A DNA stretch of 64,000 nucleotides from Terriglobia bacterium. Its GTDB lineage: Bacteria; Acidobacteriota; Terriglobia; Terriglobales; Acidobacteriaceae. Positions 1 through 64,000 of the stretch are shown here, piece by piece. The stretch's first letter is position 1. Every line of letters begins with the position of its first letter. A program made the position numbers and the translations under genes. Location of the stretch: the NCBI GenBank assembly GCA_020073385.1, contig JAIQFH010000017.1, positions 1 to 64,000 of the forward strand. Direction: 5' to 3'. The notes under the pieces were generated by a model. That model did not search any database, was not told the origin of the DNA, and saw nothing but the letters and a program-made list of their open reading frames with translations.

Positions 1-183
1 CACATAGATACTGTGCCAGTTGCCAAACCGCTTGGGCAATCCGCGCCACTTACATCCGTGCTCGGCCACGTAGAGGATCGCATTCAGTAACACCAAGTTC
101 TCATGACGCACGTTGCCGCGCTGCACCGGCAAGCAATTCTGAATTCGTTCGTACTGCTCGGCAGTAAGTTCCATGCCTTGCAT
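1..183 (-). CDS. IS5-family transposase, N-terminal part (runs off window)
   Basis: The minus-strand frame translates to about 61 residues beginning MQGMELTAEQYERIQ and continuing with LNAILYVAEHGCKWRGLPK, the N-terminal DUF4096-type domain of IS5-family transposases, which precedes the DDE catalytic core. The core lies outside the window. A second ATG nine bases downstream, giving MELTAEQ, fits the family start better. The gene would catalyse cut-and-paste movement of the element. Whether it is intact cannot be judged from this fragment. Confidence 0.75.
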   Translation of the reverse strand, partial: MQGMELTAEQYERIQNCLPVQRGNVRHENLVLLNAILYVAEHGCKWRGLPKRFGNWHSIYV

Positions 184-220
184 CTTACTCGAAGATTGTT
201 GACGTAGTGTGAACAGGCCC
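1..220 (-). mobile_element. IS5-family insertion sequence, one end only
   Basis: The end of an insertion sequence that continues beyond the window start. Its outer tip at 205-220 reads GGGCCTGTTCACACTA on the minus strand, the form of terminal inverted repeat common in IS5-type elements, and the transposase start follows within about 30 bases. CTAG/CTA lies at the junction near 220-224, as expected for an element that targets such sites, but the other end is not visible, so the target duplication cannot be confirmed. The element has inserted into an M50 protease gene. Confidence 0.75.
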
Positions 221-631
221 TAGACTAGCGGCGGGCCCTCCGAGCACCACGACCATCAGGCGTCGGCGCACCCTCCTTATCTTGTCGAGAGACATCCGTA
301 TGAATCCGCCCGTAAGGTGTGGGCGGTAATAGATTTTCCACTGACCTGAATCCCGAATGAATTTCAGTGGGCCAATCACGAGGTAACTGAGATGCAACCC
401 AACACAGCGGCCCGCCAACCAGTGCCCGAACTCATGAACCACGGCTAAAGCCAGGGCTATTAAGAAATAGTCGAAGACCACGACGACCGGGATCAGGCTT
501 CTCAGTATGAATACAGCGATGACAATCAAAAGAATAAGAGCTTTTGCGGATGACGTGCGGTGTTTAGGAGCTGGAAGTGGCTGCTCTAGATCAAGGATCG
601 GGGTCTTCGAGAGGTACTCCGGTCCAGACAT
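185..631 (-). pseudogene. M50 (site-2 type) metalloprotease, truncated by IS insertion
   Basis: Membrane zinc protease fragment. After a short N-terminal tail there are hydrophobic segments at about residues 31-65 and a zinc-binding HEFGH at residues 66-70, inside a membrane helix as in M50 intramembrane proteases. A GGPAAS segment at about 131-136 resembles the conserved glycine-proline region of the family. The reading frame then enters the IS end at about position 220, and the last dozen residues are IS-encoded before a stop at 185. The C-terminal half, which holds the third metal ligand (NPDG-type motif) in the family, is missing, so the product is probably inactive. The lost 3' part may continue on the far side of the IS outside this window. 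Confidence 0.75.
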
Positions 632-683
632 GTCGTTGAGCTAACTTCAAATCCCCCGAGACGTCAAGCCGGTTTTGAAAAAG

Positions 684-2993
684 CTACTTCTTCTTCCCCA
701 GCTTGCGCGCAATCTCTTCGACAATCTTGGGGCGCATATCGGCGAGCACGCTGTCGACGATGCTGGCGATCTCCGGATCGGAATCGAACGAACCTGCCAC
801 TTCTTCCGGTTTGCTTTCCGCGCCGGCGGCGACTGCCATGGCAGCCCGATCCTCCGGGACAGACTCTTCCGCTGCCTTCACGGATGCCTCTGCCGGCGGC
901 GCCGGCTTCGAACCTCCGGTCTCGCGGATCTTTCTCCAACTGGCCCATGCCGCTGCCGTTTCCGATTCTCTCTTTGCCATTTCGTCTGACCCTCCTGCCC
1001 TGGATGCACTGGAAACCGGCTCCGGCTCCGTGGATACTTCCTCCAACTTTGATTCCTCTTCGTGCCTTTCCGCCTGTGCCACTGGCGCAGGAGTCTCCGT
1101 CTCCTGGGTGGCCTTCTCTTCCTGAATCTTCTCGACTGGAGGCGCCACGACAGCCTCAGCCGTTTCGGCCGCGGCCACGGCCTGCTCCGGCAGTTCTGCC
1201 TCTCTTGGCTGCTCCTCCACTTTGGCTTCGATCTTTTCCTCGGCCTTCGACTCGATCGCCTCTTCGACTTTCTCCTCGACCTTTTCCTCGACCTTCGGCT
1301 CGATCGTCTCTTCGATCTTCGCCTCGACCTTCTCTTCAATCTTCTCTTCGATCTTTTCCTCAGGCCTGGGCTCTGCGTCAGGCACAACCGCCGGGGACTC
1401 GAGCGCTGCGGCCTGCAGAGATTTGTCAGTCACCGGTTCTGGCGAAACCGTACTCCGTTCCGCCTCGTATTTCGCGGCGACCGCTTCCAGTTCTTTCACC
1501 GCAGCGCTGATCGCTTCCGTCCCTGCCTCGGAAACCGCGGCCAGAGGCTGCGCGACTTCCGGCGCCGGTGTGGCGGGAATGGGAGCAGCGGGTTCGGTCG
1601 CAATAGCTTCCGCAATGGGAGATTCCGCGCTCACAACGGGCGCTGCAGTCATTTCTGCAACCGCAGGTTTCTCCTCAGGCGGTGTCGATGCGGCCACGGC
1701 CACCGCCTGACTGCCTTCCGCCGCTGCGAACGCCGCATACGCCTTCTGCATTTCCTGTTCGAGAGAAACGGCAGCCTCGTCGGGAGCCAAAGCTACGGCT
1801 ACCGCGGTCCAGCGCGACGGGTTCGCAGCTGAGTCGGCGACGGCGGCTACCGCCATGGTCACGGGTTCCGGTGTCGGACTCGTCGCACTATTCGTCCCGC
1901 TCCCGTTTCCCGGTATTGGGAAATGCACCGCCATCATCTGCGTCTCCAAGCCCATCATCGCGGTCATCGCGTCCGCCTGGGTGGAGATAGTTTCTGGCTC
2001 CGTGCTCTTTGACTCGATCTTTTCCGCCGGCTGCTGCTCGGCGAATGTCGCGGGAGGCGCTGTCGCCGTTACTTCCGGCGTTGGTGCGGACTCGGGCGCG
2101 CGAACTTCTTCCTTCTGCGGCTCCTTGCTTTCCGGCTTCGCAGCCTCGGCAACTTCAACTTTGGGAGCCTCACTCTCCGGCGGCGCCGTAACCGGCATCT
2201 CCGCAACTGGAGCCGGTGACGCCTCCTCGACGATCTTGCCCTTGATCTGGGCCGCGGCGGCGGCTAACGCAGCAATCTCTTCGGGAGTAACGTCCTTCGG
2301 CAAGCCTTCGGGGGCTAAAGCGCCAACGTTGACGTTGGCTTCTTCTGCCGGAGAAGCTGGGACGTGCATTACCTGGACAGGCGTCGGCTCAAGCGCCGGG
2401 TGAGTGATCACCGTCCGCAAGTCTTTGTTGACTGGGTTGTAGATCTCCGCAGTGTCAACTTCTTCCTCGACCGGTTTTTCCTTCTTCTTCTTCGGAAACG
2501 CGATGCGCCTCTTCCATCCCGTATCGTCTTCCTCGATGGCCATCGTCTTGTCGTACCGGCCTTCTTCGATCGCCGCCGTGGCGCGGGCGAAGCGGCCCGG
2601 CTTCGACGAGTCGGCCCGGGGTACAACCTTGTCTTCCAGTTTGCTCAGGGCGCTCAGTAACTCACTGGCTTCAAAGGGTTTGACGATAAAGCCATCGGCG
2701 CGCACGCGCTTGGCCTCTTCCGGCTTGAAAGGTTCGAGTTTTCCTACGGTTAGCAGGATTGGGATTCGCGAAGTCTCGCCCACTTCCTTGAGGCGCTGGC
2801 ACACTTCCAGCCCGCTGTAGCCGGGCATGTAAACGTCGAGGACGATCAGGTCGGGCTTCTGTTCCCCAATCTTCTTTAAAGCCGCCGATCCGTTGTTGAC
2901 GGTGATGACTTCATACCCCGCGTCCGCGAGGATTTTCCGCCCCATGTTCTGGGCGGTCACGCTGTCGTCGGCAAGCAGTATCTTCCTGGCCAA
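684..2993 (-). CDS. Response regulator with long Ala/Glu/Pro-rich C-terminal tail
   Basis: Single CheY-like receiver at residues 1-120: acidic pair D9-D10, phospho-acceptor D53 (VLDVYMPG), T82 and K105 (VKPFE) are all present, so phosphorylation is expected. The remaining roughly 650 residues are low-complexity, rich in A, E, P and V, with a run of EEKIEEKVE-type charged repeats around residues 540-620. A short ordered-looking C-terminus (about 737-769) ends in a lysine cluster. No DNA-binding or enzymatic output domain is visible. The start is a TTG giving MARKILLADD, needed to include the first beta strand. The tail may be a flexible spacer or scaffold between the receiver and the conserved end. 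The partner kinase is not in the window. Confidence 0.8.
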   Translation of the reverse strand: MARKILLADDSVTAQNMGRKILADAGYEVITVNNGSAALKKIGEQKPDLIVLDVYMPGYSGLEVCQRLKEVGETSRIPILLTVGKLEPFKPEEAKRVRADGFIVKPFEASELLSALSKLEDKVVPRADSSKPGRFARATAAIEEGRYDKTMAIEEDDTGWKRRIAFPKKKKEKPVEEEVDTAEIYNPVNKDLRTVITHPALEPTPVQVMHVPASPAEEANVNVGALAPEGLPKDVTPEEIAALAAAAAQIKGKIVEEASPAPVAEMPVTAPPESEAPKVEVAEAAKPESKEPQKEEVRAPESAPTPEVTATAPPATFAEQQPAEKIESKSTEPETISTQADAMTAMMGLETQMMAVHFPIPGNGSGTNSATSPTPEPVTMAVAAVADSAANPSRWTAVAVALAPDEAAVSLEQEMQKAYAAFAAAEGSQAVAVAASTPPEEKPAVAEMTAAPVVSAESPIAEAIATEPAAPIPATPAPEVAQPLAAVSEAGTEAISAAVKELEAVAAKYEAERSTVSPEPVTDKSLQAAALESPAVVPDAEPRPEEKIEEKIEEKVEAKIEETIEPKVEEKVEEKVEEAIESKAEEKIEAKVEEQPREAELPEQAVAAAETAEAVVAPPVEKIQEEKATQETETPAPVAQAERHEEESKLEEVSTEPEPVSSASRAGGSDEMAKRESETAAAWASWRKIRETGGSKPAPPAEASVKAAEESVPEDRAAMAVAAGAESKPEEVAGSFDSDPEIASIVDSVLADMRPKIVEEIARKLGKKK

Positions 2994-3110
2994 AGGTTTC
3001 CTCTGAAGAGGGGAGATACCGCGAAGGTAACCTGTGCCTCAACCTAAGTCAATGATCCGGAAGGGAAGTAACACGTTACCAGTGGTCAGCACCTTGTGCG
3101 CAGAAGTTAC

Positions 3111-3152
3111 GTAGGGACAGCCGCCTCGGCTGTCCGACGAAGCGAAGCGAGT
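3111..3152 (+). repeat. Family A double-hairpin repeat, copy 1
   Basis: Two adjacent stem-loops: GGACAGCCG with CGGCTGTCC, followed by a CGAAGCGAAGCGAG stem. The same unit recurs near 8419, 22501, 27347, 31240, 32449 and 58391. This copy is slightly degenerate (GTAGGGACAG instead of TGTGGGGACAG). It lies upstream of the GIY-YIG gene. Family letters here are local labels, not database names. Confidence 0.75.
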
Positions 3153-3258
3153 TTATTACAGCCCAGCCTATGGTCAGATTGGTCCTTGATATAGATTTGC
3201 TGATTTACTCGGCGGACGCGAGGGATGCTCAATCGTTTCAGTGGATGCTTGTCTGATA

Positions 3259-3322
3259 TGTCATGCTGAGCGGAGCGGGAGGGGAGCGAAGCGAGCCTTC
3301 TGCGGAGTCGAAGCATCCCTAC
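3259..3322 (+). repeat. Family B repeat, left arm beside GIY-YIG gene
   Basis: Begins TGTCATGCTGAGCGGAGC and ends GTCGAAGCATCCCTACC. It belongs to the TGTCATCCTGAG repeat family seen also at 33167, 42415, 43451 and 58314. It forms an inverted pair with 3723-3789 around the nuclease gene. Confidence 0.8.
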
Positions 3323-3410
3323 CCTCTGCTCGATTCCCGCGATGGGAATGACTTCGGAAAATGTGAGTCCAGTCATTGCCGCCACAACTGAATCAACTGA
3401 GAATCGCGGC

Positions 3411-3749
3411 ATGTCTCGCGATCGCCGTTACTATTGCGTCTACATCATGGGCAGTCTCTCCGGCACGCTCTACATCGGGTTCAGCGGCAATTTGCACAAG
3501 CGTATTTTCCAACACAAGTTCCACCATTTCGAGGGCTTCACTGCTATGTACGAGGTCACTCGATTGCTGTACTGGGAGTCTTACGATGATGTCCACAAGG
3601 CTCTTGCGCGGGAGACGCAGCTCAAAGGCTGGAGCCGGGCGAAGAAGATCGCGCTCATCGTGCCACGGAATCCGCATTGGGTTGATCTCGCTGCTGAGTG
3701 GTACCCGTGGATGCGTGCCGATGGTAGGGATGCTTCGACTGCGCAGTGA
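3411..3749 (+). CDS. GIY-YIG family endonuclease (COG2827/YhbQ-like)
   Basis: Small single-domain nuclease of 112 residues from the ATG at 3411; an upstream in-frame ATG at 3342 would add 23 unlikely residues. The GIY-YIG core is visible: YYCVYI at 7-12 and LYIG at 20-23, catalytic R31 in KRIFQHK, and metal-binding E68 in ARETQLKGW. Such stand-alone proteins nick or cut DNA, and their cellular role is unsettled. The gene is tightly framed by inverted family B repeats at 3259-3322 and 3723-3789. Its last residues (DGRDASTAQ) and stop codon are encoded inside the right arm, so gene and arms form one compact unit of about 530 bp that may be mobile. No clear ribosome binding site is seen. Confidence 0.8.
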   Translation: MSRDRRYYCVYIMGSLSGTLYIGFSGNLHKRIFQHKFHHFEGFTAMYEVTRLLYWESYDDVHKALARETQLKGWSRAKKIALIVPRNPHWVDLAAEWYPWMRADGRDASTAQ

Positions 3750-3789
3750 GACTCGCTCCGCTCTCCTCACTGCTCCGCTCAGCATGACA
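3723..3789 (-). repeat. Family B repeat, right arm (inverted) of GIY-YIG unit
   Basis: Its reverse complement begins TTGTCATGCTGAGCGGAGC and ends AGTCGAAGCATCCCTACC, matching the left arm at both ends with a diverged centre. The 3' end of the nuclease gene overlaps it. Confidence 0.8.
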
Positions 3790-3902
3790 ATTCCAGATTT
3801 TGATTCTCGACACCCCACTGGCTTCCACAGCGATACACTACGGTTTCTGCTTGGACGTAGAGGTCGTCTATCTGCTTCTTGACGTTTTTGATCAGGTCCT
3901 TC

Positions 3903-5369
3903 TCAGAACGGATTGATCTTCTTCAGCCCTTTTTTCTTCTTCCGCTTGCTGCTCGAAAGATCCTGATCGCTGGCCGGAGTCGAATCATCGGCCTTCGCCG
4001 TACTGCTCGAAGACGACTGGTTCTGAATCTCATTCACTTGCGTCGGCGGCGGCAAAGATGTGTCCGTCCCGGAATCCGTGGGCTTCAATTCATTCGGATC
4101 AGCCGGCGCATTCGGTTTCAATTCATTGGGATCTGGCGTAGCAGGCGTTGGCGACGTAGCGGCAGGAGGCGTACCGAACGGCGCATTGGGATTCACCGCG
4201 CTTCCGGCAGGTAGAGCTTCACTCCCCGCAGACTGATCTGGCTTTACAATTTCCACCCCTACTTTGTTCCCGCCGCCCGCAGCGGATTCCACGAAAGCTC
4301 TCGCCTCTTCTTTCTGCACGGTGATCGCGCTAATCGGCTCGGTCTCAATCAGGTTCGGCTCGCCCACTGTAGGCGCCCCCGATACATCTGGTCCCTTCTT
4401 GATGAGCCCCATCGCCCGCTGCATCATCGTGGACTGGGTTCGGCTCTCGATCTCAGCTTTGTTCCGCGCCACCGCAGCCTTGGTCGCACGCGGCACCGGC
4501 TCGTGCAGCGCTTCCAGCCGCTTCTTGGCGTCCTCGGCACGGTCCATCAGCGGATAGCGGGTAAGGATCGCGGAATATTCTTTCCCCGCCTCCTCCGAAA
4601 GCTTTCCGATGGCATGCGCCTTGTCGGCCTCCCTCATGCACCCGCGGGGAAGATTATGCACATCGCACGTTATGCTCTTGCGGATGCGCTCCATCTGCCC
4701 TTCGTAGTTCTGTCCCAGCAGGTAAAGCGCCTCGTCGGCACGGCTGTACAGGGGATACTTTTCCACTAGCGTCTGCAGGCGGGCGATCGATGCGGCGTAC
4801 GACTCGCGCAGGTAGTAAAACCGCCCAATTCCGAACTCTCGATCGGCGAGCACTTCCTGCACCTGGAGCAGCCGCTTCTTGGCATCGGGAACGAGTTTGC
4901 TGTCCGGGTATTGCAGGATCACTTTGCGATATTCATCCTCGGCGCGCTTGGCATGGGTATAGTCGCGATCCGACTTCTCCATCTGCTGAAAATGAATGTT
5001 AGCAATCTTCAACTGGGCTTCGGCGGCTTCTTTCAAGTTAGGAAAGAAGACCTCGAAGTCGCTGTACTCCTGCTCCGCCTGCGCCAGTGCTGCGGTTCCG
5101 CCCTCCGCGTACCAGGAATCGCCCACCGCCAATTTGGCGCGGGCAATGTATTCCGAGTCGGGATAGGTATTGATCAAGGTCTGCAGCGTAAGGCGCGCGA
5201 CGTCAAAGCGGTTATGACGCATCGCGTCCATGGCCTTGTCGAACAGGACCTTGTCGGGCTGCTTAGACCCAACGCCAGCCAGCGGATTGACAGATTTCTT
5301 ATTGGTGCAGGCGGCGGTCAGCGCCAGCAGCACGCCCAGCACGGCAATCAGATGAATTCGACGCAACAT
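3903..5369 (-). CDS. bamD: Outer membrane assembly lipoprotein BamD
   Basis: Lipoprotein of the BAM complex that inserts beta-barrel proteins in the outer membrane. Signal peptide with lipobox LTAAC (Cys about 21), then TPR-like repeats over roughly residues 38-260, including the typical FDKAMDAMRHNRFDVARLTL, YPDSEYIARAKLAVGDSWY and YPDSKLVPDAKKRL segments. After about 300 the protein continues into a Pro/Asn/Asp-rich tail with two ELKPNAP-like units and a lysine-rich end, so at 488 residues it is about twice the usual length. It lies downstream of rpe in the same direction with only a repeat between them, suggesting co-transcription. Confidence 0.85.
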   Translation of the reverse strand: MLRRIHLIAVLGVLLALTAACTNKKSVNPLAGVGSKQPDKVLFDKAMDAMRHNRFDVARLTLQTLINTYPDSEYIARAKLAVGDSWYAEGGTAALAQAEQEYSDFEVFFPNLKEAAEAQLKIANIHFQQMEKSDRDYTHAKRAEDEYRKVILQYPDSKLVPDAKKRLLQVQEVLADREFGIGRFYYLRESYAASIARLQTLVEKYPLYSRADEALYLLGQNYEGQMERIRKSITCDVHNLPRGCMREADKAHAIGKLSEEAGKEYSAILTRYPLMDRAEDAKKRLEALHEPVPRATKAAVARNKAEIESRTQSTMMQRAMGLIKKGPDVSGAPTVGEPNLIETEPISAITVQKEEARAFVESAAGGGNKVGVEIVKPDQSAGSEALPAGSAVNPNAPFGTPPAATSPTPATPDPNELKPNAPADPNELKPTDSGTDTSLPPPTQVNEIQNQSSSSSTAKADDSTPASDQDLSSSKRKKKKGLKKINPF

Positions 5370-5380
5370 GAACCCTCAGT

Positions 5381-5458
5381 GATTTCCGATTGTCGATTGC
5401 CAATTGCCGAATTTCCTGCTGAGGTCTGCACCAATCGGCAATCGAAAATCGGCAATCT
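5381..5458. repeat. Family G word-hairpin between rpe and bamD
   Basis: Two arms made from repeated GATTGCCGATT-like words that are reverse complements of each other, separated by about 20 unrelated bases. Similar structures with different words are at 24448, 32506 and 59831. It would form a long hairpin in RNA or DNA between the two genes of the pair. Confidence 0.7.
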
Positions 5459-6132
5459 TAAATTCTTACCAGTGCTGCTTCGGTCGCCGCCCTCAGCAGC
5501 GACTCCGCATTCTTCTTTGGATCACCATTGCCGAACACGGCGTTGCCCGCCACGAGAATTTCGGCTCCGGCTCGGACCACATCGGCCACCGTGTCGAGCG
5601 CCACGCCACCATCTACTTCGATGCGGTAGCTCAGCCCGCGTTGGCTGCGAATGTCGGCTAAACGCCTCATTTTATGCATGGTAGACGGAATGAACTTCTG
5701 CGCCCCAAACCCGGGGTTCACCGACATCACCAGCACGTAGTCGACAATGTCGAGCACTTCCGAAAGCGTTTCCACCGGCGTCGCAGGATTGATCACCACC
5801 CCCGTCAGGCAGCCATGGCTCTTGATCAGGTGCAGCGTGCGGTTCAGGTGCAGGCAAGCCTCTTGATGCACCGAGATCCAGTTCGCTCCGGCATCGGCGA
5901 ACACGGGAATGAATTCATCCGGATTGTCGATCATCAGGTGACAGTCGAGCGGTAGTTCCGTCACCTTCCGCAACGATTTTACTACCGGCGGCCCGATCGT
6001 CAGGTTCGGGACGAAGTGCCCGTCCATGATGTCGACGTGGATGACATGAGCCCCGCCCTGGCACGCGGCTCGCACCTGTTCGCCCAGTCGGGCGAAGTCC
6101 GCGGAAAGAATTGACGGTGCCAGTTCGATCAA
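5458..6132 (-). CDS. rpe: Ribulose-phosphate 3-epimerase
   Basis: Interconverts ribulose 5-phosphate and xylulose 5-phosphate in the pentose phosphate pathway, in the cytoplasm. The 224-residue protein is full length for the TIM-barrel family: APSILSADF at 5-13, [12 protein letters not shown] at about 33-44 (metal ligands H and D), CHLMI near 64, [12 protein letters not shown] near 140, and EVDGG near 175. The start appears to be TTG with GAGG about nine bases upstream. The gene probably heads a unit with bamD. Confidence 0.92.
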
Positions 6133-6263
6133 ACCCGGGCCTCAGAACCTGATTTCTCGCAAAGAAAAGCTTGCGAAATTCTACCATGCGGGAGCGGACG
6201 GCAATCTATGGAGTCCGGGCTTAACAGTAGCGGCGCTTGGGCTTTGCGAATAACATTCCGAGC

Positions 6264-6887
6264 ATGGATTGCGACCGGCTTGCTGCAGTATTTGAGCGGA
6301 TCATGGAGCTCGTACGGTCGAGTGATGATCCGCAGTCATGCTGGTCCACAGTGCTGGAAATCACCGGGCAGAGCTCCAGCGGTTCGTTCGCAACCCTGGA
6401 CTTCCCAGCTGATGTAGCTTCACTGGTTGCCCAACTCGACGTCGTGCTGGCAGCTGAACCAATTCCGTCTGAAACCACGTTCCTTTGGTTTGGTTTGTTC
6501 GACCTGCTGGTCGGAGACCAGGAGGCCGAGGGATATTACGTATCCGGTGGGACTGGAGCAAATCCCGGTGCGGATATGGAACGCATATATTGGCCCGAAG
6601 GCCGCTACTTGAAATCCTCCGTCCTCGACCGTATCAAGGCCAAAATTGTACAGATCAGAAATGAGTCAGCCCTCGCGAAGACGGAACTCCCCCATGAATA
6701 TGACGTCCTCGAGTACGCCGTCTTGTTCGGGGCTGCGGCTCTGCTAACGAAGTTTACGGTCCGAGCTCTGGGGATCCGGCTGCCTGTCTATGTTGGCGTC
6801 GATTCGGGTGATTGGGCCCTGATAGCAAATACGCCTCCTGACGCCGATGGCATGCGATGGCCGATCATGCCGGCAAGAGTTGTCTGA
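6264..6887 (+). CDS. Hypothetical protein, unrecognised
   Basis: About 207 residues from the ATG at 6264; a TTG at 6237 in the same frame is an alternative. The composition looks like a soluble globular protein, with a central YYVSGGTGANPG segment and a later LPHEYDVLEYAVLFGAAALL stretch that may be a buried helix. No signal peptide, membrane helix or catalytic motif was recognised. It runs divergently from rpe and just ahead of the EamA transporter. Coding nature is supported by length, absence of a better overlapping frame, and plausible residue composition. Function unknown. Confidence 0.6.
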   Translation: MDCDRLAAVFERIMELVRSSDDPQSCWSTVLEITGQSSSGSFATLDFPADVASLVAQLDVVLAAEPIPSETTFLWFGLFDLLVGDQEAEGYYVSGGTGANPGADMERIYWPEGRYLKSSVLDRIKAKIVQIRNESALAKTELPHEYDVLEYAVLFGAAALLTKFTVRALGIRLPVYVGVDSGDWALIANTPPDADGMRWPIMPARVV

Positions 6888-6949
6888 GTTGAAGCCATAA
6901 GGTCACATCCCCAACCCCAGGCCCCGTGTTTCGCTACGGTTTTTCCGCC

Positions 6950-7828
6950 ATGTTACCCTCGTCCGGCGTGTCCTCCCTGCCACAATTCGCACCCGCGGCA
7001 TACTCCGTGGCTGCTGTGTTTCTCTGGGGAGCCTCCGATTTCTCCGGCGGATATGGCTCGCGCCGCGCCAATGCCTTCGTACTCACCGCGTTCTCGCATG
7101 TTTGCGCCTTCGCCCTGATGCTGGCGATCGCCCTCACACAGCACGGAGCCTTCCCCAATCGCGCCAGCATCTTCTGGGCGGTGGCTGCCGGAGTCATCGG
7201 AGGGTTCTCGATCGCCATCTTCTACCGCGCACTGGCCTCGGGACACATGGGCCTCGCGGCTCCCATCGGCGCCCTGCTGGGTGCCGCCATCCCCACTCTG
7301 GTTGATATTGCGCTCGAAGGCGCGCCCAGCCGCTGGTCGATCCTCGGATTCGCCCTCGCCATCCTCGCCATCTGGCTGATCGCCCGTCCCGAGGCTCAGG
7401 GAGAGAACGATGAATCCGGCCATCCCAAGGGTGTAGCCGCTGCCGCGCTGGCAGGCGTCGGGTTCGCCGGATTCTACCTCTGCATTCACCAGGCAACCGG
7501 TTCGCCCATCTGGGTCGCGGCCATCTCCCGCATCGGGTCGTTCGCCGCAACCTCGATTGCGATACTCGCCACCCGCGCACCGCTCGAACTGAACCGTTCC
7601 GCAACCATCTTCGGTGCTCTGGCAGGCTGTCTCGATATCACCGGCGTCGCGCTATTCATCTTCGCCAGCGAGCACGGCCGTCTCGACGAAGCCGTAGTGA
7701 TCACGTCGCTCTACCCGGCGATCACAGTTCTCCTGGCGCGGATTGTTCTGAAAGAGCACTTCAGCCGCTGGAAGTTCGTAGGACTGCTGGCCGCTCTGGC
7801 CGCGGTGCCACTGATCGCGGCGGGATAG
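6950..7828 (+). CDS. EamA/DMT-superfamily transporter
   Basis: Inner-membrane protein of about 292 residues with ten predicted hydrophobic helices in two EamA-like halves. The first half contains FLWGASDFSGGYGSRRANAF and FYRALASGHMGLAAPIGAL. The second contains YPAITVLLARIVLKEHFSRW, the conserved proline-and-glutamate region of the repeat. These proteins export or import metabolites such as amino acids, but the substrate cannot be inferred. A GTG at 6926 would add eight residues. A polar loop (ARPEAQGENDESGHPKG) separates the halves. It is in the same direction as the preceding unknown gene, but no operon is evident. Confidence 0.85.
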   Translation: MLPSSGVSSLPQFAPAAYSVAAVFLWGASDFSGGYGSRRANAFVLTAFSHVCAFALMLAIALTQHGAFPNRASIFWAVAAGVIGGFSIAIFYRALASGHMGLAAPIGALLGAAIPTLVDIALEGAPSRWSILGFALAILAIWLIARPEAQGENDESGHPKGVAAAALAGVGFAGFYLCIHQATGSPIWVAAISRIGSFAATSIAILATRAPLELNRSATIFGALAGCLDITGVALFIFASEHGRLDEAVVITSLYPAITVLLARIVLKEHFSRWKFVGLLAALAAVPLIAAG

Positions 7829-7880
7829 AATGAGTATTCTTAGTTTCTGAGACGCGCAGAAGAAGCCCGGGTACAAATTG

Positions 7881-7920
7881 ATTTGAAAGGGCGCGGCTTC
7901 AGCCGCTGAGGGAAGGCTCC
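7881..7920 (+). repeat. Family H palindrome, copy 1
   Basis: TTTGAAAGGGCGCGGCTTCAGCCGC-type unit: GCGGC and GCCGC arms around TTCA. Related copies are at 9880, 16335, 18858 and 43357. It lies between the EamA and ABC genes. Confidence 0.65.
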
Positions 7921-8058
7921 TCACAACGAAATGATTTGTCAGCCTTGAGTATTCTAGGTTCTAGAATCTCGAACACGATTTTGCTGATGGACTCGCGTAG
8001 TCAATAGCGAGCCTATTTTCTACATCCGGATTCAGCAGATAATCGAGAGCTAGCCAAA

Positions 8059-8868
8059 ATGCCCCTGCTCGAAATCCGGAACCTCGTCAAAGTCTTCTCG
8101 CGCGACATCCGCGCCGTCGATGACGTCTCTCTCGACATCCAGGCCGGTGAGACCCTCGGCCTGGTCGGGGAGTCGGGCTCGGGCAAGAGCACGCTCGGCC
8201 GCCTGATCTTGCGCCTGATTGAACCCACCTCCGGCAGTGTTCACTTCGAAGGCCGCCACCTGCTCTCCGCCAGCGCAAGCGAGATGCGCCGCCTCCGCCG
8301 CGACATGCAAATCATTTTTCAGGATCCCTTCGCCTCCCTCGATCCCCGTTACCGCGTGGAAGACATCATCGCCGAGCCCCTGATCATCCACGGAGATTCG
8401 GGTGGACAGAAAGAATTATGTGGGGACGGCCGCCTTCGGCCGTCCGGTCGAGCAAAGCTCGACCTGCTCTCCCGAGTCACGGAACTCCTGCGCGCCGTGG
8501 GCCTCGATGAATCCGCCCGCCTGCGCTACCCCCACGAATTTTCCGGCGGACAACGCCAGCGCATCGGCATCGCCCGCGCCCTCGCCTTGCGGCCCAAGCT
8601 CATCGTCTGCGACGAACCGGTTTCCGCCCTCGACGTCAGCGTCGGAGCCCAGATCATCAACCTGCTCGCACAGCTGCAGCGCGACTTCGGCCTCACCTAT
8701 CTCTTCATCTCGCATTCCATGCCCGTGGTGCGCTATCTCGCGACCCGAATCGCCGTCATGTATAGGGGGAAAATCGTAGAAGTCGGCGATACGGACCTGA
8801 TCACCGGCAACCCAGTTCATCCCTACACGCGAAGCCTGCTGGAAGCGACCCCGGAATTGCTAGCCTAA
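8059..8868 (+). CDS. Opp/Dpp-type ABC transporter ATP-binding protein with repeat-encoded insert
   Basis: ATPase subunit of a peptide/nickel-type importer, cytoplasmic face of the membrane. Walker [10 protein letters not shown] at 37-45, Q-loop at 88, signature FSGGQRQR at 161-168, Walker B LIVCDEP at 181-187, H-loop in ISHSMPVV, and the Opp-family ending [14 protein letters not shown]. Length 269. Residues about 119-135 ([17 protein letters not shown]) are encoded by a family A palindromic repeat that keeps the frame open, at a surface loop between the Q-loop region and the signature helix. No permease, binding protein or second ATPase gene is adjacent, so it is an orphan here. Start ATG at 8059 gives the standard [11 protein letters not shown]. 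Confidence 0.88.
8419..8464 (+). repeat. Family A repeat inside the ABC ATPase reading frame
   Basis: TGTGGGGACGGCCG, then CGGCCGTCCG and a GTCGAGC/GCTCGAC stem: both hairpins of family A are intact and match the intergenic copy at 27347-27390 closely. It sits wholly inside the ATPase gene, contributing about 15 residues without a stop or frameshift. Confidence 0.85.
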
Positions 8869-8874
8869 AGCCCG

Positions 8875-8921
8875 GTAGCGCCGGCATCCTGCCGGCTGTC
8901 GGAGAGGCGTCTCGCCTCTCC
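8875..8921 (+). repeat. Family D repeat, copy 1
   Basis: GTAGCGCCGGCATCCTGCCG, then GGCTGTCGG and the stem GAGAGGCG/CGCCTCTC. It starts within a few bases of the ABC ATPase stop. The second copy lies inside the pcrA reading frame at 25586-25632. Confidence 0.75.
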
Positions 8922-8939
8922 TGCCTGAGAGCTTGCCGG

Positions 8940-8985
8940 GTGCCCTACTTCTGGCTGGTTTTGCCTTAAGTGGGATCTCCTGCGG
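8940..8985 (+). repeat. Family C repeat, copy 1
   Basis: GTGCCCTACTTCTGGCTGG followed by TTTTGCCTTAAGTGGGAT: a degenerate member of the GTGCCCCAC...GTGGGGAT family (copies at 18067, 24206, 31302, 32379, 33240). The rest of the gap to 9104 shows no other feature. Confidence 0.65.
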
Positions 8986-9104
8986 AACAAAATCGGGGCG
9001 GAATCAGAAATCCTCGCCGCCACACCTCTATCTGCAGGGATGCAAGTCGTGCAACCAAATCGCCTCCCCGTCACTCCAAGTTTGTTACAGGAATGTGACA
9101 ATCC

Positions 9105-9815
9105 GTGGCCACCCTAAACTCGACTCCCTTAGTAATCTCAACCCCTCAATCCGATACTTCGCTCCGCACCTTGGCCGAATTGACGATCGGCTTTTCCGTC
9201 ATCCTGGTCGTCCTCTGGCTGCCCACGCGCGAACAGCTGATTTTTGGCCCCATCGCCCTGCTGGCCCCACTGATCCTCGTGGTGCTGCAGAGGCCGACTC
9301 TCACCGAACTCGGGCTCCACTGGCGCGGATTCGTCTCTTCTCTCTGGATTCTCCCGGCCGCAGCGGTGGCGGCCGCCGCTGGCATTCTTCTGGCCCGCGC
9401 TGCCGGCACGTTCCACGAACTCTACAAGGCCGACCTCGCTCACGTCGGCGGCTACGTCCTGTGGACCATCTACCAGCAATTCCTGCTGCAGGATTACTTC
9501 ATGCCCCGCCTGACGCGCGTGCTGAAAGCTGATACAGCCATCGCCTTTGCGGCTGTTCTCTTCGCGATGGCACACTTACCCAATGTCGTCCTCACCGTGG
9601 CGACGCTGGTGTGGGGAGCGCTCTCATGCGTCCTGTTCCGCCGATATCGTAGCCTGGTTGTGCTTGGGATAACGCAAGGCCTGCTGGGATTGTGCTTCGC
9701 CGTCTGCGTGCCCGACGCATACCTGCACCACATGCGGGTGGGACTGGGCTATTGGCACTATCAACCGACTGTCGCCGGCCACTACGCCGGATACCACGGA
9801 ACACCCGGCAAGTAA
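9105..9815 (+). CDS. CPBP-family membrane protein with altered catalytic motif
   Basis: Integral membrane protein of 236 residues starting at a GTG (MATLNSTP). The alternation of hydrophobic helices and the FAMAHLPN segment near residue 158 match the CPBP/Abi (CAAX protease and bacteriocin-processing) family of glutamic intramembrane proteases. The usual EExxxR motif is replaced by QQFLLQDYFMPR at about 125-136: both catalytic glutamates are glutamines while the surrounding framework is kept. The protein may therefore be inactive or act as a binding or scaffold protein. No export or CAAX substrate gene is adjacent. A second CPBP gene with intact EE is about 1.5 kb away. Confidence 0.7.
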   Translation: MATLNSTPLVISTPQSDTSLRTLAELTIGFSVILVVLWLPTREQLIFGPIALLAPLILVVLQRPTLTELGLHWRGFVSSLWILPAAAVAAAAGILLARAAGTFHELYKADLAHVGGYVLWTIYQQFLLQDYFMPRLTRVLKADTAIAFAAVLFAMAHLPNVVLTVATLVWGALSCVLFRRYRSLVVLGITQGLLGLCFAVCVPDAYLHHMRVGLGYWHYQPTVAGHYAGYHGTPGK

Positions 9816-9879
9816 GCTCATCGGCTGTCAGCGGAAGCCATCTCAGTAAATTGCCTTGGCGAAAACCAGAAATTGATTT

Positions 9880-9915
9880 TGGCAAGGGCACGGCTTCAGC
9901 CGTGCCCTACGGTAT
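9880..9915 (+). repeat. Family H palindrome, copy 2
   Basis: AAGGGCACGGCTTCAGCCGTGCCC: nine-base complementary arms around TTCA. It lies between two convergent genes and could also act as a bidirectional terminator stem, though no T-run follows directly. Confidence 0.65.
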
Positions 9916-9943
9916 TGAGGCTAAGAATGCAGCGAGAGCGTGA

Positions 9944-10513
9944 TTACTTGACGCCGCAGATTTTGCCGTTGACGTCAGCGTTCCACCGTCCGCTCACTCC
10001 AAACACACTGTTGTCGTCGGGCCAAACGATGAATGGGCCTTCGATCTCTAGATGTCCCGAAGCTGGCGCGAATCTACCGGTTCCTTTCACAATCTTCGCT
10101 GTAGCCTTGTAGCTACCCAAAGACTCTCCAGCGGGCCAGATCACGACGGCCTGAGGTTTGTAAGAAAAGCTGTCCTGACAGTCAGTCGCTCCGCCCCACG
10201 CAGCCGCGGACGTTAAGCACACCTTGTACAACCCGTCTTTGAAGATTGAAATCGGTCCGTGCGGGTACTCAGTTCCATCATTTCCCGACATACCACCTTG
10301 GAGGAACCCGGTGCCAAGGTTGCCAAAGATCGTGCCGCCCCACGTGTCTGAATCTGCGAACGGATTCGGACTGGGCAGGACGCCTTGAATCAATGCGTGG
10401 AATGCGCCGCATTTCTCGTGTGCCTGCACGGTTGAACCGGCTACAGGGAGAAAGATGGCTGCCAACGCCAGGGCGCAGACGAACGTGAATGCAACAATGC
10501 TCTTCAATTTCAT
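9944..10513 (-). CDS. Secreted protein of unknown function
   Basis: About 189 residues from the ATG at 10513, which has a strong GGAGG eight bases upstream; longer in-frame starts lack one. A typical signal peptide MKLKSIVAFTFVCALALAAI is cleaved near AGSTVQAHE. The mature part has cysteines (CGAFH, CLTS, CQDS, CGVK) that could form disulfides, is glycine- and tryptophan-rich, and looks beta-structured (GGTIFGNLGTGFLQGGMSG, GPFIVWPDDNSVFGVSGRW). No family was recognised. Probably periplasmic or extracellular. Confidence 0.75.
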   Translation of the reverse strand: MKLKSIVAFTFVCALALAAIFLPVAGSTVQAHEKCGAFHALIQGVLPSPNPFADSDTWGGTIFGNLGTGFLQGGMSGNDGTEYPHGPISIFKDGLYKVCLTSAAAWGGATDCQDSFSYKPQAVVIWPAGESLGSYKATAKIVKGTGRFAPASGHLEIEGPFIVWPDDNSVFGVSGRWNADVNGKICGVK

Positions 10514-10659
10514 TTTTAAACCTCCTCCGCTTTGATTTCGTCGATTTCTAAACTCCTGTGCGCACGAAGGCGCAGTCTCACAGATAAACTGCCTCATAAG
10601 ATCACTACGCAACGCAGGCTTGGGGTTGCACAAGCAAAGTGTTCGGGATCGTGGAATCT

Positions 10660-10956
10660 TTAACAGCGAAGCGAGTGACCGAGGATGATGACTGAATCGC
10701 CGATGGGATGCGTTTCGCGCTCCGACGGCTCGGCGAGCATTTTGCGTTTAGCTTCGCGCTGGAACTGGGGGGGAAACTCCAACCTCGGCGCTAACACAGA
10801 TTCCTGCTCCATGATGGAGAAGGGCGGAGTGCTCTCGTAGGGTAGCGCCTCGGACTCGTCATACGACGTTTCCGGCACATCTTCCACCGGAACGGCAAAA
10901 GACAAGCTTAGGGCGAACGCGGCGAGCAAGACGAGAGCGGTGCGGAGTACTCTCAT
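10660..10956 (-). CDS. Small exported protein of unknown function
   Basis: 98 residues with a clear signal peptide (MRVLRTALVLLAAFALSLSFA) followed by an acidic, proline-rich stretch (PVEDVPETSYDESEALPYES) and a basic C-terminal part. No domain recognised. It lies in the same direction as and upstream of the preceding secreted protein gene, with about 145 bases between, so the two might be co-transcribed. The gap from 10957 to 11247 shows no further gene. Confidence 0.6.
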   Translation of the reverse strand: MRVLRTALVLLAAFALSLSFAVPVEDVPETSYDESEALPYESTPPFSIMEQESVLAPRLEFPPQFQREAKRKMLAEPSERETHPIGDSVIILGHSLRC

Positions 10957-11247
10957 ACGCCCAACCCGACATGCGAGGGAACAAGCTCTCGTGTCAACTC
11001 ATATTTTTTGCAGAAAGGTTCTTCTCGCCTGAGAGGGTGTTGCATCCCTGGATGGAGGTGCTCTTCGGGGAGGCGAGGAAAATACGTGGAGATTTTCGGC
11101 TTGGGGATCGCCCGTGTCAGTGATCGCGGTCACTGCAAGGGCTGTGCTTCTGTCAATTGGGTAATTCCAAAAATCTTCATGCGGAGAATGTAGGCGGCAA
11201 CTGTCGTTTCGTCTACGTAACCGAGGTACGACTACAGGTTGGAGTTC

Positions 11248-12129
11248 CTAGAACCACAGATACCACAGCCAGTCGACAAACGTATGCGTGATCGCCGACG
11301 CCGGCACACGTCGCTGTTCCCTCCATGCGCGCCCGTAGAAGATCCCTGCGATCGTGGCGAGCAATACGTAGCGCCAGTTGAAGTGTGCCGACCTCTTGTT
11401 GAAGTGCGACAAACCGAAGAGGATGGACGCAATAACCAGAGCAGCACGCCGTCCCACTCGTCGCTCGAGCAGATTTTGCACCCACGCGCGGAAGAAGAGT
11501 TCTTCCAGCACCGCGACAAACACAAAAATCCCGACCCAGCTGATCAGGGCTTTGCCCACGGGCGGAAGGTTTTTGTGGGGTTGAATAAAGCCCAGCGCCA
11601 CTCCTAGCGCAATAACTGTCGGCGCGAAGAATACCAGCTCGCGCAGTCCGGTCTTCCAGTCGTTCCAACGGAAATGAAAATCGAATCCCGCGCCGCTCAG
11701 CCGCCGGATACCGAGAAATCCATAGAGTCCCGCATCGAGGAGCAGCAGATTCCCCAGCCCCCGCAGCCCGGCTGGCCACGCCCCGTCGAGCCGCCGCAGG
11801 TCGACGGTTAGGCCTAGGGTGAGAAGGATAATCGCGTCCCGCCAATTCCCGCGCTGCTCCGGGTCAGCCACTGCAGCCTGCCCGAGCAACCAAGCAACAA
11901 CAACCGGCAAGGTGGCATACAGAGCCAGCCATTCCCAGCGAAACATGTGATGCCAAGCCGAGAGTATGCCGTATGGAATCGCCAACAGTGCCGGAGCAGC
12001 AATGCGCACCATTCGCGGCCAGCGCCCGATCGCACGCGCCACCGGCTCTGCCCAGAGCGCAAAGGCAAAAGCCGGCAGAAATTCCAGCACCGTAATGGCG
12101 ATGACATCTGGCGTCACGTTCGACATCAT
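11248..12129 (-). CDS. CPBP-family intramembrane metalloprotease
   Basis: 293-residue multi-spanning membrane protein. The catalytic EExxxR motif is intact in VAVLEELFFRAWVQ (about 195-208), with FGLSHF and the later ITHTFVDW histidine motif supplying the other conserved positions. Family members process prenylated or leader peptides, or act in self-immunity to bacteriocins; no such substrate gene is adjacent. ATG ATG at 12129/12126 gives the start, without a clear ribosome binding site. Confidence 0.82.
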   Translation of the reverse strand: MMSNVTPDVIAITVLEFLPAFAFALWAEPVARAIGRWPRMVRIAAPALLAIPYGILSAWHHMFRWEWLALYATLPVVVAWLLGQAAVADPEQRGNWRDAIILLTLGLTVDLRRLDGAWPAGLRGLGNLLLLDAGLYGFLGIRRLSGAGFDFHFRWNDWKTGLRELVFFAPTVIALGVALGFIQPHKNLPPVGKALISWVGIFVFVAVLEELFFRAWVQNLLERRVGRRAALVIASILFGLSHFNKRSAHFNWRYVLLATIAGIFYGRAWREQRRVPASAITHTFVDWLWYLWF

Positions 12130-12437
12130 CGTCTATCTTATCCGGGCGGCGTTTGCCGCCCGGTAAGCGCGGTCTGCCAGCGCCACGCCGGCGCCCCCTC
12201 AAACCGCGAAAAGCAACCTCTACGGAGCAGGACGCACTACCGCCAGTTCCATCTCGGCCTGGCGTGCCACCAATTCGCGTCCGGCTCGTGAAGTCGGCGA
12301 CTTCCCGGTTACCGGAATAGTGATGCAGACACGCGCCACGTTACATCTTCCGCGGATGTTTCTGTCTGGTTCCGAGTCCCTTGTCTAGATGCCAAGCCCC
12401 GACTAGAATTCCTTCGAATCTTTCCCAGGAGGCATTC
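12130..12437. other. Intergenic region between divergent CPBP and YIP1 genes
   Basis: Divergent promoters are expected here. A 39-codon GTG-initiated minus-strand frame at 12220-12339 is the only open frame of note and was not accepted as a gene. CCAGGAGG just before 12438 is the ribosome binding site of the YIP1 gene. No repeat family member was found. Confidence 0.4.
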
Positions 12438-13202
12438 ATGGCCGCTGCTCCGCTCCCTCCCGCTGCGCCTTCCCTCACTCCCGAAACCGCTCCGCTGTCG
12501 GAAGGCGCACGCATCATCAACACCTTTATCGCTCCCTCGAAGACGTTCACCGATCTGCGCCGCAGCGCTGCCTGGTGGGCACCATGGCTTCTGATCGCCG
12601 TTGTCTCGGTCGCTTTTATTTTCACCATTGGGAAGCAGGTTGGATTCGAGCAAATCAGCAAGACCCAGATCGCGCACTCCAAGCGCGCCGAACAGTTCGA
12701 CAAGCTCCCGGCTGATCAACAGGCACAGCAGCTCCGGTTGTCAGTCAAGATTTTCCAGATCTTCGCCTACGGTAGCCCTGTGTTGATCTTGTTCTTAACT
12801 CTGATTTCCACGGTGACTCTCTGGGCCACGTTCAAAGTCGGCTTTTCCGCGGAGACTACCTTCGGCCAAGCCTATGCAATTGGAATGTATGCTGGACTGC
12901 CAGGACTCATTGGGGCGATTCTCGGGATCATCTCACTGTTTGCCGGAGTGAACCCCGAGGGCTTCGACATCAACAATCCCGTTGGGACGAATCTTGCGTA
13001 CTATCTCGACCCCGATACCACGGGGAAGTTCATCCGCGGAATGGCGTCATCGTTGGACGTCCTCATCATTTGGACGATTGTGCTCATCGGTGTCGGTTTC
13101 GCTTCCACCAGCAAAGTCAAGCGCTCGACCGCCATTGTGGTCGTCGCATGCTGGTATCTCATCTATAAGCTGCTCAGCTCCGGCCTTGCGACCTTGGGCT
13201 AG
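12438..13202 (+). CDS. YIP1-family membrane protein
   Basis: About 254 residues from the ATG at 12438 (MAAAPLPPAAPS), preceded by CCAGGAGG. A proline/alanine-rich N-terminal tail, then IINTFIAPSKTFTDLRRSAAW, the typical lead-in to YIP1 domains (a region before the first helix), then about five membrane helices (WWAPWLLIAVVSVAFIF; PVLILFLTLISTVTLW; GLIGAILGIISLFAG; DVLIIWTIVLIGVGFA; C-terminal helix). Bacterial YIP1 proteins have no settled function. It precedes the octaheme cytochrome gene by about 85 bases in the same direction. Confidence 0.78.
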   Translation: MAAAPLPPAAPSLTPETAPLSEGARIINTFIAPSKTFTDLRRSAAWWAPWLLIAVVSVAFIFTIGKQVGFEQISKTQIAHSKRAEQFDKLPADQQAQQLRLSVKIFQIFAYGSPVLILFLTLISTVTLWATFKVGFSAETTFGQAYAIGMYAGLPGLIGAILGIISLFAGVNPEGFDINNPVGTNLAYYLDPDTTGKFIRGMASSLDVLIIWTIVLIGVGFASTSKVKRSTAIVVVACWYLIYKLLSSGLATLG

Positions 13203-13286
13203 GAGTTTTCCACAGGCTGGCTGTGATATCTGTCACAGCCAGCCGCTACCTGCAGAGAGAATAATCCCCGGTTCCAGGAGGCACTC

Positions 13287-14591
13287 ATGCCATCGTCTGC
13301 TTATCCGCGGACGCGAGTCCTTGCGTCCTTGGCTTCCCTTCTTCTGCTCTCATCCCTTTCACTCACCGCACAGACCGCTACCCCGGCCCAATGCGTCGAA
13401 TGCCACAGCAAGGTCACTCCCAGCATCGTGTCTGACTGGAAGCTCAGCAAGCACAGCGGCGCCGAAGTCGGATGCACCACCTGCCACGGCGACCAGCACA
13501 CGTCCGCCAGCGACGCGTCGAAGGCAAAGATTCCCACTCCCGAAACCTGCGCTCAGTGCCACGAGACGCAGGTCGCGCAATTTAAGAAAGGCAAGCATGC
13601 CATGGCGTGGGCGTCGATGAAAGCCATGCCCACCATCCACTGGCAGCCTATGGCCATGATCGAGGGCGAGAAGGGCTGCGGCGGATGCCACAAAATCGGG
13701 GACAAGAGCCTGGCCGAACTCGCCGAGTTGCGCCAGAACAGTTCCGGCACCGAGTTCGGAGCCGCGCAGTGCGACGCCTGCCATACCCGCCACACCTTCT
13801 CCGTCGAAGAGGCCCGCCAGCCGCAGGCTTGCGAGACCTGCCACATGGGCTTCGATCATCCACAGTGGGAGATGTATTCCGCCTCCAAGCACGGCGTGAG
13901 AAATGATCTCAAGCAAAAACACGTTCTCCCCGCCGATGCGGCCGCTCCGACCTGCCAGACCTGTCACATGCAGAACGGCAATCATGAAGTCCGCACCGCC
14001 TGGGGATTCCTTGCCGTTCGCCTGCCTCTGCCGGAAGACAAGCAGTGGGCCGCCGATCGCGCCACCATCCTGGAGGCTCTTGGCGTGCTTGACCCGCAAG
14101 GTCAGCCCACAAAACTCGTCGATGTCGTGAAAGCCGCCGATGTCGCTCGCCTCACCCAGGAAGACTGGCAGCGCGAGCGCGACAAGATGATCAAGACCTG
14201 CAACCAGTGCCACTCGGTCAACTTCGCCAAGCAGCAACTGCAGCAAGGCGACGACATGATCAAGAACGCCGACCATCTGATGGCCGAGGCCATCCACATC
14301 GTCGCCGACCTCTACAAAGACAGCGTGTTGCCCAAGCCAGCAAACTACGCCTATCCATTCCCGAATCTCCTGACCTTCCACGACGCGCCCACTGTGGTCG
14401 AGCAGAAGCTCTTCGTGATGTACCTCGAGCACCGCATGCGGACGTTCCAGGGAACATTCCACGCCAGCCCCGACTACGCGCTGTGGTACGGCTGGAGCGA
14501 AATGCAGCGCGACCTGACCGAGATCAAGGAACTGTCCGCGCAGATGCGCCGCGAGAAGCGGGGCGCAACACTCAAGCCGGCAGTCAAATGA
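13287..14591 (+). CDS. Octaheme c-type cytochrome, hydroxylamine oxidoreductase (HAO) family
   Basis: 434-residue exported multiheme protein. Signal peptide (VLASLASLLLLSSLSLTAQ), then eight CxxCH heme sites at Cys 36, 63, 88, 131, 162, 182, 223 and 305. The order and spacing, plus CHTRHTFSVEEAR, SKHGVR, CQTCHMQNGNHEV and TAWG, match the HAO family, which includes hydroxylamine oxidases and the nitrite-reducing epsilonHao type. The residue that cross-links to heme 4 in true HAO could not be assigned, so oxidase or reductase cannot be decided. AGGAGG sits eight bases before the ATG. No haoB, cytochrome maturation or quinol-oxidising partner gene is adjacent. Periplasmic electron transfer to nitrogen compounds is the inferred role. 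Confidence 0.85.
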   Translation: MPSSAYPRTRVLASLASLLLLSSLSLTAQTATPAQCVECHSKVTPSIVSDWKLSKHSGAEVGCTTCHGDQHTSASDASKAKIPTPETCAQCHETQVAQFKKGKHAMAWASMKAMPTIHWQPMAMIEGEKGCGGCHKIGDKSLAELAELRQNSSGTEFGAAQCDACHTRHTFSVEEARQPQACETCHMGFDHPQWEMYSASKHGVRNDLKQKHVLPADAAAPTCQTCHMQNGNHEVRTAWGFLAVRLPLPEDKQWAADRATILEALGVLDPQGQPTKLVDVVKAADVARLTQEDWQRERDKMIKTCNQCHSVNFAKQQLQQGDDMIKNADHLMAEAIHIVADLYKDSVLPKPANYAYPFPNLLTFHDAPTVVEQKLFVMYLEHRMRTFQGTFHASPDYALWYGWSEMQRDLTEIKELSAQMRREKRGATLKPAVK

Positions 14592-14617
14592 GATAAAGAG
14601 AGCGAACTCGAACTGAG

Positions 14618-14685
14618 ATCAGGAAGAATTTCTCAGCGATCTCTGCGGGAATTTCTCCGCGCCCTCAGCGGTTTAAGGTTTTGGT
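14618..14685. repeat. Family F repeat (CTCTGCG words), copy 1
   Basis: TTTCTCAGCGATCTCTGCGG with CTCCGCGCCCTCAGCGGTTT: a string of CTCTGCG/CTCAGCG words typical of a dispersed repeat. Copies also lie at 15571 and 17569. It follows the cytochrome stop. Confidence 0.55.
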
Positions 14686-14712
14686 TTGCCTGAGTGCATC
14701 GGGAAGATCGAC

Positions 14713-15543
14713 TTACTGAGCCATCGACTCGATCGCGCGCACGACCTCAGCGGGAAGAGTGATCTGCAAGCTGCCGAGATCTTGACTCATGTGCTCAGCG
14801 CTGGACGTACCCGTAAGCGGAAGCATTCCGAGAGCGCGCGCAAACGCGAACACAACCTGCGCGGCGGTCGCATTCAGCTTTGCCGCGAGATCGATAAACG
14901 GCGGATGCTGCAACACTTCCTGGTTCGCCGTCAGCAGCGAGAATCCCTGGTAGGTGATGCTCCGCTCCTTGCAAAACGCCCTCACGTCGCGGTCCCATCC
15001 AAAGCGCGCAAAGCAACGGTTCTGAACGAAGCTCGGCATCTCCGTGTGCGACGCCTCCATCTCCTCCAGATGCTTCAGGGAGACATTGCTGACGCCGAGC
15101 AGCCGCGTGTATCCGGCATCGCGTTGTTGTCGCATCGCCTCCCACACCTCGGCGTCGGCCTCGTTCCAGCCGTAGCCCGACTCAGGCCCGTGGAGCACGA
15201 AGCTGTCAACGTAGTCGGTTCCGAGATGTTCCAGAGAACTAGCCAGAGACTGCGCGACCTGCACCGCCAGTGACGCCGTCGGATCGTAAGGCAGCCGAAG
15301 ATCCTGCCCGCGCTGGTAGGTGTACTTGGTCTGCAGAAACACTTCGGAACGCGTCGCTATGCCCGCTCGATAAGCCGCAGCCAACCCTTCCCCAACGCCG
15401 GCCTCGAAGTAGTGCCGCCGCTGGTTGGCCGTATCAATCCCGCGAAACCCATTGCGCAGAGCCAACTCTGTGAGGCTCGCAGTGCGTTCTTCCTTCCAGG
15501 CAGTTCCGTAAAGAAAAGCAGGCGAGGGCAAGGTAGCTGGCAT
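14713..15543 (-). CDS. Aldo/keto reductase
   Basis: 276-residue NAD(P)H-dependent carbonyl reductase of the AKR superfamily (TIM barrel). Catalytic tetrad members can be placed: D in RGIDTANQ, Y in RRHYFEAGVG, K in LQTKYTY, and H in FVLHGPE; the GVSNVSLKHLEEM segment is the classical sixth-strand region. Substrate unknown. Convergent with the cytochrome gene upstream and unrelated to it by context. Start ATG at 15543 gives MPATLPSPAFLYGT, consistent with the first beta strand. Confidence 0.88.
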   Translation of the reverse strand: MPATLPSPAFLYGTAWKEERTASLTELALRNGFRGIDTANQRRHYFEAGVGEGLAAAYRAGIATRSEVFLQTKYTYQRGQDLRLPYDPTASLAVQVAQSLASSLEHLGTDYVDSFVLHGPESGYGWNEADAEVWEAMRQQRDAGYTRLLGVSNVSLKHLEEMEASHTEMPSFVQNRCFARFGWDRDVRAFCKERSITYQGFSLLTANQEVLQHPPFIDLAAKLNATAAQVVFAFARALGMLPLTGTSSAEHMSQDLGSLQITLPAEVVRAIESMAQ

Positions 15544-15570
15544 CGCGTCATTGTGCCACGAGCGCGAAGC

Positions 15571-15660
15571 CCCTGCGTTCCTCTGTGCCCCCCGGTGGTG
15601 AGGGGTTTCTGCATTTCTCCGCGACCTCGGCGGCTTTTCTCAGCGAACTCAGCGGTAAGA
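15571..15660. repeat. Family F repeat, copy 2
   Basis: GTTCCTCTGTGCCCCCCGGT, later TTTCTCCGCGACCTCGGCGG and TCAGCGAACTCAGCGGT. It lies between divergent genes and is the longest of the three copies. Confidence 0.55.
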
Positions 15661-15748
15661 ACATCTAGCCTCCGCTAAGAATCGGAGCGAGGAAAGATGA
15701 CCTTCCACTCCCACCCGTTATATCCTTAAACGCCTCAGGAGGCTTTCC

Positions 15749-16309
15749 GTGAAACAAGTACTAGTCGTCTCTCTTCTCGTCGTTGCGACCTTCTCATCCG
15801 CCCAGTCCGCAGCGCCAGCCGCAAAGACATCCTCTGCAGCGCCAACCAAGGATCCCGTCGCCAACTCCCTGCGCATGCTGCTGCAGCGCTCGCAAAACAA
15901 CATCGTAGGCGCGGTCCAAGCCATGCCCGCCGACAAGTTCTCCTACAAGCCCACCCCGGACCAGATGACTTTCGTGCACCTGGTAGTCCACATCATCGGA
16001 TCCAACAACGCGCTGTGTGCCAAAGTCGCAGATGTCCCTGCGCCCAAGGTCGACGAACCGAAGGAAACCGATTCCAAAGATCAGCTCGTGGCTGCGACCA
16101 AGGCGTCTTTCGCCTTCTGCGGCGAAGCCCTGGCAAAGATGGATGACTCGAAATTGGGTGATGACGTGGAACTCTTCGGAGGCCGCCACTTCCCACGCGC
16201 CATGGGCGCTCTGGGTCTGGCCAGCGGCTGGGCTGACCACTACGGCGCCGCCGCCATGTACTTGCGCCTGAATGGCATCCTGCCACCGTCAGCGCAGCAG
16301 AAGCACTAG
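15749..16309 (+). CDS. Exported DinB-like protein
   Basis: 186 residues from a GTG (MKQVLVVSLLVVATFSSAQ) preceded by AGGAGG. The signal peptide ends near SSAQSAAP, then a four-helix DinB/YfiT-type fold is suggested: RSQNNIVGAVQAMPADKFSYKP, FVHLVVHIIGSN (metal-type histidines) and the terminal GWADHYGAAAMYLR. DinB-like proteins are metal-binding and many are thiol S-transferases, but exported acidobacterial members have no known role. Monocistronic by context. Confidence 0.8.
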   Translation: MKQVLVVSLLVVATFSSAQSAAPAAKTSSAAPTKDPVANSLRMLLQRSQNNIVGAVQAMPADKFSYKPTPDQMTFVHLVVHIIGSNNALCAKVADVPAPKVDEPKETDSKDQLVAATKASFAFCGEALAKMDDSKLGDDVELFGGRHFPRAMGALGLASGWADHYGAAAMYLRLNGILPPSAQQKH

Positions 16310-16334
16310 AGAGTTTCTCGTAGGTAGCTTTGAA

Positions 16335-16380
16335 ATACGTAGCTTTGAAAGGGCGCGCCTTCCAACCGCGCCGCCTCATT
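16335..16380 (+). repeat. Family H palindrome, copy 3
   Basis: TTTGAAAGGGCGCGCCTTCC then AACCGCGCCGCC: degenerate member with a GGCGCG/CGCGCC core, between the DinB stop and the convergent radical SAM gene. Confidence 0.5.
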
Positions 16381-16418
16381 GCCAGACGGAAGCGGGCTTT
16401 GGCCCCCGTGTCGGCTGC

Positions 16419-17447
16419 TCACTTGATCTGAACGAGCTCGTTTTCCGGAACGGCAGCGGGAATCGGCGTCGCTGGCCGTTGCGGCGCTCTCCACGAATCG
16501 AAGATCGACACCTGATGCACGCACGACACCGTGCAGTGCGGCGCACAACTTTTTTCGGTGAGATACTCGCGCCGAAGATCCTCGCGCGTGTACTTTTCCA
16601 GCGGAATCCCCGGATAACCGCGCTGCTGCGAGCAGTAATGCACCAGCCCGTTTTCGCAGATATACAGATAGCGCGCCCCTGCGCGGCAACGCCAATCATT
16701 CGGCAGTCCCTTGGCGATGTTGTCCTGGAATTTATTCACGCGCGTGAAGCTGCCCTTTTCGAGCGCCTGCATCTCGTGATAGATGCGCCGCTCCTCTTCA
16801 CCCAGCGGCTGCAGTTGTCCACTGGCATCGTGAATGATGCCGATGGTGGAAGTGAAGCCGAGTTCCACTGCGCGCTTCCCAATCACCAACGCATCCTGCG
16901 GATGCGAAATCCCACTGCCCACCACCGAATTAATGTTCACGTGAAAATCTGCGTGCTCCGCGAGCAGTTGCAGCTTCCTGTCGAGCACCTTCAGACTCTT
17001 CTTCGAAACCTCATCGGGATTCACGTTGTCGATGGAAATCTGCAACCACTCCAGCCCTGCGCGGTTCAGACGCTGTATACGTTCCGCCACCAGCAGATAT
17101 CCGTTCGTAATGAGACCCGCCACCATTCCGTTGGCGCGAATGCGCCGAATCACGTCATCGAGTTCCGGATGCATCAGGGGCTCGCCGCCCGAAATTGTGA
17201 CAACGGATGTTCCCAGCGCTCCCAGTTTGTCGATCCGCCGGTACATCTCCTCGATCGGCACCGGCTTCGAAAAATCGTCGAACTCGTTGCAGTAAGTACA
17301 CGCCAGGTTGCAGCGCCGCATCGGAATGATGTGCGCCAGCAGCGGGTGATCGGTTGAGGCCAGCGCCCGCGTCACCATCTCGGCCCCCCGCAGGTTGCGG
17401 TGCAGGGCTTTGGCGTTGCGGCGCAGGGTTGTCAGCAAAGAAGGCAT
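16419..17447 (-). CDS. Radical SAM protein with SPASM-like C-terminal cluster region
   Basis: From the ATG at 17447 ([11 protein letters not shown]) the protein has 342 residues; a longer start at 17504 is possible. Radical SAM CxxxCxxC is CNLACTYC at residues 46-53, followed by ISGGEPL. The C-terminus carries six further cysteines: C-x12-G-x4-C around residues 254-272, then Cx3Cx3C at 301-309 ([11 protein letters not shown]). This resembles the SPASM auxiliary Fe-S domain used by peptide-modifying and sulfatase-maturing enzymes. No precursor peptide gene was found beside it. Reductive SAM cleavage is expected; the substrate is unknown. Confidence 0.85.
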
Positions 17448-17568
17448 ACGTATTGTTGAATTAGTTATTACACCACAAGCGCGACCCCATTGGGTCGCCG
17501 TCACAGCGTTCGGTCAATTCCAAGGGTTGGATGGACAAGATGAGTTACCGAATCGGTAGCAGAGCGTT

Positions 17569-17630
17569 GTAAGGTTCTCTCTGCGATCTCCGCGTGATCT
17601 CTGCGCCCTCTGCAGTTTAGGGTTCTTGAT
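17569..17630. repeat. Family F repeat, copy 3
   Basis: TTCTCTCTGCGATCTCCGCG, then TGATCTCTGCGCCCTCTGCA. Located upstream of the radical SAM gene and downstream of the ACT gene. Confidence 0.55.
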
Positions 17631-17651
17631 TCTTGCCGCCCGACCCTCCCG

Positions 17652-18050
17652 TTATGTCCCACCCAAAAGCTCATGTCCCGCTTGTTGCAGACTGTCCAGC
17701 GCCATGCCAGCGAATTCTTCCTGGATCAAAACGTAATCCGTGTCGTAAGTCGCGATCGCAAATATCGGAATCCCCTTCGACGAAAGCGGCTCAATGAACG
17801 ACAGCAGTACCCCAGTCATCGAGAAGGGAAATGGCCCTTCGAGCTTCAGGCAAATCCAGTGATGTTGTGAATCAACGTCGCGAGGCAGATCATCCGCGAG
17901 GCAAACGATCGAAAGTTCGTCCGCCGTCCGCGTAATCGAAGTGAACTCGCCTTTCGTAGCCCATTCGGGAACGGAAACATCCGCTGCAAGCCGCACGATC
18001 GCATAAGCCCCACGCAGCCACCGAAACTTGAGTTTCTGACGTTCTCCCAT
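17652..18050 (-). CDS. ACT-domain protein
   Basis: 132-residue small protein from the ATG at 18050. The C-terminal half (WICLKLEGPFPFSMTGVLLS, FIEPLSSKGIPIFAIATYDTDYVLIQ) matches the ACT-like fold of COG3603-type proteins, which bind amino acids. The N-terminal half supplies a second ACT-like strand set (FTSITRTADELSIVCL). It probably senses an amino acid, but no regulated enzyme is fused or adjacent. It lies in the same direction as the downstream radical SAM gene. Confidence 0.75.
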   Translation of the reverse strand: MGERQKLKFRWLRGAYAIVRLAADVSVPEWATKGEFTSITRTADELSIVCLADDLPRDVDSQHHWICLKLEGPFPFSMTGVLLSFIEPLSSKGIPIFAIATYDTDYVLIQEEFAGMALDSLQQAGHELLGGT

Positions 18051-18066
18051 CAAAGTTCATCAAGCG

Positions 18067-18122
18067 GATGCCCCACCCTTCTCGCGCTTTTCGCGAGAGG
18101 ATGGGGATTTTGACTTCCAGAA
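18067..18122 (+). repeat. Family C repeat, copy 2
   Basis: GATGCCCCACCC, stem TCTCGCGC/TTTTCGCGAGA, then GGATGGGGATTTTGACTTCC. A well-preserved copy, between two minus-strand genes. Confidence 0.75.
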
Positions 18123-18156
18123 TTGCTCAACTGAATCATGCCTGGTTGAGACGATC

Positions 18157-18846
18157 TTATCCCTCAACCGCCTTTCGTACCGCCGCCCGCGCCAGCAATC
18201 GCGTCGAATCCAGCGGAGGCAACGGCGAATCCTCCGCCGTCACCAGCAAAGGAATCTCCGTACAACCGAGCACAACGGCGTCGCACCCTTCATCCTTCAA
18301 CTCTCGAATCACCTCAATGTGATAAGCCAACGACCGCGGCAGAAACTGCCCATTCACCAGTTCATCAAAAATAATCTGATTGATGCGCTCGCGTTGCTCC
18401 GCTCCCGGCACGCGATGCTCAATCCCCGCCGCCTTCAATGCCTCGCGATACACGGGTCCTTCCATCAGATACCGCGTCCCCAGCACCGCCAGCCGCTTGT
18501 GCCCACGCCGGCCGGCCTCGGCAGCGACCTCGCGCGCAATGTGCAGCCAAGGCCGCGGCGACCGATGCTCCACCAGATCAAACGCCTGATGAATCGTGTT
18601 GTCGGGGCAGATGAGAAAATCAGCCCCAGCCTTCGCCAATTTCTCGGCGGAACCTAGCATGAGTTCCGCCACTCCAGCCCAATCGTTCGCGTCGATGCAC
18701 TTCATATACTCGGCAAGCGAGAATGAATGCAGGGAAACCTCAGGATGGTCGTGCCTCCCGATCATCCGCCCGCCCTCGAGCGAGATCGTCCGATAGCAGA
18801 GGGCCGCTCCCTCGGTACTGCACGCGACGATGCCGATGTGAAGCAT
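18157..18846 (-). CDS. Aspartate/glutamate racemase family protein
   Basis: About 229 residues from the ATG at 18846 (MLHIGIVACSTEGAALCYR); the longer frame to 18885 would be encoded by a family H repeat. The two catalytic-cysteine regions are LICPDNTIHQAFD and VVLGCTEIPLL, the second being the classical GCTE motif, so a two-base amino acid racemase mechanism is likely. The first site is CPDNT rather than the commoner CNT, typical of the broad Asp/Glu/hydantoin racemase branch. The exact amino acid is uncertain. Confidence 0.82.
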   Translation of the reverse strand: MLHIGIVACSTEGAALCYRTISLEGGRMIGRHDHPEVSLHSFSLAEYMKCIDANDWAGVAELMLGSAEKLAKAGADFLICPDNTIHQAFDLVEHRSPRPWLHIAREVAAEAGRRGHKRLAVLGTRYLMEGPVYREALKAAGIEHRVPGAEQRERINQIIFDELVNGQFLPRSLAYHIEVIRELKDEGCDAVVLGCTEIPLLVTAEDSPLPPLDSTRLLARAAVRKAVEG

Positions 18847-18857
18847 ATGAAGTATTT

Positions 18858-18917
18858 GGGAAGGGCACGATTTCAGTCGTGCCATTAACGCTAAAAGTAA
18901 AATTCGGCTTCAGCCGC
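18858..18917 (+). repeat. Family H palindromes, copy 4 (paired)
   Basis: AAGGGCACGATTTCAGTCGTGCC followed shortly by GGCTTCAGCCGC: two family H-like units in tandem just upstream of the racemase gene. Confidence 0.6.
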
Positions 18918-18966
18918 TGAGGACCGCAGACGTCGGCCATCGCTCTATCTGGCGAACCACCAACGA

Positions 18967-19518
18967 CTAACGACCCGCGACTTGTACCGCGTACGGGCTC
19001 GCGTCCCGATACCTCTTTTCGAACTCTTCCCTGGTCACGATGGTCTTCACGTCGGTTACGCGATCAATGGCTAGGATCCCGTCGAGATGATCGATCTCAT
19101 GCTGCAGCAACTCGGAAAGGTTTTTCTCCTCTCCAGCTTCGACTTCCAGCACGTCTCCATTCAGGCTCTGATACCGCACCGTGATCTCGCGATGCCGCTC
19201 CACCTGCATGAAGATCGAAAGAAAGCTCAGGCACGCGTCCCAGACGACAATCTTCTCTTCGCTACGCCGCACGATCTCAGGATTGATGAAGGGCCAAGGC
19301 TTCTCACCGGGCAACTGCAGAAAAACAACGCGCTGCAACACGCCAATCTGCGGCGCCGCGATCCCGCGCCCATAGCCCGTTTCCGCGCGCCAGTGCGCCA
19401 GTGTGTCCGCAACATCGCAGACCAAGTCCCGTACTTCGGATGCGGTGGGATCGTCCACGCGGGCGGCCTTTTGCCTCAACAGCGGGTCGCCGAGTTGAAG
19501 AATGGTTCGAACAGGCAT
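18967..19518 (-). CDS. def: Peptide deformylase
   Basis: Removes the formyl group from the N-terminal methionine of new proteins. 183 residues from the ATG at 19518. Motif 1 GRGIAAPQIG at about 52-61 is standard; motif 2 reads WDACLSF (usually EGCLS), keeping the metal-binding Cys; motif 3 HEIDHLDG (HExxH) at about 140. The changed E and G of motif 2 place it among divergent deformylases. It follows add and a small membrane gene in the same direction with gaps of tens of bases, so the three may form an operon. No fmt gene is beside it. Confidence 0.88.
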   Translation of the reverse strand: MPVRTILQLGDPLLRQKAARVDDPTASEVRDLVCDVADTLAHWRAETGYGRGIAAPQIGVLQRVVFLQLPGEKPWPFINPEIVRRSEEKIVVWDACLSFLSIFMQVERHREITVRYQSLNGDVLEVEAGEEKNLSELLQHEIDHLDGILAIDRVTDVKTIVTREEFEKRYRDASPYAVQVAGR

Positions 19519-19552
19519 GGGATGTTTAGATGCTTCCCGTCTCTTGCGAGCG

Positions 19553-19732
19553 CTATTTCTTCGTCGCCGTTTTCGGTTCCACCCAGACAACCTGAAGCAA
19601 CACGCATAATGCCAGACCCATCAGCAGATCGGCGCGCATGGGATGCGCCGGCCACATTCGGTGCGGAATTCGCAGCCACCAGGCCAGTGTCAAGGCGATT
19701 GTGGCCACGACACTAATTTTCAGAGTCTTCAT
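19553..19732 (-). CDS. Small two-helix membrane protein
   Basis: 59 residues from the ATG at 19732 (MKTLKISVVATIALTLAWWL). Two hydrophobic segments, about 6-20 and 33-50, flank a short loop with HRMWPAHPMRAD, and the C-terminus is basic (EPKTATKK). No known family. Wedged between add and def in the same direction (54 and 34 base gaps), which supports its being real. Confidence 0.6.
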   Translation of the reverse strand: MKTLKISVVATIALTLAWWLRIPHRMWPAHPMRADLLMGLALCVLLQVVWVEPKTATKK

Positions 19733-19786
19733 GGAGAGCGCGTGCGCCTGCCGCACGCAGGACAAATTCTATAACATCATACTTCG

Positions 19787-20797
19787 CTATCTTGCCGCCG
19801 CCGCGTCGAACAGACTCAGCAACTCCAACTTCTTCTCGGCCGGCAAGAATGACGCCTCAAACGAATTCCGCGCCAGCTCCCGCAGATGCTCATCCGTGAA
19901 GCCGTAGGTTTCCTGAGCGAACTGATACTCCCGCGCCAGCGAGGTTCCAAACAGCGCCGGATCATCCGTATTCAGCGTGATCATCATGCCCTGATCAAAA
20001 TAGTTCTTCACCGGATGCTCCGCCGCCCTCTTGCAGCACCCCGTGCGTAGATTGCTGGTCACGCAAATCTCCACCGGAATCTGACGGTATGCGAGTTCCT
20101 CGATGAGGTCCGGATCCTGCGCCGCGCTCAGTCCGTGCCCTATGCGCTCGGCATGCAGATTCAGCGCTCCCCAGATCGATTCCGCCGGTCCCGTTTCCCC
20201 TGCATGCGCCGTCAACCGCAACCCATGATCCTCGGCGTAAGCATAAATGCCGCGAAACAACTCTGGCGGTGCCTTCACCTCGTCGCCGCCAATACCCACA
20301 CCGACCACGTGCCGGTCCTTATAACGCACCGCGAGTTCGAATACCTTCTGCGCCTCTTCCACTCCAAAATGTCGCGTAGCGTCGAAAATCCAGAGCAGAG
20401 ACACGCCGAAATCCCGTGCTCCGCGCGCCCGCCCGCGCTCCAGCCCTTCAAAGATCGCGGCAAAATCCTGCTTCCGATAGAGGCAAACTCCAACCGCAAC
20501 GTACACTTCCGCGTGCAGTACGGTTTCTTCCTTCAGTTGCTGCATCAGCCGGTACGCAACAAACTCGTAGTCCTCCGGCCCGCGCAAGTGCGCGCTCACT
20601 TCTTTGAACGCCATCAGGAAACTGGCAAAGTCGTTATAGCGATAAAGCGCCTCGGTCTCGGCCAGTGTCGTACTCTCTCCATGCTGCTTGCGCAGTTCAA
20701 GCAACGTTGGGGGCTCCACGCCTCCTTCCAGATGTAAGTGCAGCTCCGCCTTGGGTAGCTGACGGATGAAGGCATTTGGCGGATGGGCTCCATTCAT
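19787..20797 (-). CDS. add: Adenosine deaminase family protein
   Basis: Deaminates adenosine (or a related purine) to inosine in the purine salvage pathway. 336 residues from the ATG at 20797 (MNGAHPPNAFIRQLPKAELH). Zinc and catalytic motifs are all seen: HLHLEGG near 20-26, TAHAGE near 200, RIGHGLS near 225, and NTDDPALFG near 277. Length is normal. Substrate could also be adenine, since adenine and adenosine deaminases are close. Heads the apparent unit with the small membrane gene and def. Confidence 0.88.
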   Translation of the reverse strand: MNGAHPPNAFIRQLPKAELHLHLEGGVEPPTLLELRKQHGESTTLAETEALYRYNDFASFLMAFKEVSAHLRGPEDYEFVAYRLMQQLKEETVLHAEVYVAVGVCLYRKQDFAAIFEGLERGRARGARDFGVSLLWIFDATRHFGVEEAQKVFELAVRYKDRHVVGVGIGGDEVKAPPELFRGIYAYAEDHGLRLTAHAGETGPAESIWGALNLHAERIGHGLSAAQDPDLIEELAYRQIPVEICVTSNLRTGCCKRAAEHPVKNYFDQGMMITLNTDDPALFGTSLAREYQFAQETYGFTDEHLRELARNSFEASFLPAEKKLELLSLFDAAAAR

Positions 20798-20898
20798 GAT
20801 TTCCCGATTGTAGATGGCAGGTTCCAGATTTGCGAGCGCTGCCAGGTTCAATTTCCTTTACAATCCGAAGTTCTCACGTCGCACACCGGAGCAACACG

Positions 20899-22476
20899 AT
20901 GCACCAGCAAATCGCCCGCAGAGCCTTGGCTGCTTGGATCGTCCTGGCAATCTCTTCGTTCTTATTCGCAGGTTCGTCCGCCCCGCAGGTTAAGACGCGC
21001 GTGGGCACCATCGAGGGCAAAGACGACGGCAAGGTGAAAGCATTCCTCGGCATCCCGTACGCCGCGCCACCGGTCGGCGGTCTGCGTTGGAAGGCACCAG
21101 CTCCCGCCGCGAAGTGGACCGGCGTGAAGAAGGCGACGGAATTCGGTTCCCACTGCCTGCAGGGAAACGTTTTCGGCGACATGGTGTTTCACGATCCGGG
21201 CGGCAGCGAGGACTGCTTGACCCTGAATGTCTGGGTTCCCGATAAGCATGTCGACCCGAAGCTCCCCGTGATGGCCTGGATTTATGGTGGCGGCTTCGTC
21301 GCCGGCACAACTTCTGAGGGCCGACAGAACGGCTACAATCTGGCCCAGCAGGGCGTCATCGTGGTTTCGATGAATTACCGGCTGGGAGTTTTCGGTTTTA
21401 TGGTGCATCCGGAACTAGCGGCAGAATCCGGACACAACTCCGCCGGTAACTATGGCCTGCTTGATCAACTCGCCGCCCTCAAGTGGGTCCACGACAATAT
21501 CGCGGCCTTCGGTGGAGATCCGGGTAATGTCACCATCTTTGGCGAAAGCGCCGGATCGTTCTCCGTCAGCGCGCAGATGGCATCACCCCTCGCGAAAGGA
21601 TTGTTCCAGAAGGCCATCGGCGAAAGCGGCGGAGCATTCTCGCGTACCGGCTTGCCCTTTGAATCGATGTCGGCCCGTGCCGAAAAAGATGCGAAGCTCA
21701 TGAAAGAAAAGCTCAGCGTCTCGACCCTTGCGGAACTACGCGCGATTCCTGCCGAGAAGCTGCTCGAACCATTCGCACCTCCGAAATCGCCCGGCTTCGA
21801 TTTCGGTCCCGACGTCGACGGATACTTCCTGCCTGAGCCCGTTCCCGCCATCTTCGCAGCCGGCAAGCAGAACGACGTCGCGCTGATTGCGGGCTGGAAC
21901 CACGACGAAGGCAGCTTCGAGATCACCTCCTCTGCGCAAAAGCTAACCGCGGAAAACTTCAAGGCCACTGCGCAAAAAGACTTCGGCGACAAAGCGGGCG
22001 AATTCCTGAAACTGTTCCCCGCCGACACCGACGAGCACGCCCTGCGCTCCGCGATGGACTACGCAGGCGACAAATTCATCGCACTCTCCACCTGGGACTG
22101 GATCGAGGCTACCGCCAAAACGGGCAAGCAGTCGGTCTATCGCTACCGCTTCGACATGGCGCCGTTTTCAAAGAACCCGAATGCCCCGAGGCTGGGTGCT
22201 TACCATTCCGCCGAGATCGAATACGTCTTCGGACAGCTCGACTCGAAGACCGACGTCACCTGGCGCGATAGCGATCGCCAGGTCAGCGAGATGATGCAAA
22301 AGTATTGGGCAAACTTCGCCAAGAACGGAAATCCCAACGGCCCCGGTCTGCCGAAATGGCCGCCCTACACGGCGTCTGACGGCTGGCCGGTGATGATCCT
22401 AAGCGCCGAACCGTCGGCCCACAAAGACGACCTGCGGGATCGCTATCTGTTCCTGTCGAAGGAGTGGGCGAAGTAG
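20899..22476 (+). CDS. Exported carboxylesterase, type B
   Basis: About 525 residues from the ATG at 20899. Signal peptide (RRALAAWIVLAISSFLFAGSS), then the alpha/beta-hydrolase fold of the COesterase family: FLGIPYAAPPVGGLRWK near the N-terminus, EDCLTLNVWVP, oxyanion-hole WIYGGGFVAG, catalytic Ser in GESAGS near 217, acid in DEGSFE region, and His near AYHSAEIEYVFG. Hydrolyses ester bonds of carboxylic acids; natural substrate unknown. Divergent from add. Confidence 0.9.
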   Translation: MHQQIARRALAAWIVLAISSFLFAGSSAPQVKTRVGTIEGKDDGKVKAFLGIPYAAPPVGGLRWKAPAPAAKWTGVKKATEFGSHCLQGNVFGDMVFHDPGGSEDCLTLNVWVPDKHVDPKLPVMAWIYGGGFVAGTTSEGRQNGYNLAQQGVIVVSMNYRLGVFGFMVHPELAAESGHNSAGNYGLLDQLAALKWVHDNIAAFGGDPGNVTIFGESAGSFSVSAQMASPLAKGLFQKAIGESGGAFSRTGLPFESMSARAEKDAKLMKEKLSVSTLAELRAIPAEKLLEPFAPPKSPGFDFGPDVDGYFLPEPVPAIFAAGKQNDVALIAGWNHDEGSFEITSSAQKLTAENFKATAQKDFGDKAGEFLKLFPADTDEHALRSAMDYAGDKFIALSTWDWIEATAKTGKQSVYRYRFDMAPFSKNPNAPRLGAYHSAEIEYVFGQLDSKTDVTWRDSDRQVSEMMQKYWANFAKNGNPNGPGLPKWPPYTASDGWPVMILSAEPSAHKDDLRDRYLFLSKEWAK

Positions 22477-22500
22477 AAGGGTAGGAGTTGAATTCGCAAT

Positions 22501-22545
22501 TGTGGGGACAGCCGCCCTCGGCTGTCCGCCGGGCGAAGCGCGGCT
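22501..22545 (+). repeat. Family A double-hairpin, copy 3
   Basis: TGTGGGGACAGCCGCC, CGGCTGTCCG, then GGGCGAAGCGCGGC: first hairpin intact, second degenerate. In the gap between convergent esterase and APC genes. Confidence 0.75.
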
Positions 22546-22587
22546 TCTTACCCGGGCCACACATGCGTCAGATCCAGACGATCAGCC

Positions 22588-24216
22588 TTACTTCCTGGCG
22601 AACTCACTCCGGTGCCGGCTGTAAAAGACGTAAATCATCAGCCCCAGCACCAGCCACACAATAAACCGCACCCAGGTAATGACGGTCAGCCCAGTCATCA
22701 ATCCGCCACAGAGAATGATCGAGATCAGCGGGAACCACGGCACCATGGGCACGCGAAACATGCGTTTCCGCTCTGGCTGTGTACGCCGCAGAATGATCAC
22801 GCCCAGCGACACCAGCGCAAACGCGAACAGTGTTCCGATGTTTGACAGGTCCGCTGCATCGCTGATGGCGAAGATTCCAGATGGAATGCCGACGACAAAC
22901 CCGGCAATCCATGTCGACCAGTGGGGCGTCTTGAACTTGGCGTGCACAGCCGAGAAGAGGCGCGGAAACAGCCCATCGCGCGACATGGCATACCAGATGC
23001 GCGCTTGCCCGTACTGAAACACGAGCAGCGACGAAATCATGCCCGTCAGCGCGCCGACTACAATAATCGACCGCGACCATCGGCTCGCTCCCAAAACCTT
23101 CAGAGCGTAAGCGACCGGCGCCTCGGCGGCCTCTCCCGAGACGAAGGTCGTGTACTTCATCATTCCCAGCAGCACCACCGAAACGCCCACATACAGAATC
23201 GTGCAGACGATGAGCGACGCGATGATGCCAAACGGCAAGTCCCGCTGAGGATTGCGCGACTCCTCCGCCGCGGTCGACACGGAATCGAATCCGATGTAAG
23301 TAAAAAAAACGATCGCGCCGCCGGTCACGACGCCGCCGAATCCCGAAGGAGCAAACGGATGCCAGTTCGACGGATTCACCAGCGCTCCGCCCACAAACAG
23401 GAACACCAGGATCGCGCCGATCTTGATCGCGACCATGATGTTATTGGCCTCCGCCGATTCCCGGATGCCGCGCACCAGCAAAACGGTGAGGATGAAAATG
23501 ATCAGAAACGCCGGGAAGTTGAAATACGATCCGGTCCAATGTCCCGACTCCCATACGGGAGTAGACCATTTATCAGGCAAATTAATATTGAATGACGCGA
23601 GTTGAGCCTTGGTGTAAGCGCTGAACCCGATCGCCACCACGACATTGCTGACGACGTACTCGAGAATCAGGTCCCATCCGATGATCCACGCGAAGATTTC
23701 ACCGAGCGTGGCGTATGAGTACGTGTAGGCGCTGCCGGCAATCGGAATCATCGACGCCAGTTCGGCGTAGCACAGCCCCGCGAAACTGCAGGCGATCGCG
23801 ACGAGCAAGAATGAAATCGCGATCGACGGCCCGGCCGCCGGCCGTCCGTGCATGAGAACCTGTGCCGTTCCGCCACCGCGCAGGAAGTTCACCACGATGT
23901 CGAGTACTTGAGCGTGCAGAATCGAGGGCGCCTGAAAATACTCTCCGGCCGCGGCGGTACCAGTCAGAACGAAGATGCCTGACCCGATCACAGCCCCGAT
24001 CCCGAGCGCAGTCAGCGACCAGGGGCCGAGTGTCTTCTGCAGCCGCTGTCCAGGAGATTCCGATTCCGAAATCAGCTTGTCAATCGACTTGCAGCAAAAG
24101 ATCTGCCTGTCGGAGGTGCGCACAACTTCGTTCGATGGAGGCTCGCTCGCTGTGGGTTGTGACAAGAGGTTCGTTTTCTCCTGACCGGAGGGATTGAGCA
24201 CCAACGGGTGCCCCAC
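22588..24216 (-). CDS. APC-superfamily amino acid permease (CAT-like)
   Basis: Inner-membrane amino acid transporter with about 12 helices over residues 68-540 of a 542-residue frame. The segment KSIDKLISESE before LGPWSLTALGIGAVIGSGIF is the classic N-terminal lead-in and helix 1 of cationic amino acid transporters; FFTYIGFDSVSTAAEE is the conserved helix 6 region. The extreme N-terminus is uncertain: the longest start is a GTG at 24216 that lies inside a family C repeat, and the true start may be a few dozen codons downstream. Substrate probably a cationic or neutral amino acid. Confidence 0.85.
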   Translation of the reverse strand: MGHPLVLNPSGQEKTNLLSQPTASEPPSNEVVRTSDRQIFCCKSIDKLISESESPGQRLQKTLGPWSLTALGIGAVIGSGIFVLTGTAAAGEYFQAPSILHAQVLDIVVNFLRGGGTAQVLMHGRPAAGPSIAISFLLVAIACSFAGLCYAELASMIPIAGSAYTYSYATLGEIFAWIIGWDLILEYVVSNVVVAIGFSAYTKAQLASFNINLPDKWSTPVWESGHWTGSYFNFPAFLIIFILTVLLVRGIRESAEANNIMVAIKIGAILVFLFVGGALVNPSNWHPFAPSGFGGVVTGGAIVFFTYIGFDSVSTAAEESRNPQRDLPFGIIASLIVCTILYVGVSVVLLGMMKYTTFVSGEAAEAPVAYALKVLGASRWSRSIIVVGALTGMISSLLVFQYGQARIWYAMSRDGLFPRLFSAVHAKFKTPHWSTWIAGFVVGIPSGIFAISDAADLSNIGTLFAFALVSLGVIILRRTQPERKRMFRVPMVPWFPLISIILCGGLMTGLTVITWVRFIVWLVLGLMIYVFYSRHRSEFARK

Positions 24217-24250
24217 TTCTAACCGGTTTTGCCAGAAGTGGGGATTCTAG
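24206..24250 (+). repeat. Family C repeat, copy 3
   Basis: GTGCCCCACTTCTAACCGG, TTTTGCCAGAAGTGGGGAT: well-formed outer stem GCCCCACTTCT/AGAAGTGGGG. It overlaps the possible start of the APC gene. Confidence 0.75.
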
Positions 24251-24267
24251 CTCGAACCCGTGACCTC

Positions 24268-24429
24268 TTACCGCTTCGCCTGGCCGCGGGCCAACTTCTT
24301 GACCTTCGGCTTCTTCGATCCGCGAGGATAGTCGCGGGGCTTCAGCGGCTTGTCCGCCTTGCGCTTCTTGCGCGCCGTGCGTTTGGCTTTCTTGCGTTCG
24401 TCTCTGCTGAGTGTGGTTGTATTGGCCAT
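24268..24429 (-). CDS. Small highly basic protein, unrecognised
   Basis: A 53-residue frame from the ATG at 24429 to the TAA at 24268. Almost half the residues are Lys or Arg (MANTTTLSRDERKKAKRTAR then RKKRKADKPLKPRDYP), with no Cys or hydrophobic core, so it is probably a nucleic-acid-binding or disordered protein similar in style to small ribosome- or DNA-associated proteins. Upstream AGAAAGAA is a weak ribosome binding site. Located between the uvrD/pcrA 3' end and the APC gene. Coding status is supported by the consistent basic composition, though a match to a known family was not made. Confidence 0.5.
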   Translation of the reverse strand: MANTTTLSRDERKKAKRTARKKRKADKPLKPRDYPRGSKKPKVKKLARGQAKR

Positions 24430-24447
24430 GAATTCTTTCTAGTCGAG

Positions 24448-24535
24448 ATTTTGTAATTTAGTAATTTGGAAATTTTGTAATTTGAAACCGTCTCGGTCCA
24501 AAATTACGAAATTACCCAACTGCAAAATTACCAAA
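24448..24535. repeat. Family G word-hairpin after pcrA
   Basis: Left arm built from ATTTTGTAATTT and AGTAATTTGG words, right arm from AAAATTACGAAATTACC words, complementary to each other around GAAACCGTCTCGG. It begins six bases past the pcrA stop and could serve as its transcription terminator. Confidence 0.7.
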
Positions 24536-24540
24536 TGCCT

Positions 24541-27306
24541 TCAGGCTTTCTCCAGCTGGGCATACTTCTCCACCAGCTTCTTCAAGCCGAAGCGTGGAAA
24601 TTGTACCGTAATCTTGGCTTCTTCGCCTTCTCCTTCGCGCTGATAGACCGTTCCCTCGCCGTACTTCGGGTGCCGCACCTTCTGTCCCGGACGAAAGCCG
24701 CGTTTGCCCGTAGGCTCCTCCACGGGATGAGCTTTGGGCACCGTAAACTTCTTGCCCCGGCTGGCGAAGAATTCGGCAATGTTCTCGATCGAGTTGTAGG
24801 CGCGGGCCGCAACCGTCGGCTTGGATGGGCGAGCGCTCCCCCGGTTCGCATCTCCCGCATGCCACGAAGCACTCTGATCTTCATCTTCATAGGAGTAATG
24901 CGATGCCCCGGAGTCGTAGTAGCTTGTGTGGGAACGGCCGCCCTCATTAGCCTGCCCTGAGCGACCGAAGGGAGTCGAATGGGTCCGGCGGAGCGAAGCT
25001 CCGCTGCTGCGGCGCGTGCCCAACTCCTCAATTAGTGATCCGGGCACTTCTTCCAGGAAACGCGACGGCACACTGGCCTCGGGCAGATCAGTCCCATACC
25101 GACGCCGATACACAGCCCGCGTCAGAATCAACTGATCCATCGCGCGCGTCATGCCGACATAACACAGCCGCCGCTCTTCCTCGATGTCTTCGGGAACCAG
25201 CATGGTGCGCGAATGCGGAAACAGCCCTTCTTCCAGCCCGCTGAGAAACACCAGGGGAAACTCCAGTCCCTTCGCGGCGTGCAGGCTCATCAGCGTGATC
25301 TGCGCGCGCTCATCGTAATCGTCAGCATCGGCCACCAGCGCCGCGTGATCGAGAAACTGGTCGAGCGTTTCCGCACGGTCCCGCGAATCCATCGCCGCAT
25401 TCACCAACTCGCGCAAATTTTCGATGCGCGAATACGCCTCCGGCGTGTCCTCTTCCTCGAGCAGCTTCATGTATCCCGTGCGGTCGATCAGGAATTTGAG
25501 AACGTCAGCAGTGCTGACCGTAGGCGCAGGAAATGAACTGTCTGCCGCAGCATCCGTGGCATCGCCCGGCGTCGCGCTGTCGTTCGTAGCGCCGGCCTCC
25601 GGCCGGCTGTCGGGGAGGCGTCCCGCCTCCCCATCGTCAGTCGAAGACGCTGCCGCGTTCTCCCCAAAATCAAACGAAAAATTCCCAAACTCCTGAGGAT
25701 CAAACGCAGCGGCATCCGCTTTATCAGTGACAGGTTCCTCAGCAGCCGCAACGATCTCCACTTCTGTCTCCGGTGCCTCTGCTGTCTGCTCCAGTTGCTC
25801 GGTAAACGTACCCAGCAGCATCGCCCGCCCATCCTCAATCAGTTGCTGGAAACTCTTCAGCGACCCCAGCGCTCGCGGCGGCACCAGTTGCCGCTTCACC
25901 GCCTCCCCGATCGCTCCCCACATCGAGAATCCCGCTCCCAGCGCCAATTGCTCCAGCGTGTCGAGCGTTCCCTTGCCAATGCCGCGTGCCGGAGTATTGA
26001 TCACACGTAACAGCGAGATCGTGTCATCCGGATTCTGAATGACCTTCAGGTACGAGATCATGTCCTTGATCTCGGCGCGCTCGTAGAACGAAAAGCCGCC
26101 GACTACGTGATACTTCAGCCCGTACCGCCGCATCGCTTCTTCAAACAGTCGCGACTGCGAATTGGTGCGATACAGCACCGCCGCCCGCGGCGTCTCCCCG
26201 CGCTCGTTTGCTTCGCGGAGATACCGTGCAATCCAGTCCGCGGCAAACAGCGCTTCATTCTCGCCATCCGGCGCTTCGTAGTATCCGATCTTCGTGCCGC
26301 CTTGCCGCGACGTCCAAAGATTCTTCCCCTTGCGCCGCACGTTATTCGCCACCACCGCCGACGCCGCCTGCAGAATGTTCTGCGTCGAGCGATAGTTCTG
26401 CTCCAACCGGATGATTTTCGCCTCAGGAAAGTCCTGCTCAAACTCCAGAATGTTGCGAATGTCCGCCCCGCGCCAGGAATAAATCGACTGGTCTTCATCA
26501 CCGACTGCGCAAACGTTGTGCCGCTCCCCGGCCAACATTCGCATGAGTTCATACTGCGGCCGGTTCGTGTCCTGATATTCGTCGATCAGCAGATACTGAA
26601 ATCGCTTGTTGTAGTACTCGCGAACGTGCGGCGCCGACTTCAGCAGCCGCACCGCCTCGAGCAGCAGATCATCGAAGTCGAGCGCGTTGGCCTTGCGCAG
26701 TTCTTTCCGATACTCCTCGTACAGATGCGCAACCTTCTCCGTCTTGGGATCCGCCGAGTTCAGATAAAGCTCCTGCGGATCGAGCATATGATTTTTCGCC
26801 CATGAAATCCGGCCGAGCACCGTGCGTGGGGTCAATTCCTTATCGTCGACACCCAACCGCTTCATGACCGACTTCACAACGGATTGCTGATCACTCTCAT
26901 CGTAGATCACGAAATTCTTCGTGTGCCCGATCGGCGGCTGTCCCGGCACGGTTGAAGGAATCCGCATCGCCTCAATGTCGCGCCGCAACATCCGCACGCA
27001 GAACGAATGAAACGTCGAGATCACCGGCTTGGCGATGCTCAGCCCGCCCACCAGTTTGTCGACACGCTCGCCCATCTCCGCCGCGGCCTTGTTCGTGAAC
27101 GTCATGGCCAGAATCGATTCCGGCATCACGCCCTTGTGCTCAATCAGATAAGCGATCCGGTAGGTGATGACGCGCGTCTTCCCGCTCCCCGCGCCGGCCA
27201 GAATGAGCACCGGCCCCTCGGTCGTCTCAACAGCCTCAAGCTGTTGCGGATTCAATTGGTCAAGAAAAGACAATGCGGAAAGTGGCTCCGGGAGTTGCTT
27301 GTCCAA
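24541..27306 (-). CDS. pcrA: ATP-dependent DNA helicase PcrA/UvrD
   Basis: Superfamily 1A 3'-5' helicase for repair and replication-conflict removal. Walker A GAGSGKTR at 38-45, the DEYQDTN Walker B motif near 240, QNYRST, VHxxKGLEF-like LHAAKGLEFPLV, and the GMTRA motif in the C-terminal region. The C-terminal KVRHPKYGEGTVYQREGEGE segment is the Tudor-like RNA polymerase-binding domain of PcrA. At 921 residues it is longer than usual (about 730-780). The extra part is an acidic, Ala/Asp/Ser-rich insert at about 500-600 containing a family D repeat read in frame. The apparent start is a TTG at 27306; no clear ribosome binding site. Confidence 0.9.
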   Translation of the reverse strand: MDKQLPEPLSALSFLDQLNPQQLEAVETTEGPVLILAGAGSGKTRVITYRIAYLIEHKGVMPESILAMTFTNKAAAEMGERVDKLVGGLSIAKPVISTFHSFCVRMLRRDIEAMRIPSTVPGQPPIGHTKNFVIYDESDQQSVVKSVMKRLGVDDKELTPRTVLGRISWAKNHMLDPQELYLNSADPKTEKVAHLYEEYRKELRKANALDFDDLLLEAVRLLKSAPHVREYYNKRFQYLLIDEYQDTNRPQYELMRMLAGERHNVCAVGDEDQSIYSWRGADIRNILEFEQDFPEAKIIRLEQNYRSTQNILQAASAVVANNVRRKGKNLWTSRQGGTKIGYYEAPDGENEALFAADWIARYLREANERGETPRAAVLYRTNSQSRLFEEAMRRYGLKYHVVGGFSFYERAEIKDMISYLKVIQNPDDTISLLRVINTPARGIGKGTLDTLEQLALGAGFSMWGAIGEAVKRQLVPPRALGSLKSFQQLIEDGRAMLLGTFTEQLEQTAEAPETEVEIVAAAEEPVTDKADAAAFDPQEFGNFSFDFGENAAASSTDDGEAGRLPDSRPEAGATNDSATPGDATDAAADSSFPAPTVSTADVLKFLIDRTGYMKLLEEEDTPEAYSRIENLRELVNAAMDSRDRAETLDQFLDHAALVADADDYDERAQITLMSLHAAKGLEFPLVFLSGLEEGLFPHSRTMLVPEDIEEERRLCYVGMTRAMDQLILTRAVYRRRYGTDLPEASVPSRFLEEVPGSLIEELGTRRSSGASLRRTHSTPFGRSGQANEGGRSHTSYYDSGASHYSYEDEDQSASWHAGDANRGSARPSKPTVAARAYNSIENIAEFFASRGKKFTVPKAHPVEEPTGKRGFRPGQKVRHPKYGEGTVYQREGEGEEAKITVQFPRFGLKKLVEKYAQLEKA
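25586..25632 (+). repeat. Family D repeat inside pcrA reading frame
   Basis: GTAGCGCCGGCCTCCGGCC, GGCTGTCGGGGAGGCG, CGCCTCCCC: both stems are intact and closely match the intergenic copy at 8875-8921. On the coding (minus) strand it supplies GEAGRLPDSRPEAGATN of the acidic insert without breaking the frame. Confidence 0.8.
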
Positions 27307-27346
27307 TTTTACAGGACATGTGGAACGGCCGTTTTCTCAGAGGACA

Positions 27347-27390
27347 TGTGGGGACAGCCGCCTCGGCTGTCCGTCGAGCGAAGCTCGACC
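27347..27390 (+). repeat. Family A double-hairpin, copy 4 (best preserved)
   Basis: TGTGGGGACAGCCGCC, CGGCTGTCCG, TCGAGCGAAGCTCGACC: both hairpins perfect. A degenerate partial copy (ACATGTGGAACGGCCG) sits just before it at about 27315. Confidence 0.8.
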
Positions 27391-27617
27391 CGCCTGCCAC
27401 ATCAAGCCACGCGGAGCGATTCCTCTCACTGCACACAAATATCGCCCGCAAGCCACGCATCCCCCCACGTTCTTTCCACGGAGTCGACATGGGCGGCGCG
27501 CCCGGTCCGGGTTACACCCGTAACTCGAACACGCCTCTCCCTTGAGAGTGGGCGCGGCTGCCCTGCAGAGTCTGAGTCGATACGTCTTGTTTCGCGGATT
27601 TGAGAAGCAACACCAGC

Positions 27618-27708
27618 CGCGGAACGGCGGAAGAATGCAGCCCACAGCGCAAGCTGTGCGTAGCAAACTGCAAATCTGGCCAAGCCCCGAAGGGGCGACA
27701 GAAAACGA
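27618..27708 (+). repeat. Family E composite repeat, copy 1
   Basis: CGGAAGAATGCAGCCC, ACAGCGCAAGCTGTGCG, then GCCCCGAAGGGGCGACAG. Three other copies at 43553, 50704 and 61699 (the last two inverted). It ends about 25 bases before the start of the ARPP-1 gene. The 27307-27734 gap holds only repeats. Confidence 0.7.
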
Positions 27709-27734
27709 CGCAGACTCACGAAGGAGAAGCCGCT

Positions 27735-28883
27735 ATGAATCCGAAGAGTTTCATTGCCGTGATGGTGCTGTTGCTCGTTGCCGGATTTGTGATGATCGAT
27801 CACCACCCCGCCCGCGCCGGAGAAGTCAATCCCACTTCCGGCTACAAGGTCCTAGAGCCTATTCGCCATGGCAACCTGACGGTGTTTCCCGTGGTCGCAG
27901 CGAAAAGCTATCCCACCGGAGAATTCCTTACCCTGGATGAAGGCCTGCACTCCGGCGAAGTCATCGTGACCGAAGCCGGAAGTGTGCAAGGACTGATCCG
28001 CCGCCACGGCGCTCCCGTGGTCCGTCACGATGGCGCGGAAGTGAATCGCCTCGTGCTGGTCAACAATTCCAAGCGCCCATTGTTATTGTTAGCCGGAGAG
28101 ATCGTCAGCGGCGGCCGCCAAGATCGCGTGATCGGTAAAGACCGCATCGTTCCCCCGGAAAGCGATCCCGTGGATTTGAGCGTATTCTGCGTCGAGCCCG
28201 GACGCTGGGTTGCCACCACCGCGAACTTCGGCGCCTCAGAAGCGCTCTACGGGAAAAGCTCCGGCAGTTCCATCGGCGGGCCCGTTCCGATGGCAGCGAT
28301 GGCGCAGCCCTCAGTCCGCGGCAAAGCTATGGCCGAGAAAGATCAGAACCAGGTATGGGCCGAGGTCAACAAGCAGAAGGATGCTTTTATGTACCAGGTT
28401 CAGCCGGCCGCTCCTGTGGCTGCCCGTGAATTGGCGCAGACAAGTTCGTACGCGAAGGTCAATGAGAATCAGGAGGTTAAAAAATACGTCGACTCCGTCG
28501 CCAAGCCCATCGAACAGAGCTACCAGAGCTTGATCCATCAACTGCGAGATCGCAACGCCGTGGGAGTCGTCGTAGCCGTAAATGGCCGCATCATCTGGGC
28601 CGACGTTTTTGCCAGCACGGACCTGCTGAACAAATACTGGCCGAAGCTCGTCCGTTCCTACGCGTCAGAAGCGGTAGTAACTCGGGCGAAAGAAACCGAG
28701 GCCACCACAAAGCAAGCCGACGCATTTCTCGCCGACATGGAAGGACGCCGCGAAATGATCGAGAGTGAGCCCGGCATCTACCGCCACACCGAAGTGACTG
28801 GCGACGGATTCAAAGCGTTTTCGTTGACGTCACTGCTGCCAAAGACAGGATTCGAAGTCCACGTAGCGAAGATGGCAGACTAA
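27735..28883 (+). CDS. ARPP-1-type (DUF6569) exported protein
   Basis: About 382 residues from the ATG at 27735. N-terminal signal sequence or anchor (KSFIAVMVLLLVAGFVMI), then a globular region with LTLDEGLHSGEVIVTEAG, RLVLVNNSKRPLLLLAGEIVSGGRQDRVIGKD and FCVEPGRW, which recall the ARPP-1 (DUF6569) family, proteins of unknown function often near rhodanese or phosphatase genes. The middle has a Met/Gln-rich segment. AAGGAG precedes the start by eight bases. Role unknown; periplasmic location inferred. Confidence 0.7.
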   Translation: MNPKSFIAVMVLLLVAGFVMIDHHPARAGEVNPTSGYKVLEPIRHGNLTVFPVVAAKSYPTGEFLTLDEGLHSGEVIVTEAGSVQGLIRRHGAPVVRHDGAEVNRLVLVNNSKRPLLLLAGEIVSGGRQDRVIGKDRIVPPESDPVDLSVFCVEPGRWVATTANFGASEALYGKSSGSSIGGPVPMAAMAQPSVRGKAMAEKDQNQVWAEVNKQKDAFMYQVQPAAPVAARELAQTSSYAKVNENQEVKKYVDSVAKPIEQSYQSLIHQLRDRNAVGVVVAVNGRIIWADVFASTDLLNKYWPKLVRSYASEAVVTRAKETEATTKQADAFLADMEGRREMIESEPGIYRHTEVTGDGFKAFSLTSLLPKTGFEVHVAKMAD

Positions 28884-28906
28884 CAATCAACCAAATCACA
28901 CACCCA

Positions 28907-29008
28907 AATCGTAGAGACGTAGCTAGCTACATCTCTGCCGCCAGCGCCACGCATGTCGCCCTTTCACTATGCTGCCGGCAGAGACGTTGCAAGCAACGTC
29001 TCTACGAT
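28907..29008. repeat. Paired inverted palindromes (family I)
   Basis: CGTAGAGACGTAGCTAGCTA in one orientation at 28910 and GGCAGAGACGTTGCAAGCAA then CGTCTCTACGAT at 28979: each half is a near-palindrome and the two halves are also inverted copies of each other, giving a palindrome of palindromes between convergent genes. Confidence 0.65.
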
Positions 29009-29011
29009 GAG

Positions 29012-30016
29012 CTATTTCGCCGACTCGTACCAGCGCCGCCATGCTGCCGAATCTCGCGGCAACCGCTGATGAGTGATGTCCCCCAGCGCCTGGAACGCCC
29101 ATTCCCGTGTCTGTTCATCGAGCGAAGAATCATCCGTATAGTTCAACAATTGTGGAACGGCGGTCATCCGCTGCTCCGACGTAAACATGCCCGATTCCGC
29201 TAGGCTGCATGCGGCCCTCTCGCGCACCATTGGTGACGAATCGTCGTGCATAGTCGCCAGAAGAGGCTGAATAGCCTGATCGCTGCCGGCCACTGCCAAT
29301 CCCTCGACAGCCCATCGCCGCGAATCCGGATCGTCATCCTTCAAGTGATCCGCGAGCACCCCGGCGATTCGTTCGCTCTCGACTCCCCGGTTGGCCATTA
29401 ATCCAAGCGCCCAAAGCGCCCAGATCTTCTGACTATGGTCGGGCGAGTCGACGTTCTTCAACACAAACTCCAGACTCGCGGCATTCTTTGCGAGTCCGTA
29501 AGCGGCAAGCTCCACTTCAACGCCTGACTCCCGCACGCGCATGTCGTTCGAGTTCAGCGCCGCGGTGGTCAAAGAAGCAATCTGCGAGTTCCACTGAACT
29601 TTTCCATTCCAGCGATCGACGCGTGACGAAATCTGCTCCACCGCTCCCTGCGAATGCCCCACAGCTAGTTCCAGGAGTGTCTCCGCCTGCTTCTGCGGCT
29701 TCATGCGATCGATTTGAGGCAAGTCCCTGGCCGATACAGGCTCGCTCGAGCGCGAGGGAACTGAGTTGGGCCAAATCGGATGAGTCTTGGTCATTCCCAC
29801 GATGAGGGCTGCGACCATCCCCACGACGGCGGCGATCAAATGCGCTGAGCGTAATCCGGACCCTCGCGACGGGGCCGGCGCATTGCCGGTCCCAAGTCCC
29901 GCAATATCCGACCCCGGCCCGAGCGTGCCGTAATCTGGCGTAGGCTGAAGACGCGGATCGATCGGTCCCGCCTTCGCGGTTGGCGACACTGTGGGAAATG
30001 GCGACGGAACATCCAT
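29012..30016 (-). CDS. HEAT-repeat membrane protein
   Basis: 334 residues from the ATG at 30016 (MDVPSPFPTV). A Pro/Gly-rich cytoplasmic N-terminus, one membrane helix at about residues 58-78 (LIAAVVGMVAALIVG), then HEAT-like alpha-solenoid repeats from about 190, e.g. QKIWALWALGLMANRG, SRRWAVEGLAVAGSDQAIQP and SPMVRERAACSLAESG. HEAT repeats mediate protein-protein contacts; no catalytic motif is seen. Single gene, divergent from the YVTN protein. Confidence 0.75.
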   Translation of the reverse strand: MDVPSPFPTVSPTAKAGPIDPRLQPTPDYGTLGPGSDIAGLGTGNAPAPSRGSGLRSAHLIAAVVGMVAALIVGMTKTHPIWPNSVPSRSSEPVSARDLPQIDRMKPQKQAETLLELAVGHSQGAVEQISSRVDRWNGKVQWNSQIASLTTAALNSNDMRVRESGVEVELAAYGLAKNAASLEFVLKNVDSPDHSQKIWALWALGLMANRGVESERIAGVLADHLKDDDPDSRRWAVEGLAVAGSDQAIQPLLATMHDDSSPMVRERAACSLAESGMFTSEQRMTAVPQLLNYTDDSSLDEQTREWAFQALGDITHQRLPRDSAAWRRWYESAK

Positions 30017-30185
30017 ATATAAGAAGTCTAGGTTGCCCTCCAAAATGCGGTAAAGTTACTTTCGAGTTGAATTGATTTAATTGCGTGTAATTTCAGCCTA
30101 ATTTCAGCTCAGTGCCTTAACCTGGAATTCGCGGTCGCGGAAAGGGGCACCGACTCGCGAAAGCAGCCGACTGACAGGAGGAATC

Positions 30186-31220
30186 ATGTCCAGAAAGTGC
30201 AAGTGGCTGGTAACGGTTTTCAGCGTGTCCCTGGCGGCCCTGGCTGTGGCCGCCGCTGGTCCGGGATACCATGTGACAACAACTTACAAAGTCGGTGGCG
30301 ACGGTGGCTGGGATTACCTCACCGCCGATGCGAGCGCGCGCCGTCTCTACATCTCGCGCGGCACCCACGTCATCGTTCTTGATCTTGACTCCGGCAAGAA
30401 TGTCGGCGACATCCCCGACACCCCCGGCGTCCATGGAATTGCTCTCGCGCCAGACCTCGGACGCGGCTTCACCAGCAACGGCCGCGAAGGCACCGTCACT
30501 ATTTTCGATATCAACACCCTGAAACCCATCGGCGAGAAGGTGAAAGCCGGCGAGAATCCCGACGCGATTCTCTACGATCCCGCAACCAAACGAGTCTTCA
30601 CCTTCAACGGACGCAGCGCCGATTCCACCGCCATCGACGCCGCCACCGGCAAAGTGCTGGGCACGATCAAGCTCGACGGCAAGCCCGAGTTCGCCGCCAG
30701 CGATGCCAAGGGCACAGTCTTTGTCAACATCGAAGACAAGAGCGAGTTGACCGCAATCGATCCCAACAAGCTGGAAGTGAAGGCCAAGTGGCCGCTCACG
30801 CCCTGCACCGAGCCCAGCGGATTGGCCATCGACCGCAAGAACCACCGCCTGTTCGTCGGCTGCGATAACAAGATGATGGCCGTGGTCGATGCCGACAGCG
30901 GGAAAGTACTTGCGACTCCGGCAATCGGCGAAGGTGTCGACGCCACCGCGTACGATGACGAAACCGGACTGGCATTCGCCTCCTGTGGCCAGGATGGGGT
31001 CCTCACCGTGGTGAAGCAGGAGTCTCCCGACAAGTACAGCGTCGCGGAGAATGTCCCCACACAGAAGAGCGCTCGCACAATGGCTCTCGATACGAAGACG
31101 CACAACGTCTACACGGTCGCGGCAAAGTTCGGCCCGCGTCCCGCTCCCACGCCCCAGAATCCCCGTGGCTATCCGCCGATCCTCCCCGACAGCTTCGTAG
31201 TGCTGGTAGTCAGCAATTAG
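30186..31220 (+). CDS. Exported YVTN/YncE-like beta-propeller protein
   Basis: 344 residues, ACAGGAGG before the ATG. Signal peptide (WLVTVFSVSLAALAVAAAG), then about seven WD/YVTN-type repeats: DYLTADASARRLYISRGTHVIVLDLDSGKNVG, GRGFTSNGREGTVTIFDI, AIDPNKLEVKAKW, AVVDADSGKVLATPAIGEG and so on, ending in a hydrophobic strand. YncE-like propellers are periplasmic or secreted and of unclear function, sometimes surface layer or DNA-binding. No operon partner. Confidence 0.82.
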   Translation: MSRKCKWLVTVFSVSLAALAVAAAGPGYHVTTTYKVGGDGGWDYLTADASARRLYISRGTHVIVLDLDSGKNVGDIPDTPGVHGIALAPDLGRGFTSNGREGTVTIFDINTLKPIGEKVKAGENPDAILYDPATKRVFTFNGRSADSTAIDAATGKVLGTIKLDGKPEFAASDAKGTVFVNIEDKSELTAIDPNKLEVKAKWPLTPCTEPSGLAIDRKNHRLFVGCDNKMMAVVDADSGKVLATPAIGEGVDATAYDDETGLAFASCGQDGVLTVVKQESPDKYSVAENVPTQKSARTMALDTKTHNVYTVAAKFGPRPAPTPQNPRGYPPILPDSFVVLVVSN

Positions 31221-31239
31221 AAAGGAGTATCGGCGCTCA

Positions 31240-31283
31240 TGTGGCGACAGCCGCCTCGGCTGTCCGGCGAGGCGAAGCGAGCC
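31240..31283 (+). repeat. Family A double-hairpin, copy 5
   Basis: TGTGGCGACAGCCGCC, CGGCTGTCCGGCG, GGCGAAGCGAGCC: placed 20 bases after the YVTN stop. Confidence 0.75.
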
Positions 31284-31301
31284 GCTGGGGACTAATTACT
31301 G

Positions 31302-31357
31302 AGTGCCCCACGCGTGTCGCGTTGTGCGCGACAGGGTGGGGGGTTTGACTTTCTGGT
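31302..31357 (+). repeat. Family C repeat, copy 4
   Basis: GTGCCCCACGCGTGTCGCG, TTGTGCGCGACAGGGTGGGG, TTTGACTTTCTGG. Stacked directly after a family A copy, upstream of galU. Confidence 0.75.
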
Positions 31358-31485
31358 CAGCAACTCCCAACGCGAATTTCGACATCCAAGTCCATTCGTG
31401 CCCGAAGACATCGCGTACGTATGTAACGACCAGTTACAATGATCCGACCCCGGTAGCGCCAGGCCAACGACTGACGACCGCCCCC

Positions 31486-32364
31486 ATGACCATGAAAGTC
31501 CGCAAAGCCGTGTTCCCCGCCGCCGGACTGGGCACCCGCTTCCTGCCCGCCACCAAAGCCCAGCCCAAAGAGATGCTCCCGATAGTCGACAAGCCCATCA
31601 TCCAATACGGCGTCGAAGAGGCCATGGCTTCCGGCTGCGACCAGATCGTCATCATCACCGGACGGGGCAAACAGTCGATCGAAGATCACTTCGACGTCAG
31701 TTACGAACTCGAGAAAATGCTCGAGGAGCGCGGCAAGCACGACCTGCTGAAGATCGTCCACTCCATCTCCGACATGATGCACGTGGCCTACGTCCGGCAG
31801 AAAGAGGCGCTCGGCCTGGGCCATGCCGTGCTCATGGCGCGCGAACTGGTCGGCGACGAACCTTTCGCCGTGCTGCTCGCCGATGACGTCATCGACAATC
31901 CCGTCCCGGCGCTGAAGCAGATGGTCAACGTGTTCAACGAGAAGCAGTGCAGCATCATCGCCGCGCAGGTGGTCGAAGGCAAGATGATCTCTTCCTACGG
32001 TGTCTTCGATGCGCAGCCTGCCCAAGGATTCAACGGGCGCCTCTTCGAAATCCGCAACATGGTGGAAAAGCCGAAGTATGAAGAAGCTCCATCGAACCTT
32101 GCCGTGATCGGCCGCTACATTCTTACGCCGGGAATCTTCGAGTGCCTGGCGAGGATTCAGGCCGGCGCCGGCGGCGAACTGCAACTCACCGACGGCATGC
32201 GCATGCTGCTCAAGAAAGAAAAGATGTACGCCTACGTCTACGAAGGCAAGCGTTACGACACCGGCGACAAGCTGGGATTCCTGAAGGCCACGGTAGAATT
32301 CGCCCTGAAGCGCTCAGACCTCGGCGGCCCCTTCCGCGAATATCTGAAGAGCCTGAACCTGTAA
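31486..32364 (+). CDS. galU: UTP-glucose-1-phosphate uridylyltransferase
   Basis: Makes UDP-glucose from UTP and glucose 1-phosphate for polysaccharide and outer-membrane sugar synthesis. About 292 residues from ATG at 31486 or 31492 (MTMKVRKAVFPAAG); the longer upstream frame is repeat-derived. The nucleotide-binding N-terminus GLGTRFLPATKA, then KPIIQYGVEEA, LLADDVI for the nucleotide-sugar site, EKPKYEEAPSNLAVIGRYIL and LTDGM near the end are all diagnostic. Length is normal. Enclosed by stacked repeats on both sides. Confidence 0.92.
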   Translation: MTMKVRKAVFPAAGLGTRFLPATKAQPKEMLPIVDKPIIQYGVEEAMASGCDQIVIITGRGKQSIEDHFDVSYELEKMLEERGKHDLLKIVHSISDMMHVAYVRQKEALGLGHAVLMARELVGDEPFAVLLADDVIDNPVPALKQMVNVFNEKQCSIIAAQVVEGKMISSYGVFDAQPAQGFNGRLFEIRNMVEKPKYEEAPSNLAVIGRYILTPGIFECLARIQAGAGGELQLTDGMRMLLKKEKMYAYVYEGKRYDTGDKLGFLKATVEFALKRSDLGGPFREYLKSLNL

Positions 32365-32378
32365 GTGAGATGAATCGG

Positions 32379-32432
32379 GTGCCCCATCCTTGTCGCGTTC
32401 TATGCGACAGAGCGGAGACTTTGACTTCCTGG
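32379..32432 (+). repeat. Family C repeat, copy 5
   Basis: GTGCCCCATCCTTGTCGCG, TTCTATGCGACAGAGCGG, AGACTTTGACTTCC. First of three stacked repeats (C, A, G) between galU and purE. Confidence 0.75.
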
Positions 32433-32448
32433 GAAGCGCCTCAACACA

Positions 32449-32494
32449 TGTGGCGACAGCCGCCTCGGCTGTCGTGCGAAGCGAAGCGAGCCCC
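32449..32494 (+). repeat. Family A double-hairpin, copy 6
   Basis: TGTGGCGACAGCCGCC, CGGCTGTCGTGCG, AAGCGAAGCGAGCC. Second of the stack downstream of galU. Confidence 0.75.
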
Positions 32495-32505
32495 CGGCAG
32501 ACAGA

Positions 32506-32606
32506 CAATTTCAGATTGCAGATTTCAGATTGCAGATTGCAGATTTTCAGATCATAGATTCCGCAAGCCTTTTGACCTTAAATCTGAAATCTACAATCTA
32601 AAATCG
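32506..32606. repeat. Family G word-hairpin between galU and purE
   Basis: Left arm of CAGATTTCAGATTGCAGATT words, right arm AAATCTGAAATCTACAATCT, complementary around TCCGCAAGCC. It ends close to the purE stop and could terminate both convergent transcripts. Confidence 0.7.
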
Positions 32607-32612
32607 CTTTTC

Positions 32613-33116
32613 TTACTTCTGCATTTCCCTGAGCTTCTTAGACTTCTCCTCCACACCCCGCGCCAGCTTCTCCTTGTGCGAGTGCATCTTCTTCGCAATC
32701 CCCTCATCCGCCAGCCCAATCATCTGCGCCGCGAGAATCCCCGCATTCGTCGCACCAGGTTTGCCGATGGCGACCGTCGCCACCGGAATCCCCGCCGGCA
32801 TCTGCACAGTCGAAAGCAACGAGTCCATCCCATTCAGCGACGTCGAAGGAATCGGCACTCCAATCACCGGCAGAATCGTATGGGCCGCAATGACTCCTGC
32901 CAGGTGCGCCGCCCCACCGGCACCGGCGATGATGACTTTGATACCGCGCTCCGCCGCCTTCTTAGCAAAATCCGCGCTCCGGTCGGGTGAACGATGCGCC
33001 GAAGTCACATCAATCTCATACGCGATGCCGAAGTCGTCCAGCGCCTTCCCCGCTTCGCGCATGATTTCCAGATCGGAATCACTCCCCATCACAATCGAAA
33101 CCAGTGGCTCGTTCAT
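32613..33116 (-). CDS. purE: N5-carboxyaminoimidazole ribonucleotide mutase
   Basis: Purine biosynthesis: moves the carboxyl of N5-CAIR to give CAIR. 167 residues from the ATG at 33116 (MNEPLVSIVMGSDSDLEIM), after GAGGAGATC; the upstream frame is a family B repeat. Class I signature GSDSDLEIM, SAHRSPDR (active-site His), and GAGGAAHLAGVIAAHT, LPVIGVPIPSTSLNGMDSLL. Downstream of purD in the same direction with only repeats between; purK is not here. Confidence 0.92.
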   Translation of the reverse strand: MNEPLVSIVMGSDSDLEIMREAGKALDDFGIAYEIDVTSAHRSPDRSADFAKKAAERGIKVIIAGAGGAAHLAGVIAAHTILPVIGVPIPSTSLNGMDSLLSTVQMPAGIPVATVAIGKPGATNAGILAAQMIGLADEGIAKKMHSHKEKLARGVEEKSKKLREMQK

Positions 33117-33166
33117 TGATCTCCTCTGAGAGGTATTGGGATTGTCATCCCGAAAATATTTGAATT

Positions 33167-33229
33167 TGTCATCCTGAGCGAAGGTTTGTTTCGCGAAGCG
33201 AAGCAAACCGCAGTCGAAGGATCCCTACC
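33167..33229 (+). repeat. Family B repeat, copy 3
   Basis: TGTCATCCTGAGCGAAGGTT, then GCGAAGCGAAGC, CGCAGTCGAAGGATCCCTACC. Between purE and purD, directly followed by a family C copy. Confidence 0.8.
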
Positions 33230-33239
33230 GCTCTGCCGA

Positions 33240-33281
33240 GTGCCCCGCTTCTGGCTGGTTTTGCCAGAAGTTCGTTCTCGG
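33240..33281 (+). repeat. Family C repeat, copy 6
   Basis: GTGCCCCGCTTCTGGCTGG, TTTTGCCAGAAG: stem CTTCTGGC/GCCAGAAG around TGGTTTT. Stacked after family B between purE and purD. Confidence 0.7.
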
Positions 33282-33308
33282 TACTCGGGACTCAGGGCTC
33301 GCAACTAA

Positions 33309-34580
33309 CTACTTCTTCAGCGCTCTCCCCGCAATATCCTTCCGATAATGCGCGCCCGCGAAACTGATCTTGCCACAAGCCTGGTACGCGCGTTCCACTG
33401 CGGTTTCTAAATCCGCAGCCCGTGCCGTCACCCCCAGCACGCGTCCGCCCGCGGTGTAGTAAAGCCCCTCGCGCTTCGAAGTCCCCGCATGAAACACTTT
33501 CACGCCCTGCACCGCGTTCGCCTCTTCAAGCCCGTCAATCCGTTTCCCCTGCTCAAACGTCCCCGGGTACCCTCCCGACGACATCACCACGCACACCGAC
33601 GCGTCTAGCGACCACCTGAAGTCGCCATCACTCACGCGCCCATCGATCGAGGCCTCAACCGCGTCGAGCAGGTCACTCTCCAGACGCATCAGGATCGGCT
33701 GCGTCTCCGGATCGCCGAAGCGGCAATTGAATTCCAGCACCATCGGCCCGCGCGCAGTCATCATGAGCCCGCAATACAGAACGCCCTTAAACTCGCTGCC
33801 CTCGGCCTTCATGCCGGCAACCACGGGCCGCGCGATATGATTCACCAGCCAGTCGCGCATGCGATCGTCCACGATGTCCGCGGTGGAATACGCGCCCATG
33901 CCTCCGGTGTTCGGTCCGGTGTCGCCATCGCCCACGCGCTTGTGATCTTGCGCGCCCACCAGCGGAGCCACCCGTTCCCCGTCGCTGAATACCAGGAAGG
34001 AAAGCTCGTCGCCCTTCAGGCATTCTTCCAACACCACCCGCGACCCGGCGTCGCCCAGCATCTTGCCGCTCAGCATCTCGGCAGCGACGCTCGACGCTTC
34101 TTCTTTGCTTTTCGCGATGACCACGCCCTTGCCGGCCGCCAGCCCATCAGCCTTCACGACGACCGGCGTGTGGAAATGCCCAAGCGCCGATTTCACTTGC
34201 TCCATCGAATCGCAGATCGCAAACGGCGCCGTGGGAATGTGATGCCGCTGCAGAAATTCCTTGGCGAAGCTCTTGCTCGATTCCAGCCGCGCCGCCGCCT
34301 GGGTCGGCCCAAACACGCGCCAGCCGCGACGGGTGAACTCGTCAACAACTCCGAGCGTGAGCGGCAACTCAGGTCCGACCAGAGTCAAATCCGGCCGCAG
34401 GCGCGTCGCCAGAGCGACCATCGAGTCAAGACTCTTCAGATCGGCCGGCAGGCATTCGGCCTCGTCCGCGATGCCGCCGTTGCCGGGCGCGCAATAAAGC
34501 TGCGAAATACGCGCCGACTGCTTCAGCTTCCATACCAGCGCATGCTCGCGCCCGCCTGCACCTAGAACAAGGACTTTCAT
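33309..34580 (-). CDS. purD: Phosphoribosylamine-glycine ligase
   Basis: Second step of purine synthesis: ATP-dependent joining of phosphoribosylamine and glycine (ATP-grasp fold). 423 residues, start MKVLVLGAGGREHALVWKL; N-terminal dinucleotide-type strand, central GDTGPNTGGMGAYSTA substrate loop, FNCRFGDPETQ (Mg and ATP-grasp acid residues), and the C-terminal GARDS-type lobe. Full length. Appears to head purD-purE, separated by about 190 bases holding two repeats. Confidence 0.92.
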   Translation of the reverse strand: MKVLVLGAGGREHALVWKLKQSARISQLYCAPGNGGIADEAECLPADLKSLDSMVALATRLRPDLTLVGPELPLTLGVVDEFTRRGWRVFGPTQAAARLESSKSFAKEFLQRHHIPTAPFAICDSMEQVKSALGHFHTPVVVKADGLAAGKGVVIAKSKEEASSVAAEMLSGKMLGDAGSRVVLEECLKGDELSFLVFSDGERVAPLVGAQDHKRVGDGDTGPNTGGMGAYSTADIVDDRMRDWLVNHIARPVVAGMKAEGSEFKGVLYCGLMMTARGPMVLEFNCRFGDPETQPILMRLESDLLDAVEASIDGRVSDGDFRWSLDASVCVVMSSGGYPGTFEQGKRIDGLEEANAVQGVKVFHAGTSKREGLYYTAGGRVLGVTARAADLETAVERAYQACGKISFAGAHYRKDIAGRALKK

Positions 34581-34856
34581 AGAAGACCAATTAGGTTAGA
34601 AGTTGCGGCGAACGCTGTCAAACCCACGCAATTGTAGCGCCTCCGTCCCCAAGGCTGTCGCGGTGACAACTCGCGACTGTTTCGAAACTCTAGGCTCCAG
34701 CCCAGTCATCGCCGGTGCGCACTCCGAGTTGCCAACGATCCAGCCACAACTTGCTTGTCGCTTAAGGGCCGAATAGGCGGCTCTTTGAGGATATCCTGTT
34801 CGTAAAGGGATCAGGCAGTCTACATAAGCTTGCCCATTTGGTGATTTAGAGGAGCC

Positions 34857-35879
34857 ATGTCAATCAAGGCGGTTCTCAAGCTCATGATGAATCATCAACT
34901 CCTCGCGTTGACTGGCAGCAACGCCTTGCTTAAACCCTTCTATCAACTCAATTACCTGGTCGCAGCCAGAGAGTGTGGTCTTTTCGAACTGTTACTGGAC
35001 GCGCCAAAACGCTTTGAACAGCTTGCTGAAGTCTATTGCACAGATGACAAGGCTCGGGAAGCTCTGCAGGCTTGGCTGGGTCTGGGTATTCAGCTTGGTT
35101 ATCTGCGATTGGATACCAGGGGCTACGCACTCAAGGGGCTGGCCAAAAAGCTGGCGCTGCCCCAGAACGATGCGGCGCTGGCCTTGCTTCAGGAAGCGGC
35201 GGGACTTCATTCCAAGTTGATCTCACAGACCGTCAGCAAACTTCGCAACGGGGAACTTTGGAACCTTGAGGATCAGGATGGCGAAATCGTCGCAAGGTCC
35301 TCGCGGATCATAGAAGCATTCCAAACGGAGGCCATTGATCGATTCTTCCCAGCCTCCGGAGTTGGCAGCTTGCTTGAGATCGGCTGTGGCTCCGGTGTTT
35401 AGATCAAGTACGCCGCAAACAGAAATCCGTCTCTGGCGGCACTGGGTTTGGAGTTGCAGCCAAATGTCGCCGATGTCGCTCGCCGGAACATCTCGGAATG
35501 GGGTCTCGAAGGGCGAGTGAGAATTGAAGTAGGAGATATTCGACTGAAGTCTCCGGACGAGCGTTTCAGCGTCGTCACGCTTTAAAACAACATCTACTAT
35601 TTCCCAGTGGAGAGCCGAGTTTCACTACTCCAACATATCAGGCGGTTCATCAAGCCGGGTGGCTTTCTCTTGCTGATCACATGTTGTCAGGGAGGGAGCC
35701 TGGGGGTGGAGATTCTCAATCTTTGGGGTGCTGCAACATTGACTGGCGGGAGACTGCCCAGCAAGCTCGAACTCATCAGCCAGCTGCATCATGCAGGCTT
35801 TCAGGATGTTCAAACAATTCGCTTGGCACCGGGCGAGGAACTCTTCGCGTTCAAAGCGCACCCTGGGGACAACGCCTGA
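34857..35879 (+). pseudogene. SAM-dependent methyltransferase with two in-frame stops
   Basis: One continuous reading frame interrupted only by TAG at 35400 and TAA at 35583. The N-terminal part (181 residues) has the winged-helix dimerisation region of small-molecule O-methyltransferases (NYLVAARECGLFELLLDAPKR), running into the SAM motif LLEIGCGSGV just before the TAG. The second part gives IKYAANRNPSLAALGLELQP, ISEWGLEGRVRIEVGDIRL, and the third FIKPGGFLLLITCC then hydrophobic C-terminal strands. Without the two stops this would be a normal 340-residue enzyme, so it is a recent pseudogene, a sequencing error, or conceivably a read-through gene. Its base composition looks lower in G+C than its neighbours. 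Confidence 0.8.
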
Positions 35880-35991
35880 ATCACGGGCATCGACTACAAG
35901 CGCCTGCGCTTTCTGCGCAGTCCAGTAACATTCCTTTAACCGGAGAGGCGTAAAAAAAGAAGTTCGCATCTATGCCCGCTCCCAATTTATG

Positions 35992-36005
35992 TTAACCATA
36001 GTTAA
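35992..36005. promoter_or_regulatory. Possible operator upstream of porin gene
   Basis: TTAACCATAGTTAA: perfect TTAAC/GTTAA arms around CATA, about 90 bases before the porin start, in an A+T-rich promoter-like stretch, with another GTTAAC about 20 bases further on. The binding protein is unknown. Confidence 0.3.
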
Positions 36006-36094
36006 TTACTTGTAGTACACTTGCGTTAACATCAGATTCTGGGGAAACCGAAGGAAATCGAAACGGACTACCCGTTCTTGTTGACGGACCATAG

Positions 36095-37528
36095 ATGAAC
36101 CTCCGCCTCCATTTCGCTTGGTGTCGCACGCGCAGCGCGCTCATCGCTGCCTGTCTCTATCTCTTGGTCGACCCGGCATGGCACCTCCACGCGCAAGAGA
36201 TGTCAGTTCCTTCTCAAGGTAGCGCAGCCGTTACGCCCGATCCGCCCTCCGACGGTACCGAGTCGATGCTCCCGCATTTCAAAAGCTCGCGCTTCTGGCT
36301 CTCTGGCCAGGCAAACTTCGTGTTTCAGGCGCATCCCGATTTCCACGCGCTCTACAGCGGCCCACATAGCCTGGGCCCTCGCTATGAGAAGGCCTCCTCG
36401 CGCCTGTTGACGCTCTACACCGGCGTACGACTCAACAACTCCACTGAGTTTCTGGTCGATATCGAAGAGGCTGGCGGTTCGGCGCTGAGCCAGGGTTTCG
36501 GTCTGGCGGGAAATGCCGACCTCGATATCGTGCGCAACCCCTCGCTCAGCAAGGCTCCGTATCTGGGCCGCGGAGAGTTCCACCACGTGTTCGCCTTCAG
36601 CGACGACAAAATCGAAAACCAACGCAACATGTTCTCGTTGTTCGAGGAGCTCCCGCGCCGCCGTCTGGAATTGCGCTTCGGCAAATTCAGCATGCCCGAT
36701 TTTTTTGATCTGAACTCCGTGGGCTCCGACACCCACTTCCAGTTCCTCAACTGGACCACCGACAACAATGGCGCGTGGGACTATGCCGCCGATACGCGCG
36801 GCTACACCGTCGGGCTGACTGCTGACTTCGAAGACCGCAACTGGGGATTCCGCTTTGGCGAAAGCCTCATGCCCAAGGTCGCCAACGGCATCGATCTCGT
36901 CTGGAAGCCCTGGCAAGTGCACGCGGAAGACTATGAATTCGAATTGCGGCATGGCGTGATTCCCAAAAAGCCTGGTGTGGTCCGCCTGCTTGCCTACACC
37001 AACTTCGCCAACATGGGGATCTACCGCGACCAGGTAGTCAAGGCCGCCGAGGCCGATACGACGCCCGACATCACCAACCATCCCTGGCACATCACGATGA
37101 AGTACGGATTCGGCGTCAACCTTGAGCAGAATCTTTCGCACCATCTCACCGCGTTCGCGCGCTTCGGCTGGAACGACGGCCGCACCGAGTCATTTGCCTA
37201 TACCGAAGTCGAGCAGACATTCGCTGAAGGCGTGGGAGCCAACGGCGAGTGGTGGCATCGTAAGCAGGATCGCGCCGGGGTGGCATTCGTCAGCAACGCC
37301 ATCAAGAAAGATCATCAGAACTATCTCAACGCTGGAGGCCTTGGTTTCCTGCTGGGAGATGGGCATCTGAACTACGGCCGCGAAAATATCGCGGAGACGT
37401 ATTACACGTTGCACATCTGGCGAGGGATTTACGTGGCTCCGGGGCTCCAACACATCGGCAATCCTGGTTACAATCGCGACCGGGGACCGGTGATCGTGCC
37501 ATCATTCCGCGCGCACGTAGAGTTCTGA
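36095..37528 (+). CDS. oprB: OprB-family carbohydrate-selective porin
   Basis: Outer-membrane beta-barrel of 477 residues. Signal peptide about residues 10-34 (ALIAACLYLLVDPAWHLHAQ). Then porin features: WLSGQANFVFQAHPDF, repeated amphipathic strands such as RRRLELRFGKFSMPDFFDLN and WGFRFGESLMP, FARFGWNDGRTESFAYTEVE, and an aromatic C-terminal Phe (SFRAHVEF) for BAM recognition. Length and the WNDGRTESFAYTEVE block fit OprB, which passes sugars and small anions. No clear ribosome binding site before the ATG. Might be controlled by the inverted repeat upstream. Confidence 0.82.
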   Translation: MNLRLHFAWCRTRSALIAACLYLLVDPAWHLHAQEMSVPSQGSAAVTPDPPSDGTESMLPHFKSSRFWLSGQANFVFQAHPDFHALYSGPHSLGPRYEKASSRLLTLYTGVRLNNSTEFLVDIEEAGGSALSQGFGLAGNADLDIVRNPSLSKAPYLGRGEFHHVFAFSDDKIENQRNMFSLFEELPRRRLELRFGKFSMPDFFDLNSVGSDTHFQFLNWTTDNNGAWDYAADTRGYTVGLTADFEDRNWGFRFGESLMPKVANGIDLVWKPWQVHAEDYEFELRHGVIPKKPGVVRLLAYTNFANMGIYRDQVVKAAEADTTPDITNHPWHITMKYGFGVNLEQNLSHHLTAFARFGWNDGRTESFAYTEVEQTFAEGVGANGEWWHRKQDRAGVAFVSNAIKKDHQNYLNAGGLGFLLGDGHLNYGRENIAETYYTLHIWRGIYVAPGLQHIGNPGYNRDRGPVIVPSFRAHVEF

Positions 37529-37614
37529 AGAGCCATACCGCTTCGGCGAACTCAGAAAGCTGTGTCTTGGTCTTACTACGATAACTGAGGAGTGTTGGGC
37601 GACCGAGAGTCAAC

Positions 37615-38382
37615 CTAGCGTGCGGTCCACCCTCCATCGATGAGAATCGTATCCCCAGTTATAAGAGACGCGGCACTAGAGGCAAGAAAGACGACCGCAC
37701 CCGCCACATCCATCGGCTCACCAATTCGGTGCAAGGCAGCAATACGCTCGATCACATCTGAGCGGAATTCGGGGTCTGCTAGCGCGCCCTCCGTCCCCGG
37801 AGTGCGAATAAATGTTGGTGCGACCGCATTTACGGTGATGTTGTACTTCCCCCACTCGATGGCAAGACACTTAGTAAGGTGCGAAATGGCAGCCTTCGTC
37901 ATGCAGTACACCGACTCAGTCGGCAACGCCACGAAGGCGGCTTGCGAACTCAGGTTGATGATGCGACCACGCCTCTGTCGGATCATCACACGTCCGGCAG
38001 CCTGGCTGGCAAAAAATGTTCCCTTCAGATTGACCGCGAGCGTCAGATCGAAGTCTTCTTCGCGCACGTTCTCCGCGAGATTGTCTGGCGCAAGTCCAAC
38101 ATTATTGACCAGAATGTCGAGCCTTCCTAGCTGCCTGACAGTGTTGTCAACCGACTGAAATATCTGATCGAGTCGTCGGACGTCCATCTGCAATGGCAGG
38201 GCACGTCGACCCATAGCTCCAATCTGATCGGGGAGGTCTCCGCCTGCGTTCACATCCCGCAGGCCCAGTGCTACGTCGGCGCCGGCGTGAGCCAGTGCCA
38301 GTGAGATCGCACTGCCTAAGCCACGCGCAGCGCCGGTTACCAGGGCCACTTGACCGGTGAGATCAAAGCTCGGAAAAGCCAT
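37615..38382 (-). CDS. Short-chain dehydrogenase/reductase
   Basis: 255 residues from the ATG at 38382 behind GGGAGG. Rossmann TGAARGLG at about 15-22, NNVG near 90, catalytic Ser in NLSSQAAF, YCMTK (YxxxK) near 160, and the C-terminal DGGWTAR. Cytoplasmic NAD(P)-dependent oxidoreductase; substrate unknown. Convergent with the porin gene, so unlikely to be its partner. Confidence 0.87.
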   Translation of the reverse strand: MAFPSFDLTGQVALVTGAARGLGSAISLALAHAGADVALGLRDVNAGGDLPDQIGAMGRRALPLQMDVRRLDQIFQSVDNTVRQLGRLDILVNNVGLAPDNLAENVREEDFDLTLAVNLKGTFFASQAAGRVMIRQRRGRIINLSSQAAFVALPTESVYCMTKAAISHLTKCLAIEWGKYNITVNAVAPTFIRTPGTEGALADPEFRSDVIERIAALHRIGEPMDVAGAVVFLASSAASLITGDTILIDGGWTAR

Positions 38383-38606
38383 CGACAACGCCTCCCATTC
38401 GTGCGGGCCAGCTTGTACAGCCCTAATCCCCGCCGCGTGTCTTTCGCGTGATGTGACTGAGTGTACTTCCTATCGCCCAGGAAAAAGAAATCGGTCCTCG
38501 TTGATTCATCACAGGTGTGCTGGGCGGAAGAAAACGCCAGCTCAGCTCCATTGAGCGTGAAGACGTTTGGCGACTTGCCGGCGTCTGGGCCGCTGAGGAG
38601 ACCTCT

Positions 38607-39389
38607 TTACTTCGCCATCTCCGCGTTGAATTCCTGAATCAATCCGTAGCACTCGCATGCGGAGCTCTCCAGCTTCTTGCGGTTCAGAACCTTAACGGTG
38701 CCGTGGGAGTACTCGATGATGTTCTTCTTGCGTAATCCACCTGCGGCCAGGCTCACGCTGGGACGATCGGTGCCGAGCATCGTCGCCAGAAACTCGTGGG
38801 TAATCTTCAACAACCCGGAGCCGACGCGGTCCTGAATCAGAAGTAGCCAGCGCGACAGTCGCTGCTCCAGATCATGCAACCGGTTACAGCCTGCTGTCTG
38901 CGCCGCCTGCAATCCGTGAACCGTGGCATACCGGTTCAGCAATTTCTGCAGTCGCGGACTCGTTTCGAGCGCGGCCTGCAAGTCGTCGACTGCCAGCCGG
39001 AATCCGTTTCCGCTGACCTGCATGATGGCTTCATGCGGGCTGTGGCGGATGCCTGACGCGACTGGAATCGGCGCGAACCCTTCGTTCCCGATCACGCCCA
39101 CTTCAACGCTCTCGTTGTGATTGGTGTTGAACACCAGCGAAGCCAGACCGGCGTTAAGGAAGTAGGCGTATTCCAGTTTCTTGGGCGGTTCGTGCAACAC
39201 GGTGTAGTGCGGCAGATCGAGGTAGTGCAAACTGTCCCGGACCCCGGCAAACTCCTCGTCGGGAATCGACAGCAAGATCGCGTTCGTTATGGGTTTGCCC
39301 TCGAAATTCGTCCGCTCGCCGGGACGCACAACTTGAGACTCCATCGTTTTACCGACTACCTGAGTGTTCTTTCCCAAAGTAGCCTCCAT
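38607..39389 (-). CDS. Crp/Fnr-family transcription regulator
   Basis: 260 residues. Cyclic-nucleotide-binding type beta roll at about 40-150 (LEYAYFLNAGLASLVFNTNH, EVGVIGNEGF), dimerisation helix, and a C-terminal winged helix with recognition segment FLATMLGTDRPSVSLAAGGLRKKN. No cysteine set typical of Fnr clusters is evident, so the ligand is unknown. Divergent from the response regulator gene. Tail has CECYG. Probably a global or stress regulator. Confidence 0.82.
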   Translation of the reverse strand: MEATLGKNTQVVGKTMESQVVRPGERTNFEGKPITNAILLSIPDEEFAGVRDSLHYLDLPHYTVLHEPPKKLEYAYFLNAGLASLVFNTNHNESVEVGVIGNEGFAPIPVASGIRHSPHEAIMQVSGNGFRLAVDDLQAALETSPRLQKLLNRYATVHGLQAAQTAGCNRLHDLEQRLSRWLLLIQDRVGSGLLKITHEFLATMLGTDRPSVSLAAGGLRKKNIIEYSHGTVKVLNRKKLESSACECYGLIQEFNAEMAK

Positions 39390-39609
39390 GCTCTATCGAA
39401 TTTCTACTTCGGGGTTGAGATGCCAACTGGAGGCGGCACGAGGTTCCCAGAAATCTACTACTTCCAGCGCACTCCTCCCCCGAGGAATACAGGATCCTCC
39501 GTATATCGCCAAAGGGACAGCGTGCAGTAGTGTGTCGGGAGCCCTACAATTGCTAGAATGCCGCAATAGCAGTGCGGTGCGCGCCCAAGTCCCTGTTGCC
39601 CTTTTTACC

Positions 39610-40119
39610 ATGCTACCCCGGATTCTGATCGCCGACGATAACGCCATATTCCGCAAGGCGCTCCGGCAACTGCTCGAGGGCGCCGATCACTGGGAGATCG
39701 TCGAGGCAAAAGGTGGTGACGAGGCCGTCACAAAATCGGTCGAGGCTCGTCCCAACGTAATCATTCTCGACTTGGCTATGCCGGACAAAGACGGCTTTGC
39801 GGCCGCCCGCGACATCTCCGCATTGCTTCCAGCCGCTCCGATCCTGATGTGCACCTTGCACATGTCGCCGCTCGTGGAAGCGGAGGCGCTGAAATCAGGA
39901 ATCCGAAAGGTGTTCTCGAAGACAGATAGCAGCCTTCTAGTGCCGGCGATTCGCCAACTGCTGAATCCGGAACCGCCGACCGATCAGAGTGCCGTTCTGG
40001 AGACTACCCCGCCCACTGTCGCAACGGACCCTGTCGTGGCAGCGCCGCCTTCGGATACAGTGCCCTCCGAGGCTCCCAGCGACCCGGTTCCTCCTGCATC
40101 GCCTGAGAATGCGGCGTAG
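39610..40119 (+). CDS. Response regulator (single receiver, Pro/Ala-rich tail)
   Basis: 169 residues from the ATG at 39610 (MLPRILIADDNAIFRK). Receiver domain at 1-120 with acidic D9-D10, phospho-acceptor D54 (ILDLAMPD), T82 and K104 (VFSK). After residue 118 a Pro/Ala/Ser-rich tail (PEPPTDQSAVLETTPPTVAT) and no output domain, the same plan as the long receiver at 684-2993 on a smaller scale. Followed by the MA-peptidase fusion gene in the same direction at about 70 bases. Confidence 0.78.
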   Translation: MLPRILIADDNAIFRKALRQLLEGADHWEIVEAKGGDEAVTKSVEARPNVIILDLAMPDKDGFAAARDISALLPAAPILMCTLHMSPLVEAEALKSGIRKVFSKTDSSLLVPAIRQLLNPEPPTDQSAVLETTPPTVATDPVVAAPPSDTVPSEAPSDPVPPASPENAA

Positions 40120-40191
40120 GGGCTGATCCCTCAGCGATTCCCCACAGACGCTTTGACGCAAGGAGTGTCCCGGTGTATCTATATTCCTGCG

Positions 40192-42387
40192 ATGCGCCGC
40201 GGAGTTCTGCCAATTCTTTGCGTGCTGGCCGCACTGGTCTCGACAGCCGCGGGACAGACGGATGCCTGGCTCCAAGTTCGCACTCCGCATTTCCTCGTGG
40301 TCAGCAACGCCGATGAGAAAGACGCCCGTCTTGCCGCCCACAAGTTCGAGGCCATGCGTTCGCTGTTTCAACGAGTCTTTCCCGATGCTGACCTTGATAC
40401 GGCCTCGCCCATCCTCGTGCTCACTGTGCAGGACAAGCGCTCTCTGCAGGCGCTCGCGCCTTCGGCCTATCTGGGCAACGGGCAACTGAGTCTTATCGGA
40501 TACTTCCTCTCCGCTCCAGAAAGAAACTACATTCTGATCCTTCTCGGCGCCCCCGGCGCGCACCCTTACGCGCCCATCTATCACGAGTACGCTCATTTCG
40601 TCTTCAGCCGCCTGCATCAATGGATGCCGCTCTGGCTGACGGAAGGCATTGCCGAGTACTACCAGAACACCGAGTTCTTCGAAGATCACGTCCGCCTGGG
40701 AAAAGGCGATCCCGGAATCCAGCACACGATCGAATACAACCCGCTGCTGCCGCTCTCCACGTTGTTCGGCGTCGATCCGAACTCGTCCTACTATCACGAG
40801 CAGGACAAGGGTTCCATCTTCTACGCCGAATCGTGGGCGCTGACCCACTACCTGAAAGACAAGGACGACCGGGAAGGTACGCATCGCCTCAGCGACTTTC
40901 TGGATCTTCTGCAGAAGAATGTCGATCCCATGGCCGCCGCCACACAAGCATTTGGCGATCTCGAACAACTGGAACTGGATCTGAGAAGGCATGCGGCGAG
41001 CGGGCAGTATCAGGTTAGCGAAATGTCAGGCACGATCGACGTCGACGATTCCGCGTTCATCGTGCAGCCGCTCTCGCAAACACAGGCTGATACGCTGCGG
41101 GCCGAGTTTCTCGCCCACGTAGGACGTAGCAGCGACGCCCGCGCGCTGCTCGAAGACGTGTTGCGCAATGATCCCGCCAACGTAGGCGCCCGCGAGAACA
41201 TGGGATACATCGCCCTTCGTGAGCAGAATTATGACGAAGCACGCAAGTGGTGCCAGCAGGCGATCAAGCTCGATCCCAACAGCTTCGTTGCACATTATGT
41301 TTTCGCGGCGGCGTCCATCCGGAAAGGCGCGTCCGACAAGGCTTCTCAGGCTGCTGTAGAAGAGAGCCTGCGCACCGTGATCAAGATCAATCCTTCGTTC
41401 GCCCCTGGTTACGACGGTCTGGCGGTCTTTTATGCGCAGCGCGGCACGAACCTGACGGAAGCTCGCGACTTAATCGAAAGAGCGGTGCAGCTTGGTCCCA
41501 GCGTGCCTGAGATCCGCATCGACCAGTCGCAGGTCCTGGCCAGCATGAACAAAACCAAGGAGGCGATCGAAGTCCTGAAGCTGGCCGTCAAGATGTCGCA
41601 CACGCCCGAGCAAGTGGCCGCTGTCGAGAATGTACTCGAGAGCCTGCGGAAGTACGATGCCGCCCGCTCAAAAGAGAACGCGCGGAATAACGCGCTGGCC
41701 GCGGCCGGCGGAACAGCGAGTGGCAAGAGCGTCGGAATTAAAAGCACCGCCGCCGAGACCCCGGCTCACCCTATTTACTCGCCCGACGTCGAATACACCG
41801 CGGAGGCGCGAGCGGCGAAATTCGAGGGCACATGCGTGGTCCAGCTCACCGTAGGTATTGACGGCAAGCCCAGCAATGTAGTCGTGACCAAAAAAGTCGG
41901 CTTGGGCATGGACGAGCGCGCGGTTGCGACCGTGAGCAAGTGGAAGTTCGAACCCGCACGCCGTTACGGCAAGCCCGTACCCACTCGCATGAATCTGAGT
42001 CTTGACTTCAAATTGTTTGGAAACGATTCGCAAAAATTCATCGACCTCTCGGATAAAGCGCGGGCAGGCGATCCTGCCGCGGAGTTTGAATTGGCCAACG
42101 CCTTCTTTGCGGGACGCGACATCCCCAAAGATGAGGCTCAGGGCATGGCTCTTCTCGAGCGTGCCGCCCGCAGCGGACATCCGCAAGCGCAATTTCAGAT
42201 GGGCGAGCGCTCCTACGGCGACGGCAACAATCCCGAGCAATACGTCGCGGCGTACGTCTGGTATGTGCAGGCGCAGCGCAGCGGAGCAGATCAGGCGGAA
42301 GTAAAAGTAACGGAACTCGAATCCCGCATGACGCCTGACCAGCTCGCCGAAGCGCACAAGCGCCTGGAGAGTACGGCCGCGAAGTAG
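40192..42387 (+). CDS. Peptidase MA-like, TPR, TonB-C and Sel1 multidomain exported protein
   Basis: About 731 residues from the ATG at 40192. Domains in order: signal peptide (1-22); gluzincin peptidase-MA-like domain (about 25-250) with HEYAH at 131-135 and downstream E in TEGIAEYY; TPR solenoid (about 275-480) with ARENMGYIALREQNYDEARKW and LDPNSFVAHYVFAAASIRKG; a TonB C-terminal domain (about 540-610) with FEGTCVVQLTVGIDGKPSNV and VATVSKWKFEPARRYGKPVP; and two Sel1-like repeats at the end (AAEFELANAFFAGRDIPKDE, GHPQAQFQMGERSYGDG). Periplasmic or surface role inferred. The combination is unusual. Confidence 0.75.
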   Translation: MRRGVLPILCVLAALVSTAAGQTDAWLQVRTPHFLVVSNADEKDARLAAHKFEAMRSLFQRVFPDADLDTASPILVLTVQDKRSLQALAPSAYLGNGQLSLIGYFLSAPERNYILILLGAPGAHPYAPIYHEYAHFVFSRLHQWMPLWLTEGIAEYYQNTEFFEDHVRLGKGDPGIQHTIEYNPLLPLSTLFGVDPNSSYYHEQDKGSIFYAESWALTHYLKDKDDREGTHRLSDFLDLLQKNVDPMAAATQAFGDLEQLELDLRRHAASGQYQVSEMSGTIDVDDSAFIVQPLSQTQADTLRAEFLAHVGRSSDARALLEDVLRNDPANVGARENMGYIALREQNYDEARKWCQQAIKLDPNSFVAHYVFAAASIRKGASDKASQAAVEESLRTVIKINPSFAPGYDGLAVFYAQRGTNLTEARDLIERAVQLGPSVPEIRIDQSQVLASMNKTKEAIEVLKLAVKMSHTPEQVAAVENVLESLRKYDAARSKENARNNALAAAGGTASGKSVGIKSTAAETPAHPIYSPDVEYTAEARAAKFEGTCVVQLTVGIDGKPSNVVVTKKVGLGMDERAVATVSKWKFEPARRYGKPVPTRMNLSLDFKLFGNDSQKFIDLSDKARAGDPAAEFELANAFFAGRDIPKDEAQGMALLERAARSGHPQAQFQMGERSYGDGNNPEQYVAAYVWYVQAQRSGADQAEVKVTELESRMTPDQLAEAHKRLESTAAK

Positions 42388-42414
42388 AATCAGCTTTGGT
42401 TCACCTCAACCCCA

Positions 42415-42458
42415 TGTCATCCTGAGGGCCGCGCTTTTTGCGGCCCGAAGGACCGATG
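42415..42458 (+). repeat. Family B repeat, copy 4 (left of PD-(D/E)XK gene)
   Basis: TGTCATCCTGAGGGCCGCGC, TTTTTGCGGCCCGAAGGACC: stem GGGCCGC/GCGGCCC. A direct copy lies at 43451 beyond the nuclease gene. Confidence 0.8.
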
Positions 42459-42671
42459 CAACTCTCGCCCCGCCGGCGCCCTCGCCCGGGTTGGCATGGC
42501 CATTTCGTGATCCAAGCACAGTGAGCCACGCATTCACCAAAATCTTGTCAATAGGCAGAAATGACACGAATGGACTTAACTCGCTGAAACCATTCACAAA
42601 ATAAATCCCAAAGCTTTGCCGGGTAAATATGCCGAATCTGCTATTCTGAAAGTAGAGAGTAGAAATCAACA

Positions 42672-42699
42672 GGCGCGGCCCACAGGTCGCGCCTTTTTT
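42672..42699 (+). terminator. Intrinsic terminator-like hairpin
   Basis: GGCGCGGCC/GGTCGCGCC stem (one mismatch) followed by TTTTTT at 42694-42699. It lies about 110 bases before the PD-(D/E)XK start. It may end an upstream transcript; the gap 42459-42812 is otherwise a lower-G+C stretch without a gene. Confidence 0.6.
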
Positions 42700-42812
42700 G
42701 TTGGGGCATGGGGCAAAGCTCTGCAGGTTGCAATCGATTCCGTCGAGTTGGGCGTGAACAAGACCAACGAGCGACCAACGACTTTGCCGGGGGAACGGGG
42801 CGTGGTCGGGGA

Positions 42813-43379
42813 ATGAACGATTGGGAAAATTTCAGAACATTCAAGGAGCGAGGCGAATGGGTCGAACTGCAATTCATGGCAGCCGCCGCCTCGCACGGAT
42901 ATCACGTACTCAAACCTTGGGGAGACTCCCTCGAATACGACGTCGCCGTAGAACACAGCGGCGACATGATTCGAGTACAGGTCAAATCCAGCTCGGTGCG
43001 TAACGGCACGGGATACTTTTGTCAGTTCCGCCGCAACTGGCTGGTCAAGGAACCATACAGCGTCGATGAGTTGGACCTATTCGCGACATACATCATCCCG
43101 GAAAAAATCTGGTACCTGATCCCCGCCACGGTCCTGCTGACGCCGCCTCGCAAGGTCGGTATTACGGTCTGCCCGATGACCGCGCTCCGCAAGAACCGCT
43201 ACCGCTACGAACAATACCGCGAAGCCTGGGGCTTGCTGGGAAAAACCAGACGCGACCTGACCAAATGCGGGAAAGCCCACGCAGCTTACATCGGGAGTCT
43301 GACGAAGGCCACCTGGAACGACAAAGCACGGCGACATCGTGAGCGAAGCAACATCGTTTTGAAGGGGCGCGGCTTGTAG
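42813..43379 (+). CDS. PD-(D/E)XK endonuclease (PDDEXK_5-like, group I intron-type)
   Basis: 188 residues from the ATG at 42813 (MNDWENFRTFKERGEWVELQ) after GGGGA. The nuclease core is visible in order: E18 in GEWVELQF, D43 in EYDVAVE, then Q56-V57-K58 in VQVKSS, the PD-(D/E)XK pattern with the QxK subtype found in group I intron-associated and related nucleases (PF11645-like). The remaining C-terminal half is basic (RRHRERSNIVLKGRGL). The gene ends inside a family H palindrome, which encodes its last residues. Two direct family B copies flank it. It may cut DNA for homing, mobility or defence. No intron was recognised. Confidence 0.75.
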   Translation: MNDWENFRTFKERGEWVELQFMAAAASHGYHVLKPWGDSLEYDVAVEHSGDMIRVQVKSSSVRNGTGYFCQFRRNWLVKEPYSVDELDLFATYIIPEKIWYLIPATVLLTPPRKVGITVCPMTALRKNRYRYEQYREAWGLLGKTRRDLTKCGKAHAAYIGSLTKATWNDKARRHRERSNIVLKGRGL

Positions 43380-43395
43380 CCGCGCCGTCCGAAGC
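43357..43395 (+). repeat. Family H palindrome, copy 5, overlapping a nuclease 3' end
   Basis: TTTTGAAGGGGCGCGGCTTG, AGCCGCGCC: GGCGCGGCT/AGCCGCGCC stem. The stop codon of the PD-(D/E)XK gene lies in its loop. Confidence 0.7.
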
Positions 43396-43450
43396 CAGAA
43401 ACAATGCGGGCTTTATCCCCTCAGGGAAGCATTGGAAGCCCATCTATCTT

Positions 43451-43497
43451 TGTCATCCTGAGGATCGCGCTCTTTGCGGTCCGAAGGACCTCTGCAC
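43451..43497 (+). repeat. Family B repeat, copy 5 (right of PD-(D/E)XK gene)
   Basis: TGTCATCCTGAGGATCGCGC, TCTTTGCGGTCCGAAGGACC. Direct repeat of 42415-42458. Confidence 0.8.
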
Positions 43498-43552
43498 TCG
43501 GACGTTACCGTCCAATTGCGTCTACAACAATGTAGATTGCCAACGGTCGCCC

Positions 43553-43645
43553 TCCCAGCCACGGAGCGGCGAAAGAATACAGCCCAGGGCGCAAGCCTTG
43601 GGTAAACCACAAAACAACGGGACCAGTCCCGTAGGGACGACAGAA
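43553..43645 (+). repeat. Family E composite repeat, copy 2
   Basis: GGAGCGGCGAAAGAATACAG, CCCAGGGCGCAAGCCTTGGG, then GGGACCAGTCCCGTAGGGAC, GACAGAAAA: two stems as in the other copies. The 43646-43934 remainder holds the cassette promoter region. Confidence 0.7.
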
Positions 43646-43742
43646 AAAGCAGAGTTGGTAATCAACACACGATTCATGTAGCGCCTGGGTACGATTCCGA
43701 AGGTCAAGGAAACCCACGCAGACGGCAACCGTGGAATCCGAC

Positions 43743-43763
43743 CCTTGACAAAGAACGTCAAGG
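43743..43763. promoter_or_regulatory. Perfect inverted repeat upstream of the three-gene cassette
   Basis: CCTTGAC-AAAGAAC-GTCAAGG: exact 7-base arms with a 7-base spacer, about 170 bases before the first gene. It overlaps a TTGACA that could be a -35 box. A plausible operator for the cassette's helix-turn-helix protein; that is inference. Nearby at about 43889-43915 the AAGTGTAA/AAGTGTCA word is repeated three times. Confidence 0.4.
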
Positions 43764-43934
43764 ATGGAGCGCTCGCCTTACGCGAGACCAGAGGTTAATT
43801 CATAAAAATAAAGTACTTAACGCGAGTGAAGAACATAGAGACCAAAGTAATCAGCAACCAGCAGGATAAGACTGGCATTCCTGTAAAGAGAAGTGTAAAG
43901 TGTAAAGCAAAGTGTCAAGCAGAGGTACCTTTAT

Positions 43935-44732
43935 ATGGGCAAAATGATGAAAAGCGCTCCTGTATTCTTCACCGTAGCTCAAGTGCGCTTCAACCCAATC
44001 CTGAGCTTGGCCAGTTATATTCCCGCGATTCAGGAGCACTTTCGCAGAAATGGCTTTCCCGACTTCAAAAAAGTAGTAATGATGACATTCAATCTGTCCC
44101 CTCTGGTACAAGAGCAAAGGAACGAGGCGCAGGCCCCAGCACCTGTGCCAATAGAGCGATATGTCTTTTCGAACCTCGATAACACAATGAATTTTATCCT
44201 CGAGCAAAGCTCGATCGCCTTTCAGGCGACTGAATACCAAACGTTCGAGGTGTTCGGCGGCCATCTATTACAGGGACTGGAACTCCTAAACAAAACGGTA
44301 GTCCTTAGTTTCATAGAGAGGATCGGTGTTCGATACCTGGATGCAGTGATGCCGCGTGAAAACGAGACGCTGGAACAATATCTCATCCCAGAGGTAATGG
44401 GGCTCCACGGCAAACTCAAAGGCCAAGCTCAGTATTCTTTCTCCGAAACCCAGACTGAAGGCCCTGATGGTTTCGTCGTTTCACGCACAGTTATTCAACG
44501 AGGGCAAATCGGCTTTCCTCCGGATCTTATTCAAATGATGAGCTTGAAGATGCAACAGAAGTTTCAGCAGTTCACAGGGGCGCATGCGATTATCGACACG
44601 GATGCATTTCTCATGGGGCGCATTGCTTTCGACCTGGCAGAAGCGGAACGAAAACTGCATACTCTGCACGAAAAAACACATGAGTCCTTTCGCGAAACAG
44701 TCACAGAATATGCCATCTCCGTTTGGGAGTAG
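43935..44732 (+). CDS. TIGR04255-type family protein (first gene of cassette)
   Basis: 265 residues. The N-terminal motif SAPVFFTVAQVRFNPILSLASYIPAIQEHFRR is typical of the sporadically distributed TIGR04255 proteins of unknown function; later blocks IERIGVRYLDAVMP and the C-terminal FDLAEAERKLHTLHEKTHESF are also family-like. Start ATG could be 43935 or the internal ATGs three or four codons later. The product is probably soluble and cytoplasmic. It is followed after 14 bases by a helix-turn-helix gene and then by the HDCD gene, in the same direction, all lower in G+C than the chromosome around. Function unknown; cassette context suggests a stress or defence module, untested. Confidence 0.7.
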   Translation: MGKMMKSAPVFFTVAQVRFNPILSLASYIPAIQEHFRRNGFPDFKKVVMMTFNLSPLVQEQRNEAQAPAPVPIERYVFSNLDNTMNFILEQSSIAFQATEYQTFEVFGGHLLQGLELLNKTVVLSFIERIGVRYLDAVMPRENETLEQYLIPEVMGLHGKLKGQAQYSFSETQTEGPDGFVVSRTVIQRGQIGFPPDLIQMMSLKMQQKFQQFTGAHAIIDTDAFLMGRIAFDLAEAERKLHTLHEKTHESFRETVTEYAISVWE

Positions 44733-44746
44733 GAAGGGAAACTCAT

Positions 44747-45370
44747 ATGACGCTGGCATTTCCAGAAATTGAAGAAGAGATGTATTCGCCTACCCACTAT
44801 AAGCCCATTGCTCCGTCTGGAATTGTGGCTACGGCTGCCATCGCTTTTGCATTCATGGCAGGAACTGGTGGGGTGACGACAGCCGAATACCTCCAACAGC
44901 GAGGGTATAGGGGATACCAGTTTGTTCAAATACCCGCGCTGGCGGGTCCGAACGCCGGTGTTCGCTTGCCAATGGAGAATCTGAAGATCATCCGGGCGGC
45001 ATTTAAACCATCTATGTTGGATCTCGCGAGTCTTCTGGGAGTCTCTCGTCAAGCCGTCTACAACTGGATGGCTGGAGAAAACCCATCTCGAGATAGCGCC
45101 GACCGGCTTGAGGATTTAGCCAAAGCAGCAGATCTCGTTGCCGCCTACGGTTTGAACTCCCCTTACCTACTGAGGCGGAAGATTAGCGATGGAAGGACCT
45201 TGATGGAAATCGTGCGTGATGGAGGCTCCGCACATGAGGCTGCAAGAAGCTTGATTGGGATTGTTGAGAAGGAAGCCGAGCAGCGGGATCAGCTAAGGAA
45301 GTCCTTGGCTGGCCGCAAACCCTCTAGGCTCGACCGCCAGGAGTTCGGCATGCCGATGTTGGACGAATAA
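44747..45370 (+). CDS. Helix-turn-helix protein (second gene of cassette)
   Basis: 207 residues from the ATG at 44747 (MTLAFPEIEEEMYS). A clear HTH lies at about residues 86-107: LDLASLLGVSRQAVYNWMAG, the XRE/Cro-type layout (helix, turn at GVS, recognition helix RQAVYNWM). The N-terminal part (about 1-80) has a hydrophobic stretch (GIVATAAIAFAFMAGTGG) and an aromatic region; the C-terminus is basic and helical (IVEKEAEQRDQLRKSLAGRK). Likely autoregulator of the cassette, perhaps binding 43743-43763. Not recognised as a known antitoxin family. Confidence 0.65.
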   Translation: MTLAFPEIEEEMYSPTHYKPIAPSGIVATAAIAFAFMAGTGGVTTAEYLQQRGYRGYQFVQIPALAGPNAGVRLPMENLKIIRAAFKPSMLDLASLLGVSRQAVYNWMAGENPSRDSADRLEDLAKAADLVAAYGLNSPYLLRRKISDGRTLMEIVRDGGSAHEAARSLIGIVEKEAEQRDQLRKSLAGRKPSRLDRQEFGMPMLDE

Positions 45371-45385
45371 TTTGGATCGCAGTCG

Positions 45386-46222
45386 ATGGCTGAGTGGAAT
45401 CGCACAACTCCGTGGCGACAGGGGCACATTTTGACGCACGAAGCTGCGGCTGCGCTTAAGCTGATTCCAGCTGAATCAGCCGAGCGAACGGTTGGCCTTG
45501 TCATTTCCCACGATTGCGACCTCGCGGCTGACCCAAGCAAAGAACCGAATGTGGAGGTCATTCGAGCGACCCTAATCGCTGAGTCTCAAGGGCAGTTCAC
45601 TAACTCCAAGAATGCACGTACTCTGCACCTCCAATTCAGCTCGGGCGATGGTCGGCAGTGGCTTGAACTGCATGCGACGGATAAGCTTACGATTTCGAAG
45701 TCCGATTTGGCCGCATTCGTCCCCCGAACTGACTTCAAACTCGACCGGAGCGGGCACTCGACTCTGGAATGGTGGCTTGCTGCTCGATACAGACGCTCAG
45801 CGTTCCCCGACTCTTTCGTAGATCGACTTAAGAAGAGCGGTTTGGATGACAAGCTAACAACGATCCTCAAGCCGCACGGCGAGCACATCCGCAGTATCTT
45901 TTTTGAGCTCGACGAGGGCAATGAGGAAGAAAAGAACGAGGCCGCCGACACGTACTCACTGAGAATCTACGTATTGTATGCAACAGAATCTGACCCGGAG
46001 ACAGCGCGGCTTGCTGCCGAGCAGGTGCGAGACGAAATAGAGGCTGCATTTCGACGGAAGCTATTCAAGCCGTCGCAACGATGGAATCATATCGAGCTTA
46101 CCGAGTGCATCGCTGTTTCTGACGAGGTTATGACAGTCGCCCAAACAATGCTGCTAAAAGAATGGCGACTAGAATACTTGAGCCTCCGAGAAGATCCGCC
46201 TCAGCCCATGCGTCCAGGCTGA
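45386..46222 (+). CDS. HDCD-motif protein of unknown function (third gene of cassette)
   Basis: 278 residues. The strongest feature is VGLVISHDCDLAADP at about residues 36-50, where H42, D43, C44 and D45 suggest a metal or catalytic site in a hydrophobic strand context. The middle part (HSTLEWWLAARYRRSAFPDSFVDRLKKSG) may be another conserved block. The C-terminal half is acidic and helical (ESDPETARLAAEQVRDEIEA). No known enzyme family was recognised. Co-directional with the HTH gene (about 15 base gap). Confidence 0.6.
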   Translation: MAEWNRTTPWRQGHILTHEAAAALKLIPAESAERTVGLVISHDCDLAADPSKEPNVEVIRATLIAESQGQFTNSKNARTLHLQFSSGDGRQWLELHATDKLTISKSDLAAFVPRTDFKLDRSGHSTLEWWLAARYRRSAFPDSFVDRLKKSGLDDKLTTILKPHGEHIRSIFFELDEGNEEEKNEAADTYSLRIYVLYATESDPETARLAAEQVRDEIEAAFRRKLFKPSQRWNHIELTECIAVSDEVMTVAQTMLLKEWRLEYLSLREDPPQPMRPG

Positions 46223-46256
46223 ACCTAGCCTCTCTGACGGGCTACAAAGATTCGGG

Positions 46257-49046
46257 CTACGCTCCTACCGGCTGTGGTTTTGTTGCCAGCAACTGGCGCA
46301 ACACATACTGCAAAATCCCGCCGTTGGCGTAGTAGAGCGCTTCCTGTGGGGTGTCGATGCGGACCAGCGCTTCGAACTCAACCGGGTCTTTGTCTTTTTT
46401 TGTGGTCTTCACTTTCACCGTGCGTCCGGCGGAGAACTTGTCGACTACGTCGCGGATGCCGGCGATCTCAAACGTTTCTTCACCCGTCAGCTTGAGCGAG
46501 TCGGCGTTCTGTCCTGCGGGGAACTGCAGCGGGAGAATGCCCATGCCGACTAGGTTCGAACGGTGGATGCGCTCGTAACTTTCGGCGATGACGGCGCGGA
46601 CGCCCAGCAGCGCGGGGCCTTTGGCGGCCCAGTCGCGGGACGATCCGGAGCCGTACTCTTTGCCGGCGAGGATGATGAGCGGAGTGCCATCGGCGCGGTA
46701 TTTTTCGCTGGCGTCGAAGATCGACATCTCGGCGTTGGTCGGAAGATGGCGTGTAAAGCCGCCTTCGGTCTGGACCAGCTTGTTGCGCAAGCGGACGTTG
46801 GCGAAGGTGCCGCGCACCATCACTTCATGATTGCCACGGCGCGAACCGTAGGAGTTGAAATCCCCAGGCTTCACGCCATGTTCCTGCAAATATTTTCCGG
46901 CGGGGCTTTCTTTTTTGATCGAGCCTGCGGGAGAGATGTGGTCGGTGGTGACGCTATCGCCGAGAACGGCCAGCACGCGCGCCTTCTTGATCTCCTGCAC
47001 GGGCGAGGGTTTCACGGCCATGTCGTCGAAGTACGGTGCGCGGCGGATGTAGGTCGAATCGTTTTCCCAGGCATAGGTCTGGCCCTTGGGGACACTGAGC
47101 CCGCGCCAGCGCTCGTCGCCTTCAAAGACTTCGGCGTAGGACTTGGAAAACATTTCCGAGGTAATGGAATGCTGCATCGCATCTTCGATTTCGCGCGAGG
47201 TTGGCCAAATGTCGGCAAGATACACCGGCTGGCCATCTTTGCTCTTGCCCAGCGGATCTTTGCGAAGATCGGTGTCGATGCGGCCGGCGAGCGCGAAAGC
47301 GACGACCAGCGGCGGCGACATCAGATAGTTGGCGCGAACCTCGGAGTTGATACGGCCCTCAAAGTTGCGGTTCCCCGAGAGCACAGAGGCGACCACAAGC
47401 TCTTTCTCGTCGATCGCCTTCGAAACTTCTTCCGGAAGCGGGCCGGAGTTGCCGATGCAGGTGGTGCATCCGTAGCCGACGAGGTGGAACTTCAGCTTCT
47501 CGAGATAGGGCATGAGCCCGGCGTGATCGAGGTAGTCGCGCACGACTTTCGACCCGGGCGCGAGCGAAGTCTTGACCCAGGGTGGAACCTGCAAACCCTT
47601 CTCGACCGCTTTCTTCGCGAGCAATCCGGCGCCGATGAGGACCGAAGGATTCGATGTGTTGGTGCAGGACGTGATGGCGGCGATGACGACGCTGCCGTGT
47701 TTGAGCGAATCCTTCACCGAGGCGGGGACGTGCTCGTGAACATTTGGATCCTCGACGCCAATCGCTGCCGGACTTCCGCCTTCCTGCTCCCATCGCGGTC
47801 CATTTGCTGCAGGCGCAGTGGTCTTGGCCGCCGCTTTTGGCTTGATCAGCGAGGGCAGCGCTTTGGTGAAGGACTCTCCGGCTTGCGAGAGGACCACGCG
47901 ATCCTGCGGACGCTTTGGTCCGGCGAGCGACGGCTCAACGCTTGCAAGATCGAGCGAAAGCAGTTCGGAGTACTGCGCTTCGGGAGTTTTATCGTCATGG
48001 AACAATCCCTGCTCGCGGCCATAGGCTTCGACGAGCGCGATCTGTTCTTCCGATCGTCCGGTGAGCCGCAGATATTTCAGAGTCTCTTTGTCGATGGGGA
48101 AGATTCCGCACGTCGCGCCGTACTCAGGAGACATGTTGGCAATGGTTGCGCGATCGGCAAGAGGTAGGTCGCGCAGTCCCGGCCCGAAGTATTCGACGAA
48201 TTTTCCGACGACGCCGTGCTTCCGCAACATCTCGGTAATGGTCAGCACGAGATCAGTGGCGGTCGCTCCTTCGCGCAAGCGTCCAGTAAGTTTCACACCC
48301 ACAACCAGCGGAATCAGCATGGATACAGGCTGCCCCAGCATCGCCGCCTCGGCTTCAATCCCACCCACTCCCCACCCCAAAACCCCCAACCCATTCACCA
48401 TGGTTGTATGGCTGTCTGTTCCTACTAGCGTGTCGGGGTAGGCTACGCGCTTGCCGGGGCTTTCATGGACGAACACTACGCGGGCGAGATATTCAAGATT
48501 GACCTGGTGGACGATGCCGGTGTCGGGGGGGACGATGGCCAAGTTGCGGAATCCGGTTTGGCCCCAGCGGAGGAAGGAGTAGCGCTCTTTGTTGCGCTGG
48601 AATTCGAGAAGGGCGTTCATGTCGAAGGCATTCGCGGTGCCGAATTCGTCGACTTGAACGGAGTGGTCGATGACCAATTCCACTGGCTGCAGAGGATTGA
48701 TGAGCGAGGGGTCGCCGCCGAGTTGCTTCATGGCGTCGCGCATGGCTGCCAAGTCGACTACGCAGGGGACGCCAGTGAAATCCTGCAGGAGAACGCGGCT
48801 GGGGGTAAAGGCGATTTCCTTGTCAGGCTTGGATTGGCTATTCCATGCGGCAAGCGCGCGGATTTCTTCTTTCTTTACGTTGCGGCCATCTTCGGTGCGC
48901 AGCAGGTTCTCGAGCAGGATGCGGAGGGAGAAGGGCAGGTGCCGGGTGGAGATGCCTGCTTTGTCGAGCGCGTCGAGGCGGTAGATTTCGTATTCTTTCT
49001 TGCCAATTTTGAGGGACGCGCGGCTGTTGAAACTGTTTAACGACAT
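46257..49046 (-). CDS. acnA: Aconitate hydratase A
   Basis: TCA-cycle enzyme isomerising citrate and isocitrate through cis-aconitate, with a 4Fe-4S cluster. 929 residues, slightly longer than the usual 890-900 owing to an Ala/Pro-rich linker (about 415-440). Cluster and active-site cysteines are in SCTNTSNPS near 460 and [11 protein letters not shown] near 525. [17 protein letters not shown], the [16 protein letters not shown] [16 protein letters not shown] near 810, and the C-terminal swivel domain are normal. Start ATG after GGAAGG. Convergent with the HDCD gene. Confidence 0.93.
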
Positions 49047-49146
49047 AACGGCCTTCCTTGAGAGATGAATGGATGGATTGCAACTTACCAGTGTAATGCG
49101 TCGGGAGGGGGAATTAGTAGAGTGGGGGAAATATCAGGTGAACGCA

Positions 49147-49192
49147 TTGCGCGCTTTGCGCGCAACCCCGGACGAGGCGTCCGGGGCTACAC
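49147..49192. repeat. Isolated palindrome pair between acnA and S41 gene
   Basis: GCGCGCTTTGCGCGC, then CCCCGGACGAGGCGTCCGGGG: two stems in tandem, styled like the other intergenic repeats but no second copy was seen in this window. Confidence 0.45.
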
Positions 49193-49216
49193 GTGTTTCG
49201 CATTTGCGATAGCGCG

Positions 49217-50434
49217 CTAGCTGGCGCGGCTTTTCAGGACCTCGACCGCTTTGTTCAGCTGCTCGTCGATTGTGTTCTTTGGCTTCGCGTCTTCGTCTGA
49301 GGGAGCGGCTGCGCCATCACCATCATCGGGGCTTACGCCGTCGTCGATGGCGTCTGCTACCACGACGTTGGGAGTGATCGCGGTGTCCTGGATGGCTTTG
49401 CCACTCGGTGAATAATATTTCGCGACGGAGAGGATGAGGGCGCCGCCGTCGGGAAGCTCGAGAGTCTTTTGGACGGAGCCGTCGCCAAACGTCTTGTCAC
49501 CGACAACGTCGCCTCGGGCATTCTCCAGAATGGCGCCCGCGACGATTTCTGCGGGGCCTGAGGTGCCGCGGTTTACAAGCACAGCAACCGGAAGATTGGT
49601 GATTGCTTTCGCGGGATCAGCGTTGAACGCCTGCCGAGGATACTTCTGTCCCTGCAAGTAGGTGATGGTGCCGTGATTCAGGAACAAATTCGCAGCGGCG
49701 ATGCCTTCGTTCTCGTCACCTTCGGCGCAGTAGCGAACGTCCAGCAGGATTTTCTTCGCTCCGGATTTTTCCAGCGACTTGATCTTCGAGGCGATCTCTT
49801 GCGCTTTGCCTTTGGTCAGCGCTTCGACTTTCACGTAGCCGATGCCGTTGTCCATCATCTTTTCGGTGACGGGAGGAATGCCAACGACGTCGCGCGTGAT
49901 GACCACCTTCTGCGGCTCGGCCTTGCGAGCACGGACGACCTGAACATTCAGGGTCGATCCCGGCGGGCCGATGATGAGATTGCGGATTTCGGGAAGCGAC
50001 ATCTCGCGAGTGCTCCGCCCTTCAATCGATTCGAAGATGTCAGTTGCTTCAATTCCGGCTTTCTCGGCGGGCGAACCCGGAAGCACAGCGACCACGGCGG
50101 CGTAGCCGAAGCGCTTCGAGACTACCGCTCCGATGTCAGCCTTGCCTTCCGCCCTATGGGCCTTGAATGCCTTGTAGGCATCCGCCGAGAGATAGCTGGA
50201 GTTGGAGTCGAGCGATTCGAGCAGGCCGTGCAGAGCTCCGTCGGTCACCTTCGGAATGTTGGGCTCTTCGACGTACTCAGTGCGCACGCGCGAGAGTACT
50301 TCGCTGTAAACCTGCAACTGGCGGTAAGAGCCGTCGCTCGAGGAGGCGTGAACGCCGCCCATCGATCCGACGACGACGAAGAGCAGTACGGCAAAGGAGG
50401 TGACAAGAATCGCTGCTTTAATTTTCATGGACAT
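49217..50434 (-). CDS. S41-family C-terminal processing peptidase (CtpA-like)
   Basis: Periplasmic serine protease with a Ser/Lys dyad. N-terminal signal or anchor (KIKAAILVTSFAVLLFVVV), an N-terminal helical part, a PDZ domain (about 90-180, VVAVLPGSPAEKAGIEATDIFESIEGRST), and the catalytic core with NRGTSGPAEIVAGAI (Ser) and VGDKTFGDGSVQK (Lys). The C-terminus is acidic (DDGVSPDDGDGAAAPSDED) and then basic. Two N-terminal ATGs (50434, 50428) are possible. It processes C-termini of exported proteins; substrates unknown. Confidence 0.88.
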   Translation of the reverse strand: MSMKIKAAILVTSFAVLLFVVVGSMGGVHASSSDGSYRQLQVYSEVLSRVRTEYVEEPNIPKVTDGALHGLLESLDSNSSYLSADAYKAFKAHRAEGKADIGAVVSKRFGYAAVVAVLPGSPAEKAGIEATDIFESIEGRSTREMSLPEIRNLIIGPPGSTLNVQVVRARKAEPQKVVITRDVVGIPPVTEKMMDNGIGYVKVEALTKGKAQEIASKIKSLEKSGAKKILLDVRYCAEGDENEGIAAANLFLNHGTITYLQGQKYPRQAFNADPAKAITNLPVAVLVNRGTSGPAEIVAGAILENARGDVVGDKTFGDGSVQKTLELPDGGALILSVAKYYSPSGKAIQDTAITPNVVVADAIDDGVSPDDGDGAAAPSDEDAKPKNTIDEQLNKAVEVLKSRAS

Positions 50435-50920
50435 CTTTTCGTGATCTTCTTCCGGAAGGAACGAACTACTTCCTGTGAGCTGCTCCTATTATATCTCTAG
50501 ATGCAAATGGGACATTGTTGGAGTTAGTGCTTTAGTGGTTTCTTTGGTGTCTTCGGTCATCGCGGGCTTTCGGAACGCGAATGGTGTGTATTTGTAACAT
50601 AACAGTGGAGTTAGGCGATGTTTGGGATTTGTGCTGGCTCGGCCCCTTTCAAAGGCCGGCGGTTTGCATGTCTCCTGAGCGACGCGGCCTAATCGGCATG
50701 TGAGGAAGCGTTTCTTTCGCCCCTTCCGGGCTCGCACAATTCCCCGATCAGCCCCACGGCTTGCGCCGTGGGCTGCATTCTTTCGCCGCTTCGCAGCTTT
50801 TTAGGGGCTGAATCAAATGCGCCGAAGGGGAGCAGTGTAACGAAGTTCCCAAACCCATCCAACACATATCTTTTCAGGACGGAAAACGACACGCACACTT
50901 ACTTATGGAGAGGCTCTGGG
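50435..50920. other. Intergenic region with repeat, no gene
   Basis: About 490 bases between the S41 gene (reading leftward) and the receiver-TonB gene (also leftward). It contains a family E copy and an A+T-rich stretch at 50510-50600. No convincing coding frame. Confidence 0.5.
50704..50800 (-). repeat. Family E composite repeat, copy 3 (inverted)
   Basis: TTTCTTTCGCCCCTTCCGGG, then CCCCACGGCTTGCGCCGTGGG, GCTGCATTCTTTCGCCGC: reverse orientation relative to 27618 and 43553. Confidence 0.7.
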
Positions 50921-52858
50921 TCATTGAGCGGGGGCGAATTTCAGGGTCAGATTGGTTTGCACTGAGACGGGGCGGCCGTTCATGGTGTAGGGCTTGAACT
51001 TCCACTGGCGGACGTTGTCGATGGCTGCACGGGCAAAGGCCAGGGAGCCTTGCAGGAATTTTGCATCCTGGACTGTACCATCGCGGCCGATGAGAACCTG
51101 CAGGGTGACAGTGCCTTGCTTTCCGGCGGCGTTGGCCGGATACGCCAGGCGTGGCTGATCGGTGAGCAGAGCGCGCTCGGTGAGTTCAGAAACATCGACG
51201 GGTTCGATCGAGGGGAGCGCAGCTTCGACGGGCTTGTTGCCGCTCGCGTCGGGCACCATAGTGGCCATCTGCGACTTCAGGCTCGATGGAACTTTGGTCG
51301 GGGCGGCGGGCGTGTATTGCGTTGGCTGCGGTCTAGGTGCAGGGGGCGCTGGCTGCTGAACCGAGACTGGAGGAGCGGGAGTTGGAGCTGGGACGTCGGG
51401 GTGAGCGGAACTATCCGGAGGATTTGAAGTTGGAGTTGAAGGTCCGGCCGGCTGCGGCTGATCCGGCGCGCTCTGGACTGGCTGAGGCGTGGGAGTCGGG
51501 ACCGTACCTGGCTGGCTCGCGTCCGGTGGAGCAGAAGTGGTGCTTGTTCCTGCGGGCTGCTCGGAGCCGGCGTCGATTGTTGTCGGTTTCTTAGCCGTCG
51601 GATCTACGACGGGGAGCACGCTGATCTGCGATGGATCGGTGGTGGCGTCGGGAATGTTTTCGGCAACGGGGAGTTTGTACTCATCACCGGGCCGGCCGAA
51701 GTCTTCGTGGCTGGTGGGCGCCTGAGTGACCGTAGTTACGGGTTGCGGGTTGAGCCAGCCATGGAGCGCGCGCCGGCCCCGGCCCGTCAGACCTGCGAGG
51801 TTCCCGTGCCAGGGTGCTTGCGGCGCGGCTACGATCGCACAGGCCGCCAAGACGGACGCGAAGACAATCGCGCCCTTGGGGATTCTGAATCGCGATTCCT
51901 TGCGTTCGGCGTTTTCCCGGTTCTCTCCGGCGATGTAGGAAAAGAGCTGCGCTTCTTCTTTCTTCTCCTGCTTTTCCTGCGCCGCAGCGTGCTCGAGCTC
52001 AGAGGCCTGACTGCGTTTCGCAATCCCAGTTTCGCGGGAGCCAGTTTCGCCAGCGGAGGAAGAACTCTGGTCGTAACCAAGTAATTCAGGTTTTTCCTTA
52101 GCAGGCGCAGGCGGAGCCGGAGTAGTTCCCAGCACGGATCCGGGCTGGCGCATCACTCCACGAGCTTTCAGGTGCCATTCTAGACCTCTGGGCTCATCGG
52201 AAGGAGACGGAGGTGGAGGCGAGGAACGCTCGGGGACGGCTGAGGCCACGGGCTCCAAGTCTCTCAGTGGATCGGTCTGTTCTGCGGCCGATTGTTCCGG
52301 AAAATGCGCGACTTCCGAATCAGTTTCGAACTGGCCGCCGGCGGGGATGGGAGTTGACTGAACAAACTCGTTCGCTCGGGGAGAGGCTGGAGCGACTGGT
52401 CCGCCGGCGGCAGGAGCCGACGAAGAAGTAGCTGCAGCGGCAGCGGCGGCGGCCGCATTTGCCATGCTGGTGGCCGACTCCTGACGCGATCGCAGGAGAT
52501 CCCGCGCAGTCGTTAGAGTGTCAGTGACCTGGTTCACAAGCAACGGCTTGCGCAGAATGGAATTGGCGCCGGCCTGAAGCGCTTTGGGAACTGCGGCATC
52601 GTCGCGGACGATCGTCAGAATCAGGGGACGCTCTGCAGCTTTGCGCTCGCGGGCGGCCGATAGCAGCATTCCGGCTTCTGGCTGCTGGTCCCAGTCGATG
52701 ACAACGAGTTGAAACAGCTCCTGCGCAAGCTTCTCAACGGCGGTGGTTGCATGGGAGCAGGATTCTCCCTCGATGCCGAGGCGGGTCATGACTTGGCGGA
52801 TTACGTCTGACGTCCCCTCGTCAGAGGAAAACAGGAAGCAGCGCAGGGCCATGCCCAT
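50921..52858 (-). CDS. Receiver-like domain fused to a TonB energy transducer
   Basis: 645 residues. N-terminal pseudo-receiver (about 1-115): D55 in LVVIDWDQQP occupies the phospho-acceptor position and K104 is present, but the acidic pocket near residues 11-13 is degenerate. A long Ala/Pro/Ser/Glu-rich linker follows, then one membrane helix at about 328-346 (AIVFASVLAACAIVAA). The periplasmic part is Pro/Thr/Gln-rich and ends in a TonB C-terminal domain from about 560: TDQPRLAYPANAAGKQGTVT, GRDGTVQDAKF, VRQWKFKPYTMNGRPV. The topology is receiver inside, TonB box region outside. No ExbB/ExbD is adjacent. Confidence 0.75.
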   Translation of the reverse strand: MGMALRCFLFSSDEGTSDVIRQVMTRLGIEGESCSHATTAVEKLAQELFQLVVIDWDQQPEAGMLLSAARERKAAERPLILTIVRDDAAVPKALQAGANSILRKPLLVNQVTDTLTTARDLLRSRQESATSMANAAAAAAAAATSSSAPAAGGPVAPASPRANEFVQSTPIPAGGQFETDSEVAHFPEQSAAEQTDPLRDLEPVASAVPERSSPPPPSPSDEPRGLEWHLKARGVMRQPGSVLGTTPAPPAPAKEKPELLGYDQSSSSAGETGSRETGIAKRSQASELEHAAAQEKQEKKEEAQLFSYIAGENRENAERKESRFRIPKGAIVFASVLAACAIVAAPQAPWHGNLAGLTGRGRRALHGWLNPQPVTTVTQAPTSHEDFGRPGDEYKLPVAENIPDATTDPSQISVLPVVDPTAKKPTTIDAGSEQPAGTSTTSAPPDASQPGTVPTPTPQPVQSAPDQPQPAGPSTPTSNPPDSSAHPDVPAPTPAPPVSVQQPAPPAPRPQPTQYTPAAPTKVPSSLKSQMATMVPDASGNKPVEAALPSIEPVDVSELTERALLTDQPRLAYPANAAGKQGTVTLQVLIGRDGTVQDAKFLQGSLAFARAAIDNVRQWKFKPYTMNGRPVSVQTNLTLKFAPAQ

Positions 52859-53354
52859 TCAGACTAGGGCTGGGGCGTAACTGCAACAAGATTACCGAGG
52901 TGGCCGAAAGAGCAGCGATGGGAGACCGCGAGGACATGTACTGTTGCGCGGGTTGTAGAAGTCCGAGGGGTAACTACACGTCTTTGCAAGCGTTGGATTA
53001 TGCCCGGGTCCGCGTTTTTCTTCTGCCTGGGCAGCTGTGGGATGGGACTATGAGTGAAATGGCGATATTGCGTCGAACACAACGTCGATATGCTTCACCC
53101 TGCAAATTCATGCACATTGACAAGTTAGCTGAAAGATGGCATCTTTCGACGCGCTCGGTAGCGGGGCCCGGCTGGCCGTGGCGACGAGAAAGTTCCTTTT
53201 CGTTTCCCCCACCCTCGGACAGCGATAGCTCGACCAGACAAAATCAAGTGGAAAGCTGGGTTAGAGTCTTCCGTGTTTCTTCGGCACAACCGTCGCACAA
53301 AATTGGGATAATCCCGACTCTGTTGCAGACAACAAGATTAAAGGGGAGATGACC
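52859..53354. other. Intergenic region with small perfect palindrome
   Basis: No accepted gene. GAAAGATG-G-CATCTTTC at 53131-53147 is a perfect 8-base inverted repeat, preceded by TTGACA at 53117. AAGGGGAG just before 53355 is the ribosome binding site of the next gene. Confidence 0.4.
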
Positions 53355-54142
53355 ATGACATTCGCCAGACTGATTTTCGCGGCAGCGCTGTTGGCGGTCT
53401 CGACCGCGGCGCTCGCGCAGCAACCTCAAAGTGCTGCAGACCCTGCCAGTACAACCTGTTCGTTCAGCTACTCCTCGGGACCGCTCACGACGTTCACTCG
53501 CTACTGTCTGAGTGCCAATGGCAATATCGTCCAGTTCGACAGTCCATCCGGCTTCGAATACATCAGCAACGGAGGCCCACTCGAAGGCTATGGCATCTGT
53601 GACGTAAACCCGAACGTTGCGTATTACGACTATGCCTCGACTGACAGCGGCAACTGGGGCCCGACCACGGTCACCTCCCCGAATGCGACAACCCAGGTAT
53701 TCGTGCGCACCACGGCCGATGGTATATGGCAGTTGAAGCAGACCATCGTGCAAATCAAGGCCAGCGCCGCGTCAACCGGATCGGTGAAAATCACCATGGC
53801 GCTCAAGAATGCAGCACCATCAGCCGGAACGTGACGTTGCTGCGGGTCGCCAATGTGAATAACGGCCCTGTGGCGACGAATGACGAGTTTGTCTCCAGCT
53901 TCAATGCCGCTTTCGGACAGGAACCCGGCGCCAGTTGGGGACTGGGATTGACGACCAACACTTTCACGTTTGCTCACAACGGTGTCGTTCTAAGTCCCCC
54001 CGCCCCACCTGATCCCTGTCACTACGTCACCAATATCCAGAACTTCGCTATCGTTGGAGACGGAGCAATCGGGCACGTGTACGCGATCACCATCCCGAAG
54101 GGGGCTACGAAGACCGTAGCCATGACGTATAAACCAATCTAG
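53355..54142 (+). pseudogene. Secreted protein, paralogue of 55906-56754, frameshifted
   Basis: Starts MTFARLIFAAALLAVSTAAL (signal peptide), GGGGAG six bases before the ATG at 53355. The frame runs to NGGPLEGYGICDVNPNVAYY, DYASTDSGNWGPTT and ITMALKNAAPSAGT then stops at 53834. The expected continuation RNVTLLRVANVNNGPV ... HVYAITIPKGATKTVAMTYK is found in another frame to 54142. Compared with the intact paralogue, a single base is missing near 53805-53830. If that is a real mutation, the gene is dead. Cysteine pairs and aromatic residues align with the paralogue. Confidence 0.75.
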
Positions 54143-54289
54143 GTCCCTCGGTCGGCGGTCTTGCCGTGCCACCATCGAACCGGAGATCACCGGTGGCGGA
54201 TCAGTTGGGAAAACTGATCCGCTACCATTTCCAACTTCATCCTTGTCGTTTGGATGAAAATGGACTTTTTCAGCACCCGCAGAACACTC

Positions 54290-54690
54290 GATCTGGTTCT
54301 GCAGTCGTACTCGATCGCGCGTCAGTTGCAGCTTCATGCGGGTCATGCTCCGCCAGATACGCTGTTCGCCGTTGGGCACAATACTTTAAGATCAGTTCGC
54401 TGGCGATCAAGCGGCGAACCAATCGCTCGGCCTCATTGAAATCATGCTTGCGACCACGTGGAACACGGTTGGAAAACGCCTGCGCCAAGTGCAAACGCAT
54501 GTGGGGCTCCAGTTCCAGCCACACCGACCGCCATTACTGGGCCGTCGATTCCATCACCGCTTCTTCTACTCCCTGCTCCCGCAACCACGTGAGCAGGCGG
54601 TGCAACTCGCTCGGCATGGTGACGAATCGCCGCCACGCTGGTTTCTCTTCTTTTCACGTCAATGTGTGGGCCGCAGGCCCATCCCAACTC
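54290..54690 (-). pseudogene. IS110-family transposase remnant
   Basis: Minus-strand frames joined by shifts read TTPSELHRLLTWLREQGV, then EEAVMESTAQ-stop-WRSVWLELEP, RVPRGRKHDFNEAERLVRRL (with a shift) IVPNGEQRIWRSMTRM, QLTRDRVRLQNQIEC. These are the MEST...W, GRKTD..DA.W-type and NQ(I/L)E segments of DEDD transposases of IS110. There is an in-frame TAA in the Tyr position, at least one frameshift near 54375, and both ends are missing, so it is a dead fragment. It lies between the frameshifted paralogue and the TonB gene. Confidence 0.7.
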
Positions 54691-54702
54691 AAAACCCGGT
54701 CC

Positions 54703-55389
54703 TTATTCCGGTTTGAAGTCGAGGATGATAGTTACTTGACATGGGACAGGATGTCCATTCAGTTTCATGGGCTGGTAGAGTAGTTTCCGCGTTGCCTGCA
54801 AGGCTTCCTTCTCCAGGTCGGGATCGGCGGATTCGAGTACGATCGGATCACTCACCGATCCGTCGGTCTTGATAGTGGCGTACAGGACAACCGTACCCTG
54901 AGTTCCCTGTGCGATTGCGCTAGGCGGATACGCCGGCCTGAGTGGCTGCAGCAAAATTGCCGGTTCAACCTGTCCGCCCCAATGCCCCGCTTTGCCGGAG
55001 ATCCTCTCTGACTTGCGAACCCCAGAAGCAAGCCGAGCATTGATCTGCACTGACTCGGTTTCACGGGCAAGAGGAAGGACAGCATAGACTCGTTTCTCTT
55101 CCTTGCCTACAACCACTGTCTGTTGGAACAGCGAGAGGCGTTCCTGCTTCACCTGCAACTGATACATTCCCGGTTCAAGGCCGGGGAAGGCAAACTCCCC
55201 TGCTTCGCCACTCTTAGTCTCCTTCAACTTTGAGTAATCCCGCATCAGCAGGACGCGAGCATTCTGCACAACATATCCATCCGGGTCGTAGACCACGCCG
55301 GAAATGCTCTGCCCCAGACAAGCTGGAGGAAATAGTAAGAAAACAACTGCAGACCGCACCCATCGTAACCAACGATCCGCCTGTGTCAT
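54703..55389 (-). CDS. Carboxypeptidase-regulatory-like and TonB-C domain exported protein
   Basis: 228 residues. Signal peptide (VRSAVVFLLFPPACLG), then a transthyretin-like CarboxypepD_reg-type domain (about 28-105: ISGVVYDPDGYVVQNARVLL, GEFAFPGLEPGMYQLQVKQE), then a TonB C-terminal domain (about 145-228): LRPAYPPSAIAQGTQGTVVL, KTDGSVSDPIVLESADPDLEKEAL, GHPVPCQVTIILDFKPE. No membrane anchor beyond the signal peptide and no TonB box, so it may bind rather than energise receptors. This combination recurs next to antibiotic-sensing or carrier proteins in acidobacteria, which I have not confirmed here. Confidence 0.75.
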   Translation of the reverse strand: MTQADRWLRWVRSAVVFLLFPPACLGQSISGVVYDPDGYVVQNARVLLMRDYSKLKETKSGEAGEFAFPGLEPGMYQLQVKQERLSLFQQTVVVGKEEKRVYAVLPLARETESVQINARLASGVRKSERISGKAGHWGGQVEPAILLQPLRPAYPPSAIAQGTQGTVVLYATIKTDGSVSDPIVLESADPDLEKEALQATRKLLYQPMKLNGHPVPCQVTIILDFKPE

Positions 55390-55515
55390 TGAATGTCTCC
55401 TTTATGACGAAGCCGTTCCCTTCATTTTTGATAGGAAAAACATATGAGTTGATACGATTCCTTCACGGGAGAAGACTACACCGACGTGGCAACGGGGAGA
55501 AGGTTCGTGACGCTA

Positions 55516-55845
55516 TCAATCGTCTACATTCCAAACCCGCGTGGTTGCAGTCTGCCAGTCGCGTAAGGGTCTGTTGACCAGGGGCGTTCCCAAATTCTCT
55601 ACGCGATAACCTTTCACGATTTCTTGCAATTCTCTTACAAGCTGCTGACAAAAGCGTGACATGCCTTCGATGTGGAATTTGTAGTTTGGATCCACTTGCG
55701 GGCGTGATATCCGCGATAGCGGAGTTGGCTTCAGGGTAGAGACTGAGTTGAAAATCACCGGTCGACGCTTGCGGTCACCGAGGACTTCGCACACTCCTAG
55801 CCAGATTCCCACGCGCCGTGATTCTTCTCCAACCTTGCAAAACAT
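55516..55845 (-). CDS. Possible small protein, unrecognised
   Basis: A 109-residue minus-strand frame (MFCKVGEESRRVGIWLGVCE) with a plausible amphipathic middle (SRFCQQLVRELQEIVKGYRV). No domain recognised, and the ribosome binding site is weak. It is divergent from the secreted-protein gene at 55906, and the rest of the gap 55390-55905 has nothing else. Coding status is doubtful. Confidence 0.25.
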   Translation of the reverse strand: MFCKVGEESRRVGIWLGVCEVLGDRKRRPVIFNSVSTLKPTPLSRISRPQVDPNYKFHIEGMSRFCQQLVRELQEIVKGYRVENLGTPLVNRPLRDWQTATTRVWNVDD

Positions 55846-55905
55846 GGGCCCCTCGCTGCAACCGCAGCATATGTTCGCTTACAAACTACGACAGGAGATT
55901 CTCTT

Positions 55906-56754
55906 TTGAAAAAATCTGTGCTTGCAATTATCGCGCTATCCCTTTGCTCACTTAGCTTCGCCCAACTTCCGGGCGCTCGAAGTCCACAGGAACAATCGGA
56001 AGACGCAGCGGTGTTGAGCAAGAAACATGCGATTGACGCGGCGCCTCGCAGTCCACTGGCCGATCCAGGATGTTCGTTTCTTTTCACGTCGGGCGCCAAT
56101 AACACGTTTCTTAGTTATTGCCTCACGACCAACGGCAACGTTACACAACTCATCACGCCGGCAGGCCACCTGGAAATTGTGAACCCCGTCGAGGGATATG
56201 GCATCTGTGACGGCTTTACCGGCACGGAATACTTCGATTATGCCTTTGAAGACAGTTTGAACTGGGGACCGACCACGGCTACGAGCCTGTCACCCACTGC
56301 GATGAAGTTTGTCCGCACCACAAGCGATGGAGCGTGGACTCTCACGCAAACCATTACCCAGGTCGCTTCAAGCTCTCTGGTCAAGGTAGCGATGGCGCTC
56401 AAGAACAACACCGCCGACAACCGGCCGGTGGTCTTGTTGCGCTACGCGGATGTGGACGTTGATGGTGTGCTGGCTAACAATTTCGATGGCACGCTGAACA
56501 GTGCAATGGCTTGGAATTCCTTTTTCTCTGGGGCCCATCCTTTTGGGCTCGCTCTGCAGAATGTGGGGACATCGCCATTTGACTACAACGGGTTTGCACA
56601 AACCATTCCGGGGATCGTGCATCCCTGTAACACGTTTGCCAATGCGTCGAGAACGGTAGCCGTCGGAATCGACGGGTCGTTGGTCATGGCTTATCAAGGG
56701 GTGATGCCGAAGAAGGCTTCGAAGACGTTCACCGTGAGTTACAAGGGGCTGTAG
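55906..56754 (+). CDS. Secreted protein of unknown function (intact paralogue)
   Basis: 282 residues from a TTG behind AGGAG (MKKSVLAIIALSLCSLSFAQ, a signal peptide). Two cysteines early (CSFLFTSG, YCLTTNGN), then EGYGICDGFTGTEYFDYAFED, NWGPTTATSLSP, WTLTQTITQVA, KVAMALKNNTADNRPVVLLR and the C-terminal KASKTFTVSYKGL. About half the positions match 53355-54142 as judged by eye, so they are tandem duplicates. Probably an extracellular beta-rich protein; no family known. Confidence 0.75.
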   Translation: MKKSVLAIIALSLCSLSFAQLPGARSPQEQSEDAAVLSKKHAIDAAPRSPLADPGCSFLFTSGANNTFLSYCLTTNGNVTQLITPAGHLEIVNPVEGYGICDGFTGTEYFDYAFEDSLNWGPTTATSLSPTAMKFVRTTSDGAWTLTQTITQVASSSLVKVAMALKNNTADNRPVVLLRYADVDVDGVLANNFDGTLNSAMAWNSFFSGAHPFGLALQNVGTSPFDYNGFAQTIPGIVHPCNTFANASRTVAVGIDGSLVMAYQGVMPKKASKTFTVSYKGL

Positions 56755-56977
56755 AGGGGACGCCAGTCCCGCTTTACTTTGTCCTACCTTCTTGCAGGCC
56801 TTCTTGCGGGGACGGGTGTTGGAATGCCCGTCCCAGCCTTTCCTACAGCCATCGTTGCAGGGCCGATCCTTGGCGCAGACATTCTTGAGACACCCCTCTA
56901 GGCTAAAATGCTCGGTCGCGCAGTCGGAATCGATTTTCGGCTCTCGGCTTCCGGCGGCGCGCGGGAACGCTCTCAAA

Positions 56978-58276
56978 ATGGCTCTGCTAGAAAAGAACTA
57001 CTGGCTCACGACCACAGAATTTCCGACTACCGATTTGTTGCGTCCAGTGCCGGAAGTCGTGGATGTAGCGGTAATCGGTGCTGGCTTCACGGGGCTCTCG
57101 GCGGCGCGCACTCTGGCCAGGCGTGGCGCCAAGGTGGCTGTGTTCGAGTCGGAGACGATTGGGTGGGGCGCCAGTTCGCGCAATGGCGGAATGGTACTTA
57201 CGGGCATGAAGCTGGGGATAAGGCAGCTTATGTCGAGCTACGGGCGCGAACTCACGCGGCGGATGTATGCGGCGTCGCTGGCTTCGATCGATTGTGTGGA
57301 GCAGATCGTGCAGGAGGAAGCAATTGATTGCGGCTTCTCGCGTTGCGGTCATCTTGAAGTTGCCTGCAAGCAGAAGCATTTCGACAACTACGAACGCCAG
57401 GCGGAGATCATTGAGGTCGAGTTCAATCACAAGCTGCGTGTGGTGCAGCGAAGTGAGCTGAGCGCGGAGATCGGGTCGAGCATCTACTTCGGGGGCATGG
57501 TGGACGAAGTCAGCGCCGGATGTAATCCGGCGCGCTACGTTGCAGGGCTGGCTGGGGCGGCGATGAAAGCCGGCGCTGAGATTTACGAGCATGCTCGCGT
57601 GAATGCGATCGAGCGCGACGCGCGACAGGGAGAAGCCGGCTGGAAGATCACGACGTCGCGGGGTGCGCTTTGGACGCATGAAGTGTTCGTGGGGACCAGC
57701 GGGTACACTGGGGCGGTGACTCCGGCGCTGCAGAGAAAAATCATTCCGATTGGATCGTTCATCATCACGACCGAAGTGCTGCCCGCGGGTCTGGCGAAGG
57801 AACTGAGCCCGCGCGGCCGGATGATTTACGACTCGAAGAATTATCTTTACTACTACCGGCTGACGCCCGACCGGCGGATGCTGTTTGGGGGACGGGCGGC
57901 ATTTTTTCCGGAGAATGATCAGACGGTGCGGCGCAGTGCGGCTCTTCTGAGGCGGGGGATGATCGATGTGTATCCGCAATTGCGGGATGCGCGCGTCGAG
58001 TATGTGTGGGGAGGGACGCTGGACTTTGCGTTTGACATCATGCCGCATGCGGGGGAGATGGATGGGATGTACTACGCCGTGGGGTACGCGGGGCATGGAG
58101 TGGCGATGGCAACGTACCAGGGGCAGAAGATTGCGGAAATGATGGCGGGGGATAAACCGGAGAATCCGTTTGTGGGGATACGGTTTCCGGGGGCTCCGTT
58201 CGGGTTGTACAACGGAAAGCCGTGGTTCTTGCCGTTCGCGGGGGCGTGGTACAAGGTGCTGGACTGGGTGAGCTGA
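56978..58276 (+). CDS. FAD-dependent oxidoreductase (DAO/DadA-like)
   Basis: 432 residues from the ATG at 56978 (MALLEKNYWL); the longer upstream frame has no supporting features. The FAD-binding GxGxxG is GAGFTG at about 34-39 (VAVIGAGFTGLSAARTLARR), with the following ESETIGWGASSRNGG typical of glycine/D-amino acid oxidases. The C-terminal part has the second FAD segment AVGYAGHGVAMATYQGQKIA. Similar proteins oxidise gamma-glutamylputrescine, D-amino acids or sarcosine; the substrate is uncertain. Convergent with an APC transporter gene, which could supply a substrate, but this is only context. Confidence 0.85.
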   Translation: MALLEKNYWLTTTEFPTTDLLRPVPEVVDVAVIGAGFTGLSAARTLARRGAKVAVFESETIGWGASSRNGGMVLTGMKLGIRQLMSSYGRELTRRMYAASLASIDCVEQIVQEEAIDCGFSRCGHLEVACKQKHFDNYERQAEIIEVEFNHKLRVVQRSELSAEIGSSIYFGGMVDEVSAGCNPARYVAGLAGAAMKAGAEIYEHARVNAIERDARQGEAGWKITTSRGALWTHEVFVGTSGYTGAVTPALQRKIIPIGSFIITTEVLPAGLAKELSPRGRMIYDSKNYLYYYRLTPDRRMLFGGRAAFFPENDQTVRRSAALLRRGMIDVYPQLRDARVEYVWGGTLDFAFDIMPHAGEMDGMYYAVGYAGHGVAMATYQGQKIAEMMAGDKPENPFVGIRFPGAPFGLYNGKPWFLPFAGAWYKVLDWVS

Positions 58277-58313
58277 AGTGCACCCGCTGTACGCCTGTTT
58301 AGCTCGCTGCGGA

Positions 58314-58361
58314 TTGCACAGGTCCTTCGGCCCGCAAAGGGCGCGGGCGTCAGGATGACAA
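58314..58361 (-). repeat. Family B repeat, copy 6 (inverted)
   Basis: Reverse complement reads TGTCATCCTGACGCCCGCGC, CTTTGCGGGCCGAAGGACC. In the gap between the convergent oxidoreductase and APC genes. Confidence 0.75.
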
Positions 58362-58390
58362 GATGCTTAGATGATTCCCGATAGTCAATG

Positions 58391-58435
58391 GTCGAGCTGC
58401 GCTCGACGGACAGCCGAAGGCGGCTGTCCCCACAT
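58391..58435 (-). repeat. Family A double-hairpin, copy 7 (inverted)
   Basis: Reverse complement of TGTGGGGACAGCCGCC with GTCGAGC-type second stem. Stacked next to a family B copy. Confidence 0.75.
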
Positions 58436-58492
58436 AAACCAGTTGCCCAATCGTAATCAGTGGTCCCCATAATCGGGCTATCGAAAGCCTGA

Positions 58493-59812
58493 TCACTTCT
58501 CAGCGGTGCGTGGATTCCGAAGACTGAGGAGTCCGTATACGACCGGGCCTAACACGATCGCGATGACGCCGCCAATAGTGGCGACGAGTTTCCCTCCCAA
58601 TAGCGCGACGATCGCCATCAGGATGGGCGCGGCAACCACGTAGAGCATTCCTACGGCGCCGCCAGGAACAACGAAAGTGCGGGGCAGATCGGGCCTGGTG
58701 CGGCGCAGTTTCCAAGCCGAGAGAACTGTCAGCACAGTGGTCGCCGAGCGCAGCCAGATGTATAGCGAGATCAACTGGCCCAGGCTTTGCCAGGACAGCA
58801 AGGCATAAATCACTGCCGACGCGATGATCGCGAGCCAGGGCGTGGCGTAACGGGCGTGTTTGCGGGTCAGGACATCGGGAAGGTATCCGTCTTCGGCCAT
58901 GGCGAAGGGCATACGGGTAGTGGTGAGGATGGTGCTGCTCAGCAGAGCCACGTTGCCGATCATGGCGGCCAACGTCATCCAGGTGCCGAGCCATGGACCG
59001 CCGATCAATCGGGCGGCGTCAGAGAAAAATCCGGTGTGCCATTTGTCCCAGCTGCCCGCTGAAGCGAGTCCGGCAAATGTGGGCAGGAAATAAGCGGCGA
59101 TCGACAGAGGCACGACCAGCGCCAGTGCGCGGGGATAGGAGCGTTGAGGGTTCTCCACTTCCTCGGCAACGGTTGATAGTTGCTCGTAGCCGGAGTACAG
59201 CCACAGGCCCAACGCCAAGCCTACGCCGAAGATTTTTATCGTCGCCTGATGCGGCACGACCCACGGGTGGAAGGGATTGAAGTGCCAGCGGGTGAGGGCG
59301 AGGACGATCATCGTCATTACCGGGATGAATATGAAAATCTCCAGGCCGGTGGCGACCTGCCCGACCATCTGAATGCCACGAACGTTGATCCATGTGAGAA
59401 GGGCGATCAGCGCGAGCGAGAGTAGATAGTGTTGCCACCACGTCATCTGCGGGTAGTAATAGGCAAAGTAATCCGCGAACAGAACTGCGTAAACGCCGCC
59501 CAGCAGGAATGACGCGGACCAGTTCCACCATCCGGCGAGGAATCCCCAGAAATCGCCGAAGGCGGCGCGCGTCCAGCGATAGAAGCCCCCTTCAACGGGC
59601 ATGGCTGTGGTCAGTTCGGCAGAGACCAGTGAGACAGGAATACACCAGAAGAAGGGAATGATCAGCAAATAGAGGAGGGTGATCCCTGGCCCCGAGGTTG
59701 TGACCATGTCTTCGAGGCCGAAGGGGCCGCCGGTGGTGTAGGAAAACATTACGAAGACGAGGTAGAAGAGGCCAGCTTTGCGGAGGGTGGAACTTTTGCC
59801 GTTGGTGGTCAA
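58493..59812 (-). CDS. APC-superfamily permease
   Basis: 439 residues with about 12 membrane helices. GLFYLVFVMFSYTTGGPFGLEDMV is helix 1, AELTTAMPVEGGFYRWTRAAFG the conserved helix 3 region, and LWLYSGYEQLSTVAEEVENPQRSYPRALA the helix 6 and cytoplasmic loop. Probably an amino acid or amine transporter. The start appears to be TTG at 59812 with a poor ribosome binding site, and the protein might begin slightly downstream. Convergent with the FAD oxidoreductase. Confidence 0.82.
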   Translation of the reverse strand: MTTNGKSSTLRKAGLFYLVFVMFSYTTGGPFGLEDMVTTSGPGITLLYLLIIPFFWCIPVSLVSAELTTAMPVEGGFYRWTRAAFGDFWGFLAGWWNWSASFLLGGVYAVLFADYFAYYYPQMTWWQHYLLSLALIALLTWINVRGIQMVGQVATGLEIFIFIPVMTMIVLALTRWHFNPFHPWVVPHQATIKIFGVGLALGLWLYSGYEQLSTVAEEVENPQRSYPRALALVVPLSIAAYFLPTFAGLASAGSWDKWHTGFFSDAARLIGGPWLGTWMTLAAMIGNVALLSSTILTTTRMPFAMAEDGYLPDVLTRKHARYATPWLAIIASAVIYALLSWQSLGQLISLYIWLRSATTVLTVLSAWKLRRTRPDLPRTFVVPGGAVGMLYVVAAPILMAIVALLGGKLVATIGGVIAIVLGPVVYGLLSLRNPRTAEK

Positions 59813-59830
59813 AGGAGAGATGGGATGCGA

Positions 59831-59920
59831 TCGTTGATTTTTGATTGTTGATTGTTGAATGAAACACGTTTAGCGAATGAGGACATTCATTCAACAATCA
59901 AAATTCAACAATCAATCATT
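59831..59920. repeat. Family G word-hairpin between APC and ogt
   Basis: Left arm TTTTTGATTGTTGATTGTTG, right arm CAACAATCAAAATTCAACAA, complementary around GAAACACGTTTAGCG. Four bases before the ogt stop; could terminate ogt. Confidence 0.7.
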
Positions 59921-59923
59921 TTC

Positions 59924-60460
59924 TTAGGCTGCCAGCGTGCCGCTTAGCGCTCCTTCCAGTTGCAGCAGTTTGCGTTTTATATCGAGGCCGCCGCCATAGC
60001 CGCACAAGGAGCCATCGGAGGCGATTACGCGATGGCAGGGCACTACGATCGCTATGGGATTGCGGTTGTTCGCCATTCCGACAGCACGGAAGCCCTGGGG
60101 GCGTCCCACGGCACGGGCGATATCAGCGTAGGTGCGAGTTTCACCGTAGGGAATCTCGAGCAGCGCGTGCCAGCATTCCAACTGAAACGGGGTCCCGCGA
60201 AGGTCGAGAGGGAACGAGAACTTGCGGCGGTTTCCAGTGAAGTATTCCTCCAGTTCACACGTGTAGGAGGACATCCTGGTGCCGGAGTTCTGGAAGCTCA
60301 GGGCATCGGACTCAGAGCGCAAGTCGCGCGGATTCGGACGTATGGTCTGCTGGCCGGGGAGGCGGGCGTCGAACTCCAGAGCGACCAATCCCTTGTCGGA
60401 AGCCGCCAAGAACAATGGGCCAACCGGTGATGCAAGTGTCGTGGAATAAAGGGTTTCCAT
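59924..60460 (-). CDS. ogt: Methylated-DNA-protein cysteine methyltransferase
   Basis: Repairs O6-methylguanine by transferring the methyl to its own cysteine. 178 residues from the ATG at 60460 (METLYSTTLASPVGPLFLAA); the long upstream frame to 61306 is the shadow of other genes. The active site PCHRVI and helix-turn-helix TPFQLECWHALLEIPYGETRTYADIA, RAVGMANNRNPIAIVVPCHR are diagnostic. Length is normal. Monocistronic; divergent from the small exported protein at 60617. Confidence 0.92.
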   Translation of the reverse strand: METLYSTTLASPVGPLFLAASDKGLVALEFDARLPGQQTIRPNPRDLRSESDALSFQNSGTRMSSYTCELEEYFTGNRRKFSFPLDLRGTPFQLECWHALLEIPYGETRTYADIARAVGRPQGFRAVGMANNRNPIAIVVPCHRVIASDGSLCGYGGGLDIKRKLLQLEGALSGTLAA

Positions 60461-60616
60461 GTGTAAAGCTTTTCTGGGATAGTCCCGGCCAAAAGTCGCC
60501 GGGGCATACACGATATCATGGAGACGGCCTGGGACCGGCAGTAACCATTTACTGGATTGACAGAAACGGCCTGATAGCCCAAAGTAGTGCTGCAAATTGG
60601 TGCTTGGGAATTTGCA

Positions 60617-61033
60617 TTGAAAAAGACCCTCCTCCTCATTTTCGCGGTAACGGTGGCGACTGTCTTGTTGGTTACCTTCGTCCGGGCCGCCGGAGAGTGG
60701 CAAACCATTGGACAGACCGAAGCGGGAGACAAGGTTTCGGTCAGCTCGGTCCGCGTACTCAAGAACAATCAGCGATCTGCGCTGGTGCGCGTGGAATACA
60801 AGGATCCGGCTCAACTTCCCCAGGGTGGTCCTTTTGTCGAGATGCGCGCGCGGGTGCGGTTTAACTGTGCGAACGGCGTCGCCAATCCCACGACCCAGTG
60901 GTTTTATACCCGGGACCGCAGCGGGCGTTTCGTAGTCAGCAAGAAGGCGAACCACGACGACCAATTCGGCAAGGCACCAGAGGGCGGGTTTGGCGAGTTG
61001 GTCAGTAAGAGCGTCTGCAGCCAGACGAAGTAG
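60617..61033 (+). CDS. Small exported protein, unrecognised
   Basis: About 138 residues from a TTG at 60617 (start uncertain; an ATG at 60587 is in frame). N-terminal hydrophobic segment (KKTLLLIFAVTVATVLLVTF) then a globular part with WQTIGQTEAGDKVSVSSVRV and FNCANGVANPTTQWFYTRDRSGRFV, which resembles surface-adhesin-E-like beta domains only loosely. A cysteine pair could form a disulfide. Function unknown. Confidence 0.55.
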   Translation: MKKTLLLIFAVTVATVLLVTFVRAAGEWQTIGQTEAGDKVSVSSVRVLKNNQRSALVRVEYKDPAQLPQGGPFVEMRARVRFNCANGVANPTTQWFYTRDRSGRFVVSKKANHDDQFGKAPEGGFGELVSKSVCSQTK

Positions 61034-61163
61034 AAATTCCTTCCAACGTTTTTCACAGCCCCCGGCACCTCGGTAACCTGTGAACCACTTCCAACCGACT
61101 CGCTTTGCGAATATCCTGATAAAGAAGTCGGCGAAACTGCGCTGATCTCGACCCACCTTTGGT

Positions 61164-61556
61164 ATGAATTCGCTTCGATTGTATGGATTAGTTGCAACCA
61201 GCGCTGTCGCGTTGACGGGAGCGTACGTGCTGCTGCGGCGCAAGCCGAAGACGCCGGACGAACTAGAGCGTGAACGACGCGCCTGGCTCGAGCGGACTGG
61301 ACGCATTACGGATGGGACCGTGATCGACGTGCAGGAACTCGCCGCCGTGAATGGTCATCATGCAGCTGTCATGTTGATTTATAAGTATGACGTGGCGGGG
61401 GTATCGTACGAGTGCTCGCAGGATGTGACTTATCTCCGACATTGGATCAATCTGCATTCCTGCCGGTTGGGGTTGCACACTTCGGTGAAATACGATTCGC
61501 AGAATCCGGGGAATTCGCTGGTGGTGTCGGAGAATTGGATGGGGTTGCGGCAGTAA
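61164..61556 (+). CDS. Membrane-anchored small protein, DUF3592-like
   Basis: 130 residues with one N-terminal helix (GLVATSAVALTGAYVLL) and a soluble part: GRITDGTVIDVQELAAVNGH, AVMLIYKYDVAGVSYECSQDVTYLRHW, the pattern of DUF3592-type domains that follow a membrane helix. Role unknown. It follows the small exported gene in the same direction by about 130 bases. Confidence 0.6.
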   Translation: MNSLRLYGLVATSAVALTGAYVLLRRKPKTPDELERERRAWLERTGRITDGTVIDVQELAAVNGHHAAVMLIYKYDVAGVSYECSQDVTYLRHWINLHSCRLGLHTSVKYDSQNPGNSLVVSENWMGLRQ

Positions 61557-61698
61557 TCCGTACCAGCATCTGGGCCGTCGTTAAGAAGCTTATGTCGTAG
61601 CGATCGGCAGAAGATGCTGTAGTCCCGCTCCAGGTTCAGCCGTGCATCCGCCACGGGTTCAATTCTGTGCTTCATCCCGCCAGTGAAGAGTCTGTTAC

Positions 61699-61795
61699 GA
61701 AACTCTTCTTTCGCCCCTTCGGGGCTCGCTCATTTCCCACTTGCCACCCACAGCTTGCGCTGTGGGCTGTATTCTTTCGCGGCTTTCGCTCGTTC
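61699..61795 (-). repeat. Family E composite repeat, copy 4 (inverted)
   Basis: TTCTTTCGCCCCTTCGGGGC, CCACAGCTTGCGCTGTGGGC, TGTATTCTTTCGCGGC. Next to the 3' end of the kinase gene, in the convergent gap. Confidence 0.7.
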
Positions 61796-61808
61796 CTCCA
61801 CGCGTCGG

Positions 61809-63395
61809 TTATTGCCAGCTCAGGCGCATGGTGGAATTGTGCTTTTCGAATGAGACGGAAAGCGATTTCGTGTCGCCACCTACGAATTCTGCCGAGAGGG
61901 TTTTTGAAAGGTCAACGGTCTGGTCGGTAGATAAGGCTCGAAAGCGAAGCACACGCTTCCCTGCCGGGACTTTCAGTGTTTCCGCAGTTACGCCCCGGAC
62001 TCCGTTGAAGACGACGAGTTTCTTTTGGGCGGCGCCATGCAAAGGAAGCGTCAGGGCCAGTTTGTCATCGACCCACACGTAGAGCGTCGCATCCTTGAAC
62101 TGATGCTGTACGGCTAATTCCACTATGGAAGAGGGAATGACGATCTGTTTTGCGGGGATGGGTGCGGGTGACGTCTTTGCCGGAGTCTTCTTCTTGCGGA
62201 TCGCCGTGGGAGCGGGCGGCCGGGGCGCAGATTCAGTCTGGACCAGGGTTTGAGACGGCAGAGCGGAATCGAGGTTCACGGTCGCAGCGCTGTTCGTCAT
62301 CCTTACGGAGCTGGGGGATACCGTTTCGTGCTTGTTGCGGACCAGTTTCAACTGAACAGCAACAACGGTAAGCATCGCCAAGGTGGCGGCCCCGAGAATC
62401 AAGTCCCGGATTCGCGCTTTCGCAAGAATACGTCGGACTACCTGCCCGGCCGCTGCCACATTGGCCGCGGGATGCCTGGCGCTCGTATTTTCAGTCAGGG
62501 CGGAACGTGTGCCGGTGGTGGCGGAAGTGCGTCGTGACGTGGTGGTCGAGGTCGTCTTATAACTCTGCTGCAAGATGCGCAGGTCGTCAGCGAAGTCCGA
62601 TCCGCGCTGGTATCGCTCGTTGAGATCCTTGGCCATGGCGCGCGCAATCACCGCGTCCAGTTGCGGGGGCAGGGTCATATCCAAAGCGCTGGCTGCAATG
62701 GGCTCGCGATTGGCTACCTTGAAGCACACGGTGGTGGCGCTCGTACCCTGAAACGGAGAGTGTCCCGTCACCATGGCATAGAGAATTACGCCCAGCGAAA
62801 ACAGGTCGGAGCGGCCGTCCACCGCTTCGCCACTCAACTGCTCGGGAGCCATATAAGCCGGAGTGCCGAGAACTCTTCCGGGGATGGTGAAGTGAGCCAA
62901 GTTCAATTTGGCAATTCCGAAGTCAGCGATTTTGGCGTGCCCGTCCTGGGTGATGAGGATGTTGGCGGGTTTGATGTCGCGGTGAATCACGCCTTGTGCA
63001 TGGGCATAGTCGAGAGCATCAGCGATCTCCTCGGCTAGTTTCAAAGACCGCTCGAGGGAAAGCTTCTTTTCGCGGGAAAGAATTCGGTTCAGCGACTCGC
63101 CCTGAACATACTCCAGCACGATGAAGGGGTCATGGTTTTCCGGATTTTCGCCTACATCGAAGACCGAGACAATTCCCGAATGGTGGAGCCGTCCTGCGGC
63201 TTGCGCCTCATTCATGAAGCGCAGCCGGAATTCCTTTTCTTCGTCGGGTTCCTGGCCCCACAGAGACACGGTTTTCAGGGCAACCAGGCGGTCAATCTGA
63301 GGGTCGCGAGCTTTGAAGACGACGCCCATGGCGCCGCGGCCGAGTTCCGAAAGGACCTCGTACCGGCCGAACTGCTTGGTCTCGGGCTGTTCCAT
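61809..63395 (-). CDS. PknB-type Ser/Thr protein kinase with membrane anchor
   Basis: 528 residues from the ATG at 63395. Kinase domain at about 10-275: glycine loop LGRGAMGVVF, ALK lysine near 41, HRDIKPANIL near 138, DFGIAKL near 158, and the APE-type MAPEQLSG. A basic linker follows, one membrane helix at about 335-355 (LILGAATLAMLTVVAVQL), and a 170-residue extracytoplasmic domain of unrecognised fold (LYVWVDDKLALTLPLHG, AETLKVPAGKRVLRFRALST). It probably phosphorylates unknown targets after sensing a periplasmic signal. Divergent from a second kinase gene. Confidence 0.9.
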   Translation of the reverse strand: MEQPETKQFGRYEVLSELGRGAMGVVFKARDPQIDRLVALKTVSLWGQEPDEEKEFRLRFMNEAQAAGRLHHSGIVSVFDVGENPENHDPFIVLEYVQGESLNRILSREKKLSLERSLKLAEEIADALDYAHAQGVIHRDIKPANILITQDGHAKIADFGIAKLNLAHFTIPGRVLGTPAYMAPEQLSGEAVDGRSDLFSLGVILYAMVTGHSPFQGTSATTVCFKVANREPIAASALDMTLPPQLDAVIARAMAKDLNERYQRGSDFADDLRILQQSYKTTSTTTSRRTSATTGTRSALTENTSARHPAANVAAAGQVVRRILAKARIRDLILGAATLAMLTVVAVQLKLVRNKHETVSPSSVRMTNSAATVNLDSALPSQTLVQTESAPRPPAPTAIRKKKTPAKTSPAPIPAKQIVIPSSIVELAVQHQFKDATLYVWVDDKLALTLPLHGAAQKKLVVFNGVRGVTAETLKVPAGKRVLRFRALSTDQTVDLSKTLSAEFVGGDTKSLSVSFEKHNSTMRLSWQ

Positions 63396-63643
63396 CAACG
63401 GTCCTTACGCGCGAGCCTTTTCTGCCACGAAGCACCAGGAGGGATTCTCGCTATGGTAGCGCCTCAGTCGCTGTGATCCTGAGGGTTTGTTTACAGGGAC
63501 CCGTTACCTCGGTAACGAGTTCAAGAAAGTACTAAATTTCGAAGCCACCGTACGCGGCTGAATGCAATGCAGCAATCACGCTCGGCTGTGACTCCAGGCA
63601 CTTACCGATGTGACCGTGATTTGTAGCATTCTTGGGGGCACGC

Positions 63644-64000
63644 GTGTCTACGCATTACGCCGAACCGGGTCAGTCCATCTCTCACTACCGCCTGCTGGAG
63701 CGTCTGGGCAGCGGGGGCATGGGCGTAGTGTACAAGGCCGAAGACCTGGAGCTGGGCCGCTTCGTCGCTCTCAAGTTCCTGGCGGACGATCTCGCCCATG
63801 ATCCACATGCGTACGAACGCTTTCATCGCGAGGCTCGGGCCGCATCGGCCCTGAATCACCCGAATATCTGCACGATCTACGAAGTGGGCGAACAAGAAGG
63901 CAGCGTATTCATCGCCATGGAGTGCCTGGAGGGGCGTTCGCTGCGAGACGTGTTGCGCGGAACTCCGCTCGGCTTCGACCGCTTGCTCGAACTTGCGTTG
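63644..64000 (+). CDS. PknB-type Ser/Thr protein kinase, N-terminal part (runs off window)
   Basis: 119 codons from a GTG at 63644 after CTTGGGGGCA, a good ribosome binding site. Glycine loop [18 protein letters not shown] near 21-38, VALKF with the ATP lysine K44, [21 protein letters not shown] helix C and beginning of the lobe. The catalytic HRD/DFG regions are beyond the window. Divergent from the kinase at 61809-63395, about 250 bases between starts. Confidence 0.85.

Follow-up and report, generated by a model that had tools for sequence, protein, structure and literature searches.

A stand-alone GIY-YIG nuclease gene between TGTC-tagged REP-like arms as a probable miniature mobile element

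A small GIY-YIG nuclease gene in Terriglobia DNA is enclosed by inverted, TGTC-tagged repeats, and most of its relatives elsewhere are flanked by matching repeats as well. Gene and repeats together are probably a miniature one-gene mobile element lying between [C/T]GTC-tagged REPs, with the nuclease as their dedicated partner, as RAYTs are for GTAG REPs. The arrangement is best read as a partnership of the RAYT/REP kind in which the enzyme is SLX1-like and unrelated to RAYTs. The stretch analysed (the window, 64,000 nucleotides) comes from contig 67, in a genome of 8.23 Mb. The features of the unit and its surroundings are as follows.

684..2993, minus strand: left neighbour, response-regulator protein, a conserved neighbour in relatives without the unit
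3259..3789, plus strand: whole unit, TGTCAT...ATGACA, 531 bp, with the same two ends at unrelated sites
3259..3332, plus strand: left arm, TGTC-tagged REP-like repeat
3411..3749, plus strand: stand-alone GIY-YIG nuclease gene (PF01541, E 5e-13), with a longer ORF from 3342
3714..3789, minus strand: right arm, inverted copy, including the last codons and the stop at 3747–3749
3903..5369, minus strand: right neighbour, YfiO/TPR lipoprotein gene (Pfam and congener comparison)

The unit in the window and related genes of the same genome

The unit starts with TGTCATGCTGAGCGGAGC and ends with the exact reverse complement of TGTCATGCTGAGCGGAGC. Its two arms are 86% alike (BLAST, E 7.7e-18) and perfectly complementary over the outermost 18 nt (3259–3276 with 3772–3789); a second complementary block (84%) pairs 3300–3337 with 3709–3746. 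The original prediction of inverted arms at both ends is thus borne out, with a correction to their length, given as 64–67 bp and nearer 74–76 bp. Neither arm alone folds better than shuffled sequence (z 0.17 and 1.16), so pairing between the arms is the striking feature. The right arm encodes the stop codon and the final residues of the protein, as had been predicted, and the arm-encoded RDAST is found near the C-terminus in 12 of the 14 metagenomic relatives with sequence compared. Directly left of the unit, a small hairpin is present at 3108–3152 (GACAGCCGCCTCGGCTGTC then CGACGAAGCGAAGCGAG), and it also occurs at the unoccupied site in genome G034.

The ATG at 3411 is the more likely start codon, favored over the start of the long ORF at 3342. 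The 113-aa protein has one Pfam domain and one folded domain in an AlphaFold2 model (pLDDT 88), for which the nearest folds are UPF0213, SLX1, and HIGLE. A Pfam search at E ≤ 0.001 returned PF01541 only, with no NUMOD or other second domain. There was also a profile match to BH0048 (UPF0213/YhbQ-like), and an NCBIfam search gave only a sub-threshold match to a group I intron endonuclease. Values of dN/dS were 0.05–0.16 in 12 of 21 pairs with computable dS; by this sequence measure, selection on the gene is purifying. Two other identities were considered and rejected. PADLOC gave no match for a defense gene, and no known RNA family reached its gathering score at the arms, the one lower-scoring match being outside the unit.

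The arms are part of a repeat family found elsewhere in the window, as the original prediction stated. TGTCATCCTGAG occurs seven times with at most one mismatch, including the unit's own two ends, against 0.35 expected. Genome-wide, the core motif TGTCATNCTGAGCG (at most one mismatch) has 186 occurrences in 8.23 Mb compared to two for a reversed control. Similar solo copies of the left arm are present elsewhere in the genome, and many of the 30 dispersed motif loci that were compared resemble either the window-type arm or the contig-130 type described below. Four dispersed repeats in the window were aligned to these types.

33167..33229, plus strand: dispersed repeat resembling a unit arm (73% to the right arm, E 2.4e-4)
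42415..42465, plus strand: dispersed repeat, contig-130 subfamily-like (82% over 51 nt, E 1.9e-7)
43451..43500, plus strand: dispersed repeat, contig-130 subfamily-like (80% over 50 nt, E 7.7e-6)
58313..58360, minus strand: dispersed repeat, contig-130 subfamily-like (81% over 47–48 nt, both orientations)

The genome has five GIY-YIG matches, consisting of one uvrC-sized frame and four stand-alone genes. TGTC-tagged repeats flank all four of the stand-alone genes, and uvrC is without such flanks. Contig 113 carries the same type of unit as the window, with a frameshifted gene. The genes on contigs 130 and 48 are bordered on either side by a complete repeat dimer (115–118 and 176 bp, respectively), with a separate subfamily for each. 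The right-hand dimer on contig 130 has a folding z of −11.7 as single-stranded DNA.

Copies of the unit and unoccupied sites

Copies of the unit were compared to identify its ends. The contig-113 copy aligns to window positions 3259 to 3795 (83%), and copies in two congeners (G001:C5 and G017:C132) align to unit positions 1–531 at about 71%. A second copy on contig 113 (72411–72706) is MITE-like, with both ends kept and positions 136–371 missing. These two full-length (531 bp) copies and the internally deleted one belong to a set of nine unit-like copies compared; the other six match gene and arms only piecewise. The sequence adjoining the copies differs from one to the next. Exact common ends at unrelated sites, together with the internally deleted copy, give good support to the predicted "miniature mobile unit," and we infer that both the unit and the repeats lacking a gene are mobile. 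No target duplication of 2–6 nt was found at any of 11 solo dimers, a small sample; in this the dimers differ from a DDE-type MITE or IS.

At the window site, the blocks matching the same two neighbors lie 54–113 bp apart without the unit in all seven closely compared congeners, which were drawn from 40 (those left out include G014 and G064, with more than 1.3 kb between matched blocks). Around the window unit there are some 108 and 115 bp of additional sequence, and comparison with congeners gave no exact empty site, as they are only ~77%–89% alike over the left neighbor and the intergenic DNA differs. Genomes of the genus carry between zero and eight GIY-YIG matches each, a considerable share of which are fragments or contain stops.

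A closer comparison is available for Azospirillum lipoferum, in which the gene has a REP dimer on each side and lies between sufB and sufC. Three congeners that are 95%–96% identical at sufB-sufC have neither gene nor REP. A REP-flanked gene is found at this same place in both A. lipoferum (L204) and, by eye, Shinella PSBB067 (L217), and the shared position could reflect recurrent insertion or a hot spot.

The check for empty sites proposed with the original prediction gave a divided result. No REP palindrome was present in 12 of the 14 unoccupied sites examined, comprising seven of seven for the window (one by eye), three of three for Azospirillum, one of one for Shinella, and one of three for Sphingobium; the other two, both in Sphingobium, retain a solo REP. 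Two lone tag-like hexamers are present at the Shinella site. At the Sphingobium site, four aligned strains have the gene, two (TYG64 and TYG74) have a solo palindrome, and one has no REP. By eye, the CGTC...GACG palindrome of TYG64 matches one arm's first half joined to the greater part of the second arm.

These sites bear on the reading that best survives beside our own, that of a free-standing homing endonuclease with the REP as its homing site, where the gene was copied in via the arms and the REPs either spread otherwise or are old. The single palindrome in TYG64 and TYG74, where four other aligned strains have the gene, fits such an enzyme, and GIY-YIG is a known homing-endonuclease fold (PMC1564403). 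However, a deletion between the arms would equally well have left this palindrome as a scar, and the 12 sites without a REP palindrome are a better fit to transposition. In addition, the genes of contigs 130 and 48 and of Azospirillum have a complete REP dimer to their left and another to their right, which splitting a single REP would not produce, and the Pfam search gave no NUMOD or other second domain of the protein. We consider homing unlikely. The Sphingobium site itself fits homing or a deletion between arms, and the data as a whole do not cleanly tell REP-mobilizing transposition from homing into REPs.

Flanking repeats and gene-repeat covariation across genomes

Loci from several sources were used to determine whether flanking repeats are a general property of these genes. 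A profile of ten relatives identified 80 named loci in GTDB genomes and 30 loci from 61 relatives; applied to 199 phylum genomes, the same profile added 28 new loci, and 20 of these are strong matches (77 bits or more in this survey). A single-protein search yielded 33 plasmid records, and 14 of the 33 were analyzed. Flanks were scored as the best inverted or direct match between the left and right 350 bp of a locus, and control pairs were 350-bp stretches 900 bp further out. Six of 137 distinct loci had flanks shorter than 150 bp and were dropped, leaving 131.

A flank match of at least 25 was found for 108 of the 131 distinct loci compared to 4 of 120 far control pairs. This cut-off was chosen after the control distribution was known (99th percentile 28.6, maximum 34), and counts at 30 are therefore also given (100 of 131 loci compared to 1 of 120 control pairs). 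Loci passing the threshold came from every source, with 4 of 4 in the window's own genome, 61 of 74 in named genomes, 17 of 19 in relatives, 16 of 20 in the phylum, and 10 of 14 on plasmids. Ten other GIY-YIG genes (eight weak profile matches, E. coli yhbQ, and the genome's own uvrC) gave no matching flanks. In a separate set of 296 Bacteroidota genomes, 177 had matches (as many as 14 in one genome), and 23 of the 30 best-scoring loci had matching flanks compared to 0 of 26 controls; one locus (L273) is the same as L099 of the first set, leaving 22 of 29 new. Homologs lacking the arms in most genomes would have made the association look like chance, and the relatives are instead mostly flanked. 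By record titles and taxonomy, flanked loci occur in ten phyla: Acidobacteriota, Planctomycetota, Bacteroidota, Chloroflexota, Nitrospirota, Zixiibacteriota, Latescibacterota, Kueneniibacteriota, Pseudomonadota, and Cyanobacteriota.

Scores and appearance do not always agree. Of the 23 loci below the threshold, two plasmid loci, from Aeromonas (24) and Spirosoma (23), have REP-like flanks by eye, and the R. tumorigenes and Photobacterium plasmid loci have no REP-like flanks on both sides within 350 bp. L251 has no flank match, and L252 (25) and L239 (37) are without REP-like sequence by eye. Some Bacteroidota genomes (e.g., G342:C86, G424, and G363) have many GIY-YIG matches, some in tandem and a few hundred bp apart. 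On a Planktothrix plasmid (L210), the neighbors of the REP-flanked gene are a type IIL restriction gene on one side and the DISARM gene drmA on the other.

A protein tree placed seven undecorated controls, including E. coli YhbQ, on one side of a branch and the other 106 proteins opposite (SH-aLRT 87); it was built by a quick method from 113 rows with few columns, after 27 rows with stops or fewer than 85 residues were dropped. The "flanked" label requires 14 changes on this tree compared to 22.1 when shuffled, and none of 500 shuffles was as low.

The repeats at these loci vary in tag and form. The arms compared across several phyla mostly start with TGTCATnnnGAG; the majority in Proteobacteria are CGTCATCCCCGCGAAGGCGGGGATCCA and kin, with a CCTC tag in S. 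meliloti and a relative. Most flanks of the gene in Alphaproteobacteria are canonical CGTC REPs. The CGTC superfamily of Di Nocera 2013 (PMC3733652), which includes RPE-4, RPE-6, and dRS3, is recognized by three marks: the tag, CGTC or often TGTC or CCTC instead; AT at the stem base; and a tail reading CCA. The unpaired tag is TGTC in the window arms and CGTC in L180, L181, L183, L186, L204, L207, L214, L215, L216, and L217. By eye, the stem opens with a complementary AT in the left window arm (TGTC-ATGCT...AGCAT) and in plasmid loci (CGTC-ATCC...GGAT), with Sphingobium (CGTCACC) as an exception. As read from their sequences, a length of 20–40 bp, a stem of 8–9 bp, and a CCA tail characterize the Azospirillum, Rhizobium, Shinella, Neorhizobium, and Aeromonas loci; the window arms do not have this form, being 74–76 bp with a CCC tail and folding no better than shuffled sequence. 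CGTC REP counts in 9 of the 14 plasmid records were 8, 3, 0, 6, 0, 0, 0, 0, and 92, with controls at 0. The last of these, Photobacterium pGJ3-1 (L212), is a 1.7-Mb replicon in which many of the REPs form arrays with a period near 200 bp; its GIY-YIG gene adjoins one such array and has nearby REPs on one side only.

Repeats were counted across genomes with the patterns TGTCATNCNGAGNG for the genus and TGTCATNNNGAGCG for the phylum. Among the 199 phylum genomes, 22 have a strong gene match, and 14 of these hold ten or more motif copies, compared to 7 of the other 177 (Fisher p 2.5e-11, uncorrected for ancestry). Four of the eight gene-bearing genomes with few copies have other tags around the gene (TGTCACCC in L184 and L185, and the CGTCATTCC type in L192 and L194). 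In 37 genus genomes, the window's own included, gene matches are correlated with repeat count (rho 0.55, p 5e-4) and with repeats per Mb (rho 0.44, p 0.006), both uncorrected for ancestry; in these cross-genome correlations one family predominates and the statistics ignore shared ancestry. The TGTCATNNNGAGCG motif was also present in all 16 further named genomes (two of them Acidobacteriota), at 7 to 142 copies compared to 0–3 for the control. Arms track the type of protein and not the genome in all 10 comparisons made, which drew on three genomes, and more similar proteins have more similar arms (Mantel rho 0.31 over 107 loci; maximum of 500 permutations, 0.12).

Ten repeat-rich genomes without a strong gene match were searched with Pfam. 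Seven have a uvrC-sized frame only, four with the motif (G142, 76 copies; G157, 26; G226, 23; G134, 18) and three by the genus pattern (G005, 53; G018, 41; G022, 51). The remaining three (G184, 72; G254, 12; G087, 19) have an additional GIY-YIG frame that is small or weak, with no REP-like flanks around it. The strongest exception is G142, in which several of the 76 TGTCATNNNGAGCG copies are close to contig ends.

Such genomes would be expected if the REPs were moved by another enzyme (RAYT, TIRYT, or IS) and either gathered around a useful GIY-YIG gene or marked tolerated sites, and Acidobacteria do have Y1 "TIRYT" genes (PMC3733652). Against this, left and right flanks match each other at most loci in the ten phyla, the arms are specific to the type of protein, and the ten other GIY-YIG genes are undecorated. 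The same paper reports no tyrosine transposase gene flanked by CGTC units and only fortuitous association of other transposases with them. We find this explanation improbable, more so than homing. Chance, in which so abundant an intergenic repeat (~186 motif copies in the 8.2-Mb genome) would have fallen to the left and right of the gene by accident, was rejected on the near and far flank comparisons and the four flanked genes of the window's own genome, and carries practically no weight.

Proposed mechanism and comparison with known systems

The original prediction described a REP-mobilizing unit, provided that the nuclease acts on the repeats, and a parallel to RAYTs with a nuclease of another fold. 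The association of gene and repeats is found across the loci above, and the parallel fits; that the nuclease cuts REPs and drives their spread is what we infer. In the mechanism that we propose, a REP would be extruded into a hairpin or cruciform, and the SLX1-like nuclease would recognize its tag together with its stem and nick or cut at the junction of tag and host DNA. Host repair or replication could then copy whatever the REPs enclose, whether or not that includes the gene, into another location. GIY-YIG enzymes hydrolyze DNA without a covalent intermediate, and joining would therefore fall to host enzymes, unlike in RAYTs.

A broader proposal, to which we give roughly even chances, is that stand-alone GIY-YIG nucleases are dedicated mobilizers of the whole CGTC/TGTC REP superfamily in bacteria generally, perhaps including Rickettsia RPE and Neisseria dRS3, and form a second, independently evolved system for spreading REPs, with hydrolysis of hairpins in place of tyrosine transposition. 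REPs are common bacterial repeats, and GTAG REPs already have a candidate mobilizer in the RAYTs. For CGTC REPs, Di Nocera 2013 (PMC3733652) found no apparent dedicated transposase and left the question open. With a GIY-YIG partner, CGTC REPs would gain their missing mobilizer, a new class of enzyme would join those that spread miniature DNA, and the multicopy small "GIY-YIG nuclease family" genes of some genomes would be explained. A search of the open literature (with preprints and subscription papers outside its scope) found no paper linking GIY-YIG genes to REPs; "GIY-YIG" and "repetitive extragenic" co-occur in one, PMC9465073.

Several known systems share part of this arrangement. SLX1 and HIGLE are the closest catalytic folds after UPF0213 and cut branched DNA, but they are eukaryotic, SLX1 is multi-domain, and neither is known to be associated with repeats. 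Stand-alone UPF0213/YhbQ-like proteins share size, fold, and the profile match to BH0048; in contrast, the flanks of E. coli yhbQ do not match each other, and in the tree its protein joins the six further undecorated ones, away from those that are decorated. GIY-YIG homing endonucleases of the I-TevI type have the domain and a similarly selfish-looking distribution. Unlike those enzymes, which combine GIY-YIG with a DNA-binding (NUMOD) domain, the 113-aa protein has a single Pfam domain, no second DNA-binding domain was found in it, there is no intron, and the flanking repeat family is dispersed in the genome.

The CGTC-tagged REP superfamily (Di Nocera 2013) has the same [C/T]GTC tag, AT stem foot, and head-to-head dimers, and its canonical copies flank the gene in Alphaproteobacteria, whereas the Acidobacteriota members described here are longer (about 70–180 bp) and less regular. 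REPtrons (GTAG REPs with a RAYT, i.e., a TnpA-REP or Y1 HUH transposase) differ in enzyme and tag, since the gene here encodes a GIY-YIG nuclease and not a HUH transposase, with PF01541 as its only match, and the tags are CGTC/TGTC (TGTC in the window) and not GTAG. RAYT and IS200-like elements are not known to produce target duplications. REPtrons share this trait with the units described here, along with subtype-specific pairing, a patchy distribution, and a small gene flanked by REPs of which gene-less copies and dimers of the same subfamily are dispersed in the genome.
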